From: Beroe forskalii
Lineage: Eukaryota > Ctenophora > Nuda > Beroida > Beroidae
Length of the DNA stretch: 64,000 nt
Reading direction: 5' to 3'
Assembly (NCBI GenBank): GCA_011033025.1
Contig: WFMF01000257.1
Location: forward strand, 1-64,000
In this document: one piece after another, positions 1 through 64,000 of the stretch
Numbering within the stretch: position 1 is the stretch's first letter
Layout: the number at the start of each line of letters is the position of its first letter
Position numbers and translations under genes: made by a program
The notes under the pieces: generated by a model
Seen by the model: the letters and a program-made list of their open reading frames with translations, nothing else
What the model was told of the DNA's origin: nothing
Database searches by the model: none

Positions 1-240
1 CTGTTCCAAGATCTAAATCCAGTTCTACGATCCTGTTCCACGATCTTGTTCCGGTTCCATGATCCTGTTCCAAGATCTAAATCCAGTTCTACGATCCTGC
101 TCCACGATCTTGTTCCGGCTCCATGATCTTGTTCTAAGATCTAAACTCTGTTCCACGATCTTGTTCCATCATGATCTTGTTCTAAGATCTAAATCCAGTT
201 CTACGATCTTGTTCTAAGATCTAAGTTCCGGTTCCGTTCT
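1..240. repeat. Degenerate minisatellite (GATCT/GTTCC-rich)
   Basis: About seven imperfect copies of a 35-60-bp unit built from the phrases TTCCAAGATCTAAATCCAG, TTCTACGATC and TTGTTCC. It runs in from the left edge, so its true length is unknown. No coding potential is seen. Confidence 0.8.
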
Positions 241-399
241 TGTTCTTAAATAACTATAAAAATTAAGATTATTTTTAAAAATGGGAAAACTACGTTGTGC
301 ACGCACAAAATAAGTTTGAAATTTCATGAATAAATAAGTGGTGCCGTGAAAAAAAAAGTAGGGCAAAAAATGACGTCACTCAGCCCCGTTTTACTCCAT

Positions 400-1165
400 G
401 TTACGGAGCCTTATTTTGCGCGCGCAAGCGCGCCTCTACGAATAAACAGGGACACGTAACATGTGGTAAGCCCCGTTTACATGGGAGACATACCTACAGG
501 GGTTCCTAAGCCCGCATAGGTGTGTGTACGCGCCGCGCGCTTCCCTACGGGCGAAGCGCGCCGCGCGAGCCCACACAGGGATATACGTGTTTAGCAACTA
601 CAGGGGCGTGTCGAACACATATGTGCGCGGCGTAATCGTGCGCGGCTCGCTCATGCCTGTTAATCATAGACAGTAAGCCGCGCACGATTTATACGCCGCG
701 CATTGAAAAGCCCTCTTTTGCGGCTTTGCGCGCGGCACGCGCCGTCGTTTCACTCCTGGTTAGGTGAACGCGCGCAGGGGTCAGAAGTTACCTGGCCCCC
801 TGCGCGTGCGCCCCGACTCGCAGTCAACGTCTGGCAAGGCCAGGCCAGACAACGTCTGGTGATGGGCGAAGGGGGTCGCAGGCAACGCCTGACAATGGAT
901 GGCTCATTCTAACCAGAGCCCTATTTTGCACGCGGCGTCGTTTCACTCCGATCGGCGTTGGCACCTGGTTATATTTCAGTTAGGTGAAATGGATGACTAC
1001 CTTTCGAATTTGAGAAATACTAATTTGCGATCGCGGCGCGCGCACATTCCATGCACGCTTAGCTTTGCAAACAATGCACTGATTTCTACAAATTTTGATA
1101 TCTGTTCTGTCGTGCGCGTACTGTTTCTATCAGCGACATTGTCGCGCGTAACGTATGGTCCTATC
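400..1165. other. CpG-rich, GCGC-rich segment without a recognisable gene
   Basis: The segment is full of GCGCGC and CGCGGC runs and stands out from the AT-rich surroundings. Phrases recur within it: a CGTCGTTTCACTCC phrase appears near 743 and 925, each followed by a TTAGGTGAA phrase. The short open frames here (703-912 and 899-1201) match nothing I recognise. It could be a CpG island or, given the inner repeats, part of a GC-rich mobile element. Confidence 0.45.
621..703. repeat. Inverted repeat (hairpin), GC-rich arms
   Basis: The left arm 621-647 and right arm 676-703 are reverse complements except for a 1-2 base slip around GGCGTA; both carry GCGCGGCGTA and CGTGCGCGGCT. The loop is 28 bases. 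The GCGCGGCGTA phrase recurs in the foldback at 9506-9677, so the two may be related. Confidence 0.7.
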
Positions 1166-1199
1166 ATAATTAAAGTACCCGCCAAATTGTTTACGAAAT

Positions 1200-2300
1200 A
1201 GGTAGACGATTTTTGTAAAAATGTAAAAAGTTGAAAATTCTGAATTCAACATATAATTGGAAATTCACTAAATGAATTTGAATTCATAAACACCACCCAT
1301 GAGATATAGGATTTTGAAACGAGAGTTTTGTTTTGGTATACTTATTTGGTCAGTCAATCATGAAGCATCACTACAAAATACAAAATCTGAATAAATCAGT
1401 AAATCTGCCACGAGAAAAGAAAGAGCCCCACTTAATCTTCGTCAAGCATATGCTTCTGGGAACGTGTCAGGGATTGGATTCATTACAAATACAGTGGAAA
1501 CACCATTGTTTTGGACAACGACTCATTAACTACTGTGTCCCGAATGAAATCAAACTTTTTAGTTCTACGCTTGTACTGATCGTACTTTGACAGCTATCGG
1601 TATTTTGATGTTTTCCCTTGATATCACGCATTAAACACGGCGTAATCATCAGATTGTGCCGTACCTGATATTTGATGAAAATGCCGAGTTAGAAGAAAAG
1701 ATCTCTGAAAAGGGCAAGTCTTTCGTCCACTTACACAGAACAGTATATTCGATACGCTACCAGCTGGTATTGTGTACAGCCATTTCGTGAGGTAGTAGTG
1801 ATGTGACCTACTTGTACTTGACTCAGAGAGGTAGTATGCATCAGGTAGAACTATATCAACTATTTCACAGTTTATCTGGGAAAGTGTAAAGAATTTGTAT
1901 CGCACTGTATAAGGCGTGTGTCTCCAATGGTATCCGCATAAACCCTGGCATACAATGAGCTAGGAGAGGGATGAATAACACTTTAACCAGGTGAACGAGC
2001 CACACACAGCAGCTGTAATGAGGTAAGTAGTATCTAGGTCATTGTAACACGGTGGATACAGACAGTATCAAAGCTATACGGGTGCAGCGAATTATCAAGA
2101 GAATTCATACTTCTAATGCTTCCTAAGTGTCACGCTAATATCAGAGCTTATTGTACTGCCTCAACAATTTACAATATAGGGATATCATTATGCTGGATTA
2201 TTATAGCATAAGCAAGTGGAAAAGGGAAAAGAAATGACGAGGAATTTACAGAACATAGCTAAACAGACAAAAGACTCGAGCGTTGGAATTTAGATAATAA
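1200..2300. other. Non-coding stretch, nothing recognised
   Basis: AT-rich sequence. The small open frames (1333-1590 plus, 1624-1905 minus) show no motif, hydrophobic pattern or splice context that I can support. Confidence 0.4.
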
Positions 2301-2310
2301 TGATAATAAT

Positions 2311-2615
2311 CAATCAGACAGGGGGGTACAGACAGGAGATACAGACAGGGGGTACAGATAGGAGACGCAGACAGGGGATACAGACAGGAGACACAGGCAG
2401 TAGACACAGACAGGAGATACAGACAGGGGGGTACAAACAGGAGGAATAGACAGGGGTACAGACAGGAGATACAGACAGGGGATACAGACAGGAGGAACAG
2501 ACAGGGGATACAGAGAGGAGATACAGACAGGGGATACAGACAGGAGATACAGACAGGAGATACAGACAGGGATGCAGACAGGAGATACAGACAGGGAATA
2601 CAGACAGGGGATGGA
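2311..2615. repeat. 15-bp minisatellite (ACAGACAGGGGATAC-like)
   Basis: About twenty imperfect tandem copies of ACAGACAGGGGATAC or ACAGACAGGAGATAC. The minus-strand reading gives low-complexity CLYLLSVSP peptides, which are a by-product of the repeat and not a gene. Confidence 0.88.
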
Positions 2616-3144
2616 CAGAGGTACGGGACTTCTTCCCATCCACAGTAGCCCTGGCATCAGGGACCTCCCAGCGGGAGATCCCGTGCCGGGGACTCTGTTT
2701 GGATCTCTCGTAGATCCATCTCCCGTTTAGTCGTAGAGCAGGGGGGGGTCCACCGGCCAACGGCCAACGGCCAATTGGCCGAAATTGGAAATTTTTTAGA
2801 CGGTTGGCCGGTTGGCCGTTTTTTTATTTTTGATATTTACGCTCTTTAGGGGGGGTCCAATCAAAAAACTCCCAGAGAGAAAGTTGCTTGTAATAGTTCT
2901 AAGAACACATCTGAGTACATTTGAAGACACTAATATCGAAATCACGAAAAAATGTGATATTAAAGATAATTTAGCTCATTTTCGTAGTCTATTACTTTTA
3001 GCAACTCATGGACCAGGATCATCCTACTGTTAAAATCTAAATAGGTCCACCAAGGGGTATTGAATATGTTCCAGTGGCCGGGAAAGTACTTAAGTGCTTG
3101 AAAAAACTCCTTGCATGAGGGCTCCTTAATTCTGATGAAAGGGC

Positions 3145-3806
3145 TTGCCAATTAAGACTGCGGCACAGAGTCCTGACATTGGACTATTGGAGCTAAAGTT
3201 GGCTTCCCAGACTTCTGTCAAGGCCCTGCAACCAGTTAAATCCACTCCTGCTTCCACTTCCGGGGCCTTTCCAGTTTCAACCACTAATATCACCTTTCCA
3301 CAACTTATATTACCTCCTTCAACACCAGTGCTTCCTTCAGCTTCACCTCCTGACTTCATTCTTCCACCGTCCTTCTTTCCAGTACAGCCCTCTTTGCCCC
3401 AATTTAGCCCTGAAAGTGCCCCTGCCCATCTAGTCGCCCTGCCTCAGTGCCTCACACTATAGTACCATGGATTCCTCAGCCCTGTCCCGCCTTAGTGCCT
3501 TGGCCTCCTCCTCAACTTCCTCTTGATCAGCCACTGCTCCTCAACTTCGTTCTGAGTCTTGTATCCAGTCTCCTCCTCAGTATTTTCATCCTGTCTTGCA
3601 GCTCCTGGCCCTCGCCAATGGATTCCTTGTCCATCCCAATCGAGTGTTGCAGAAACCACCAACTCCCCTCCTGCTGCACACAGATCTATCCCTCTACCTG
3701 GGTGCAAACCTTGGTGCATAGAAACGAATTGCTTAGCCTGCACATCCTGGATATGATGGTGCATCTAGTCCCCAAGCTACAACAGATCCCTACCTTTACC
3801 AGATAG
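3145..3806 (+). other. Proline/serine-rich open frames inside the 2.8-kb element
   Basis: Two overlapping plus-strand frames (3145-3462 and 3447-3806) encode low-complexity peptides rich in Pro, Ser, Leu and Thr. They could be remnants of an element-encoded protein or chance open frames in C-rich DNA. I recognise no family. Confidence 0.2.
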
Positions 3807-3849
3807 TTCCTCTATCTCTCTATCATAGGCACCTCATCATTGTATCATT

Positions 3850-4353
3850 GGACACCTTATGGTTAATGACGGTCTCACTGTTACTGTACACATCTGCAAA
3901 GGGGGAATTCACCCTGACCAGGTGGCCAGGTGCTTCCTCTGCTCAGAGCACCATAAAACCGGTTAAGGGACATTTAACCCCCCAACATTACATCACCTAC
4001 TTCAGTACAGCAAATCTGTAGAGGAAAGCGGGGGATCAAACATCACAGTTCGAGGATTGCAGCGACATTTAACCCCCCTGACATTGCATTCCTCGATGAA
4101 TCAACACAGATCAAACGCAATAATCCACAGCTTATTCAAGGTCTTTAAGTGGGATGAACCTCTCCTGAACCAAGATCTGTTCCATGCCTACAGAGGAGAC
4201 GTGATCAAGCCATCTGCCCTGGAAACAAGGAGGAACGAGAGGATCCAGATCCTCATCCGGAACTACTCCAGACCTACTGCTGACAGCTTCCTGACTATGA
4301 CTACATGTCTTATAGATCAAGTGTTGGGGGTGTATTGTCGGAGGGTCAAATGA
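3850..4353 (+). pseudogene. Broken coding-like stretch inside the 2.8-kb element, unrecognised
   Basis: Around 3855-3965 the plus strand reads a peptide with a Cys-rich stretch (HICKGG, then RCFLCSEHHKTG) ended by a stop. From 4057 to 4353 a 98-residue frame follows that is less repetitive than its surroundings (motifs FKVFKWDEPLL, ALETRRNERIQIL). Both may be remains of a captured host exon or of the element's own protein. The phrase ACATTTAACCCC occurs in both halves (about 3969 and 4066), suggesting internal duplication. No family is recognised. Confidence 0.25.
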
Positions 4354-4919
4354 ATTGCATGCCGCACTACAAAAAGGCCTGAGCCAATCCTAGGAATCAT
4401 TGCAAACTATAAAGCCTTACCGCCTTAGTGCTTGGACTGCATAAACTATTTAGGACTGCTAGGCAAGCTGGCAAGAGCTCGTGAATGTCATCTCTAGGTT
4501 ATATACATGCAGATTGCAGGGAGACAGTCAATAGAATCATTCGTTTCATACATGAACAGGAAATAGTTCCAGGCGTGGCAGGGAATCAGGGATAAGACAA
4601 CATGACTATAGTAAAGATACTGCAATGGATTTTTAAGACTATAAGGGAAGAACTTTACAGGTTGGATGGCCTACACTTGAACTTATCAAGGGTTATTCTA
4701 CATATCCTAGACCATTAACAACTTTCATAAGTTTATTTCGGCAACATAAAACAGCATTATCACCCTCCCGTGATTATAATTCGGGTGTGATAATTATCGA
4801 TATATCACCCCTTTAAAACTACTGTATAGTGGCGCGCGCAAAAATTTCGGAGCAAATGAAACCCAAATATAAAAACCAAATCTGGGCGGTAAACAGCCAT
4901 CCCGAAAAAATGAATTCAG

Positions 4920-5236
4920 AAAAAACTTGAAAAGAAATTTTGATAAAGGAGCACTTGCAAATCTATAAAGGCGTTCAATCCGGACGAGGGTCGTCAGACC
5001 CGAGTGGAAGGAAATACTGTTGTATGGCTAGCCCCTGGCTGAATCCTGAAGAAAAGAGCTAGAATCCTGATATAGGCAGCGTAAATACCGAAATCAGAAG
5101 CAGCTAGGTCTAGCCAAGTAGGGTCGGGTGATAATACAATTAACTAACTCATGGATCGTGTTATATCGAAAATTGTCAAACTCGGCTGACGCCTCGTGTG
5201 ATAATTTTCGATATAACACTCCCATTCGTTAGTTAA
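4920..5236. repeat. Copy 1 of a ~300-bp dispersed element with terminal hairpin
   Basis: A block around 4940-5030 (containing AAGGAGCACT, ATCCGGACGAGGGTCGTCAG and AAATACTGTTGT) is followed by a ~97-bp hairpin at 5140-5236. The hairpin arms begin TTAACTAAC and share GTGTTATATCGAAAATT, with the loop CTCGGCTGACGCCTCG. The same order is found inverted at 7157-7400. It lies inside the larger 2741-5525 element. Confidence 0.7.
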
Positions 5237-6020
5237 TCGTTCACGATATAAACATATGGAGCTTGGGCCTTCTTCAAGCACAGGGGCTAATTTCGATTGT
5301 TTCAACGACCTTGATTGACACATTTGACACCCCCCACCAATCAAATTAGCAGGAAAATGCCAGTTATAGAAATTGTAACAACTTTTTCTCTCACAACTTT
5401 CAACTATAATGCTTCTGGACGAAACCAGGGATGGAAAAGGAAAAAAACGGCCAACCGGCCAACGGCCAATTGGCCGAAACACCAAATTTTTAAGACGGTT
5501 GGCCGGTGGCCGGTGGACCCCCCCCAGAGCACTGAGCAGGAGATCTAATCCACTGTGCAACCCGTTTTAACGTGTTCTGAGTAGGGGTGGTAGTAGTAGA
5601 GTAGGGGTACTTAATATGTGATAAGTGGTCTACAATAGAAGACATTGTTCCTCTGGACATTGTGCTAAGTTGTAATAAGTAGCTCCATGAGGGACTGCTG
5701 CCAAGTCCCTGAGAGGGGGTGCCAATTCTTTACTGAGAAGTTACAATGGTGATAATAGGAGGTAATCCTTTCAACGGATACGGCAAACAGCTAAACTCTG
5801 GCAAAACTTGTAATTCTCTTTGTGCAGACGGCATTGAATTTTCTAAATTCCGTGCACTAAATTACAAATTATAAAGATAAAGACGGATCCATCTCGAGGC
5901 CAGTCAGCCTGTAAATATACTGCTCGTAGACCACTTAGAGTCTAGATAACAATGTAACAAAGCCTTCTGAGAGATAACAATGAGGCAGACAAAGTTGGGA
6001 GGATAGTTAGAGAGAATATG

Positions 6021-6641
6021 CAGACAGACGGCAAAACAGGAGCTCTAAGAGACAGACGGCAAAACAGGAGCTCTAAGAGACAGACGGCAAAACAGGAGCT
6101 CTAGACAGACGGTAAAACAGGAGCTCTAAGAGACAGACGGCAAACAGGAGCTCTAGACAGACGGCAAAACAGGAGCTCTAAGAGACAGACGGCAAAACAG
6201 GAGCTCTAGACAGGCGGCAAAACAGGAGCTCTAAGAGACAGACGGCAAAAAAGGAGCTCTAGACAGACGGCAAAACAGGAGCTCTAGACAGACGGCAAAA
6301 CAGAAGCTCTAGACAGACGGCAAAACAGGAGCTCTAAGAGACAGACGGCAAAACAGGAGCTCTAAGAGACGGTAAACAGGAGCTCTAAGAGACAGACGGC
6401 AAAACAGGAGCTCTAGACAGACGGCAAAACAGGAGCTCTAAGAGACAGACGGCAAAACAGGAGCTCTAGGAGACAGACGGCAAAACAGGAGCTCTAAGAG
6501 ACAGACGGCAAAACAGGAGCTCTAAGAGACAGACGGCAAAACAGGAGCTCTAGACAGACGGCAAAACAGGAGCTCTAGACAGACGGCAAAACAGGAGCTT
6601 TAAGAGACAGACGGCAAAACAGGAGCTCTAGACAGACGGCA
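6021..6641. repeat. 26/30-bp minisatellite (GACGGCAAAACAGGAGCTCTA)n
   Basis: About 24 tandem copies of a very uniform unit, CAGACGGCAAAACAGGAG followed by CTCTA. It alternates between a 26-bp form and a 30-bp form with an added AGAG. There are few substitutions, so the array is young or homogenised. Confidence 0.92.
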
Positions 6642-7156
6642 GTGACTCTAAATATAGTACTTTAAATACAGAGCCTCTAAATTCTGGAAATACAGGAATA
6701 GAATATGGACTCGGAATCAAGGGACTCTAAATACAATACAGGAATACAAGGACTCTAAATACAACGACTCTAAATGCAAGGACTACAGGGAAATAGGCAC
6801 CGTATGAGATAATAATGCACGGGATTCTGCAGGCTGCAGCAATAGCTAATACTGCAGCAGCAATGTGCAACATTAGATATGTGCTTGAGAACAGAGTGCC
6901 TCTAATAGCTTCAGATGAATAAGATGCATGCCAAACATTGCATAATCACTTACTCAACAAGAAGCCAAGCCTTAACAACAACAACAACATCTGCCAAGAT
7001 TCCCGGGATTCAGTGATAAAATCGATTAGAACAAAGACGACCCATTAAAAGAACCGGATTGAAAGCTCGATATTTCATTCAAATTTATGAATTGAGTTGA
7101 GTATCATGACACTAATTCCCAGAGTATCTTAATAAGCGGTTACATGTCGAAGTGGT

Positions 7157-7400
7157 GACCGTATACCGCAACTTACATGGTCGAGGCGACAGCCGAGACT
7201 GTGTAAGTTGAATAATGGACGAGGTATACGGTCATAGCTGAGATCATGGAACCGGATTATACCCCGACCGGAAACAGCTGGGACCGACTATTCTAGGGCC
7301 AAACAACAGTATTTCTTCCCACTCGGGTCTGACGACCCTCGTCCGGATTCAACGCTTAAGAAGATTTTTGAGTGCTCCTTAATAAAATAAAATTTCATTT
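7157..7400. repeat. Copy 2 (inverted) of the ~300-bp dispersed element
   Basis: The hairpin at 7157-7233 (arms GACCGTATACC with AACTTACA, loop CGAGGCGACAGCCGAG) is followed by a block at about 7290-7400 that is the reverse complement of 4940-5030. Shared phrases, read in reverse, are CTGACGACCCTCGTCCGGAT and AGTGCTCCTT. The hairpin loops of the two copies share CTCGGCTG and CGCCTCG. Confidence 0.7.
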
Positions 7401-7439
7401 AAAGCGTTTTTGCACTGTTATTCAGTGGAGACCGTAAAA

Positions 7440-7530
7440 CCAAACTTACACGGTCGCTAAAACAAGCTTGGGAGGGGTATAACCAAACTTACACGGTCGC
7501 TAAAACAAGTTTGGGAGGGGTATAATATGC
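7440..7530. repeat. Two tandem copies of a ~47-bp unit
   Basis: The phrase ACCAAACTTACACGGTCGCT then AAAACAAGCTTGGGAGGGG occurs twice in a row. CTTACACGGTCG echoes the hairpin at 7157-7233, so this may be the edge of the same dispersed element. Confidence 0.7.
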
Positions 7531-9440
7531 AATATAAATTAAATGTAGTAATTTAACGTATGCGCAGTATGTGATAACAGTTGTTCCAGAGGGGTCGCAT
7601 CTAGGATTCTAAGAGTCGTATTGTTTGCTATATTCCTATTAAGTTGCGACTCCGTTTAATAAAATCCCTCGTTTCATTAAACGATATATAGCAAGATTTA
7701 TATATAGTAGTAGTGATAAGGTCTTAGCGTTATATATTTTGACGGTTGTTGCTTGGGTGATGAGCATACAGAATTGCTGTGATTGGCTTATATGTGTGAG
7801 TAGCCTAGTGCAGCTGGAGTGTAGCACCTTATCTCTCTCAAACCTTCAAACCTTCAAACAGCTATTGTCTGGCGAGCTTTTATCAAATGATTAAATACCA
7901 TATCATAGGCAGCAGCCCCTTAATATATATACTCAACTTTATAGTAGTCTATGATAATCATACAGATGAAGGAAGTTTTCAATTATTTCATTGAATGTAT
8001 CAGTGATATGCATCTTGAAATGTGTCTCATAACTATCTTTTGATAGATCTTAAAAGGCCATTTTTAAATTGCAAATAACATTAAAGAAAATGTAATGTCC
8101 CAAACCGCATGACGATAAGAAAGACATCGTTATACAGTATCAATTCTTTGTTTTTCATATACCCATACACCTTTATAGATCTAAGACTTTGGATTATACG
8201 GTCTTTTTCATGATTTTATTGTTCCTTTAGTCCTCTGTTTAAATGAATCAGAGATTGCACCGCTGAATCGTGTGTAAGGTCGTTCCTAGGGGTACATCTG
8301 GGATTGTCTAACTTTTGCTTTTGCTCATTTTCGTGATGAAAACTATAGAGAAAGTGGTTGCCACAGCAAGTCAATACAATAGGAGTAGTTGCTAGTTGAT
8401 TGACAGAATCGAGTGCTCAAGGCACAAGGTTTTGTCATATTTTGATCAATCACTATTCTTAATTCCCGCTCTTTTTCACACATTTGTCACGATGTAAACA
8501 AGGGAAGTAAATCAAGTGGTTTAACCACGTTGTATTGTTGTAACCATGTGACTACCACAAGAAACACAGAAAACAAAACTGTTCTTTCTGGCCGATTCGG
8601 GGTTTTTGCTCTTATGTAAAACTTGTTCATGGGAGAAATTCGGCTTCTGCCAGTAATCATGTGAACTGGAGGTCATCCCATCCCCCCCCACATAAAACCC
8701 CAATTATTGGAAGCAGCTCTGATAACTAATCATGGGGGACAGATCACATGATCTCATTCCCAAACAAGTCACTGACCATCCCATTCTGTGTGTATATGAG
8801 CACTGGTCATGATGAATTACCCAACCACCACATCATGTACACTTTAAACCACCCTGTACATTGTACACTGTACCCACCATACACTGACCCACACCGTGTA
8901 CAGCTACACACATGTTATTATCCTGAGATTTGGCTCACTGCCAACCTCCCAAACCCGAAATAAGCGGGTATTCCTTCCATGTTGGGAGGAAGTGGAGTTG
9001 TATAATTTGGTAATGATGATTGTAATACAAGAGGGGAGATCTGGCTTTACAAGGACCGTTTAGCCGTGGTATAATACAAACTCTCCACGCACCAGATAGA
9101 TAGCCGGCGTAACATCACTACCTCCTCATTTAAAAGCATGAAGATGATATCATTCCAACCCCTTCTTCTCTTGAGAGGGGCTGTATTATACGCACTCAGG
9201 ACTCTTAAACCGAATATACTCCACCAGATCTTATAATACACCGTAATACACAGTTTGTATATTCCCCGCCAGATAGCGAGTACATTAGGTAAATATACTT
9301 ACCATGAGCTTTACACATGGGGCACCGCCGCCGTTCATTTTGAACAAAAAAGGATGAATTGTGCAACGCATTAGTGGGAGAGTGTGTAATGAATTCGTGC
9401 GCAGGATCGTCTATTGGTGTACAGGTTATTACTGCTCTAT
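7531..9440. other. Intergenic stretch, no gene recognised
   Basis: AT-rich. It includes a short CA/TGTACA-rich patch at 8830-8920. Small open frames at 7639-7827 (minus), 8521-8703 (minus) and 8748-8963 (plus) lack recognisable motifs. Confidence 0.4.
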
Positions 9441-9505
9441 TACTGAGAAGAGGTGGTTTAACCCCTAACGTACCATCTTCTGAGAAGAGCAGTTTAACCC
9501 CTAAC

Positions 9506-9677
9506 GTACCCGTGGTGTCTTGACCTTTTGAGGCGCGGCGTACTGCGGCGTACTGCGGCGTGCTACTTATACTTTTTAAGGCGTGAAAGTACTTTGCGCG
9601 CTGTCATGCGCCACAAAGAATTACCCATGCGCGGCGTAATACGCTGCGCCTCCAAAAGGTCGAGACAACACGGGTAC
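9506..9677. mobile_element. 172-bp foldback (MITE-like) element
   Basis: The left arm 9506-9542 (GTACCCGTGGTGTCTTGACC then TTTTGAGGCGC) pairs with the right arm 9640-9677 with four mismatches and one slip. The interior is also GC-rich and partly palindromic (GCGGCGTAC three times). No coding capacity. I could not fix a target-site duplication. Confidence 0.65.
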
Positions 9678-9804
9678 CAAAAACTGGATTCCTGAGAAGT
9701 GGTTTAATAACCCAAAACGTACCGCCTGTTATTAACAAAAGGAACCGCTAACTTTGGCCCCTTCAGCCTCTTACTTATCAGACAATCCTTCCTCATCACG
9801 CTGA

Positions 9805-9846
9805 CTCAATTGAGACTCAATTGAGACTCAATTGAGACTCAATATT
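9805..9846. repeat. Short tandem repeat TTGAGACTCAA
   Basis: About four copies of the palindromic unit TTGAGACTCAA, ending in a variant copy. It is a small microsatellite of uncertain function. Confidence 0.75.
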
Positions 9847-10099
9847 GAGATACCGTTTTAATAACCCCACAATTAACTTGCTCTATACTTCTAACTTCTA
9901 TTCCCCTCGATCGAAAAATCAATATTCTTTCAAGCCTCTTGACAGTACTTTATTTGTCCACATTCCTGACCGTCAACCTCCAAAATTATACATGCTCATC
10001 CCACCGATATATCCTATATTTATCATTGTGAAAGTAAATCTGATGTTGGAAATGTATTCCAGACGTTTTAAGTAGGATAAATTTCAAAGCACTAACTCC

Positions 10100-11535
10100 T
10101 AACTCCACTATGACGGTCTCCTATGATAATGGAGCAGTTGCAGAAATCAGCGAGTCAGCTCGAGTCTGTCCCAACTTCCTTGAGATACACAAACTCAGAC
10201 ATGATGGGAAGCTAATTTCAAAGACGTAAATTGTACGTGTGTATGTGTGTGCGCATGTCAGTAATTCAGTAAATCAGACCCGTGCGTGAGTTTACAGTGT
10301 ACACTAACTTACTAACTAACACTGTTCCCTGTGTATGAAGTTTAGACTTGAGAGTTTAGAGAACACGAGTCCGCTGTATCTGGGAACTCTGCGAGTCAGC
10401 TCCAGTCTGTCCTAACTTCCATGTTAACTTCCAGTAAGTTAGTGCAGTACGTGAGTGTGTAGTGTACTGTGTTGGAACTACCTTACAGTGTGTTGGAAGG
10501 AGTAAGTTGTAAATTGGGCCTGTCCACCTCCTCCTGCTGTTGTGAGCTGCCGGCGCATGTTTTATCAGCCGTCACATATGAACTCTCTACGTATATATTA
10601 CTATAATTAGTACAGGGAGGAATTAATGGAGGTAGTAATTAGGCGGTTTAGAATAAGTACTCTCTGGGAGTACTGCGGAGGTAGGACCTGCTGTTGCTTA
10701 CGCAGCCACATAATCATTGTGTCTATTTCACTATTTTATAATGTTAGACAGACCTTCTTATTTATTTTACAGTGTAGAATTATTATATTCTAGGACGGTA
10801 TTATGCAGCGGGATTAGGTAATGCTCTGAAAAATATTGCAAAATAATATGCACTGTATGCACGCACTGTTCAGCAATTAATTGGGGACATGTTGCAATAA
10901 ATAGAGGTAAAGTGGGGGTGTGGAACCAGGCTCTTGACATGTTGTTACAAAGCTGCAGGGTAGCCAATACCCATTCATTGGAAACAGCGTTTCAATTCAC
11001 ATCTTGATAAAAACTTTAAAGTTTTTCTCGGGGGTGGGCGAAGGTGACGAACGCAGCAAAATTTAGAGCGTTTAATTAGAAAGCCCGCTTAGAAAGGCCC
11101 TTGAGGGAACCCCGAAAAAAAATTTTTGGTATTTTAAGTGCCTCAGACTGATTTTTGACCAATAGAAGAATAGATTATAGAGTATCGAAAAACTGGTAAT
11201 TTCTATAAAATATAGATGGATTAGCATTGGAAACTTCTGATGGTGAACATGTAGGCAGGCCTGCTAGCAGTAGATCCTGTGCTACTAGGACCTGGTAAGC
11301 TTGTAGAGAGTGTAGCTCGGACTCCCTATTGATGAGCACAATTAGGATATTGCTAACACAACGATGTAACGCCGTCTATGTGAATGTTAAGCTGAGGACG
11401 ATATTAATTTGGCCCCCTCGCAGCAAAACGACGTCTATTTGGCGCCTCAGTCGTGCGGCTCTGTGTCATGGCTAGAGGAGTTCAACCCGCATAAAATGAA
11501 TAATGCAAGCGTATTTCCAGCAACGCTGTGTCCTG
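10100..11535. other. Intergenic stretch, no gene recognised
   Basis: The phrase GCGAGTCAGCTC then AGTCTGTCC and AACTTCC occurs near 10150 and 10389, so a small dispersed duplication is present. No coding exon or RNA gene could be supported. Confidence 0.4.
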
Positions 11536-11542
11536 CCCATAT

Positions 11543-11925
11543 TCATACATACATACATACATACATACATACATACATACATACATACATACATACATAC
11601 ATACATACATACATACATACATACATACATACATACATACATACATACATACATACATACATACATACATACATACATACATACATACATACATACATAC
11701 ACATACATACATACATACATACATACATACACATACATACATACATACATACATACATACATACATACATACATACATACATACATACATACATACATAC
11801 ATACATACATACATACATACATACATACATACATACATACATACATACATACATACATACATACATACATACATACATACATACATACATACATACATAC
11901 ATACATACATACATACATACATACA
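11543..11925. repeat. (ACAT)n tetranucleotide microsatellite, ~380 bp
   Basis: An almost perfect run of about 95 ACAT units with two CACATAC interruptions near 11699 and 11729. All long open frames here on both strands (IHTY and MYVC repeats) arise from the 4-base period and are not genes. Confidence 0.98.
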
Positions 11926-12249
11926 CCGTGTTTTCTCAGTTTTCTCCGCCCTATTTGCCCTTTTGACACCAGGCCATTGTTTACTGCGATATTTCCGGTG
12001 TCAGATACCCTCAAATCGCTTTATACAAACAAGTAAACAACCAATAAATACCACGGTCTGTAATTGGCATTTACCATCGAATTTACGTACTCGATACCAA
12101 TTATCCCTCCAAATAGAATCCACGGTATTAAATATATTGGAGGCTATATAATTTAACGAGTAAGGCATGTAAAGTATTCCATGAAGAACAGGTGAGGTGT
12201 TGGTCATTACTCGTGTCTCCTCAAACCTGAATTCCTTTCCAAATAAGGG

Positions 12250-12580
12250 CACTCAAACACTAACTCAACTCACCCACTTCCTCAGCTCACCCCTTTCCCA
12301 CTACCTCAACAAAACCCCTTCCCACTTCCTCAACTCACCCCTTTAACAGTACCTTTCTCACCCCTTTCTTCCCTTTTCTACTCCCACCCCGTCCTTTCTC
12401 TTTCTACTCACCCCATTTCTACTCACCTCTTTTCTACTCACACATCAGCATTTCTCTCTTTTCCTCCTGGCTCTCTCTCTCTCACACGCTAGTCCTGCCA
12501 GCCACCTGGAACCAGGGCCACATGAATAAAACACCGGTCTCTCTCTCCCTCTGGTGAGGATTATATATATATATATATAT
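12250..12580. repeat. Polypyrimidine tract then (TA)n
   Basis: A C/T-rich, weakly repeated stretch (CTCACCCCTTTC phrases) runs from about 12250 to 12490. A short AT dinucleotide run follows at about 12562-12580. There is no coding signal. Confidence 0.75.
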
Positions 12581-12789
12581 AATGGGGCACTATAATTATT
12601 GCAGTTGTATATATAACGGGGCACTAGTTGGATTAGTGGTAGCTAATGTCATTGCTAAACCCGGTACACCGTTATATACTGTGAACGTGTTGTGGGAGAG
12701 CATGTCACTAAACAGAGCAACGGTTAAATGTGAGAAGAGAGGAGGAGGGATTAGGCAGGGAAACGGAATCAAGTCACCAGGCTAATCCC

Positions 12790-15360
12790 TGATAATGATG
12801 TCATTCTGGAATGCGTATTATATTCGATATACAAAGTTAGCACCCCCTGATAGATCGTGAAACTAGTGATTTGTAGAAACGAGTGATTTAACTGATTTAG
12901 TGATTTGTACAATAATACCGGGAACCCACTTAAAATGCATGGACACAGCCCTCCGTTTTCAAACTTCCCTAAATTCACTGGTACCAAGAAAGTCCGATAT
13001 AACTGCTAGACATCACAGCATTTGAGGAAGTGGGTCACTCAGGGAAGTATTTCAAACGTAACCACTGGTGTAGGACATTTTCAGACAATCAATTAGGAGT
13101 AGCTCCAAGGGGGATCATGTGCACTTCTGGTAGTTATTCAACTAAAATTACTAATATGACTTTCTCCAAGTTGTTTCAGCTTTTTAGGAATAGAAAGTAC
13201 AACTATTAAGTCGCTGGTAATGAACATGCTTACCTGTTTAATCATAAAGAAGAACAGCACTGTGCAGTCGGATCAAGGAAAACTGTTTGAAAAGTTAAAA
13301 AGCTACACAGTAATCGGAACTTGAAACTTTGAAGGCAGCAATTTGGTTATTTATGGACTATAAAGGGTGGGGCAGAGAGCTAGAGAAATGGAAATTCCGG
13401 CTAAACGAATAAACGATTAAACTCTGCACACTGCCTGCCCTAAAAGTATACATTTTCCTTAACTTTACGATGAGTTATTTTAAGATTTTAGACTTAGGAG
13501 GATTACAAATTGAAAGAGATCGTTAAAAAATTCGAAATTTCAAACTTAAATCAATTTCACAGTTAACTGTATTCAAATGTCATGATCAAGAGTTGAAATT
13601 TGTAACGGATTATGTCCAGTCACATGACTACCATTTATTAAGTATCAATCTAAATTCCATATCTACCAATTACTGAGTTCTGTTTGTAAGTTTGTAAACC
13701 GTCTTCAACATCAAGGAGTCAAGGTTGGAGAGTTCAACACTCACTGCTTGCCTCGTGAGTTGTCCACTCAATCACCCATCTTCAAAGATCATCTTGCTAA
13801 GCTGTTGAATCTTGGTGAGTCACTGAGTCACCTGGTAGAAAGGCAGGATTAACCTTCAAAACCTTGCCATATGAAATGAGAAGTGATAATCTTGTAAAAT
13901 TTCTGATGGGATTTGCCATTTATTTACCAAATTACCAATTACTTTGATGATCATCAAAGTAATTGGTCCGTTGAGTGGTTCCACTCCATAGGATTTAAAT
14001 TCGATTACCTTTTATTACTGTTGCCAGAACTTTCTAGACAATTTATTGAACTGCAAGTATTTCATGATGATATACTTCACCTTATTCTCTTATTATTTTG
14101 TAAGAAAAACTTTCAGAAAAACCTCCACTGTCTGTGAGTAGAATGATCGTTTGGCAGAGTTAATTCCAGCTCTAAGTTTCCGTGTCATTTCTTTCAAATC
14201 ATGGACAATGCTTGCTCCTCTGAAATGCCTGAGTCTTGAACTCAGTGAGGGGTTGCTAAGTCATTCCCTTCAGCTCAAGGTTATCAATGCTTGCGTTTTG
14301 GAAAGACTTGATTTCAGTGGGGGTGAGGAAGAGGGGTGCACTGCTGACTTAGGGTACTACGAAGGGTCATATTGTAGCAGTGGTGACAGGGTAGCAATGG
14401 TCTGACATTTGACAGGGTAGCGGTAGTGTCATACAGCTCTGACAGGGTAACAGTAGTTCCTGAGTAGTGGTGTGGAGCAGCACATCATGTGAAGAGAACA
14501 CCACTCCGACATCATAACACAGTCATTCCCTCAAATGTTTACAGAGTGTTAAGCAGGTGATTGATTAATGAATAATGAGAATATCAATGGTTGCTATACT
14601 AGATAGAAATAGACATTATAATTATTGTAGAAATTAAGTTAATTATAAGTGAGTTTGATAATTATCAGTGCCCATTACAATTAATGGTGTTACAATTAGC
14701 AAGTTCATTGGTTCATGACAAAACATGGGATAACACGCCGTGAGATGGCAGTCAACTTTCAGATGAATTCTAGGAGTCAGTAAAACACATGTAACTTTCA
14801 CTCGATTTTAAATATTATTAAGGGTTAGGTCTATTTATCAACAAACTTAAGAGCCTATTATTATCGTTATATTTAAATGAATTGCAAGGTATGAAATACT
14901 ATCCATTTTCGCAATCATCTCAACCTTATTAGGACTGTTAATTAACAATGAGACAGCTTATGGACCAAGAATATCAAGGTTCTGTTGGACTTATCCCAGG
15001 CTGCAACATCAACGGGGGTAAATAGTCTGGGTCGGGGCTGCCGAATTTCAGGGATAAGGGTAACAATTAGTGAGGAATTAATGAGGGAATGACCAAGGAA
15101 GGGGCCGTTGAACTAAGCCAGGGATTATTCCTCTGAGTGTTGAAGGGGTTAAGGGGGGTAATTTAAGCCTTATATTCCATGTAAAACGTATGATTCCCCG
15201 CTAGGTAATGTAAGAAGGGTCCTATTATAAGTGGCATTGTTCAGCCTAAGGACCTATAGAGTTAATGTAGTACAAGAAGTAATAATAATCGGGGGCCCTG
15301 AGTACCAATTCACACGGCTTGTCTAGTGGTTAATGGGGTGAGGAGCCAAGAGAGCTGACG
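12790..15360. other. Intergenic stretch with one perfect 34-bp palindrome
   Basis: No recognised gene. Two open frames (13913-14137, 14151-14405) do not match anything I know. A GACAGGGTAGC phrase repeats at 14385-14450. The perfect palindrome at 13934-13967 is listed separately. Confidence 0.4.
13934..13967. repeat. Perfect 34-bp palindrome
   Basis: The half-site ACCAATTACTTTGATGA is followed directly by its exact reverse complement with no spacer. Each half contains CTTTGATG, the usual TCF/LEF recognition core, so two inverted sites face each other. Whether it is functional or the core of a foldback element is open. Confidence 0.85.
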
Positions 15361-15369
15361 GCGTAATCG

Positions 15370-15740
15370 GATTGTGTCTGTGTGTCAGCGTGCTGGTTTG
15401 TACAAACTTCTCATGTCTGTATGTCTGTATGTCATTCTGACTGATGTCTGTATGTTTTTCTGTCTGTATGCTTTTCTGTCTGTGTGTCACTCAGTCAGTG
15501 TTTCTGTAAGTTTCTCTGTATGTTTGTATATCATTTTGTCATTTTCTCAGTGTGTATGTATGTTACTCTGTCTGACTGAGTCTGTGTTAGTTTGTATGTA
15601 CATACATCTATACGATTTAAGCTGTGTGTTTGTAAATGCGTCTGTCTGTGTGTTTGTCTGTCTGCCTTGACCTGTGTTTGTGTCACAGTGTCATTGACAG
15701 TGTGAATGTATGTTTGGACGTGTGAATGAACGAGCATGTA
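15370..15740. repeat. TG/TCTG-rich low-complexity tract
   Basis: Degenerate repeats of TGTCTGTATGT. The open frames on both strands are low-complexity by-products. Confidence 0.75.
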
Positions 15741-16118
15741 TACACACTGTACAGACTGATCAATCACCCTGAACTTGCCCGGAAGATTGACGGTCAAGTA
15801 TTTAAAATATAATTCCATGTTATATCAGAGCTGATCTCAGTGCGAATATTGAGATGTGGTGTGATCCACCACAGATCCCTGAGACTTGTGTACTACACAT
15901 GACACTTGTCTACTAGGTCACACTATTTGTGCTAATTCTTACACTGCACTCTTCACCACACAGTTCACGAGCTGTACGTTTAATGTAATATTTGTTTAGC
16001 CGGTCCAAGTCTGCAAGGTCTTTAATAAAGAGGAGAGGATATATCAAAACACTATTAAACTGTTTCATTGTATATACAGTAAGGGATCTGATGTAGGATA
16101 TTAACCCATTATTGCCTA

Positions 16119-16585
16119 GTGGTTGCATATGCAACCACCAAGTACAATCGCCCATAAAATTTGCAAATTTTGAGATAGGAAAATGGTTCATATTGCGTTT
16201 TGTAGGAAATTGTTTAAATTTTCATTTGAGATAGAAATTTCCAGGCTACAGTTTGATTTGAAGCTGGTAAACCTGTCAAAGTTGGGTTAAAAATTTGAAA
16301 ATGACCCACTCTAGGTTTTCACCTCAAAACTTGAAATTTGCCCCAAATGATTTGGAAATTTTTGTTCCTGATTCAGAATTGGCAGCTCTACAGCATGAAA
16401 GTAATTTCAAGTTAAAATGGAGATTAGTGTGAACATGAGAATGTTTGAACTATGCTGGTTGTATACTAGGTGGGGCCTAGTGGTTGCATATGAAACCGGT
16501 TGCATATGCAACCACAAGATCTGGCCTAGGTTGCATATGCAACCACTGAATTGTGAAATTTTCATAAATGGTTGCATATGCGACC
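16119..16585. repeat. Cluster 1 of the 16-bp palindrome GGTTGCATATGCAACC
   Basis: Five copies: 16121-16136, 16482-16497 (one mismatch), 16498-16513, 16529-16544 and 16570-16585 (one mismatch). At 16119 it extends to the 20-bp palindrome GTGGTTGCATATGCAACCAC, and flanking CCTAG/CTAGG extends the symmetry at some copies. The centre TTGCATATGCAA resembles the MORE-type palindrome bound by POU homodimers. A dispersed repeat origin is equally possible. Confidence 0.8.
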
Positions 16586-17489
16586 ACTAGGCCCACGTTA
16601 TTTGTTATTTAAGCTACATGCAGTCACCATTTTGATATCAACTAAAATTTGAGTAGAGTTTTAGTGGTGCATCGAGTTTAAAAACATTATTTTTGAGTAA
16701 AATGCCGCTAAATTTTGCATCTGGAACTTTGTCATAATCAAATAATTTCATCTGATATAAGTCATTTCATTCTAATATACGTTGGCCATTGCTGCATGAA
16801 AACATCAATCTATTGGCCTAACGATTTTATAAGAATAAGCAATGATTTTTTGTACCAGAAGCTTAGATTATATTTATAGTTTAGACTCAAGAAAAGATAA
16901 CTTAACAACACAATTCCTCTAATTGTGTTAGTCAAAATGAGCAATTGTAACCTTTGGTAATAATCAATATGATTTCGGATGAAATTGATGGTTCTCAATT
17001 CTTAATTTACAATCAGCAAAACAAAAATCCTTGCTGACCAGTTTATCCTTCCTTTAGCCCTATGCAATATTCATTCAAGGTTCTGTCCATATACCAAAAA
17101 ATGATTGAGAATATGAAGTTATTCAGAGCCATTTGAGGCCCAGTGAATCATTGGTTTGTGGACTTCTTGAAAACCTATATTATGAAGATATAAGTAGGTA
17201 TAATGATCAATGGGTGTAATTGCGTTTCCTAAATCTTTGAAATTTTGAAAGGATATTAACCAGTACAATTTTTATAATAGCTTCTGTCTTTCATTTCCTT
17301 ATCCTAATTCATATTCTGAACTGCTTCAAGAGTCTAGAAACCCTCTAAGGAACGAATAAGTTTCTCTGGTTTGATAAGTTCAAGAATTCCGTTGAGGGCA
17401 GCAATTTCACACATCACAAACTAATTTTCGTAAAATTTCATATTATAATGTTCAGTTATACTAGTAAATTACTGCTGGAGATTGCCGGG

Positions 17490-18557
17490 AGTACTCCGAG
17501 AGTCCTCCGGGAGTATTACGGGAGTCCTCCGGGAGTACTCCAGGAGTCCAACGGGATTCTCACGGGAGTCCCACGGTAGTCCTATGGGAGTCCCCTGGGA
17601 TTCTTCTGGGAATTCCTAACTGAGTTCTACGGGAGTCCCTCGGGAGTCCCCCGGGAGTCCTGCAAGAGTCCCTCGGGAGTATTCCAGGAGTCCCACAAGA
17701 GTCCTACGGGAGTCCTGCGAGAGTCCTACGGGAGTCCTGCGAGAGTCCTACGGGAGTTCCAAAAGAGTCCTATGAGAGTCCCACGGGAGTCCTGCCAGAG
17801 TCCCACGGGAGTCCAATGGGAGTCCTAAGGGAGTCCCACGGGAGTGCTCTGGGAGTCCTCCGGGAGTCCTACAGCTACAGGAGTCCTATAGGAGGCCCAC
17901 GGGAGTCCAAAGGGAGTCCCCCGGGAGTCCTGCAAGAGTCCCACGGGAGTCTCGAGGGAGTGCCACGGGAGTCTCGAGGGAGTGCCACGGGAGTCTCGAG
18001 GGAGTCCCACGGGAGTCTCGAGGGAGTGCCACGGGAGTCTCGAGGGTGTCCCACGGAGTCTCGAGGGAGTCCAACGGGAGTCTCGAGGGAGTCCAACGGG
18101 AGTCCCACGAGAGTCTCGAGGGAGTCCCACGGGAGTCCCATGGGAGTCTCGAGGGAGTCCAACGGAAGTCTCGAGGGAGTCCCACGGAGTCTCGAGGGAG
18201 TCCAACGGGAGTCTCGAGAGAGTCCCACGGGAGTCTCGAGGGAGTCCCACGGGAGTCTCGAAGGAGTCCCACGGGAGTCTCGAGGGAGTTTCACGGAGTC
18301 TCGAGGGAGTCCCATGGGAGTCGAGTCCCCCAGGAGTACTCCGGAGTCCGGGAGTCCAACAAGATTCCAACGGGAATCTTACGGGAGTCCTGCGAGAGTC
18401 CCATGGGAGTCATACAGCTACGGGAGTCCCCCAGAAGTCCTCCGAGAGTCCCGCGGGACTACGGGAGCCTCGAGGGAGCCCCACAGGAGTTCGAGGGAGC
18501 CCCACGGGAGTTCGAGGGAGTCCTGAGGGAGTTCTACGGGAGTCCCACGGGAGTCTT
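17490..18557 (+). repeat. GGGAGTCC minisatellite, forward-oriented part
   Basis: More than 1 kb of 12- to 24-bp units built on GGGAGTCCCAC and GGGAGTCTCGA. Most frames on both strands stay open because the unit has no stop; the resulting peptides (GVSRESHGSLE) are low-complexity and I do not regard them as a gene. Confidence 0.92.
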
Positions 18558-18715
18558 ACCAGTGGACTCCCGAAGGACTCCCGTGGGACTCCGTGAAGAC
18601 TCCTGTAGGACTCCCAGAGGGCTCCTGGGGGACTCCCGGAGGACTCTCGGCAGCCCCCGTAACACTCCCTTGGGACTCTGACAGGGCTCCCAGGGGAATC
18701 CCGCAGTAATTCTCT
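18558..18715 (-). repeat. GGGAGTCC minisatellite, inverted part
   Basis: At about 18558 the array switches to the reverse complement (GGACTCCCG units) and continues for about 160 bp. The two orientations can pair as a long hairpin. Confidence 0.88.
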
Positions 18716-19002
18716 TGAATAGTTGAATGACTGATATAAAATCTATGCAAGGTCTTTCAGGAGTTATTGCAAATTCTACTTTCAATGCATGGAATTAAAG
18801 AGGTTGATATTAATACAATCATTGATTGGTGTTTCCAATTTCAAGTTTGTACACTGAACAGTTACCATTTGTTATAACTCAGTCTTCTATTGATAAGCTC
18901 ATACTTAAATTATGCAAATATTTATATTCCACATTGATTGGTAAAAGTAAGATAATATTATCATGATATGAAATATGGATAAATTTGCCTAAAGCTTCAC
19001 TT

Positions 19003-19134
19003 GGTTGCATATGCAACCACCAGGCCACTGTACAAATATAGGCATAATATATCCAGTTCAGCCTAGTGGTTGCATATGCAACCCTGCACCATTTGACTGG
19101 CAACGATTTCCCCCTAGTGGTTGCATATGCAACC
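19003..19134. repeat. Cluster 2 of the 16-bp palindrome GGTTGCATATGCAACC
   Basis: Three perfect copies at 19003-19018, 19068-19083 and 19119-19134. The last two are preceded by CCTAGT as in cluster 1. The two clusters lie on either side of the GGGAGTCC array. The sequence after 19134 (CTCAAATTTTGATAG) resembles that after 16136 (GCAAATTTTGAGATAG), which favours copies of a dispersed repeat. Confidence 0.85.
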
Positions 19135-20474
19135 AGAGGATTTCTGGCCCCATGGGGGTCCAAAACCTCAAATTTTGATAGTAGAAGTTATGCGACCTCA
19201 TCTAGACACAAAATCCAAAATCTCATCAAAATCGGACCAGGTTCTGACCTACCGGGCATTAAGGGGTTAATGGGAGCCTGGGAACCTTCGGCAGACAGAA
19301 CGGACCGTGATCAGTATGTCTGTAGAGTCAGCACTTAATAAACCCTAGGTATTTAAGGGGTAGAAGTTGCTAGTGATGATATTGTGAACATGCCGATGAC
19401 TTGATATTGATACTCAGTCATTATGAAGAAATGGATTGACCAGATAACAGCACTTCTGTACTGACATGGTTTGTAGATAAAAATACAACTACACCAAGTT
19501 GAATGCAGATATCCCTGATTTCTTCCTTCTCTGATCTAGACAAGAGTGATATTTTACAATTTACATGTCCATTGTTCAGCCCAGTAGGTACTTCAGCATT
19601 CCATGTAAATGTTCGTGAATGTAAATTGTACACTGTACAATGTACATGATGACGTTAGTGTATGACGTAACCTCTGCTCCCCATTCATTTACACACTGTA
19701 GATCTTCAGACGTCGAGCAGGAATATGATAGACTGCTGACAGCATTATCAGGGTTTACAATGGTGAAACGATTACATATCACAACCCACTGTAAAGTGAG
19801 ATTTGGTAAATCTGTAAATGTAACAGTGGAACTTATAATGTGAAGCTACCTGATATACCTGGAATCCGGGGGCTTATGTTTCTGGGGTTGTTGAAGAGTG
19901 GGGTACAAGTAATCAGGGTAAATGAAGTCATAATGAAGACGTGGTTCTGGGCAGTAGTAAAGTGTAGATTGCTGGTATGCAGGGAATTTTTACAACATTC
20001 AGGGTGTTCTACAGCATTCAACAGTGATGACTTCAATAGCTGTTGTGCAATGGCGAAGTATCTGTGTATTCTGTCAAAAATGCTATTCTTACAAGGTTGT
20101 CATGAAGTCATAATCAAGACAAAGGTACAAAATAGGAGATGTGTTTCTTTGAAACTGATGGTACTACTTGTACGGATAGAAACTTAGAAATCCGAGATTT
20201 GAAGACTGAATCATTTTTTTCGAACAATACAACATCAGTAAAACAAGGTAATAGAAGGTAGGCAAGGTGGAAAGGGGAAAGGGATAAGTCCAACAGAGTA
20301 AACGAAGGATAATTTGTAGGAAGTTATAATTTCTTTTACGTTTTACTAAGATATTGAATAAAAAATTTTAGTAAAAATTTCCAACATATACATAACGTCA
20401 ATTATTAATTTTAAACTTATTAAGAAATAAAAATGTGTCTTTAACCGCCTTAGATCGAGTATTGGATTAACACC

Positions 20475-20625
20475 ACGTTACTAGACCGAGTCTAGAACGT
20501 GTCTAGACCGATGTTGCAACGTGTCTAAACTGTAGCTAGAATGTTGCTAGAACGTTACTAAACCGTAGCTAGAACGTTACTGGAACGTTGCTAAACCGTA
20601 GCTAGCACGTTTCTAGAATACTAGG
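20475..20625. repeat. Degenerate tandem repeat (CTAGAACGTTGCTAAACC-like)
   Basis: About ten diverged copies of a 16-20-bp unit with CTAGAACGT and AAACCGTAG phrases. There is no coding signal. Confidence 0.7.
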
Positions 20626-20639
20626 ACTCAAAAAGTCCT

Positions 20640-23600
20640 CTAAGAGAACCAACCGAAAATAATCTAATTCATATAATATAATGTACTGTAACTCCAACAG
20701 GGCCTTCAACTGAGAACGATTCACTCTCCAAAATACCGTGGATTTGAAGTATACTCTCTCTCAAATCACTCAGATCCTTCAAGAGTACGGTAGGGGCTAT
20801 TGCACAATTTCCATAAAATGTATAAGTGCGTCACAAGAGAAACCATCGTCAACAGAAATCAGCAGAGTGGGAATTGGCAATACCCTCTCCTACGTAAATA
20901 GCTCAGCAGTAGGATCCGTATTTGGAGATGAATTTCGAGTTTCAAAAGTGATCTTTAATAATAAACTCCAACACTAACTGAGTTCAAGCCGAGTGAATCG
21001 TTCTTCGTGAGGCCGGATATTTCCACCTTTTTAAAGTTTCTCTTTTTGTAGAACCACGCGCCTCTATATTCTAGAGTCTAGACCGAATATCATAGCAATA
21101 AATGTTATGTACTGTCTCAACAACATATTAAATATTTAGCAACTAAATCTGTCATGTTATATGTTAAAATAAAACACTTTACTACAATATATCTTATTAA
21201 GATTAGCGAGCTCCTCGTGATATAATTAATTAATTAATCTATTATTAATTCGCGTGTTATATATTAGCCAATTAACCCCAGTTCTTGCTGCTTCATAGCA
21301 CTCAGCTATAGCTCATATACATATATATCACAATATTATATTATGGTATTTTATAAGTTAATGATTTACGACTCTATCAATATAGATCATAATAATAATT
21401 AATATCGGTACTAATAGTGTATATCAAATGTCTATAATAGCTTCAGATTCACTACGTTGATCTATAACCTACAGGGCCCCTGTGAAGACCTTGCTACTTT
21501 GGAATGCCAGGGGAGGAACCTTTCCTGGTTTTCGTCTTAAGATACTTTAGGGTTGGCAGCACTTTTATTTTTTCATAAGTTTCATTAGAAAATTATGTTT
21601 CTATTATTGAAATTGTTGATTTTTAGGCACCTCGAGACAAATTGTAGCTATATTCCAACAAACAAAGGATTTTTTTTTATGATAATCTTAGTTTTTGTTT
21701 GTATTATCGCTCCTGTCTCCCCAGTGCTTTAGTTTTACTCCCTGTAACTGACAATGGATCGTGGGAAATAAGATCAATCACAAAATTCATTATAAGGGCA
21801 AATTTATTAGGAATAACTTGGGGATTGAGCTTTGACAGGCGAATTATAAAATGCCCTAGCACGTAATAGAGGCATATAATCTTATAATAGTTCCGTCAAC
21901 TAGTTCCATCAAGTAGTTTGCCTTCTAATATAGAGCTATATAGTATATACCTTACCAGAAATATTGATGTGGAACTTTAATCCTGATTCCTGGGGGTCAA
22001 AATTGGGGGGTTCTAAAAAATGGGGATTTTTTCTTCAATAAGTCAATACTACCCTTGTTACTTCATGGTTCTGCAATCGCAGTGTACTAGCTTATTGTAA
22101 TTCAAAATCTTCTCATTTGCTGAGCTGGAAGGAGACGCGCACGACACAGATCTGTCCTGAAGTCCTGAACACGCCCAGTCAAACTCACCGAAACTCAGCA
22201 AAAACCAAAACGTTTTTACAGTATCTTATTGCTTAGGTATCATTTTAACTGTAAAGTTCTAATTCCAAGCGTAGCAAGGTCGCCACAAGTGCGCGCATAT
22301 ATTAAAATATTATAAGATAGTGTAATATACGTATATATATATCGTAATAATATATTATTTAAGACCTATCGTATCATCTATATATTATAATCCAAACATT
22401 ATTCAACTACATGCTAAAATGTACTATAAAAATTAAAATGTAGATCATAGCAGATACAATGCTCTGGAAATGTGTACAAAATATGGGCTAAATGTCCTCA
22501 GTATATTGCAAATAATAATAATATAATAAAAATAACAGTGCATCAAAGGTCAGAAACTCAAAGTTTTACAATAACAATATAATTCTTACTATTACGTGAG
22601 TTATATTCAAGATGTTTTATTAAATTAAACTCTAATATATTACGTGTGACAAAGTGTGACGAAATATCACGTGACTAAAAAGTGACAAAAAGTATTATAA
22701 ACTTCGAAAAATGTGACGTATTATATTCTTACAAAATTCTCACTTGACTAAAATGACAAAAAGAACACGTATAGTGACGAATAGATATATCAATAATATA
22801 GTAAATCATAGTGGTGTTTAATGACATGTAAACTTTAATCTTACTCAATATGACTAGTTGCCTGCATGTATCATAATATCGCCAGTATTTTTGGAAATTA
22901 GGAGCGAAACAAGACCGATCAGTAGAGCAGTAGGTAAGCGGAACAGTCTGCGGATTTTAGGTCTAATCAACTACCTTTAAGGATCAAAATTAAACACGAG
23001 TGCCTTTTTTTTAAGTGGAGAAGCATTTTGAATCTAAGTCCCAAATTCTATATAATTAATGAAGTTCACGTCCCAATTTCCAAAAATAACCCGAGCATTT
23101 TTATTTCCGATAAAAGAACGCATGTATAAGATCATAATAATAGAGGAAATAATTCATTATTAATTAAACAGATTCCCGATTGCAAAGTCTCTCCACGCTG
23201 GAATCTCAATCCCAATGAGCACATTAATAAGGCTATCCGTTTCGAATAATCCAACAACTTTAGCGGGTTTCTTATTAAGAACCAAATTATTATAATTTTA
23301 TAACAACATATCAACATATACAAAGTTTTAGGGAATCACACGTGAGCCTTTATTTATAACATGCTGTGAACCAAAACTTCCACAAAAAGGGACAAATATC
23401 GTAGTGTTTTGCTGGGGCGTTGCAGCGACTACAGGTAGCAATGTGTATCATAACTCAGAGATAAGCGTTTTGATTTGATGACGTATCAGTATATAATTCC
23501 CTGGTTATGATACAATTAAGCACTAAAACTAAACGCTCCCCAGCAGCCATGTTTGTTCCTTTATCGAGGATTATGTTTTACTAACAATAATATCATATTA

Positions 23601-23690
23601 ATGAGAACCATCCATTCTTTGGACACATTAAACACTTTCCGTTAAGCAAACACTTTCGTTACAAAGCTATAAAATACCACATACACGTCC
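20640..23690. other. AT-rich intergenic stretch, no gene recognised
   Basis: Very AT-rich, with short palindromes and one CACGTG near 22668. No exon, RNA gene or element could be supported. Confidence 0.4.
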
Positions 23691-23699
23691 CACGAGCGA

Positions 23700-24220
23700 G
23701 GAATAGGCGGTGTGACGACATCAAACCGACATTTCAAGCTGCGATAATGACGACATCAACTCAACATTTCAAGCTTTGATAATGTCGTCATCAACTCAAC
23801 TTTTCAAGCTATGATAATGTCGTCATCAACTAAACTTTTCAAGCTATGATAATGTCGTCATAAGGTTAACTTTTCAAGCTGTGATGATGTCGACATCAAC
23901 TCAACATTTTATGCTGTGATTATATGTCGTCATCTATTCAACATTTCAAGTTTTGTTAATAATGTCGTCACCAACAAAATCCAAGTTTTGATAATGTCGA
24001 ATTGTCGTCACCAACTCAAGTTTTTCGGCTTGATAATGTCGTCATCAAGTCAACATTTAAAGAGTTCTCGTCCTGATAATGTCGTCACCAACTTAAGCTT
24101 GATAATGTCGTCACCAACTTAAGCTAGATAATGTCGTCACCAACTTAAGCTAGATAATGTCGTCACCAACTTAAGCTAGATAATGTCGTCACCAACTTAA
24201 GCTTGATAATGTCGTCACCC
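23700..24220. repeat. GATAATGTCGTCA minisatellite
   Basis: About sixteen copies. The first are a 35-40-bp form (TTTCAAGCT then GATAATGTCGTCATCAAC). The last, from about 24070, are a uniform 26-27-bp form (GATAATGTCGTCACC then AACTTAAGCTA). Each unit contains TGACGACAT on the minus strand. Confidence 0.88.
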
Positions 24221-24429
24221 TAAGCGCCTATAGCTCGCGCGCGTCCAGTATAATTTGCGAGTGTACACTGGCGCGGGTTTTGGAATCAATTCAAAATTTA
24301 GAGACGACCAAAATAGACGACGCTGTTATATGTGCATATGTTTATGTTAGCTGTCATCGGGCTGCCTAACCATTATCACACCAAAGAGAAAATACTGGGC
24401 AAGGTATAAGTTATATCTAAACACTGCGC

Positions 24430-24600
24430 ACTAGTCCTGCAGCTTAGCAGAGTTTAGCGGCCAGCATAGACTATAGAGACTTATCTGCAGCTTAGCAGTA
24501 TAGACTATAGAGACTTAGTTAAGCAGCCAGTAGTTAGAGTCCCCCTATCTATGCAGAGTTTAGCAGCCAGTATAGAGATCTATCCAGAGTTTTTCAGGGT
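24430..24600. repeat. Degenerate repeat (CAGCTTAGCAG / ACTATAGAGACTTA)
   Basis: Four to five diverged copies of a 50-60-bp unit containing GCAGCTTAGCAG and GACTATAGAGACTTA. Confidence 0.6.
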
Positions 24601-25090
24601 TTGGGATCTACAAAGCGGATTTACAATCTATCAAGCAAATATTATCATTTATCAAGCAAAATTAGGGCAGTTTAAGTAGGTTTGTTAGGCACATAAACGC
24701 GTTTAATTTAACTCATTTAAATTTTGGTACACCTATTTATCCCTCGACAGTGTAAGTTTAAATCCCAATTCCTCCTTTATATTATAACAAGACCACAAAT
24801 AAATTGAAAATCATCGAATGTTAAGTTAAATATTTTCCAACACAATTTATAGCTATATTATTGTTGTTATGATAGGATAAGGCATATTGTTATATTATTG
24901 TTATATCTCAGGAGATTGATGGTTTACTTGTCTTTAAATGCTAAAAACCTGCACACAACTTATACAACGGTTATTAACTGAACTGATAATCAAACACGTG
25001 GATTATTTAACAAGTTACACTTTAACTGGAACAGTGGCTGCTGATCCTGCGCAAATGCAGGTTTTCAACGCCAACATATTATTATTGTGA

Positions 25091-25241
25091 TTAGGGGTCG
25101 TTCACATGTTGCGTAATCAATTTCACAGCACTTTCCCCCCAAGTTTGTAAGTTTATTGTTGTTTTACTGGGTGCAATAACGTGGCCATTTGAAAAAGCCC
25201 CCTTCCCCTGCCTGATCACACAATATGTGAACGACCCCTAA
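25091..25241. mobile_element. 151-bp MITE with TTAGGGGTCGTTCACAT inverted termini
   Basis: The first 17 bases are the exact reverse complement of the last 17, and the similarity continues to about 28 bp with four mismatches. If the first and last TA are taken as a TA target duplication, the termini start GGGGTCGTTCACAT. There is no coding capacity. The size and termini suit a non-autonomous DNA transposon. Confidence 0.75.
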
Positions 25242-25439
25242 GAAGTAATTTACATATTATATTCGTAAACCCTAAGAGTTGCAATAGAAGGACGAACATT
25301 CAGTGTTTTATATTCTTGATGAACGCGTTGTTGTGGACCATGATAATACATATCGTTTTATAGTTGCTGTATATCAATATTATAGTTTTATATAGTGTCT
25401 TTCAAGTCCCAATAAATAGTAGCGCAGCGTGCTCTCTAT

Positions 25440-25505
25440 GTGTCTCTCTCGTGTGGACTATAGTGTGGACTATAGCGCGGACTATAATATAGCGGACTAT
25501 AGTGT
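25440..25505. repeat. GGACTATAGTGT short tandem repeat
   Basis: About five imperfect copies of a 12-16-bp unit, GTGGACTATAG. Confidence 0.7.
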
Positions 25506-26009
25506 TCGATGTAGCTTGACACACACACTAGTGTGTTGTCAGGGGGACTACTTTTACCGCATGTTGGAGGATGAAGGGCCCCCCTGTTGGGAGCCCCCTC
25601 CGCTCCCCAGCCACGACCACTGCTTCGAAGCCGCCTGAAATGCAACTTACAAAGTACACTGACTCACTTACAAGCTCACTTACAGCCGTGCGCGCAGTGA
25701 AACCTGGAAATAAACTGTCAGATTAAGGGGGTTTAGGGGTTATTCCAGGTTAAAAGAACCCTCAGGAGGGGTTGATTCTAGCAGTGCACCCTGTACATAC
25801 ACTGTCAGCCGTCAGGTAAGAGGGTCATTCCAGGTTATGGACCCTCAGGAAGGGGTTATTCCAAATAACGACGACTTCTACTTTCAAAGTTTCAAGAGGA
25901 GTAGAACTTTATTCTACGTTAGCATGGTTAAAAGATTAAACATCTTCTTGGATATGCTCCAGGATACACATTCCAAGGAAAACACAGAATTTAACCAAGC
26001 TGCCTAGGG

Positions 26010-26122
26010 GCGGGGCCAAGTCCAATTTTGTCCAATTATGTCCAATTTTGTCCAATGGTTTTTTGTCCAATTCTCAAAAATGAGGTTAACTTTGGACAAA
26101 ATTGGACAAAATTGGACATTTT
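26010..26122. mobile_element. TCCAATTTTG foldback element, copy 1
   Basis: Three to four TCCAATTTTG phrases on the left pair with TTGGACAAAATTGGAC repeats on the right, around the conserved middle TTTTTTGTCCAATTC then AAAAAT and AGGTTAAC. A second copy of the middle and left arm is at 30250-30345. Confidence 0.7.
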
Positions 26123-26604
26123 TTGCTTCCGACTCTTAAGCTGTATAGCTTTGGATGAGTTCATCAATTATAATTCCATCCATAGTTAAATATGCAATCC
26201 AACAATCACTCTATTGAGTGTCAATATCATATATGACTATAGCCATGGTATCTTACTGTAGCTTATTTTCCTTCGGAAATTAACTCCTCATGATATGGCC
26301 TATATACTTATCTAGTGGAAGAACATCGACAGGCAAAAAGTGGAAATGGAAGTGAAAATGAAAGTGGAAACAAAATAATGCATAATTCTGTGAATGCTTG
26401 GTTACACTTACTGTCTGTTAGTACAGAGCTCATTACTCCGTTCTTCCGTTCGATGGGCTATATTATAAGTGATTACCACGGCATTCTGAACAAATACTCT
26501 TTCTTGATCTCTCCATCACAGAGGACCATGACCTCTCTAGGACCTCTACAGAGAATAATCGTCGATACTACAAGTGGGAACTATCCAAATCAAGCCGTAA
26601 CAAT

Positions 26605-26850
26605 CAGAAACCACCCCGAACCAATCCAAAAACTTCCCTGAAGCCGAAACAAACCGAAACATGCAAATCAATCCGAGAAAAATGAAACAATCCAAATTGT
26701 AAGCGAATCAACCCAAATCAACCCAGGTTATGGTTAGGGTTGGGGTTGGCTCGGGTTGATTCGCTTGTTTCGGCTCGTTTCGGATCATTTCGGCTACATA
26801 TGGGGAAGTTTTTGGGGTGGTTCGGGGTGGTTTGTTCCGCTTTTTTCGGC
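26605..26850. repeat. Inverted repeat rich in CGAAAC / TTTCGG
   Basis: The left arm (CCACCCCGAACC, then AAAACTTCCC and GAAGCCGAAACA) pairs imperfectly with the right arm at 26745-26845 (TGTTTCGGCTCGTTTCGG, GGGAAGTTTTTGGGGTGG). The loop contains GGTTAGGGTTGGGGTTGG. It is probably a foldback element. Confidence 0.65.
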
Positions 26851-27261
26851 TTGATTCGGCTTGAATCGACCAGTTCTTGTTTATAGCCTCAACGACGGAA
26901 TCATATGATCAACCGACAAAGACACATCAGTGAAATTTCAACCTGGCTTCAGTGATACGTAAAAGTTCAAACTGGTAATTGATATCACTGGACACTGATA
27001 CGTCTAAATTCAGAATTGTGTCATTGATGGCAAATGACCGGTTACCTTTTTCAATAAATCCAGTGACGGTTAGACGGTTAGGGTTTGACAAAAAGGGCCA
27101 GTTAAACCGTTTTTCGGTTGCAGTTCGGTTAACCTTCCGTTTGTCCTGATCAGTCATTTAAAAACATTCGGTTACGGTTTCGGTTACAGTTGGCAAAAAA
27201 GTCCAGTCAGCCACTATTTCTGTTACCTACGGTTTGGTTAACCAGTTACAAGCAGTTTCCT

Positions 27262-29960
27262 AGTCAGTGATACGTCAGACTGGTGTCAGCAATGTGTCAT
27301 ACTGGAGACAGTGATACGTCTGACTTGTGTCAGTGATGCGCAGACTGGTGTCAGATTGTCAGTGATACTCCGGACTGGTGTCAGCGATACATCAGACCAG
27401 TTTCAGTAATACTCCGGACTGGTGTCAGCGATACATCAGACCGGTGTCAGTGTTACTCCGGAATGGTGTCGGCGATACATCAGACCGGTGTCAGTGATAC
27501 TCCAGACTGGTGTCAGCGATACATCAGACCGGTGTCAGTGATACTCCGAACTGGTGTCAGCGATACATCAGACCAGTGTCAGTGATACTCCGGACTGGTG
27601 TCAGCGATACATCAGACCGGTGTCAGTGATTCTCCAGACTGGTGTCAGCGATTCATCAGACCGGTGTCAGTGATACTCCAGACTGGTGTCAGCGATATAT
27701 CAGACCGGTGTCAGTGATACCCCGGACTGGTGTCAGCGATACATCAGACCGGAGTCAATGATACTCTGGACTGGTGTCAGCGATACATCAGACCGGTGTC
27801 AGTGATACTCCAGACTGGTGTCAGCGATACATCAGACCGGTGTCAGTGATACTCCAGACTGGTGTCAGCGATACATCAGACCGGTGTCAGTGATACTCTG
27901 GACTGGTGTCAGCGATACATCAGACCGGTGTCAGTGATACTCCAGACTGGTATCAGCGATACATCAGACCGGTGTCAGTGATACTCCATACTGGTGTCAG
28001 CGATACATCAGACCGGTGTCAGTGATACTCCAGACTGGTGTCAGCGATATATAATCAGGCCGGTGTCAGTGCTTCAGTGATACTCCAAACTTGTGTCAGC
28101 GATACATCAGACCGGTGTCAGTGATACTCCAGACTGGTGTCAGCGATACATCAGACCGGTGTCAGTGATACTCCATACTGGTGTCAGCGATACATCAGAC
28201 CGGTGTCAGTGATACTCCAGACTGGTGTCAGCGATACATCAGACCGGTGTCAGTGTTACTCCGGACTGGTGTCGGCGATACATCAGACCGGTGTCAGTGA
28301 TACTCCAGACTAGTGTCAGCGATACATCAGACCGGTGTCAGTGATACTCCGAACTGGTGTCAGCGATACATCAGACCGGTGTCAGTGATACTCCGGACTG
28401 GTGTCAGCGATACATCAGACCGGTGTCAGTGATTCTCCAGACTGGTGTCAGCGATTCATCAGACCGGTGTCAGTGATACTCCAGACTGGTGTCAGCGATA
28501 TATCAGACCGGTGTCAGTGATACTACGGACTGGTGTCAGCGATACATCAGACCGGTGTCAGTGATTCTCCAGACTGGTGTCAGCGATTCATCAGACCGGT
28601 GTCAGTGATACCCAGACTGGTGTCAGCGATATATCAGACCGGTGTCAGTGATACTACGGACTGGTGTCAGCGATACATCAGACCGGTGTCAATGATACTC
28701 TGGACTGGTGTCAGCGATACATCAGACCGGTGTCAGTGATACCCCGGACTGGTGTCAGCGATACATCAGACCGGAGTCAATGATACTCTGGACTTGTGTC
28801 AGCGATACATCAGACCGGTGTCAGTGATACTCTGGACTGGTGTCAGCGATACATCAGACCGGTGTCAATGATACTCCGGACTGGTATCGGAGATACGTCA
28901 CATTGGTGTCAGTGATACTACATACTGGTGTCAGCGATACATCAGACCGGTGTCAGTGATACTCCAGACTGGTGTCAGCGATATATAATCAGGCCGGTGT
29001 CAGTGCTTCAGTGATACTCCAGACTTGTGTCAGAGATACATCAGACCGTTGTCAGTGATACTCCAGACTGGTGTCAGCGATACATCAGACCGGTGTCAGT
29101 GATACTCCATACTGGTGTCAGCGATACATCAGACCGTTGTCAGTGATACTCCAGACTGGTGTCAGTGATACTCCAGACTGGTGTCAGCGATACATCAGAC
29201 CGGTGTCAATGATACTCTGGACTGGTGTCAGCGATACATCAGACAGGTGTCAGTGATACTTCAGACTGGTGTCAGCGATACATCAGACCGGTGTCAATGA
29301 TACTCTGGACAGGTGTCAGAGATACGTCAGACCGGTGTGTTATACTCCGGACTGGTATCGGAGATACGTCACATTGGTGTCGGTGATACATATTATTTTA
29401 GACTGGTTTCAGTGATATGTCTAACTTCAAACTGGTGGCAGTGATGTGTCTGATGTCGATGATACGTCCGACTGGAATCAGTGATATGTCAGATTGGCGT
29501 CAATGATCTGTGAGAATGGTGTTAGTGATAAATCAGAATGGTGTTAGTGATACGCCAGACTGGTGTCAGCAATCCGTCGGACTGGTGTCCAGGTGGATCA
29601 GACTGGTGTCAGTGATACTCCAGATGGGTTTCAATAATACGTCAGACTGGTGTCAGTGATATGTAGGACGGGTGTCAATGAAAGTGATACGTCAGACTGG
29701 TGTCAGTGATGTGTCTTGCGTCACACTAGTGTCATTGATTCATCTAACGTCAGACTGGTGTCAGTTATACGTATAAAATCAGACTGGTGTCTGTGCTCCA
29801 GCCTCCATGTAACGTCAGACTGGTGTCTGTAATTCATCTAACGTCATCTGAGAGACTGATGTCAGCGGTACGTCAGACAGACTGAAGCCATTGGTACGTC
29901 AGACTAAAGTCAGTGATACGTCTTACTGCATTACTGATGTCAGTGATACGTCAGAATGGT
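27262..29960. repeat. 22/44-bp satellite array, ~2.7 kb
   Basis: About 120 monomers of 22 bp in alternating pairs. The A type is GACTGGTGTCAGCGATACAT and the B type GACCGGTGTCAGTGATACTC (each shown to 20 bases), giving a 44-bp dimer. A rare variant block (ATATAATCAGGCCGGTG then GCTTCAGTGATAC) recurs near 28046 and 28982, about 936 bp apart, implying higher-order duplication. The flanks decay into diverged monomers. Confidence 0.93.
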
Positions 29961-30249
29961 GTCATTGATACTTTGATACACCACTCACCATGCCGCAATT
30001 TAATGTAATCCAGCATCAGCAATCATTTCCATTCCATCTTTCCATTATTCTAGTTTTTGCCAGTTGGCGTTCCTCCAGTGTGCTCAAATACGTACGTTTC
30101 CGTTTCCGTTTTGTCCCTAAAATCTGACAAGAGTCCAGACCACCCTTCATTGTGATATTGAGCTAGAGTAAAATTTCATTTGTGGAGTTTGTGAAATTCA
30201 AAACACCCAAAGTGAGTGAAATTTAGTTTCCGGAATTTTCTAAAGTGAA

Positions 30250-30345
30250 TATTATGTCCAATTTTGTCTAATTTTGTCCAATTTTGTCCAACGATTTTTT
30301 GTCCAATTCCTAAAAATCAGGTTAACCTTGGACATAATTGGGTAG
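30250..30345. mobile_element. TCCAATTTTG foldback element, copy 2
   Basis: Matches 26010-26105 through the repeated TCCAATTTTG block, TTTTTTGTCCAATTC and AGGTTAAC, with the right arm shortened (CTTGGACATAATTGG). The two copies bracket the 22-bp satellite. Confidence 0.65.
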
Positions 30346-30349
30346 GGAT

Positions 30350-33300
30350 GGCAGCAGCCCGTATAGGCATAAATACTTAAACTGTAGAGCCAAGACAAAT
30401 TAGTAATATGACTTATGTCCTGAAAACAATTTCCCGGGCCTCATTACTTGAAAATGATTAGTCTTGGAAATGTACGTGTAGCTGTGTGCGGTAGAGTGTG
30501 AAAAGGAGGCAGTGTGAAAAAGCTCAGGTAGTGTGGGAGAAGGGGTGGAAAAAGTGATGTAATGATGGTAGTTCATGATTGGGACTTCAGTAATGACAGA
30601 TGATGGAATAGAGATACTCTGCAATAGGTATCTGTTGTTCATTCCCTGGTTATGTTTGGAAGAGTTAACCGTTTGATCTCAAAATAAGCCAGCAACGGAT
30701 CCAAGATTCAGAGGATTGTGAGGAATTTAAAAGGGTGGAGAATATCACACTTTAACAACATCTAAAGTACCGCCTTATATGGCAGTCCATTCAACATTTT
30801 AGACATGACGTCTATTGTAGTTTTCTTGGATCCGTTAATGACTTAATAATAGCTTGATATAATGATTAGTATAATATTATCATTAAGATCAGAAATAACA
30901 TTCAATCCCAAGGGATTATACATTATAGAAAATATAATCCCAATTAATGATGTGACTATATGATGAAATTGACCTGAAAAATAGGGTTAAATAACTCCCA
31001 TGGTCCTGTAAAAACGAAAACAGCATATAAACAGCCCGAGAAGGAGGTACCTCAAAACAAAACACAAACATGACACAAACGGAGAGAGAGAGGACAAAAG
31101 AGTCGACACAGCTGAGATCAAAGAGAGACATTGAAGAGAGGTATTAGAGAGATAAGACAGATACATCAAGGTGCTGAGGATTTTTGACTTGAAAAGTTCT
31201 ACTAAAAGTGGGACGGATCTGCAAAAGATCCAGACAGAAACTTGAGCAAGGGATTGGTTCAAGACCTTCCAATAAATTGGATCTGTACCATGGATATGGT
31301 GATGCGTTCACAGTGAGTATTCATTATATGAACCTTTAGGAAGATGAACATGACCGTCGGAAGATTGTTGTTTGATGATGATCAATGATTGATTGATTGA
31401 TTATTGATTAGTAGCCAATGCGTGAAATTTAAAATTTGTGCCTCATCCAACTTTCTAGCTCTTGCCTCTTGAAGGCAAGTATTCGATGGAAGTGCGTGAG
31501 TTTGGTTTATTTGTTTATTACTACCATCTAAAACTTTCTAATTCCTGGCCCACTGAGTTCTTACTATTTGGTATTCCTGTTTTCCAGTTCAACTCCCAGA
31601 ACACTCAGTGAACACTTCACCATGACAGGGCACCACCACCACTATTTACGATTACTACAACTGCCCAGTGAAACCCGACGCCGGTAGCAGAGCCCTGCAG
31701 TACTCCAGTAGGACAATAGTAAGAGTGAAGCACATACATACACCTCCTCACTTAATACCCCGAGTCAATTGCCCTGATTAGCAATTATTAGGACTCGTTA
31801 GGACTTGACAAGTCCTTTACTTCACTCACACTTCCACACACGATGGTGTGCATGCACAGTGCACTGCCAACGAACAAACGTACGAACATACGAACATACA
31901 TACGAACAAACGTACAGACATTGCACATACCACCGAATACAATTCAAAATACAATGACTGGTCATTACCAATGATTAAATAGTAATGGAATCCACGACTC
32001 CTAAAATAACCTCCCAACTCTCTAGGCCTGAGAACATAACTAACTCTGAACTCGTGCACGTGTCTTTCGTTCCATGCCGTGATTGGTCGAATGGTTGCAC
32101 GTGACGTGCGTTCTGTGCTCTGATTGGTCGACTAGCAGGACAGGGAACTTGAACACCCGCCCTGAACACTGGATGTAAATACCATCGTATCTCTGTTGTC
32201 CAACACGGCCCCACCACACCATGTACATATTCTAAGAGATGATTGGAGTTCACCATGTATAAGATCTTAGATTGGAGTTCACCAGTGACTAAATATTACA
32301 GCCAATGATTGAGCAGAGCTAACAGACACTTTGTTACAACCCTCACATTTGTAACACACATAGTCACAAGTTCCTTAAGGGCATGTAACACTAATAAACC
32401 TATTGAACAAAGTATTATTATTATTCTTATTATTAAAGCTACCACGACTAAAACCATATTACACTAACAACTATCTCACATCTTACACTCAAACTAGTCT
32501 TACACACACTGCGAGTAACCAGTTACCAGTCGTTACCTAGAGAGAGACTTGTGTACTCTTTAATTTCTCTGTGTACAAAGTACAAAGTATTCTTGATAAC
32601 TGCCACGCTCCCTGATTTAATACGGTATTTGAATCATGTTACAGATTCCAATCAATGAAACCAGAGAACTCCAGATTTCTAGGGGCCATTCCAAGTTTAA
32701 TATAACTTGTACTGTTGATGATAATGAGACTTTGAACACAAGAACAGCATTCAATATCTCGTACTTTCCAAGAGAAATCAGGTGATTTAGGAAGGGGCAT
32801 ATCACATAAGATTCCTTACTTCTCACTTATATCAGCAACACTTCTATAATTAGGAGTCTTTATCCCCAGCACAGATCGTACTGCATTATTATGGTAATGA
32901 AAGACAGACAGCGATTTAGATCCCACCCCTTATAGATATATAACATTAATAGTAATGGCGAATCCGCTCCAACTGATCAACATATTCATCAATAATAGAA
33001 TAATGGAGCTATTCGGTACATAGGAGTAGGGTCCTAGATCGCTGTATTGTGATTCAAAACCATCTTCAGTTTCAAATGGTAGCAGATCACGTATGTATTG
33101 GTCTGAAAGTCTGCGGTTGCAAATATGGCTATTTAGGGAAATCAGTTCAAACCAGAGCAGTCATGGGGTTTGGGGTATAATTTCTCAGCGTACACTTCCT
33201 CAATGGGGTATTCACTGTTCAGACTGGGTTACTTCACTCTTCACTTGAATTCAGAGTTCAGCCCCTTGAAGTCCGGGGTAGTTTTGTCACCAGATGTCTT

Positions 33301-34600
33301 TCATACTTCATTCTTTAGCAAATGCTTTCATACTTTCATGATTTCATCCAATGTACGGGCCCTGGTATACTCCATTCCATACAATGTATGAGCTGTACAT
33401 GAGTACTGGTACAATACCAGTGACGAGAAGGTACATTTGGCAAATGCTCCCCGAAACAATGATACCACGTAACAGAAGATACAAGAAGATACCATATCTC
33501 TTGTAAGAAGTGTGGTGGGAGTGGTCACTGGTCAGGATATGTCACCATAGCGACAAAAACTACCTTATAAGGAAATGTTGAGCTTCCCTCCATATATGGT
33601 AGTGTTCATCACTAGGCGCTAGTACTCTGGTATGACCTTGAGGCTGCTGAATACATTACAATATGTACTTGCAGACTGTACAAGCAGCCCACTATGGAAG
33701 TACCTCGGTAGGAACAGTAATTACAAAATGAACTGTTATTAATGAGCCCTGAGGGGACACAGCGCGGTGGGAAGACCGGGAAAGATTAATTGTCCGGTCC
33801 ACCTTCTTCTCCCACAGGATTCATGTTTTAATGGACTGTGAAAATAGTGCTGTCATTGAGAGAGTCCCTCATCAGAAGAATCTGTAGGAGATCAGAAGAA
33901 GAAGACGGAGGAGATCTAGTGCTCTGGATTCTGTTATATATTCGGTAATTGATGGGTATTTGGAGATCAGCCAATTGGTGCGTGGGTATTTGCCATACCT
34001 GGCAGTTGGCACTTGGCATTTGGAAATCAGCCTTGGCACTTGTTGAAAAAGTAGTGCAGGTACAAAGTACTTGCTGGCTAGTGCTATATCTGGCACCTGC
34101 TGAGCACTGCAATACTGTGACTTTCTGTGAGTTGTAAGCTAAGTCAAGTCGCAGTACTCTGAACCGTCAGTTGTGGGTAAAAGTTCAAAGTTCTGCTGAG
34201 TTCTAATGGAACCCAATCTATGGCTAAAACGTTTAGCAGGCGCTTAGCCAACGGTTACAGTTGGAATTTCCTCCAATTTAAATTTGAATGCATGCCATCG
34301 ACAATCAGATTATATTAAACAACCTTTCAATAAGTATTTGAAATGCTAATCAGATTCCACAAACTGTTATTTGAAATTATGTTAATCCGATTCCCCCTCT
34401 CTCATGTTTCTGCCGTTTAACACAATGTACGGTGCTTTAGGTGGGAGCTATCGCTGGTTCCGGGGTGGTTCCGAGTAGCTTCGCCACCTGAGAACTAGTG
34501 TGTGTGAGAGGTCTTATAATTATACGAAATTAACTCTCTCTCTCTCTCTCCTTCTCTCTTCTCTTCTCGTTGAGAGGCTCTCTAAACCGTTATGTGACAA
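30350..34600. other. Long stretch without a recognised gene
   Basis: The only promoter-like hint is around 32070-32140: two TGATTGGTCGA phrases (inverted CCAAT boxes) about 50 bp apart enclose GCACGTGACGTGC. Open frames are short and unrecognised. Confidence 0.35.
34533..34565. repeat. (TC)n microsatellite
   Basis: Short CT dinucleotide run with interruptions. Confidence 0.8.
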
Positions 34601-34613
34601 TGACAAACACGGG

Positions 34614-34849
34614 CCAATGACCTAGCTGAGCGCACCTCTCGCAGTACAGATATCATATATCGTGACATGCCACTTGCTTCGACACCACCGCTCTTAGCCA
34701 ATCACAGCCCAGAAATATGTCACGTGGTCGCGCCGTGGCCAATCAGATGACGGGAAATGATCGAGCATTGAGCAATTAGCCAATCACAAGGGGGAAATGG
34801 TCGTGAGCCTAACATTCGCCAGAGCTGGGCCGTCTTACAGAAATCCAAT
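34614..34849 (+). promoter_or_regulatory. CCAAT-box cluster, possible promoter
   Basis: Five CCAAT pentamers (34614, 34698, 34739, 34780, 34845), three in the longer context GCCAATCA, plus one CACGTG at 34720-34725, in a mildly GC-richer stretch. About 35 bp further on, at 34883, an ATG opens a short frame (MDAKIRALIEFILNYYNPSR) that could be a first exon. I cannot identify a partner exon, so this is a suggestion only. Confidence 0.3.
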
Positions 34850-34949
34850 CAATCAAAGTGCAGTACGCGCATAGCTTCAGACATGGACGCTAAAATAAGG
34901 GCATTAATTGAGTTCATTTTAAACTATTATAATCCGTCCAGGGTGGTAG

Positions 34950-37740
34950 TTACGTAATGAAAATCAAAGAATTTTGAGATAATTGGTCACTATCGAACAG
35001 AAGGGCCTTTTTAGGGAGCTTTTGGGGAAACTGAGGGCATTTATCTCAGATCGATTTGAGGCAGCTTTTTTTCGTTTTTCTTCTTTAAGAATTACCCTTT
35101 AGGGAAACTAAAATCTGTTTAGTTTGCTAAAACAGTCAGACTTCATGACTTCATGAGCCCACAATGGTAAGAAAATTCACAGTTTGTTTCGCAGAATAAA
35201 TTTCTTGCTATTTTTGCCATATCTATGAGTTTCTGAACTGCTTGCTTGACTTTCAAGTTTCTCCTTGAACAGAGGTCACGCTGGTTAACTCTGTAAATTA
35301 CTTGCCACCAGTAGTTGCTTGTTTCCAATAATTCGTGGCAAGGAGCTGGCTAACAAGCCGTCAACTCGTCAAGTAGCTGAGAAGGGAGCCACTCCCAGCG
35401 CCAGGAGCTCACTCAGTGCCGATGAAAGGTTGGAGCTCACCCGACACACTGCGCACGCAATTCAATTATCCGCTCTAGTACTACAATAAAGAGCTATGTG
35501 AGGACGGTATATGTTATTCCCATGAGTTATTTGATATGCCTCGCAGTATATATATCAGACATCAGTACTCGACATCCAGTCCTATTAGACGTTGTACAGT
35601 AAAACATCCAACACTCACGTCACACACGTGCACAACATGAAATCCATGTTTTACTGACAACCGGAAGATATAAAGTGACAATCACGAGCAAGATTTCGAT
35701 GAGGATTTCAGGTGGAATTTTACTCTTTTTCAAAGTGATTTCATCAAAGGCTCTAAGTAATACAGATCACAATTAATGGACGATAGCCATTTGAATGCAC
35801 TGCACAAATGGACGGTTGCCATAAGCACAGCGCAAATGGACGGTTGCCATGCCAGTACCGCCTGTACAGCAGCCTTAAGCCATGGTATAAGTATGTAATA
35901 CAGATGGACGGTGGCCATGTTTATTTCTGGCAGCTCAGTAGGCATGTGGAATACTGAGCAGCTCAGAACTCAGTGAGCTAATGATTGGGCGTACAAATCC
36001 CGCCAAATATCACCTGTTTTAGTGCATTTCTGTGCGTATGTTCGTGTGACTGTCTGTTCGAATGTGTGTTCACACAGACGAACTGCCCTGGTGACCACAT
36101 CCCTCAGATTCCAATATCACACACTTTATAGGAGATGTGGTAGTGACTAGCTCCCCAAACATCAGTGTACCTACCACCTACAACTCTACTGTATTAACTT
36201 GATTTCCAGTCAGGGTAATAACCTAGCACATTAATTCCCGTGTAATCCTCAGGACGAAGGTCAGAGCCTAATGATGCTTTGCTAAGGATACAACACATTG
36301 CAGTGTACATTATAGGGGTAGTGTGCAATGTGCACTGCACACTGCACATGGCACTGTACAGCACCCGGCGGCAGTGTGCACACAAATGGGATTTACTGAT
36401 CAAAATTTCACCGTTTCTCCTCGAAACAAAAAGTCAAATCTGGGTCGTGGTCATTGAAAACATGCTTTGAAGAGGAAATAAAAGCGCAGACATTTCAATG
36501 GAAAGGGTAGAGCAAGACAAACCCATTTTTTGCATGATCTTACAATTGATTAACCGGTGTAACTGGAAGACTTTCTTTTGGAAGTATCCTTGATTCTCCA
36601 CAGATTCTATATATCTTGATATATTCGGAAGAGAGGAAGAGCTTGGATTAGTTAGCAGTTCTCTCTCTCCTCCTGCAGTGCGTGATCCCCAATCTCTCCT
36701 TCTGAGGCAGTACCATGGAGCCAGGCAGTCACCGTGCCCCATTACACCCCTTTGTAGTCCAAGACTCACTGCCCTCCCCCAATCCACCACCTCGATTAAT
36801 CATTAGCATCATAATCCTGCCTACAGGAGCCCCTGAATATTAGCCGGAATATTGCAAGTAATAATCCTCCAAATCCTTGTTTTTTGTTTTGAGCTCCTGA
36901 ACTCCTCTCTCAAATGGAGCGTGTCCCAGCATTGATTGCTGGTGCATAGTCCGAAGCTTTATACAGAGCACATGGACCCTCACACTCGAGCTAGGATTTC
37001 ACTCCATCCCAGAGAACAATAGGTGTAAAGGGAGGGCGCTATCATTAGCGGGGGGGAGAAGCAGCCTCAATAAATATGTAGATTTAAACGACTGAATCAG
37101 GTGTAGAAATCTTAGCCGCGGGGATCGAGTCCGTGTAATTTAGGGAGAACAGCATTCGTCTCTTGGAGGAGAGAGAGAGAAAGGGGTACAATCGTTAAGG
37201 AGCCGTTTTCAGCGCCGTAATTCCCAGTAAATAATATATATTATTTATAAATTATAATATCACGGCCTCCAAAACAAGGAACTACCTCAAGTTAAAGGGA
37301 CGAAACACCTGGTAGGAAGAGGAGGAGTGTATGCATTGGAGGAGTTAACGAGAGGAGGAGGAGTTGTAGTTTGCCGTGTAAACTGCATATTATTCAGCCC
37401 GAATAGAGGACAACTCATGCTAACACAGCTGAATACACAGCATGACCACACACCAGATCTCTGAATCGTAAACAAACATCCAATTTATACTCTGTAAATG
37501 GGATGTAAATGATCGTAAATAATGATCGCGCTGTCATTTACCATTCTTAGGTATACAAACATTCTAGGTTCTGGAAACTCAACATATAATCAGGAAACTC
37601 CGCATATCAAGAAGCATTCGAACTAAAGTTCAATTCACTCTTTAAGTCACATAACATCTCAAATTAGATGAGATCCTTAAGCTAGAAGAGGAACTCATAC
37701 TCTTATTAACGAACTAACTGTAGCCTGACCAAACCGAGAA
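34950..37740. other. Stretch without a recognised gene
   Basis: Mixed-composition sequence with short unrecognised frames. It includes a TGCACTGCACACTGCACATG low-complexity patch at about 36330. Confidence 0.35.
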
Positions 37741-37760
37741 GCCTGGCTGTGCGCGATATG

Positions 37761-37840
37761 GTTACCATGGTAATCATGATACCATGGTAACCAAGATACC
37801 ATGGTAGCCAATGTACCATGGTAACAGTATCCATGGTAAC
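37761..37840. repeat. Five tandem 17-bp units with an X-box-like palindrome
   Basis: Units start at 37761, 37778, 37795, 37812 and 37827. Each holds CCATGGTA within a close match to GTTACCATGGTAAC, the palindromic form of the RFX X-box. The best matches are the first two (13 of 14). The regular 17-bp spacing also fits a plain minisatellite. Confidence 0.75.
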
Positions 37841-37849
37841 TGGTATTAG

Positions 37850-40249
37850 TACGATGACTGACTGCTGATCTGCAGTATAAGAGGTCCCATGTCGTACAGA
37901 AGATTGACCGGAGTATGTGATAACAGACATCCCGTCACCGGTGTTTGTTTGTGTTTGTCAGTGTGTATGTCAATGTGTTTGTCAGTGTGTAATCGTTTGA
38001 AGAGCAAATATCAAAAGGCTTTTATTAGTACGAGAAAACAAAATCTCCGAATGTCTTATCGGGAGGGTGCCAAATAACTGTCCTCCAAAAACTACAACTC
38101 CGTTTATTTGAAACCAAAGAGTAGCGCATGGGAATGGGGATCTGTCATCTGTGAGAGGGCTAGGGAAGTAGGGAACTTCCCAAGCTCTAGAGGGGAATTG
38201 GAAGTTGAGATCTGTAGGTAATTTTCCTGTCCCTAGAGGGGAATGTGGAAAGGTGAATGCGGAGAGGGTGATTCTCTAGCTCTAGAGGGAAGTGAGGACC
38301 AGTGAAAGAGCTGGGGGAAAGGAGGGTATTGCTGTATCGGCTGCCAATAACAGAGGATCTACCACCAGTATCATGTGTCAATATAATCCTCAAGAGAGCT
38401 CATGTTGCCACGACAACTGTCACGTGCGTCATTGGCACCTTACCACTTCAAATTAACCGGTACAAACTTACAAAGTAGACTCTACCGGAATTAATGATGA
38501 TTCATGAAGAACGGTAATTGTGATTTCGGATTAAGATAAACGTATGAACCTTGGCTCGAGTTTTAGAATCCCTAAACTATTTGCTAAGTAGCTGAAAATA
38601 GTGAGCCGTGGCTGAAATGTGGAATTTATCTAAGTCTCTCAAAAGTTTCAAAGGTTCAATGGAACACCCTCCTTTATTCTCTTGAAAGGATTCCCATGGC
38701 ATAAAGTACTTTCTAAAGAATCAATGAATCATAGAACAGTTAGGGTACTTTGAGCATGGCGAAACACTATAAGGTATTTAAAGTAATGAAAGAGGCATTC
38801 TGTAAATACCAGGGAGAGAGCATTCACTGCGTTTACTGGGCGTTGCCCGTTGGCAAAACCAAACTGAGAAGTGAAGAGATGAAAGCTTTTTTCATGTTCC
38901 CCAAACATTGCCCGTTGACGTGAAATATGAAATTAAAATTATGAACGACGATAGCACACAATTAATTTTTCAGTTCTGGGCTAAGAAAAACGACAGTTGC
39001 ACAGAAAATATTCTTCAGATTTTAGTTCAGCTCCAAACATTGATTGGGTGCCCTGTCAAAGCAACTCCACACTACGGATGTGTGGAGCTACTGGTAGGCC
39101 TACTTATAATCAAATTATGGTGCCTTCTAAACCTCAGATGTTCATCAAACCTCTCAAATTATACGGAAGGTTGCCAAATAGCTTGTGTAGAGAGCTGCCA
39201 GGTTTAGAAACTATCTAAGCTGTTTAACCGAATTTAAACCGACACAGCAATGTAACCCTACAATGTCCAGTCCATCTGAATGCATTATAGAAATATACCA
39301 CAGTGCTGAGACTTCTATAATTTACTTTTCAATCAAGCAATATTTCGCAATGCTGTACATGAATTGCCAACGAAACCAAGCATCGCCACGATACCACCAT
39401 TGCGGACGCCTCCATATTTGAGAAATTTACCATTAAAAACAGATATTTAATCCTCAATAGATGGATTGAAGAGCACCGACAGTACAAGCGTACTGAGTAC
39501 ACTCAGACTCTGAATGTCCATTGAGAGTTGGCAGGAGCCCCATTGTGCATCCCACTACCATTAACTCCCTGCCGTCTTCTTCTACAGTCGTGAACAATGT
39601 ACGAAATCAAAGTACCCCTAGCTACGTGATTCTAATAGCATTGGAACTGGTCGGTTAGCCCTTATCGGGAATACGGATTCTGGGAGCTGAAAATCACTCT
39701 CCTGAGCTTTGACAGGATTTGAAATTAAATTCCAACGCCCTGCAGATTGAACTGTAGATCATGTGAGACCTGAACCCGCTGCAAAAACCCTGCAAGAGAA
39801 ATATAATTCCTTTTAAACAGAATACCTTTCTATCTCAGCAACTACACCCCAAATCATTGTACTCTCAAATTGCTTAACCACTGCAGATTATACGAGTTTT
39901 GGGAAAGCCACAACGTCTTCACCCTCGGTAAAACAGGCAGCACGACACTTGGCAGTTGCAGCAGTTTCCAGTGCATGACATTGCATGACACTCCCTCCGG
40001 TCTAATTGCAACAACTTGCAACAGCGTGTAAATTGTGAAGGTATAGTGGACTCCAACAATATGTAAACCTTATTAGGAAATACCCAACTTCTGACTAGCC
40101 GGATTGTTAGGAGAATTGCGCGAGCTTTCCAGTCTAAATGTCGGAACTCACAGCTCAACTTCATTACTTTAGTACCTCCCGTTAAACGCATTATTCTTCT
40201 AAAAAGTCATTCTTAGACCGATCATGGAGTGAAATCATATATCTTACAG
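37850..40249. other. Stretch without a recognised gene
   Basis: Two overlapping plus-strand frames (38908-39207, 38997-39218) are longer than their surroundings but match no family I know. CTAGAGGGGAA recurs at 38187, 38235 and 38282. Confidence 0.35.
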
Positions 40250-40494
40250 AACACCAGCTTACCTTCCAAAAGTGGGTAGCAGGAGTAGCACTGCTACCGA
40301 GGGGATTTTTTTCAAAACCGAGGGGATTTTCAAGTCAAGATGCATGCACGCGCAGCGTGCATGCCGCGCCGAAATATCTTATAAAAATGCAATAAAATTG
40401 TATATTTGCAATTTATGTGTTCTAATAACAACGTAGATCAATTTCAACTATCAATTTAAGGATTCATATGTGGGGGGAATACAAACATACAAAG

Positions 40495-40835
40495 GGACGT
40501 GAGGGGAAGTGAACTGAAGGTGAGGGGAAGATGGTGTGATGAGCAGAGTGAGGGGAATCAAGGTGAGGGGACGCTAACTGAGTGGAAGTAGAGTGAGGGG
40601 ATTTGGCTAATTAAGGTGAGGGGAAGTATGGTGAGGGGAAGAATGGTGAGGGAACTGTGGTGAGGGGAAGTATGGTGAGGGGAATTAACTAATTAATGTG
40701 AGGGGAAGTGTGGTAAGGAAAGTACGGTGAGGGGAAGTATGGTGAGGGGAAGTATGGTGAGGGGAAGTATGGTGAGGGGAAGTGTGGTGAGGGGAAGTAT
40801 GGTGAGGGGAAGTGTGGTGAGGGGAAGTGAGGTGA
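40495..40835. repeat. 15-bp GGTGAGGGGAAGTAT minisatellite
   Basis: About 17 copies, very uniform from 40725 to 40830 and more diverged upstream. It lies within the 1.25-kb transposon. The minus-strand frame gives an FPSPYFPSPHFPS peptide that is a by-product. Confidence 0.9.
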
Positions 40836-40956
40836 GAGAGGGCGATATGTCACACAAGGGGAAATACTGACCATTGTAAACTTTTGTAATATTTCAATGA
40901 TAGATAATTGATAGAAAATGCCTTTGGCAACAAAAGGATTGTTAATCAAATTAAAC

Positions 40957-41430
40957 AGATCGATCTTAGAGGCAGATTCAGGCGAAAAACCTTAAAAAAT
41001 TTCGCCTGCGGCGGGCTGTTTTATTCCCATTGTACATTAACCAGATTGATGGTCGAAGCAGATTCAGGTGCAAAACCTTAAAAATTTTCCCCTGCGGCGG
41101 GCTGTTGTGATCCAATCATGTTACCAAATTGATCTTACACACAATCTCAGATGTAAAACTTTCAAAATTTTTGCTTACGGCTGGTGCTGTTTTATTTACA
41201 TTATACATTATCTAAATTGATCTTAGAGGCAAATTCATGGGCAAAACCTTAAAAATTTTCGCCTGCGGCGGGCTGTACTTAATTGTCATTCAAATGGCTC
41301 TGAATGGCTTACGGCTGGCTGTTTTAATCACATTATACATTATCTAAATTGATCTTAGAGGCAGATTCATTTGCAAAACCTTGAAAATTTTCGCCTGCGG
41401 CGGGCTGTACTTAATTGTCATCTAAATGGC
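40957..41430. repeat. ~85-130-bp tandem repeat (GATCTTAGAGGCAGATTCA ... CGGCGGGCTG)
   Basis: Five copies begin near 40957, 41047, 41131, 41217 and 41350. Each carries GATCTTAGAGGCAGATTCA or a variant, then AAAACCTTAAAAATTTTCG and CCTGCGGCGGGCTG. They form the core of the 1.25-kb transposon. Confidence 0.8.
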
Positions 41431-41744
41431 TCTTGGCTCTGAGCATGCTTGAAACCGAGGGGATTTTGAAATCTGCTACCAAGGGGATTTTCCCTTTTGG
41501 AAGGTAAGAACACCAGGCTCTACCTTGGAACTCTCAAATCGAAAAACAATTACCTAATTACACTTAATTACTGAGTTTTTGGCTCGCAATAATTAAGTGC
41601 GCACATCCTAAAGTGCGCACCAATTATATATTGAAAAGAGGGCAAAAAGGGATTCTCAAATGAGATGCCCCATTCAAAGATAGTATGAAATTGAAGGACC
41701 TAGACTGGATAGCTAGTCTTCAAATATATGGATTTCAGTGAGAT

Positions 41745-42910
41745 AACATTGTATAACATTGTATCAACTTGTTTTTAGAATTAGACGAATATTTGTACAT
41801 AGATTTTTCTTCATCATATCAAAATTTCTCGATTACAATAATTACTCCTCCAACAATAAACTGGAAAACCCTCAGTCTCAACTTCTATATTTCAGAAATA
41901 AAATAAGAACCGAGCTTTCCGTCAGGTTATGTTCAAAATGTTACGACTTTCAGTCAAATTTTATGGAATTTAATTTGTGTACGTGGAGACAGTTACGAAA
42001 TATTGTGGCTTTATGGAAGAGGGATTTCCTATGGGGAAATTCCTTGCAAAAATTGATAATAATTGTTTTCTTGATAAAAGTTGTTTTCTGGTGGTGATTT
42101 TCAATGATATCATCAAGTAAACATGGTATAAAATATTAACTTGTTTTTAAAATTCGACGTATTTCTGTGCATAGATTTTGTTTCTTTATCATATCAAAAT
42201 CCGTCGATTACAATAATTACTCTTCAAATAATAAACCATGTCTGACCTTAGTACTTGAGTAAGAAAACCCCCAGTCCATACTTCTATAAATTTCTAAATA
42301 AAAACGAGCTTTCCATTGAAAATTTTGGATTTTCAGCAAAATTTTATGGAATTTCATTGCACATTATTCGTTCAATCTTCCAGTTTGGCACTGCACGTTC
42401 TCCAATGAAGGCCATGAGAGATTCTAGGACTAGCAGCAGTGGATGTGGAGAACTTAGTTCCGCAATATTGTGGCAAAATTGGGATTCTCATAGGAGATAT
42501 CCCATGCAAAGATCTTTATTGAAGCAAATATTCAGGTGGCGTCATACGTAGTCATAGGATTGTCACTGATATAACATTGTATAAAATATATAAACTTGTT
42601 TTTAGAATTCGACAACTTTTTGTGCTTGGGTTTGATTTCTTTATTATATCAAAATTCGTCGGTTAAATATAATTACTCTCCAAATAGTAAACCAGGTCTA
42701 GCCTTATATTTTGAGTAAGAAAACCCTCAGTCTTAAATTCTATATTTCTAAACTAAATAAGAACCGAGCTTTTGGTCGGTTTCCATTTAAATGTTGGAAC
42801 TTTCAGCACAATTGCAAATCAATCGTACAATCTTCCTTAGGGCACTGCACCCTCGAATGTAGGCCATGAGAGATTCTGTGACTCACAGTGGAGCAGAATG
42901 CGGGTTTGAG
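41745..42910. repeat. Triplicated ~370-440-bp segment
   Basis: Three diverged tandem copies begin near 41750, 42125 and 42570. Each opens TATAACATTGTAT or TATAAAATAT, then AACTTGTTTTTAGAATT. Shared downstream phrases are CATATCAAAATT, GATTACAATAATTACTC, AAAACCCTCAGTC and GAACCGAGCTTT. Copies 2 and 3 share the end GGCCATGAGAGATTCT. The open frames at 41759-42097 and 42255-42551 lie inside copies and differ from each other, so coding is unlikely. Confidence 0.8.
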
Positions 42911-43139
42911 TGGGGCGAGTGAGACGTATAATATCAACTGAACACACTCTTCTCTATAATATTATGTGGAAGGTGGTGACAACTCTCAAACAGTGTTCCA
43001 CTGCCACGGTTCTTATTTTTGTTTTTTATAGTTAGACTTTTAGTTAGACCACTGGTTAGAAAACTAGTTATTAAGTTTAGTTAGAACTTATTATCTTTTG
43101 CGTGAGTGAAGGGGCGATTGTGCATGGACTGATGTAGGC

Positions 43140-43340
43140 GAGTTCCAGAGAAGAGAGAAGAAGAGCAAAGAGAGAGAGAGAGACAGAGGACACAGTTGGT
43201 GGATGACACTACAAGAAAGGGGGATAAGGCCAGGGACTCAAGGAGGTAGAGGAGACAGGGGAAGTATACAAGAACAAGACTATAGTTTGGTAGATGAGAA
43301 GAAGAAGAGAAGTGGAAGAAAAAGAGGAGAGCATGTATTG
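43140..43340. repeat. Purine-rich (GA) low-complexity tract
   Basis: AGAGAAGAGAG and AGAAGAAGAG runs. The open frames on both strands are composition-driven. Confidence 0.6.
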
Positions 43341-44222
43341 TGGAGAAGAGAGTTTAACTGCACAGTACGGACATTGTATACCAAACCACACACTCACATT
43401 ACAGTTTATTATCACCCCGCACTATACTACACGGATTAAAATGGCGAGGTGTAGCTCCAGAGGGATATAACAAAAATCAGCAAACTATTTTGTATATTAT
43501 ATTTGCGTATAATAAGTGATGACACTTTTATTATTTAAGCTTTACATCCACTGTGCATATATTGCAATATATTAGAATACACAGAGCTTTGCAATGGGGA
43601 GGACTGTTTGTGTGAGTGAGACTCTCCCGATGTCAAGGCTACGGGATGATCCAAAGATAACAAATCTTATCTCCCATCCACTGGACTCAAAGCGATCAGA
43701 TGGGTTTTACTCGGAATCTTATCTCTCATTCAATGGTCTCAAAGTGTAGTGAGTCCATGTTTTAATGTATCTTGAGACCATGTTTATAGTGTCTAGGTAC
43801 CTTATTAGCACTAAATTCCTTCAATGGATCTAGATTGCTAAATATTCCGTTCCCACCTCAAATTATCGCAAACAACTCAACATAATATCATGAGAAGGAG
43901 CATTCTTCAAATGAATACGAGAATTAATGTCATTTTGAAATTTACTGTGGATAAAAGCCTGCAATCGTGGCTTGATGGTCGTGTATGTTAGCTGAAATAA
44001 GCTGATAGGTATTAGGTAATCCATTGAAAAAGAACTGTTCTGAATCCAGTGGGAAGGGAAAATCCAAAAAGCTCCATTTTCAAAGCATATTTGGATCAGC
44101 CAGTAGCTCGATAAGCAATAATATAGAATATATATCAAATTCAGTAGGATCCAATCATAAATCAACAAATAGCAAGTTAGATACATTGATCGAAATCTCT
44201 AAACAAGTAATGTAACAAATAT

Positions 44223-44228
44223 TTTATT
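44223..44228 (-). other. Poly(A) signal AATAAA of the STAR gene
   Basis: AATAAA on the minus strand, 42 bases after the stop codon at 44270-44272. It supports that stop as the true end of the last exon. Confidence 0.6.
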
Positions 44229-44269
44229 AAGAAAAAATAAGTGTGGACTTACAACATGGATACATGTGA

Positions 44270-47229
44270 CTACATGTAGGATGCCAATAGGGAACTGATT
44301 TCATTTAGTAGAGGAACAGGCTGTTTAGCACTTACGGCGGCAGGGGTCGTCAGGAAGGGCTCCAGGTTCGGGCTCGTGTTCCTCAGCAGGGGGGTGTGCA
44401 CGTTGCGCGGGAAGGTCGGCGGCAGCGCGCCCCCCGACAGCTGCGAGGGCGTGCCGGACGTGCCGGAGGAGGGCCGCAGCGTGGCGCGCGCGCCGCCGCC
44501 ACCGCCGCCGGGCGCCGCGCCCCCCGCTATCCGGGACCCTAACGTGTTCTGCGGCACGCGTCCAGACGGCGTACCTGCGGGGGGAGGGGTGTTTGATGAA
44601 GGAGCACAATCAATGCTTCATGTCCTGATAGTTTACTATTTTCTTATTTTAGTCTTGAAAACTGACACGGTCTCAGATAAATCATACCATTATTATAGCT
44701 GAGTGAATGGGGTGAATATCATTTTAATTCGTACATCAATTAAAAACGCTTAAACCTACAGAGCTCACATCATAAGCTGATTAACTATCCGATTGGAGGT
44801 TATTGTTCTGCAGATAAAGACACCTCACAGTGTTCTGTGCCCTGGGGTCAGCCTTGCAATATGACTCCCCAGGGTCATAATACGGACGAAGCTAAACTGT
44901 TTGATCAAACGCAGTCATGTGCCTCTTACCATGATTAATTCAGAGCTAAGGTTTTACTGTGCAGCAACCGTTCAACACTTCTCATCAATTAGTCAAATAT
45001 CGTGGGATTGAGGGCTTATATATTAAATTCTGCGCAGGTAATATTAACATAATTTGGATTAAATTCAGCAGGACAGATCTAGGGACGGCGCCCAGTAAAG
45101 ATTTTGAGACTAACGTCCATCACGACCGTTATTCATCGGTCACGTTTCCACCAGAACAGAACGAAATATAAGCTTCAGAAACCGTTGAAAACCTAAGTTT
45201 AAAATTGTTGAAAAATGTAATAGGGGTGGTATAGGGGGGGGTGGTATAGGATTTGGAGAGGTTTTGTAATGAATACGACCAAATATATCCGAGGGACGCG
45301 CAGTCATTTTCCCATTATATTAGAGGTGCTAATTTGCTCAGGAATCACATTCATCAGCTTGATTAATATTAGCTTTCACTGATAGCGCATGTAATGTACA
45401 CGCTGACCCTCTCTAGGAGCTGGTAAACTCCGGAGGCAAATGGAGAGAGCTATGGTATTGTTTGTAGCCGCCCTAATTTCTACTGGTAGGTCCATGAACC
45501 AAGTGAATTTTAGGAGCATGGGCTATTATTAAAACCTCATACACTCGCACTCAAGTTACATCAACTAATAGTCTAAAAATAAAACTCAACAACTCCTTTG
45601 ATTTAGATTATCCGAGTATATTAGAATGTAAGCTAACGTATCAGTCCGTGCCAGATACATAAACTGTAAAGTGCACCCCATCTGATTTACCTAAACCAGT
45701 AATTAGGACGTATAATTAGTAAAATACTGGATATTAAACCATCACTCACCTCGGCTAGAAGTACCACCCAAGTAGTCTGGTTGAAAGGTTCCATTGAGGA
45801 CAGCTAGTTCCCTCAACTGTTCATTCTTTATCTGATCATGCAATGGGTCCTGAAAGTGAAATCAGTAGAAGCACATTAAATGATATCGCCTTTAATTTTA
45901 CAATCATTGATGATATTCAACCTGTTTGATCAATCTACAGAAGATTTGAAGACAAGACATAATCACATATTTTTCAGTCTATTCAGTAAGATAGTAAACG
46001 CATGTGGTAGGACTTACAACTGGGAGGCAGATGTGTTTGATCTCGGCAGCTGCAGCTTGGAACCTGGCCTCAGCGACCCCGGGCGCCCCTTCCACCTCAA
46101 TAAGGACATGTAGCTCCTCCAGGAGGTGTTCATGTTTTGGCTTGCTTCGCAACTCATCTTCCTGAAATGCAAGACAGTGTGAGAAGGGAGTAGTGGCTGC
46201 GTTGAAAAGATACATGAGGAAGACAAAAGAGTCACGAAAAAGGTAGAAATGAATATCAGAGCCATTTCTCACCTTTTGCTTATCTCTCATGCTTCCACGG
46301 CCAAGAACTGTCATTTTTGTCCTGGTGTCAGCCTGTAACCTTTGCAAAGTCAGACCCCGAGGCCCAAGAAGTCTTCCGACGAAGTTGAACTGAAAAATAC
46401 AAAAAGTTTATATTTTCTCATCACAAGACGTGCAGCACTATATAATGCCTTCAATCTTTTTTTGAAGCATTTTTATTACTTTGAGTTTGAAAGTTAGATG
46501 CTTGAAAGCTTGGTTAAGCAATCAACTTAGTAGGAATGTTGAAAACGTTAAATGGTGTCAAGTTATCAGAAGCTTTCGAAAATCATGCGATTATCGTTGT
46601 CAGCAACTGAGACATTGTTAGGTGGTAAGAAAACTACATTAAAAGCTACTCACATCAGAGGGCATTCCAGCCATCCTCACATCAGTACTTTCTTGGACTG
46701 GGAGGTACACTTTGCCACTGGCTTTGACGATAACATTGGCTCCATCTGCACTTATTATCTGGGTAGGCAATGTATCTACCCTTATCCGCCAAAACATAGG
46801 ATGCACAAAAGCTGACTGCTGCACATGCTGGATCTCTGAAAGTTTAGAGGTTTGTGGTTAGGCGGTTGAGAGGTAATTGGCTCAAAATTTTGGCATGATG
46901 ATAACATCATGTTCTTTAGATCTATAATTTGATTTATTGGCAACTGTTTCATATTTGCTTGTGCATTCACATAAAGCTCTTAAAGTCTTTAAAATTTCTG
47001 AAAAACTTCAATAAGAATTGGCATGACTATGATTATCAGCAAATAATTTTAATACATTTTTGATAGATATGATTGATTCATAGCTGTCATACCATGTTCA
47101 ATAAGCCTTTTACAGTGCCTCAGTCCACTGTCAAGTCTGTCTTTTTCATGGTGAAGTTCTTGTAGGTATGACTGGTTATCTTTATCAACAAGGCTTAATG
47201 AACCAAAAGGTGGCAACCCATTCATCCTT
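44270..47229 (-). CDS. STAR-family KH-domain RNA-binding protein (Sam68/Quaking-like), six exons
   Basis: Minus-strand gene for an RNA-binding protein that in this family controls splicing, stability or translation. Exons: 47229-47093, 46835-46654, 46389-46273, 46161-46018, 45849-45750 and 44574-44270. All splice sites are AG/GT and the phases join (1, 0, 0, 0, 1). Exon 1 holds the QUA1 dimerisation helix (SYLQELHHEKDRLDS). Exons 3 and 4 hold the KH domain: FNFVGRLLGPRG, GRGSMRDKQK and ELHVLIEV are hallmark motifs. Exon 5 gives QUA2 (EQLRELAVLNGTF). The GC-rich last exon encodes a Gly/Pro/Thr-rich tail ending ISSLLASYM. From the ATG at 47225 the product is about 326 residues, near Quaking size. 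KH features are mixed between Sam68-type and Quaking-type, so I give no symbol. Before FNFVG there is an unusual insertion (STDVRMAGMPSD). A strong GTAAGT inside the last exon (about 44336) could make an alternative end. The start is uncertain because an AG acceptor directly precedes exon 1. Confidence 0.88.
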
Positions 47230-47960
47230 CTAGGGATAAATGACATTTCAATAGAAATCAATAATAATTACATGTCATGTTGAACTTGATTGCTTATAGC
47301 ATTGACTGAGGGGGACCCCGTCATGAAACACTAAAAATGCAATAATGGATTCAAATCAGATCTAATTTTCACCACTGATTTACTGCCAGTTGGAGAATAC
47401 AACATTTAAAATGATTATATTATTATCTCTCGTCTACAGAAAACTCCATATGGTGATAAGCACCTTCCTCAAATTTGATTGTAATTAGTAGCGTTGTTAA
47501 GTTAAACTTACATGTCATCAAGTACAAAAAGAACTAAAGTAGGTATATGATAAATAAAGAATGATTGATTCCTTCAAGACATCAATCTACAAGACTTTTC
47601 TTCAATCAGTATCTAATTTATATCAACCTATATTGGTATCTAATCAGTATCTAATCTATCTCAGCATCTTATTTAAATAAGTGTGTGAGAAGTAGATCTG
47701 TGCTTCTAAATTGTTCCTGGAGTACCAGGGCAACTTCAGAAGTCTTTAACTTCTAGCCTGATTTCTATGGGGGTTGGGGGCATACATAAAGGATGCCTGC
47801 AAAAGTTTGGCCAGTTTAGAAAGGGAAATATGATATTTATACTTTATTAAAACTTTATTAATACTTTTAACTCCTGACAGGGGCGTATCCACAGGGTAGA
47901 TGACACAGGCAACTGCCTCCCCTTTTCTGACAGAATTTCATATTCATCCATCTGATAGTA
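47230..47960. other. Region upstream of the STAR gene, no gene seen
   Basis: AT-rich with repeated ATCAGTATCTAAT phrases at 47606-47660. It may carry the STAR gene promoter or a 5' untranslated exon, but no TATA or CpG island stands out. Confidence 0.35.
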
Positions 47961-48155
47961 GGACAAAACACCACCCAGACAAAACCCCACCCGGACATAA
48001 CCCCACCTTAGAGCACAAATTGCGCGATGGGAACGTTCTTGCGAACCATACGTCCTAACCCTGACCGTAAAATTGCGTCACAGAATTACGCACGAGCGTC
48101 CCTTTCGCACAATTTGTGCTCTAAGGTGGTGCTTTATCCGGGTGATGTTTTGTCC
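47961..48155. mobile_element. 195-bp MITE-like inverted-repeat element
   Basis: Termini GGACAAAACA then CCACCC pair with the reversed right end (GGGTGATGTTTTGTCC). Inner arms share CCACCTTAGAGCACAAATTG. The element lacks coding capacity and no clear target duplication is seen. Two nested open frames across it are by-products. Confidence 0.7.
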
Positions 48156-48193
48156 GCACTCTCTCCATCTTTTTGTTTTCTGTATTGGGGCGG

Positions 48194-48305
48194 GGGTAAG
48201 GCAAACTTTGGCAAACTTTGGCAAACTTTGGCAAACACTTTTTTTGGCAAACTCCTAAATTTAGGGATTAATTTGCCAAAATTTGCCAAAGTTTGCCAAA
48301 AATTG
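48194..48305. repeat. Inverted repeat of TTTGGCAAAC units
   Basis: Four GGCAAACTTT units (48200-48250) are followed by three reversed units (TTTGCCAAA, 48271-48300), forming a hairpin. Confidence 0.8.
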
Positions 48306-48798
48306 CATGACTTCTCAAACCATTTGTAAGAATTTTTTCACTTGAATAAGTGTCAGATGGTAATCCAATGTATTATCTATAGACTTATCAACATTCAGAG
48401 AAAAGACATTAGAATGGAGTGATGTGCTAAAACTGAATATGATATTGAAGTGTTTATTAGGTCTCTTACTGTTCGATAAGTCTGTTAATTGAAAAGCAGA
48501 CAAATCTGTCATGTTCATTTGTCCATTTTGTTAGCTTTTAAGGAAAGGAGAAAAACAGGCATTTCCATTGACCCATTTTGTCCATTTTGTGCTTCTCTGT
48601 TCTTGGAAACCCACTGTGAGGCTGGCAATATGCCAAAATGTTTATTTTCAATATAACAAATTCAACATAAATTATAACAATTACTGAACAATATGTCTGT
48701 AATTATAGTAGTTAATGAACAAAACTAAACCTGTTACCTGTTACTAACACAGGTAAGAGTTTTGATACTAAATTCTACTGACTGTTACCACCTCTTAA

Positions 48799-48811
48799 GG
48801 GGGGGGGGGGG
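48799..48811. repeat. Poly(G) run
   Basis: About a dozen consecutive G, a site prone to slippage and sequencing error. Confidence 0.9.
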
Positions 48812-49694
48812 TTCAGGCCTTTTAATTGAGATGTGATAGCCAGGAAATGTACCTTCAGGAAAAACTGTTTGCCATCTATGTGCTATGACAATCAAAGAGC
48901 TGCATATGTCTTATCTTAGCTCTGACTGTACACATATAGCATTATTAACCTTAATGCCATGAATCATGCTCAGTTACTCCCTCTGAATTGCCAACAGAGG
49001 GTAATTATCATGAGTCAGCCTCAAATGCTTAATTTAACTGATTTTTAGCTATTTACTTCTGTAAAAAGATTATATAATTTACTTTAACATTGAATTTGTT
49101 TGACTCTGATGAAAAATATTTATATATTAAATGTTTATATGTCTGCATTTTGATTCATGTTTTTTGTTTTACTGATACGATTTTGAATGTCATGTTTTAT
49201 AAATATAAAATATTAAAGATACTTTTAAAAGTTTATAAAATTATGATTAAAAAATCTGAGGCACAGTTAAGGGTGATTTCATTATTAAATTGGCAAATGT
49301 AAAAGTTATGTTTTGTTATGATTTCTCAGCTGATTTCACGTTGTTTTCTCTATCATTATTGTTGCTTTATTTTTAAAAAGGCATCAGTGTTCTATAAATC
49401 TATTGCACTATGCATCAGAAAGTGATACTAAAAGACAAACCATAAGTAGGACCTGCAGTGTTCAGAAAATTACAAGGTTACAATATTGATTTTAATTGAT
49501 ATATAATTAATGAATACCTGCCTACAATTAAAGAGCATTAATATATAAGCATATAATTCTATCATCTTTTCTTCTGTGGGTCTTTAGAAATTGAAGCACA
49601 TTTTCAAGATATGATTATGCAGATCATAATATATACCTAATTAACTATTTGAGGAATGTGAAAAGTATTATGAATGCATTGCTGAAACTAAGAA

Positions 49695-50906
49695 ATGATG
49701 TTTAAAAACACAATTAATCAATTGTGCTCAAGATGCCACATGCATTCCTCAAAGTCGATAATTTTGAATGGAATAAAAGTTCAGAGACAGTTGTCATCAG
49801 TTCATAACACAGCTTCATTAAAGAGATATAACAAACTTACCCAGGACCAACAACTTTACTTGGAAACTATAAAAAGAGATTATGAAAAAGCAGTTGATTC
49901 AAGATCTATAAAACATAGCTCCATGTCTGAAAAATTTATAAATAAATTTCATTCATTATATGAGTTTTATGAAGAGCACTGTAGTATTCTAGACAACCTA
50001 TCAGAATGTCATGAGCTGCTCAATGATAATGAGATGAAAGATCTTGCAGCGTCAGAAATAGTAAATCTGAATAGTGATTTAACTAATTGTTATGATAATA
50101 TTTTGTATGAAATAGAGCAATCTTTACAGCCCACTGGTGGAAGCATATTCCTTGAAATCAGGAGTGCTGCAGGAGGCATTGAATCATCTGTCTTTGCTGC
50201 TGATCTTTACAAGATTTATGAAGCCATTGCTTTGATGAAAGGATACAAGTGGACTGTTCTCAATGATGACTTCCAAGATGCCAAAAGTTCCTTGAGTCAA
50301 ATTATAGTGGAAGTTGCTGGCCCAGATGTCGGCAGTGTATTTCAGTTTGAAGGTGGAGTACATCGAGTCCAGCGTGTTCCATTTAATGACACTCGAATCC
50401 ACACATCCACAGTAGCAGTGATTGTGTCATCAAAACCTGAGGACATTAAGATAGAAGTATTGCCTGATGACATGGATATTACCTTTACTAAATCATCTGG
50501 TCCTGGGGGACAGTTTGGGGACTCACATCTCACAAAATGTTGTATTCATCACAAACCATCAGGTTTACGTGTTACCAGTCAAGTCAGCAGGTCTGCTAAG
50601 GACAATAAGGATGACTGTGTGAATAAACTCAAATCTGCCCTTTTGCAAAGAGAGGTTGAATCAAGGACATCAAAAGCTAACCAGAACATTAAAAATCAAA
50701 TGAAGCATGGGGACCGGGCTGATAAGATCAGAACTTACAATTATAAGGCAGGAACTGTGCTTGATCATAGGTACAAAGTTGAAGTATCAAATATAGGTGA
50801 TTATCTGACTGATCCAAATAAATTTATGGAGCTGCATAAAAAAGTGAGCATTGCTTGGCAGCTTCAAAAGTTGGCTGAAATTGCAAATGATTTAAATGTT
50901 GAATGA
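49695..50906 (+). CDS. Divergent mitochondrial class-I peptide release factor (RF1 type)
   Basis: Intronless 403-residue protein, close to the MTRF1L length. Release factors read stop codons in the ribosomal A site and trigger peptide hydrolysis through a GGQ loop. The N-terminus (Ser/Lys/Arg-rich, LSSVHNTASLKRYN) suits mitochondrial import. The RF1 core is clear: FLEIRSAAGGIESS (152-165), GGVHRVQRVP (220-229), RIHTSTVAV (234-242), GPGGQ (269-273) and IRTYNY downstream. Two decisive regions are altered. The stop-reading loop, normally P-x-T followed by four residues before RIHTS, is PFNDT here: two residues shorter, with Asn at the Thr position. The two residues after GGQ plus one, usually Val-Asn, are Gly-Asp. 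The reading frame is otherwise intact. It could be a working factor with changed specificity or a rescue paralogue. The ATG at 49695 is followed by a second ATG; either may start. Confidence 0.9.
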   Translation: MMFKNTINQLCSRCHMHSSKSIILNGIKVQRQLSSVHNTASLKRYNKLTQDQQLYLETIKRDYEKAVDSRSIKHSSMSEKFINKFHSLYEFYEEHCSILDNLSECHELLNDNEMKDLAASEIVNLNSDLTNCYDNILYEIEQSLQPTGGSIFLEIRSAAGGIESSVFAADLYKIYEAIALMKGYKWTVLNDDFQDAKSSLSQIIVEVAGPDVGSVFQFEGGVHRVQRVPFNDTRIHTSTVAVIVSSKPEDIKIEVLPDDMDITFTKSSGPGGQFGDSHLTKCCIHHKPSGLRVTSQVSRSAKDNKDDCVNKLKSALLQREVESRTSKANQNIKNQMKHGDRADKIRTYNYKAGTVLDHRYKVEVSNIGDYLTDPNKFMELHKKVSIAWQLQKLAEIANDLNVE

Positions 50907-51064
50907 TTGAAGCTTCAATAATTATGATCACTGATTAGTTAATGAATAATTTTAAGTATTCTCGTCTTGACTTGGTGACTTGAAACAACTTGGTTCTAGA
51001 ATTCACTTTGCCAAGCCAAGAAGATAATAGGTACACAATTATCAGATAATTCGGTTAACTGATT

Positions 51065-51070
51065 ATTAAA
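51065..51070 (+). other. Possible poly(A) signal ATTAAA for the release factor gene
   Basis: ATTAAA about 160 bases after the stop. It is weak evidence because the surroundings are AT-rich. Confidence 0.25.
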
Positions 51071-51583
51071 GTGACCAATCTTATTTATAAACATTAAACA
51101 ATACCTATACATATTGTGTTGATGATGGCTTCAAGTTGAAAATATTCTAGGTGTAAAGCTAAAAGTTAGGTTGACCCATTCAATATCGAATGCAGTTCTT
51201 AGGGTTATGTTAGTGATTGTCTTAGGTTACAGATGCTTTGAATTTATTTATTTATGTTATCTCCTATTTAGTTTATAAATTATTTGAGTATCTAGGTTCT
51301 CAATAATGGTTGTGTATGACTGTTATATTTATCAGTAACTAATTACACACTCTTACCCAATTATCCTTGCATTCTAATGTTCGAACATTTATTACAGTAA
51401 CTTCAGATCTTAGAGATACACACAAGAGAATGTAATTGGATAATTGTAACAAAGTTGAAGACACATTAAACTGGTTTCATTCACATAAGCATACACATGG
51501 TTAAGTCCTAAGGACTCAACGAGCAGGACTGTGACTAGAAGCTCATCCTCACAAAGTTGTAATTATACACTGCCCTCTCAGTG

Positions 51584-52441
51584 ATGTTGCAGCATCTCAG
51601 TGTGTACCTGTTGGAGCATGTGTTCAGTTATCTTCATCCAAGGGACTATGCTGAACTTTGTCTGGTCTCACAGTTTCTCTATGAGTCTTTGTCAGACTAC
51701 ATTGAACTCAACATTGTAAAATCAGGAAAAGTTCAGCAAATCAGGAAGTTTTTTGCTGTCAATGAAAAGTTGCTATTGCCATATGAGCAGAAACTCTATG
51801 ACTCCTTGCTGAGATTATCTCCAGTGTACGATGAGGAGGTCTTGTTTCGGTTACCTCTGTTTCAGGAAATAGTGGAGACTGTTCCGAGCTCTGATGACCA
51901 TGCCAGAGTCAGCATCACTGACTCACATGTCTTTGGGTATCTGGGAGACAAGGAGCATGTGTTCATTGAGTACTGCAAAGAACTTAAACGAAATGTGGTG
52001 TACCTCAAGGAGATTTCATGGTTACTTTTTTCAACAAACTTACCTAAGTCCTGCTCTGAAAGCTATCCTGCTTCATACCGTATTCAGATGCACTTTCAGA
52101 TCCGATCTGATGTTGTTTGGAAGGGAGACAAGCCAATGGTTATACGGCTAGTAAACCGGGTCAGGGATGAAGTGGTCAGGCATTACTTCCTGCATCCCAA
52201 TGTTTGGAGTAAAGTGTTATCTGATGAGCCTCTTGACTTGTCCTATAACAATTACAACGACAAGAACTTGAGGATTGAAAGGGCTCCTGATCCCTCGTGG
52301 TTCTTCCTTGTCATTGACAATGTCGAAGTTGAGGAGGAGGACGAACTCTGCTTCACTATTGATGACAGGCAAAATGTGTTCTGGAAATCTGGAAAAAGTT
52401 GGGACTTTCTCGAAATTATAAAGGTAACTGATTCTAGGTGA
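51584..52441 (+). CDS. F-box protein with a PP2-like (phloem-lectin-type) C-terminal domain
   Basis: Intronless 285-residue protein. F-box proteins link a target to the SCF ubiquitin ligase through Skp1. Residues 2-35 fit the F-box (LSVYLLEHVFSYLHPRDYAE followed by LCLVSQFLYE). The C-terminal half, about 125-283, looks like the PP2/F-box-associated beta-sandwich. The clues are an SYPASYRIQMHFQI strand and the end WKSGKSWDFLEI, matching the family ending W-K-S-G-x-x-x-x-x-I-E-I. PP2 domains are best known as plant glycan-binding lectins, and F-box/PP2 fusions in animals are uncommon, so a glycoprotein-quality-control role is only a guess. I start at the ATG at 51584. The gene lies about 680 bp after the release factor, same strand. 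A possible GTAACT donor near the end (AAAGGTAACT) could extend it, but the domain appears complete. Confidence 0.72.
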   Translation: MLQHLSVYLLEHVFSYLHPRDYAELCLVSQFLYESLSDYIELNIVKSGKVQQIRKFFAVNEKLLLPYEQKLYDSLLRLSPVYDEEVLFRLPLFQEIVETVPSSDDHARVSITDSHVFGYLGDKEHVFIEYCKELKRNVVYLKEISWLLFSTNLPKSCSESYPASYRIQMHFQIRSDVVWKGDKPMVIRLVNRVRDEVVRHYFLHPNVWSKVLSDEPLDLSYNNYNDKNLRIERAPDPSWFFLVIDNVEVEEEDELCFTIDDRQNVFWKSGKSWDFLEIIKVTDSR

Positions 52442-52920
52442 AACTAGTTTAAATTCGACAGGTATTTAAATTTTATCATTCTAAGGTACTTTAACATGTT
52501 TTGGGTTATTCAATTTGATTTAATATTATCAACATGCTTGAACAATGAACACTTTTATAATTTGACCATATTTTTTATTTGTAAAGTTGTAACATGTAAA
52601 GTTATGTATTTTGAATTTTTATGATAGCCTCGGATAGTAGGTAATGAATTACCTAGGTTTATAATCATTCATTTTTTTGGTGAGTCTGGGGACTGTGAAC
52701 TGCCGGGGGGCGTTCTCGGACCTACTTAACTGTTTGGTTCACAGGGGGTTACAGTCGTACCCTTACTATGAGACATTTTTGACCTTTAGCTCACTTTGTT
52801 AGTTTTAGGATACTTATCAAGACTGTTTATGAAGGTTATTTGTTAGGCTTCTGCTTTGTTACTTAGAGCTTGCTCAATCATGGTTTAGTGGAATATAAGT
52901 TCATTCTTATTATTATTATT
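52442..52920. other. 3' flank of the F-box gene
   Basis: AT-rich non-coding sequence. I see no further gene. Confidence 0.4.
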
Positions 52921-53208
52921 ACTAGCAGGGCCCGTGGCCTCCGGCCACCGTTCACCAATTTTTCGCTTCAGCAATTCATACAGTACAATGTAGTACTGTA
53001 GTTCTTATCAGTGATGAGGTCATATTTTAATCGGGTGTGCCTACTCCTCTAGTGATGACTATATACCTGGTGGTGTCAAACGTCACTGGTACTTTCGTAT
53101 GAGCATTCTGATCATCGATTGGGTACTGAGTGGTGTCAGAGAGGTCTGTGGCTATATATAAGAAAGACCGGACAGACAGATATATATTTATTTATTTATT
53201 TATTTATA
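52921..53208 (+). mobile_element. SINE-like/retroposon-like insertion with (ATTT)n tail
   Basis: A segment opens ACTAGCAGGGCCCGTGGCC in otherwise AT-rich DNA, carries no open frame, and closes CCGGACAGACAGATATAT plus an ATTT repeat tail. The abrupt start and simple 3' tail fit a short retroposon. I could not find target duplications or a tRNA-like A/B box. Confidence 0.4.
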
Positions 53209-53855
53209 TATGAGGAAGAATTATAAGTAGTAAGATTATTAAGACAAGAATTTCGAAACTGATGGATTAATTTTGCTTCTTATCTCTGTGAATGCACAAT
53301 CATGATAATATGTTGTTAAGTAAACGTATTGCCATTGGTTTTCACTTTCGAGTTAAATCATAATATTGGCTATTTTCACACCTTATGTCTCAATAGTCCA
53401 GCCATTCAGTGTACTATTAAAGATTAATATTGATATTTGACATTGATACTTGAATGCGATTCATGAGTGGGCTTATTACTTTATTACACCTCTTGTGTTT
53501 TACTTGATTAGTTGCTAAAATAGAAAAACTAGAAAATCCAGTCATAATTCATAGAAATAAAAAAGATTTTTATTTTTAATTTCTTTCGGAGTATTGAAGC
53601 TTATATTCTAAAATAGGTGTTCAATGATTAATCAGGTGAATGTATTCTATAGCTCTTTCAATCAGTATGCAGCCTTCCTGAGCAGTGGTTGATGAAACCA
53701 CAATCAAGCATTAATTCAAATTCTCTTGATCATGATGATTATTAAGTTATTAAATACATAGAATCATTTTATTCATTAAATTAACTAACTGAGGATTCCC
53801 GCCATGTAACTCTCCCTCCTCACTTGGTTCCTGTCAAGGATCACTACTTGCTAAT
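53209..53855. other. Intergenic stretch before GPN3
   Basis: AT-rich, no gene seen. Confidence 0.4.
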
Positions 53856-53977
53856 CACGTGACCTCCTGATATCACGTGACCTTCTGTAATCACGTGACC
53901 TTTAGTAACGTGTCCTGTAATCACGTGACCTTTACACCACGTGACCTTCTGTAATCACGTGACGTGAAGACCACGTG
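53856..53977 (+). promoter_or_regulatory. Array of seven CACGTG E-boxes abutting the GPN3 start codon
   Basis: CACGTG occurs at 53856, 53874, 53892, 53922, 53938, 53956 and 53972, mostly as TCACGTGACC, with a degenerate copy (TAACGTGTCC) in the one larger gap. Spacing is 16-18 bp, so it is also a small tandem repeat (CACGTGACCTTCTGTAAT). The last site ends one base before the ATG at 53978. TCACGTGAC is the binding site of USF/MITF/TFE-type bHLH-zip factors. Confidence 0.75.
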
Positions 53978-56900
53978 ATGCCACGTTACGCCCAGCTAGT
54001 GATGGGCCCTGCTGGTGCAGGGAAGTCCACCTACACGCACACCATAGAGCAGCATTACGCCATGTTGCGGAGGAAGGTCCACTGCATCAACCTAGATCCT
54101 GCAGCCGAGCACTTCGCTTACCCCGTCCAGTGCGACATTAGAGAGCTCATATCAGTGGATGACGTCATGGAGGACGGGGAGCTCAGGTTAGCTGATTACG
54201 TTACCATGATGATATAACTATATAACATAACTATGGCGATGACGTTACCACTAACCATGGCGATATAACACAACCATGTTTTCATACATCTTACACATCT
54301 TTACACCATCCTTTATGTCTATCACTGTTTTATGGGGGGTCCAAATTTGGGCAATCATGTTCAATTCTGGTTACCCTCATTTTCAGGAATTGGAAAAATT
54401 TCGTTGTCAAAAATTTCATTGCTTAAAATGATACAAAATTCTTATTCCTCAATCAGAAGCTTGAAAAGATTTGAAAACAGACTTATGATCCCCGACGCCC
54501 CTCCCCTGACCCCTTATATTGATGGCACTCCTTAACTGGACAGTGGACATACTATATTAGTATATTATTAACATAATATATGGTGGATTATAGAAAATTC
54601 CTTTTTGTTGTTGGAGGGATGGCTATTATTTAGCTAAATTGAACCAATCGCCTTTATTAAACAAAAGCAGGAGACAAAGTGGGGTTCTATCGTTAAAACT
54701 TAATTAGCTTATAATTGGTTTAGCATAATTATTAATTATAGGTTGTCAAGTTTCTCAGTAGAATGGTGTGAATACAGTAGGAGGCCTGGAAATGTTTTGT
54801 TTTAGTAATTATTTCTGTAATTCATGTCGCAAATAACCTCTGTTTTTTCCTTAATTAAACTGTTTTGTCCCGTGAGAAACAAAGCCATCATCTAATTATT
54901 TACACTCCCCAGCGCAGTATAAAACACTGCTATTTCTCCAACGGAGTCAGTTGACTAACATCTTTTCGACATGAAGACTTTTAGCACATTTATCGTTGTA
55001 ATCCTCGCCTTCACTGCAGCCCTAGCACATCATGTGCATGATGAGGAGAGTGGACATGCTCACATGGACTTGGAAAAAGTGGAAGATATCATCTCCAAGA
55101 TTCCTGATAAGGTGAAGGAAAGGATCACTAACTTTGCGGAAGAAGGAAGGTTCCCTATGGCGAGAGCCATCATTAACTCTGTGATGGTACGATCGTGCAT
55201 GGCAGGAATGAGGGAAAAAATTACTGATCTTCAGGAAAAAGGAGAGCTTCTTGGAATCTTGAAGGCCAAATTCCTGGACTTCATTGCCGATAAAACTGAT
55301 GAAGAATTGAAGGAAAAAATAAAGGAAATATGGGCAGATATTCCTGAAGAAGTCAAGGATGAGGCAAAAGATTCCATCACAGAAGAAAGGCTTGATGAAC
55401 TGAAGGAAATGATAAAGAACTTTGCCACTAGCAATGATGATGAAACACTCTCTGAAAAGTTGGCTGATCTTCTCAATGACACTCCTGATGAAGTGAAAGA
55501 CAGGGTAAAAGACAATGCAGAAGAAAGAGACTATCCAATCCTGAGAGCCATCATCAGAAGATTTGTGGTAAAAACTTGCATGGACAGAGTGGAGGAAAAA
55601 ATTACTAACTTTGCGGAAAAAGGAGATTATCCTGTCGCAAGAGCCATCATCAAGACTCTTATGGTGGGATCCTGCATGGTAGAAATGAGGGACACAATTA
55701 CTGATCTTCAGGAAACAGGAGAGCTTCTTGAGATTTTGAAGGCCAAATTCCTGGACTTCATTGCCGATAAAACTGATGAAGAATTGAAGGAAAAAATAAA
55801 GGAAGTATGGGCTGATATTCCTGAGGAAGTCAAGGATGAGGCAAAAGATTCCATCACAGAAGAAAGGCTTGATGAACTGAAGGAAATGATAAAGAACTTT
55901 GCCACTAGCAATGATGATGAAACACTCTCTGAAAAGTTGGCTGATCTTCTCAATGACACTCCTGATGAAGTGAAAGACAAGGTCAAAGACAATGCAGAAG
56001 AAAGAGACTATCCAATCCTAAGAGCCATCATCAGAAGATACGTGGTAAAAACTTGCATGGACAGAGTGGAGGAAAAAATTACTGCCTTCAAGGATCAGTA
56101 AGCTGAAGCAGGTATGGGAATGGAATTGGAAATATAAATGGAAATAGAAACATCAAGTAGCGAGTACCAAGAGCAAGAGGAATATTCTTTCTGTGCATCC
56201 TGAGTTGGAACTGCTTATTTAGTGATTGTTCCTCAATTTTTGCCTTTCAAAACTACATATTCTGAATATTATTTGCATGTTTATGTAGGTATTTAGGTCT
56301 ATATGTAAGTATCTAGAATGACTGGGATCAAGATTTATCGTGGCATGAATAAGTAATCATTAAAAGTAGAACCGAAGAAACTTTTAAATAATGAGAAGGT
56401 TAGACACCATATTAATTTTATATTCTATATTCGATTAGCTTAAACGAATTTTGTTTTATTTCTGTATGCTAACTCAATACTCATGCATTCAATTTGATTG
56501 GCCTTCATTAATTGTGGCGCTAATTCTATAATATTGATGATTTAAGATTTGGTGTATGTGACTGCAATCCAATGAAAATCCGATAAAAATTCTAAGAAAT
56601 TGTCTTGACCTGCTGAGGGAAATGCTGTAAACTCTGATCCATGTTTCCGACTGAGATACCCACTGAATTAGCATCAACACCGCTCATCACCATGTGGAGG
56701 CGTTTACTAAAGCTGAAGGATAGCTAGACCGACTTGAACTGTGTGAATTGCTAACCAGTTGAAGCTCAAAATTTGCAACTGACAAGTACCAGATTCCTTA
56801 GTTGCATGTTCTCGGTTCAGCAACTGGTTACCATTCAAATGAGCAAAATCCTCTCTTAAGATCCTCTTCCATGAAAGAGTGATAGTAAATTAAACACTGC

Positions 56901-57249
56901 CAATGGAGGTGGTAAAACTCGGGGTTTAACTGAGGTGGGGGTGTAATGGAATCGGTGCTCCAATCCCATTGTGTACTCAATTCAAAAACACAAGTCATGT
57001 TACCTCATGCAGGTATACCTGTTTCTAAAGATTGTTATGATTACAGATGGTTCCCACCAGGTTCGGACCTAACGGAGGTCTCGTGTTCTGCATGGAATAC
57101 CTCATCCAGAACACGAGTTGGTTGGAGGAGTGTCTGGGGGAAGTGGATGATGACTACTTCATCATCGACTGTCCGGGCCAGATAGAGATATACACTCACA
57201 TGGACCTCATGAGGAGGTTCATTTCAACTCTCGAGCAGTGGGATATCAG
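53978..57249 (+). CDS. GPN3: GPN-loop GTPase 3, coding exons 1 and 2 (3' end missing)
   Basis: GPN3 is a cytoplasmic GTPase needed to assemble and import RNA polymerase II. Exon 1 (53978-54186) starts [18 protein letters not shown], with the P-loop GPAGAGKST, then [10 protein letters not shown] and [14 protein letters not shown]. Exon 2 (57061-57249) starts after an AG acceptor, joins CTCAG to GTTCGG in frame (LRFGPNGG; this holds the Gly-Pro-Asn insert that names the family), continues [11 protein letters not shown] and ends LEQWDIR at CAG/GTGGGA. It covers about 133 residues, roughly half the protein. The downstream exons, with the NKxD-type motif, are not in the window. Intron 1 is 2.9 kb and hosts a complete gene. 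The exon 2 donor sits at the edge of a 2.5-kb array made from that same donor. The ATG follows the E-box array directly; an upstream in-frame GTG is not needed. Confidence 0.92.
54918..54954 (+). promoter_or_regulatory. TATA box and initiator of the nested gene
   Basis: TATAAAA at 54918-54924 and an initiator TCAGTT with its A at 54949 are 31 bases apart, the classic spacing. The implied 5' untranslated leader is only 22 bases before the ATG at 54971. It lies inside GPN3 intron 1. Confidence 0.75.
54971..56101 (+). CDS. Secreted, internally duplicated helical protein of unknown family, nested in GPN3 intron 1
   Basis: Intronless 376-residue protein on the same strand as GPN3. A signal peptide is clear ([19 protein letters not shown]), with likely cleavage before a His-rich start [12 protein letters not shown] that might bind metal. 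The rest is acidic, Lys/Glu-rich and predicted helical, with no membrane segment. It is a tandem duplication with a 159-residue (477-bp) period: residues 98-212 and 257-371 differ at only three positions, so the duplication is recent or kept uniform. A smaller motif, AEExxYPxxRAII then VVxxCM, occurs four times, each with one Cys (76, 203, 235, 362). Each large unit has one Trp (WADIPEEV). I recognise no family. Secreted nematode polyprotein-type lipid carriers have a comparable build (repeated helical units with one Trp), but I see no sequence match. Confidence 0.85.
   Translation: MKTFSTFIVVILAFTAALAHHVHDEESGHAHMDLEKVEDIISKIPDKVKERITNFAEEGRFPMARAIINSVMVRSCMAGMREKITDLQEKGELLGILKAKFLDFIADKTDEELKEKIKEIWADIPEEVKDEAKDSITEERLDELKEMIKNFATSNDDETLSEKLADLLNDTPDEVKDRVKDNAEERDYPILRAIIRRFVVKTCMDRVEEKITNFAEKGDYPVARAIIKTLMVGSCMVEMRDTITDLQETGELLEILKAKFLDFIADKTDEELKEKIKEVWADIPEEVKDEAKDSITEERLDELKEMIKNFATSNDDETLSEKLADLLNDTPDEVKDKVKDNAEERDYPILRAIIRRYVVKTCMDRVEEKITAFKDQ
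56359..56364 (+). other. Possible poly(A) signal ATTAAA of the nested gene
   Basis: ATTAAA about 260 bases after the stop. It is plausible, not proven. Confidence 0.3.
56604..57249 (+). repeat. Left arm of a ~650-bp inverted duplication (with GPN3 exon 2)
   Basis: From CTTGACC at 56604 to the exon 2 end this arm pairs with 61115-61767. It covers the last ~450 bases of intron 1 and all of exon 2. Exon identity is 182 of 189. The intron part has more changes, including a replaced patch just before exon 2. Confidence 0.85.
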
Positions 57250-59740
57250 GTGGGAGCAGTGGGATATGAAGTGGGAGCAGTGGGATATCAGGTGGGAGCA
57301 GTGGGATATCAGGTGGGAGCAGTGGGATATCAGGTGGGAGCAGTGGGATATCAGGTGGGAGCAGTGGGATATCAGGTGGGGTTGTGAGCAGTGGGATATC
57401 AGGTGGGAGCAGTGGGATATCAGGTGGGAGCAGTGTGGGATATCAGGTGGGAGCAGTGGGATATCAGGTGGGAGCAGTGGGATATCAGGTGGGAGCAGTG
57501 GGATATCAGGTGGGAGCAGTGGGATATCAGGTGGGAGCAGTGGGATATCAGGTGGGAGTGGGATATCAGGTGGGAGCAGTGGGATATCAGGTGGGAGCAG
57601 TGGGATATCAGGTGGGAGCAGTGGGATATCAGGTGGGAGCAGTGGGATATCAGGTGGGAGCAGTGGGATATCAGGTGGAGCAGTGGGATATCAGGTGGGA
57701 GCAGTGGGATATCAGGTGGGAGCAGTGGGATATCAGGTGGGAGCAGTGGGATATCAGGTGGGAGCAGTGGGATATCAGGTGGGAGCAGTGGGATATCAGG
57801 TGGGAGCAGTGGGATATCAGGTGGGAGCAGTGGGATATCAGGTGGGAGCAGTGGGATATCAGGTGGGAGCAGTGGGATATCAGGTGGGAGCAGTGGGATA
57901 TCAGGTGGGAGCAGTGGGATATCAGGTGGGAGCAGTGGGATATCAGGTGGGAGCAGTGGGATATCAGGTGGGAGCAGTGGGATATCAGGTGGGAGCAGTG
58001 GGATATCAGGTGGGAGCAGTGGGATATCAGGTGGGAGCAGTGGGATATCAGGTGGGAGCAGTGGGATATCAGGTGGGAGCAGTGGGATATCAGGTGGGAT
58101 ATCAGGTGGGAGCAGTGGGATATCAGGTGGGAGCAGTGGGATATCAGGTGGGAGCAGTGGGATATCAGGTGGGAGCAGTGGGATATCAGGTGGGAGCAGT
58201 GGGATATCAGGTGGGAGCAGTGGGATATCAGGTGGGAGCAGTGGGATATCAGGTGGGAGCAGTGGGATATCAGGTGGGAGCAGTGGGATATCAGGTGGGA
58301 GCAGTGGGATATCAGGTGTGGGAGCAGGTGGGATATCAGGTGGGAGCAGTGGGATATCAGGTGGGGAACAGTGGGATATCAGGTGGGAGCAGTGGGATAT
58401 CAGGTGGGAGCAGTGGGATATCAGGTGGGAGCAGTGGGATATCAGGTGGGAGCAGTGGGATATCAGGTGGGAGCAGGGATATCAGGTACAGGGGATATCA
58501 GGTGGGAGCAGTGGGATATCAGGTGGGAGCAGTGGGATATCAGGTGGGATATCAGGTGGGATATCAGGTGGGAGCAGTGGGATATCAGGTGGGAGCAGTG
58601 GGATATCAGGTGGGAGCAGTGGGATATCAGGTGGGAGCAGTGGGATATCAGGTGGGATATCAGGTGGGAGCAGTGGGATATCAGGTGGGATATCAGGTGG
58701 GGGATATCAGGTGGGTGGGATATCAGGTGGGCAGTGGGATGGGATATGGGGTGGGAGCAGTGGGATATCAGGTGGGAGCAGTGGGATATCAGGTGGGAGC
58801 AGTGGGATATCACTTATCAGGTGGGAGCAGTGGGATATCAGGTGGGAGCAGTGGGATATCAGGTGGGAGCAGTGGGATATCAGGTGGGAGCAGTGGGATA
58901 TCAGGTGGGAGCAGTGGGATATCAGGTGGGAGCAGTGGGATATCAGGTGGGAGCAGTGGGATATCAGGTGGGAGCAGTGGGATATCAGGTGGGAGCAGTG
59001 GGATATCAGGTGGGAGCAGTGGGATATCAGGTGGGAGCAGTGGGATATCAGGTGGGAGCAGTGGGATATCAGGTGGGAGCAGTGGGATATCAGGTGGGAG
59101 CAGTGGGATATCAGGTGGGAGCAGTGGGATATCAGTGGGAGGTGGGATATCAGGTGGGAGCAGTGGGATATCAGGTGGGAGCAGAGTGGGATATCAGGTG
59201 GGAGCAGTGGGATATCAGGTGGGAGCAGTGGGATATCAGGTGGGAGCAGTGGGATATCAGGTGGGAGCAGTGGGATATCAGGTGGGAGCAGTGGGATATC
59301 AGGTGGGAGCAGTGGGATATCAGGTGGGAGTGGGATATCAGGTGGGGGGATATCAGGTGGGAGCAGTGGGATATCAGGTGGGAGCAGTGGGATATCAGGT
59401 GGGAGCAGTGGGATATCAGGTGGGAGCAGTGGGATATCAGGTGGGCTGGTGGGATATCAGGTGGGAGCAGTGGGATATCAGGTGGGAGCAGTGGGATATC
59501 AGGTGGGAGCAGTGGGATATCAGGTGGGAGCAGTGGGATATCAGGTGGGAGCAGTGGGATATCAGGTGGGAGCAGTGGGATATCAGGTGGGAGCAGTGGG
59601 ATATCAGGTGGGAGCAGTGGGATATCAGGTGGGAGCAGTGGGATATCAGGTGGGAGCAGTGGGATATCAGGTGGGAGCAGTGGGATATCAGGTGGAGCAG
59701 TGGGATATCAGGTGGGGAGCAGTGGGATATCAGGTGGGGA
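57250..59740 (+). repeat. 21-bp tandem array built from the GPN3 exon 2 splice donor
   Basis: About 115-120 units, each GTGG followed by GAGCAGTGGGATATCAG. The 17-base part is identical to the last 17 bases of exon 2, so nearly every unit boundary recreates CAG/GTGGGA. Most units are exact. Variants lose 1, 3 or 9 bases, and the first repeat after the exon has GAA for CAG. No unit contains a stop, so all three plus frames stay open ([21 protein letters not shown]); the 800-900-residue frames are by-products unless donors inside the array are skipped. GGG triplets every 6-9 bases make the plus strand G-rich. Confidence 0.95.
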
Positions 59741-59890
59741 TAGGACATCAGGTGGGGGATATCAGGTGGGAGCAGTGGGATATCAGGTGGTTGTGGGATA
59801 TCATCAGGTCAGGGGAGCAGTGGGATATCAGGTGGGGAGCACTGGGGTATCAGGTGACCCCTGACATCATGGTTGGGACACAGATACCTA
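59741..59890 (+). repeat. Decaying edge of the 21-bp array
   Basis: The units become irregular (GTGGTTGTGGGATATCATCAG and similar, split here by indels) before the motif ends near 59850. Confidence 0.7.
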
Positions 59891-60345
59891 TAGACTAAGT
59901 CAGGTAGCAGTGACCTACTACATTTTGTTCGGTGTTGCCATACTAGCCACAGGGGTTAGGGTTGCGCAGGACCTAAATCATTACTTGGCTTAGGGCATCA
60001 GGTGGTCCTCGATATTCTTTTAGGGTTTGGCAGTGTACCTATAGACTCAACTTGGGTTTAGGGTTTGGCAGTGTACCATGACATTACTTGTTCAGGGTTT
60101 TCCAGGGACCTACAACTCATTACTTTTTTAGGCTCAGCAGTGACCCACTAGACCACTATTTGTTCAGGGTTAGCAGTATAAAAGCTTACTTGTTAGGTTT
60201 GGCAGTGCACCTACAAACTCATTACTTCTTCAGGCTAGTTTAGTGACCTACCCAAACTCATTTTACTTGTTAGGTTTGGGGCAGTGCACCACTAGACTCA
60301 TATTTGTTAGGCCTGCGCAGTTTCATAAACGACTTGTTAGGTGCT
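59890..60345. repeat. Degenerate ~45-60-bp minisatellite (TTAGGTTTGGCAGTG)
   Basis: Eight to nine diverged copies of a unit with TTAGGTTTGGCAGTGCACC, then ACTAGACTCAT and TACTTGTT. It separates the forward and inverted 21-bp arrays. Confidence 0.75.
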
Positions 60346-61114
60346 CCACACTGATGTCCCACCAGCACCTGATATCCCACTGCTCCCCTGATATCCCTGC
60401 TCACCTGATATCCCTGCCCACCCCTGATATCCCTGCTCACCTGATATCCCACTGCCACCTGATGTCCCACTGCTCCCACCTGATATCCCTGCTCCCCTGA
60501 TATCCTGCTCCACCTGATATCCCTGCTCCCACCTGATATCCCACTGCTCCCACCTGATATCACTGCTCCCACCTGATGTCCACTGCTCCACCTGATATCC
60601 CACTCTCCCACCTGATATCCCACTGCGCAAACCCTGATATCCCACTGCTCCCACGATGTCCGCTGCTCACCTGATATCCCGCCACACCTGATGTCCACTG
60701 CTCACGGTATCCCAGCCACCTGATATCCGCAACCACCTGATATCCACTGCTCCCACCTGATATCCGCAACCACCTGATGTCCCACCCACACCTGCTCCGC
60801 AGCCACCTGATATCCCGCTGCCACCGATATCCGCAACTCACCTGATATCCCAACCACCTGATATCCGCTGCCACTGTCCGCAGCCACCTGATATCCCGCA
60901 ACCACCTGATATCACTGCTCACCTGATATCCCGCAACCACCTGATATCCCAACACTGCTGATATCCACTGCTCCCACCTGATATCACTGCCCCACCTGAT
61001 ATCCCACTGCTCCCACCTGATATCCCACTGCTCCCACCTGATATCACCAGCCACCTGATGATATCCGCACTCCCACCTGATATCCCTGCTCCCACTGATG
61101 TCCCACTGCTCCAC
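60346..61114 (-). repeat. Inverted, decayed 21-bp array
   Basis: Reverse-complement units (CTGATATCCCACTGCTCCCAC with frequent losses, split over positions) run up to the inverted exon copy. There are many small deletions not divisible by three, in contrast to the uniform left array. This may be real decay or low consensus quality. Confidence 0.85.
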
Positions 61115-61303
61115 CTGATATCCCACTGCTCGAGAGTTGAAATGAACCTCCTCATGAGGTCCATGTGAGTGTAGATCTCTATCTGGCCCGGACAGTCGAT
61201 GATGAAGTAGTCATCGTCCACCTCGCCCAGACACTCCTCCAGCCAACTTGTGTTCTGGATGAGGTATTCCATGCAGAACACTAGACCTCCGTTAGGTCCG
61301 AAC
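61115..61303 (-). CDS. GPN3: Second, inverted copy of GPN3 exon 2
   Basis: Read on the minus strand, an AG acceptor (CCTCCCAG) precedes 63 codons encoding exactly the same residues as 57061-57249, ending LEQWDIR at CAG/GTGGAG. Seven bases differ and all seven are synonymous (for example CTC/CTA, ACG/ACA, TTG/CTG, GGG/GGC). This shows it has been under protein-level selection since divergence, as expected for a second allele or a working paralogue, not a dead fragment. No matching exon 1 or exon 3 is found within the window on this side. Confidence 0.8.
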
Positions 61304-61767
61304 CTGGGAGGAACCATTGTAATCTAACAATCTTTGAAACCCGGTTTTGCCAAAGGGAAAAGACTTGTGTTTTTGAATTGAGTACACAATGGGATTGGAG
61401 CACCGATTCCATTACACCCCCACCTCAGTTAAACCCCGAGTTTAACCACCTCCATTGGCAGTGTTTAATTTACTATCACTCTTTCATGAAAGAGGATCTT
61501 AAGAGATGATTTTGCTCATTTGAATGGTAACCAGTTGCTGAACCGAGAACATGCAACTAAGGAATCTGGTACAGTGGTACTTGTCAGTTGCAAATTTTAA
61601 GCTTCAACTGGTTAGCAATTCACACAGTTCAAGTCGGTCTAGCTATCCTTCAGCTTTAGTAAACGCCTCCACATGGTGATGAGCGGTGTTGATGCTAATT
61701 CAGTGGGTATTTCATCTCAGTCGGAAACATGGATCAGAGTTTACAGCATTTCCTTCAGCTGGTCAAG
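61115..61767 (-). repeat. Right arm of the ~650-bp inverted duplication
   Basis: Reverse complement of 56604-57249, ending at GGTCAAG (61761-61767). Beyond that the sequences are unrelated. Confidence 0.85.
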
Positions 61768-61867
61768 GCTCAAGAAGCACTCTTACTCTCTTTTCACTCC
61801 GCATACCCGCATACTGGTCCCTGTCTTATTATTCAGGGAGTTTCTCTTAGTGGAATTACACGAAGTG

Positions 61868-62045
61868 GAGGTGGTCTAGGCTCTGGAAGGCCACTGAGCT
61901 CTGCAGCAAGGTGGAAGTGGTCTAGGCTCTGGAAGGCCACTGAGCTCTGCAGCAAGGTGGAGGTGGTCTAGGCTCTGGAAGGCCACTGAGCTCTGCAGCA
62001 AGGTGGAGGTGGTCTAGGCTTCTGGAAGGCCAATTGAGCCTGCAA
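61868..62045. repeat. Four copies of a 46-bp tandem repeat
   Basis: GTCTAGGCTCTGGAAGGCC followed by ACTGAGCTCTGCAGCAAGG repeats with GTCTAGG at 61874, 61920, 61966 and 62012, an exact 46-bp period. The last copy is diverged. Confidence 0.9.
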
Positions 62046-62117
62046 AGGTGGGGATTAGAAGCCTAAAATTGAAATTAAAAAACCAAGCCCAAGATCGCAA
62101 ATTTAGGGTAGCTTGGT

Positions 62118-62163
62118 TTTTTGGTTTTTTTGGTTTTTTCGGTTTTTTTGGTTTTTTTTGGGT
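62118..62163. repeat. (GGTTTTTT)n low-complexity run
   Basis: Seven or so G/T homopolymer units. It is prone to sequencing error. Confidence 0.85.
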
Positions 62164-62774
62164 TGATTTTTTGAACTTTTGGACATATCACACCAATGTG
62201 TTATTTGTGTTATTTACATGTTCTTATTGATACTCAATGGTTTCCAATCATTACAGATGGCTTAAAATCACTATTTTAAGGACTTTATTAGCATTTGAGG
62301 AGCATTTTATGAGCCCTCAGTGCTTTTTGATAAGCTAAACGGAAAATCATGAGATAGCCCGGGACCTTGGTCAGCAGTGATAATAGAGAACAGTAGAGGA
62401 TCAATCGAATCAGGCCATACTGGTTCAAACAAGAGCGCTCTGACCACTCATTATCACGTAGGGGTTAGTCAAGACCCGAGGGTCCTTCAAAAGGTCGTCC
62501 TTGTTCACCAGAGGCCGGATGACGAAGGGCCAAGGATTCACCAAGCTACAGCACGTGCATCTCAGGGCGAGAAGGCTTCATGAGGAGGTCAGGCTAGTGT
62601 CACCAGAGGGCCAGATAAGTGTTGCAGGGGAGTCAGCTGGGAGTCACAAGGGGGCAAGAAAGGACCAACACGGCACCAGGCGAAGGTCGCCAGATGAAGG
62701 TCGGCCAGTTGAGAGCAATTTATCATTCTTGCTTCAATTATGATTAATAACAAAGGTCAGCCACATTGATCACC

Positions 62775-63007
62775 AGAAGACAAGTTTGTTAGCACTACAA
62801 GCACTACAGGAACATGTCAAGTCAGCACTTCTGTCGTGGGAGCCACTGCATCTGAAGGAACTCCTTGACAAAGACCTCATGGTGCCTTTCTCCCGATATG
62901 TGCATTGGCCTGATGAAGATCCGGTTTCCGGAAGATCCTCCAAATCAACATCCATAAGTCAAAACCATCACAACAGTTTATTAGCAAGTGAAATAACATT
63001 TTTGTGA
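62775..63007 (+). other. Possible coding fragment, unrecognised
   Basis: A plus-strand frame with non-repetitive, helix-like composition (LLALQALQEHVKSALLSWEP and DKDLMVPFSRYVHWPDEDP) ends at a stop at 63005-63007. It has no clear acceptor upstream and no family is recognised. It is not GPN3 exon 3 by the motifs I know. It may be an exon of the next gene or chance. Confidence 0.2.
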
Positions 63008-63389
63008 CAATCCTGTCTTTGACTTCTATACACTTTTCTTTATTGGATAATGGATATGGCTCAGGAACTTTATTTCCACTTTTTAGTAGACACTTCGACA
63101 TTTGAATTTTTGGCCCTCACGAAGCTGATTCATCCTTTTCATCTTTAACTTTGTATTTCTTGGCTTAGAATTTAGGGGACCTCTTAGTTTTGCATGTAGT
63201 TCTTGAATTATTCATTTTGAAAGATTTCGGGGATTTTCCAGTAGAAGGTTTTATTCGACTTATTATTTCTGTAATCCACTAATAGAACTATTTCTATTTA
63301 TTTCTAGCATCTAGTCACTATTCACCAAGCAATGAGTAAAGGTCACATCATTTCAGTAAGGTTCTTTGATTTTTTGGAAAAGAAAACTC

Positions 63390-64000
63390 TTTAAAGGGGG
63401 GGTTACTTGTGTGGCCAATGACGGAAAAAAAACCCCAAAAGTTTTTAAAAATTTCAAATTTTGGGTTTTAATGGGTCAAAAAATGGATGTGAAAAGGATC
63501 AGGGGAGAAAATTTTTGGTAAATTTGGATGGGAGACGAAATGGGTCAGAAGGACGGGGGGGCCCCTTTTTGGGGTCAGGTGGGTTTCCGGGGAGACGGGA
63601 AGGTCAGGGAAGGACCAGGCGGGGGAACCAGTGGGTCAGGTGGGACCAGGACGCCAGTACCCCCATAAAATCAGGGGGGGAACCAGTAGGTCAGGTGGGA
63701 TCAGGGACCCAATGGGTTTGGGTAGGATGGGGAGCCAGTGGGTCAGGTGGGACCCGGGAGACGCCAGTAGGCGGTGATTGGAGGATCCCCAAAGGTTGGG
63801 GGTGGGACGGAAAACACGGGAAGGGCAGGGGGGGTGGGAACCCTTTTTAGATTAGGTGGGATAAAGATACCACAAGGAAAGGTAGGATCAAAAGATGCCA
63901 TTAGGTAAAGGGGGGGATCACGATCCCTGGGGTGGGACGGAGCCCCAAGCTGTGGGTCAGGTGGGACGGGAATTGGTGGTATTTTTGGAGATAAAAGGGT
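63390..64000. other. G-rich, homopolymer-rich window end (possible low-quality sequence)
   Basis: Dense runs of G, A and T and degenerate GGTCAGGTGGGA units (about 63600-63980). The open frame at 63461-63850 is Gly/Arg-rich and composition-driven. It could be a degenerate minisatellite or an error-rich read end. Confidence 0.5.

Follow-up and report, generated by a model that had tools for sequence, protein, structure and literature searches.

Tandem repeats at splice junctions are rare but known from at least two systems, with which the names of Canestro et al. (2002) and Borensztajn et al. (2006), respectively, are reportedly connected: the 'mirages' of amphioxus and the repeats in intron 7 of human F7, the latter numbering under ten copies. 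According to two papers (PMC3087553, PMC3902484), mirages are minisatellites derived from an exon/intron boundary, found in Adh3, the globin genes BflGb6 and BflGb9, TnC and PGBD5, with units of 10–72 bp in Adh3 and 150–160 bp in BflGb6, and with 6 and 3 units in the two BflGb6 haplotypes. The authors' data suggest regular splicing to be undisturbed by mirages, which they propose as a route of intron gain (PMC3087553, PMC3902484). In human F7, 37-bp repeats lie at the 5' splice site of intron 7, and splicing normally takes place at the most upstream donor alone (PMC6627357). A related idea is the Rogers model, cited in PMC3087553, in which introns are gained through tandem duplication of AGGT-containing segments; the potato RdRp gene is reportedly a case of this type of gain (PMC4974935), and there has been discussion of tandem repeats at human exon–intron boundaries as sites where new introns may originate (PMC2812944). 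A literature search with partial coverage, over titles and the starts of abstracts, returned no report of junction minisatellites in ctenophores.

Here we analyse a window of 64,000 nucleotides, positions 1 to 64,000 of contig WFMF01000257.1 (C311) of the ctenophore Beroe forskalii. Elsewhere in the assembly, a 402-aa iGluR segment from one nuclear gene has as its best PDB match the iGluR ML032222a (E 1.5e-63), which we take to be a protein of the ctenophore Mnemiopsis. A divergent and very AT-rich COX1 stretch (2.8 kb, 20% GC) on a 13,339-bp contig, in keeping with a small mitogenome, has TGA at four W sites, AGA at conserved R sites and ATA at conserved I sites, as judged by eye from COX1 motifs. 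This codon usage indicates mitochondrial code 4, the use of which has been reported for ctenophores (PMC6991124).

The window carries the first two exons of a GPN-loop GTPase gene on the forward strand. Exon 1 (53978..54186) is 209 nt long, runs from the ATG to ..GAGCTCAG in frame with exon 2, and has a PF03029 match at 53999–54190; directly upstream of the start codon is a 15/18-bp CACGTG-containing repeat on the same strand (53852..53963, detected by TRF). Exon 2 (57061..57249, forward strand) is 189 nt long, has a PF03029 match at 57047–57244, and ends with the residues ..EQWDI plus AG at CAG/GTGGGA, its final bases reading ..GAG CAG TGG GAT ATC AG/GTGGGA. When the two exons are joined to nine residues proposed to open exon 3 (VCAVYLLDS), positions 1–142 align with positions 1–142 of a GPN-loop GTPase 3 chain in the PDB (E 8.9e-66), compared with only E 8.6e-14 for GPN1 in the same entry, so that the closest relative is GPN3. 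The addition of VCAVYLLDS raises the PF03029 score of exons 1 and 2 from 159 to 175 bits.

At the end of exon 2, the assembly contains a tandem array at 57233..59856 on the forward strand, with a period of 21, around 124 copies and 91% matches according to TRF. The unit is GAGCAGTGGGATATCAG/GTGG: 17 nt from the end of exon 2 followed by the first four of the intron, so that every unit spans the exon/intron boundary, the feature by which mirages are defined. The first copy is the authentic exon 2 junction, so that exon and array overlap by 17 nt. The earlier note had already recognized the unit as an amplified exon 2 donor, and had placed the array at 57230..59740; TRF and core counting bear out its presence, but the end was set about 115 bp too early. 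Exact ATATCAGGTGG cores number 119 in the window, 92 of the 118 spacings between them being exactly 21, and the array contains CAGGTG 124 times and CAGGTGGGA 108 times; splice signals are thus retained in many units. When two mismatches are allowed, the 21-mer has 101 forward and nine reverse matches in the whole assembly of 216 Mb (none for a reversed-pattern control), and all 101 forward and at least eight of the nine reverse matches are on C311. Because the unit contains codons of a conserved protein stretch, it derives from a coding exon and not from a wandering satellite.

The earlier note's statement that no such case had been described does not hold, since both the amphioxus mirages and the F7 repeats are precedents (PMC3087553, PMC3902484, PMC6627357). 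Like the mirages, the arrays found here repeat a boundary in tandem, whether on its 5' or on its 3' side, and many of their units hold AG/GT signals. They differ in their ctenophore host, in having around 124 and 141 copies as against the 6 and 3 given for the two BflGb6 haplotypes, and in flanking, on either side, what is probably a single intron, as described below; these three points are what is new here. F7 intron 7 shares with GPN3 exon 2 an array of donors, but concerns a single junction of one human gene. The intron-gain model likewise has tandem duplication at a splice motif giving rise to intronic sequence, whereas at GPN3 an existing intron appears to have been expanded and the birth of an intron is not shown.

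The array is, we consider with good confidence, a minisatellite that grew from the boundary between exon 2 and intron 2 of GPN3, a mirage, and is tolerated by means of first-donor splicing. In such a history, 17 exon and four intron bases would have been duplicated in tandem at the junction, the array would have expanded toward the intron, presumably through slippage or unequal exchange, and one intact junction would have been left at the exon edge. Tolerance of the array would follow if, as is most likely, splicing joins the donor nearest the exon to the last acceptor: the array would then be removed as intron and normal GPN3 made. By analogy with F7 and amphioxus, this choice of first donor and last acceptor seems the natural expectation; the array would be neutral, and the GPN3 protein is probably not changed by it. 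Parallel events probably took place at the acceptor of exon 3, where the intron ends, and at junctions in RhoGAP genes.

The earlier note had proposed instead that alternative donors add n blocks of seven residues to GPN3 as a ladder of isoforms. The unit is indeed stop-free in the exon frame, as that note had seen, and its 21 nt are a multiple of three; together with the 108 copies of CAGGTGGGA this would allow such a series. However, normal use of the proximal site in F7 and undisturbed splicing in amphioxus argue by analogy against it, and any insertion would presumably sit within the conserved GTPase fold. Furthermore, other junction units in this genome are 40, 49 or 65 bp long or contain in-frame stops, so that the stop-free 21-mer is more likely a coincidence than a design. 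We consider a ladder of isoforms very improbable. Still less probable, to the point of being negligible, is a role as a sink for U1 snRNP, in which the pre-mRNA array would titrate U1 or regulate GPN3 by non-productive U1 binding. The array does place around 119–124 U1-type sites within one intron, but on general grounds a single housekeeping pre-mRNA would hardly matter against the cellular U1 pool, and the analysis gave this suggestion of the earlier note no support.

Between 57233 and 59720, the donor array differs from its own unit by 12 substitutions and 81 indels, and its final 136 bp are noisier (10 substitutions and 16 indels). Such indel-dominated variation in the arrays of the window suggests sequencing or consensus error, and makes frame-breaking units untrustworthy. 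The '1-base-deleted units' of the earlier note are therefore more likely errors of this kind than real frame breaks, and the true GPN3 donor array may be nearly uniform.

Exons 1 and 2 of GPN3 occur twice on C311, tail to tail. Behind the donor array, on the gene strand, lie degraded 40-bp exon-3 acceptor units (59870..60345) resembling a unit on another contig, C693; in blastn against that unit, the best nine alignments show 74–84% identity, with E values down to 4e-18, and a wrapped alignment of 59870–60345 gives 70% identity with 72 substitutions, 89 deletions and seven insertions. On the reverse strand there follow the second copy's donor array, which is noisy (60346..61129, by TRF and core counting; 60350–61129 is 81% identical to the unit, with 51 substitutions, 120 deletions and one insertion), its exon 2 (61115..61303; PF03029 match 61117–61305), which encodes an identical protein with synonymous differences only, and the 3' part of its intron 1 (61304..61767, by blastn of the arms). 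The right arm continues outside the window at C311:67110–70103. By blastn, the left arm (53489–57298) corresponds to 70103–67110 plus 61767–61070 in inverted orientation at 91–93% identity, the right arm being interrupted by an insertion of 5.3 kb, and the CACGTG-containing repeat has its inverted counterpart at C311:69682–69748. The two donor arrays differ in length (2.6 versus 0.8 kb), the second one being unpolished. The meeting point of the arms is the noisiest sequence, and the join may be either an assembly error or a genuine inverted duplication. The stretch of C311 at 63.4–65.4 kb has an unpolished appearance.

Allelic haplotypes were rejected as a source of the palindrome, because colinear homology was not found past 53489/70103: a whole-contig comparison at E 1e-10 gave only scattered matches elsewhere, and when 10.6 kb were compared at E 0.01 with the neighbouring 15 kb of flanking sequence, only a fading edge appeared. 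That both copies end at exon 2 might suggest that they are dead fragments and that the array reflects the decay of a pseudogene. We regard this as unlikely. Over 398 coding nt, the arms show 14 synonymous and no nonsynonymous differences, which implies that both copies were functional until recently, and a PF03029 search found no other GPN3-type exon 1–2 beyond the C311 pair, even though the gene is expected to be indispensable.

The rest of the gene was sought with the C-terminal half of human GPN3 as the query. Its best match was GPN2 on contig C680 (E 2.9e-6), and it matched C693 weakly (E 0.04), with 21.5 bits there versus 18.3 for GPN2 in that part. Two exon-like stretches on C693 (58,656–58,763 and 59,748–59,849) are each 41–44% identical to human GPN3; joined, they reach 24.2 bits with PF03029, under the cut-off of 27, so that their assignment leans on residue matches and position, by which they are probable exons of GPN3. 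Immediately before them, C693:52,871–58,494 consists of 141 copies of a 40-bp unit, TTTGTTCAG/GGTTTGCGCAGTGTACC, giving ..FR/VCAVYLLDS, the expected start of exon 3. A 25-base core of this unit, with up to two mismatches, occurs 129 times in forward and never in reverse orientation in the assembly, in every case on C693. The degraded 40-bp units behind the donor array of the window thus link C311 with C693, and suggest that the two are physically joined. On this evidence, intron 2 of GPN3 would consist, at least in part, of two successive arrays, the first of donors and the second of acceptors. The residues that follow VCAVYLLDS were not found anywhere, and the C693 array shows no transition into a recognizable rest of exon 3. 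GPN3 is thus not in one piece in the assembly, with exons 1 and 2 lying on C311, the later ones probably on C693, and the remainder of exon 3 not found. An alternative reading takes the whole 40-bp unit as exon (VCAVYLLDSLFVQ); what is repeated would then be exon sequence instead of an acceptor. If a wrong acceptor were chosen in this array, the 40 extra nt would put the message out of frame, and three extra units contain a stop.

The contrast between the two contigs bears on how much of the structure is owed to assembly. Arrays in the window are rich in indels (81 against only 12 substitutions for the main array; for the inverted one, 120 deletions against one insertion; for the middle stretch, 89 against seven). 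The C693 array is the opposite: its 147 substitutions, of which 120 fall at two C/T positions, outnumber its 33 indels. We give about even odds to a partial artefact, in which wrongly joined or unpolished long reads have produced the palindrome and some of the length of the array on top of a real array. Besides the indels, it would account for the location of later exons on C693 although both copies of exons 1 and 2 meet on C311, and for the unpolished stretch noted above. Against it, arms that are 91–93% identical and differ only at synonymous sites do not come from one fold-back read, the end of colinear homology at 53489/70103 does not fit simple alleles, similar arrays exist on C693, C802 and C640, and the sole N run of C311 lies elsewhere (108348–108447). 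Because exons 1 and 2 form an inverted pair joined via the noisiest sequence and the later exons are on another contig, structure and length are uncertain beyond what the assembly gives. Such an artefact is compatible with a mirage at GPN3 exon 2.

Minisatellites are abundant on C311, where 67 arrays make up 12% of the contig. Fifty-six arrays with a period of at least 8 and at least three copies were inspected by eye for splice junctions, with both flanks viewed in full for seven and the open frames at the edges for all 56, so that others may be missed. Six of the 56 carry a junction: the two GPN3 donor arrays, the donor array of a RhoGAP exon a in two copies (C311 142751–142996 and 171366–172903), the donor array of RhoGAP exon b (C311 165639–166961, 42 bp × 31.5), and one acceptor array (C311 161310–162418, 36 bp × 33) before a coding-like exon c, which is without a Pfam match and presumably belongs to the gene whose neighbourhood it shares. 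Exons a and b join into one continuous RhoGAP match (positions 47–122, E 4.7e-18). The exon-b unit has an in-frame TAG, and the exon-proximal donor of exon b reads GAGAGT, not GTGAGT, which makes first-donor use doubtful there unless the sequence is in error or another donor is used. Four further C311 arrays (at 116443, 141188, 156569 and 183635) have donor-like units with no recognizable adjoining exon, and were not counted.

A less biased sample consisted of 14 of the 33 genomic RhoGAP exon matches, on eight other contigs; three more are the C311 exons and 16 lay outside the sample. Clear junction arrays are present at two of the 14, a donor array on C802 (65 bp × at least 8.6, since it runs past the end of the analysed stretch) and an acceptor array on C640 (36 bp × 12.6) with a pyrimidine tract, CAG and the exon start in every unit. 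At the C802 exon 35–82, the array abuts the acceptor without containing it and was not counted as a junction array, and the remaining 11 have no array over the part of the exon covered by the domain match. In 26.0 kb of non-overlapping sequence from the loci of GPN1 and GPN2, taken as three stretches, there is no array at the main score threshold, and a lower threshold brings up only short or few-copy repeats. Junction-array formation is probably recurrent in this genome, RhoGAP genes included. Strong donors are not significantly enriched in the C311 units: with approximate weights for the donor score, 7 of 40 reach at least 7 (shuffle mean 4.1, P 0.11), 9 of 40 at least 6 (mean 6.5, P 0.18) and 3 of 40 at least 8 (mean 2.1, P 0.35), so that a targeting mechanism is not shown.

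A wider reading, which we put forward only tentatively, is that the amplification of splice junctions is genome-wide and ongoing in Beroe, enlarging and perhaps giving birth to introns, with more than 100 near-identical competing sites at each end of introns such as GPN3 intron 2 sorted out accurately by a rule of upstream-first donor and downstream-last acceptor. Loci with junction arrays are also a warning for broken assemblies and gene models. The findings would suggest that junction minisatellites arise repeatedly wherever genomes are rich in minisatellites, as C311 is. If confirmed, the arrays would extend a lancelet phenomenon to a distant phylum, and would provide natural tests of how the spliceosome chooses among around a hundred near-identical sites at both ends of an intron.

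Arrays of 5' splice sites (donors) are also found elsewhere on the contig (C311, whose coordinates above 64,000 lie beyond the window), and one RhoGAP exon together with its donor array is present twice, about 30 kb apart, at C311:142.7-143.2 kb and C311:171.4-173.2 kb. Either the segment was duplicated locally or one of the two copies is an unpurged haplotype. Every unit of a 15-bp GGTGAGGGGAAGTAT array at 40579-40836 is donor-like, and no exon was identified beside it. At C311:151667-152108, on the minus-strand side, a reading frame that by eye resembles reverse transcriptase lies next to a 27-bp array. Next to a 30-bp repeat, a frame reading VGEYLVLDTNVLIHDLPFVKDLVE (C311:120536-120632) is possibly a further exon adjoining an array; its weak Pfam match, to PIN_4 (E 0.007), is under the cut-off.

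At GPN3, a CACGTG-rich repeat of 15/18 bp (53852-53963) extends to the start codon, so that the coding sequence is adjoined by a minisatellite at its 5' end as well. Intron 1 contains, on the same strand as GPN3, a further gene (54971-56101) with two internal repeats of 477 bp, whose product is a small protein that looks secreted; a second copy of this gene occurs in the inverted right arm (around C311:67600-68720). Five unrelated Pfam models, such as MukF_C and DUF4404, matched this protein above their cut-offs, matches that we take as chance likeness to charged helical repeats. Within the 5.3-kb insertion that splits the right arm, the sequence from 63380 to 64000 and on to C311:65400 is by eye of poor quality, apparently an unpolished minisatellite, and a 46-bp repeat is found on both sides of it (61865-62051 and C311:65756-66433).

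Intron 1 of the right arm is bracketed by a 17-bp direct repeat, CAGGTTCGGACCTAACG, at the end of exon 1 and the start of exon 2 (C311:69446-69462 and 61290-61306, minus strand). The left arm carries the repeat at 57058-57074, and its donor-side copy has diverged. The bracketing in the right arm is as would be expected if the intron had originated, or been altered, through tandem duplication.
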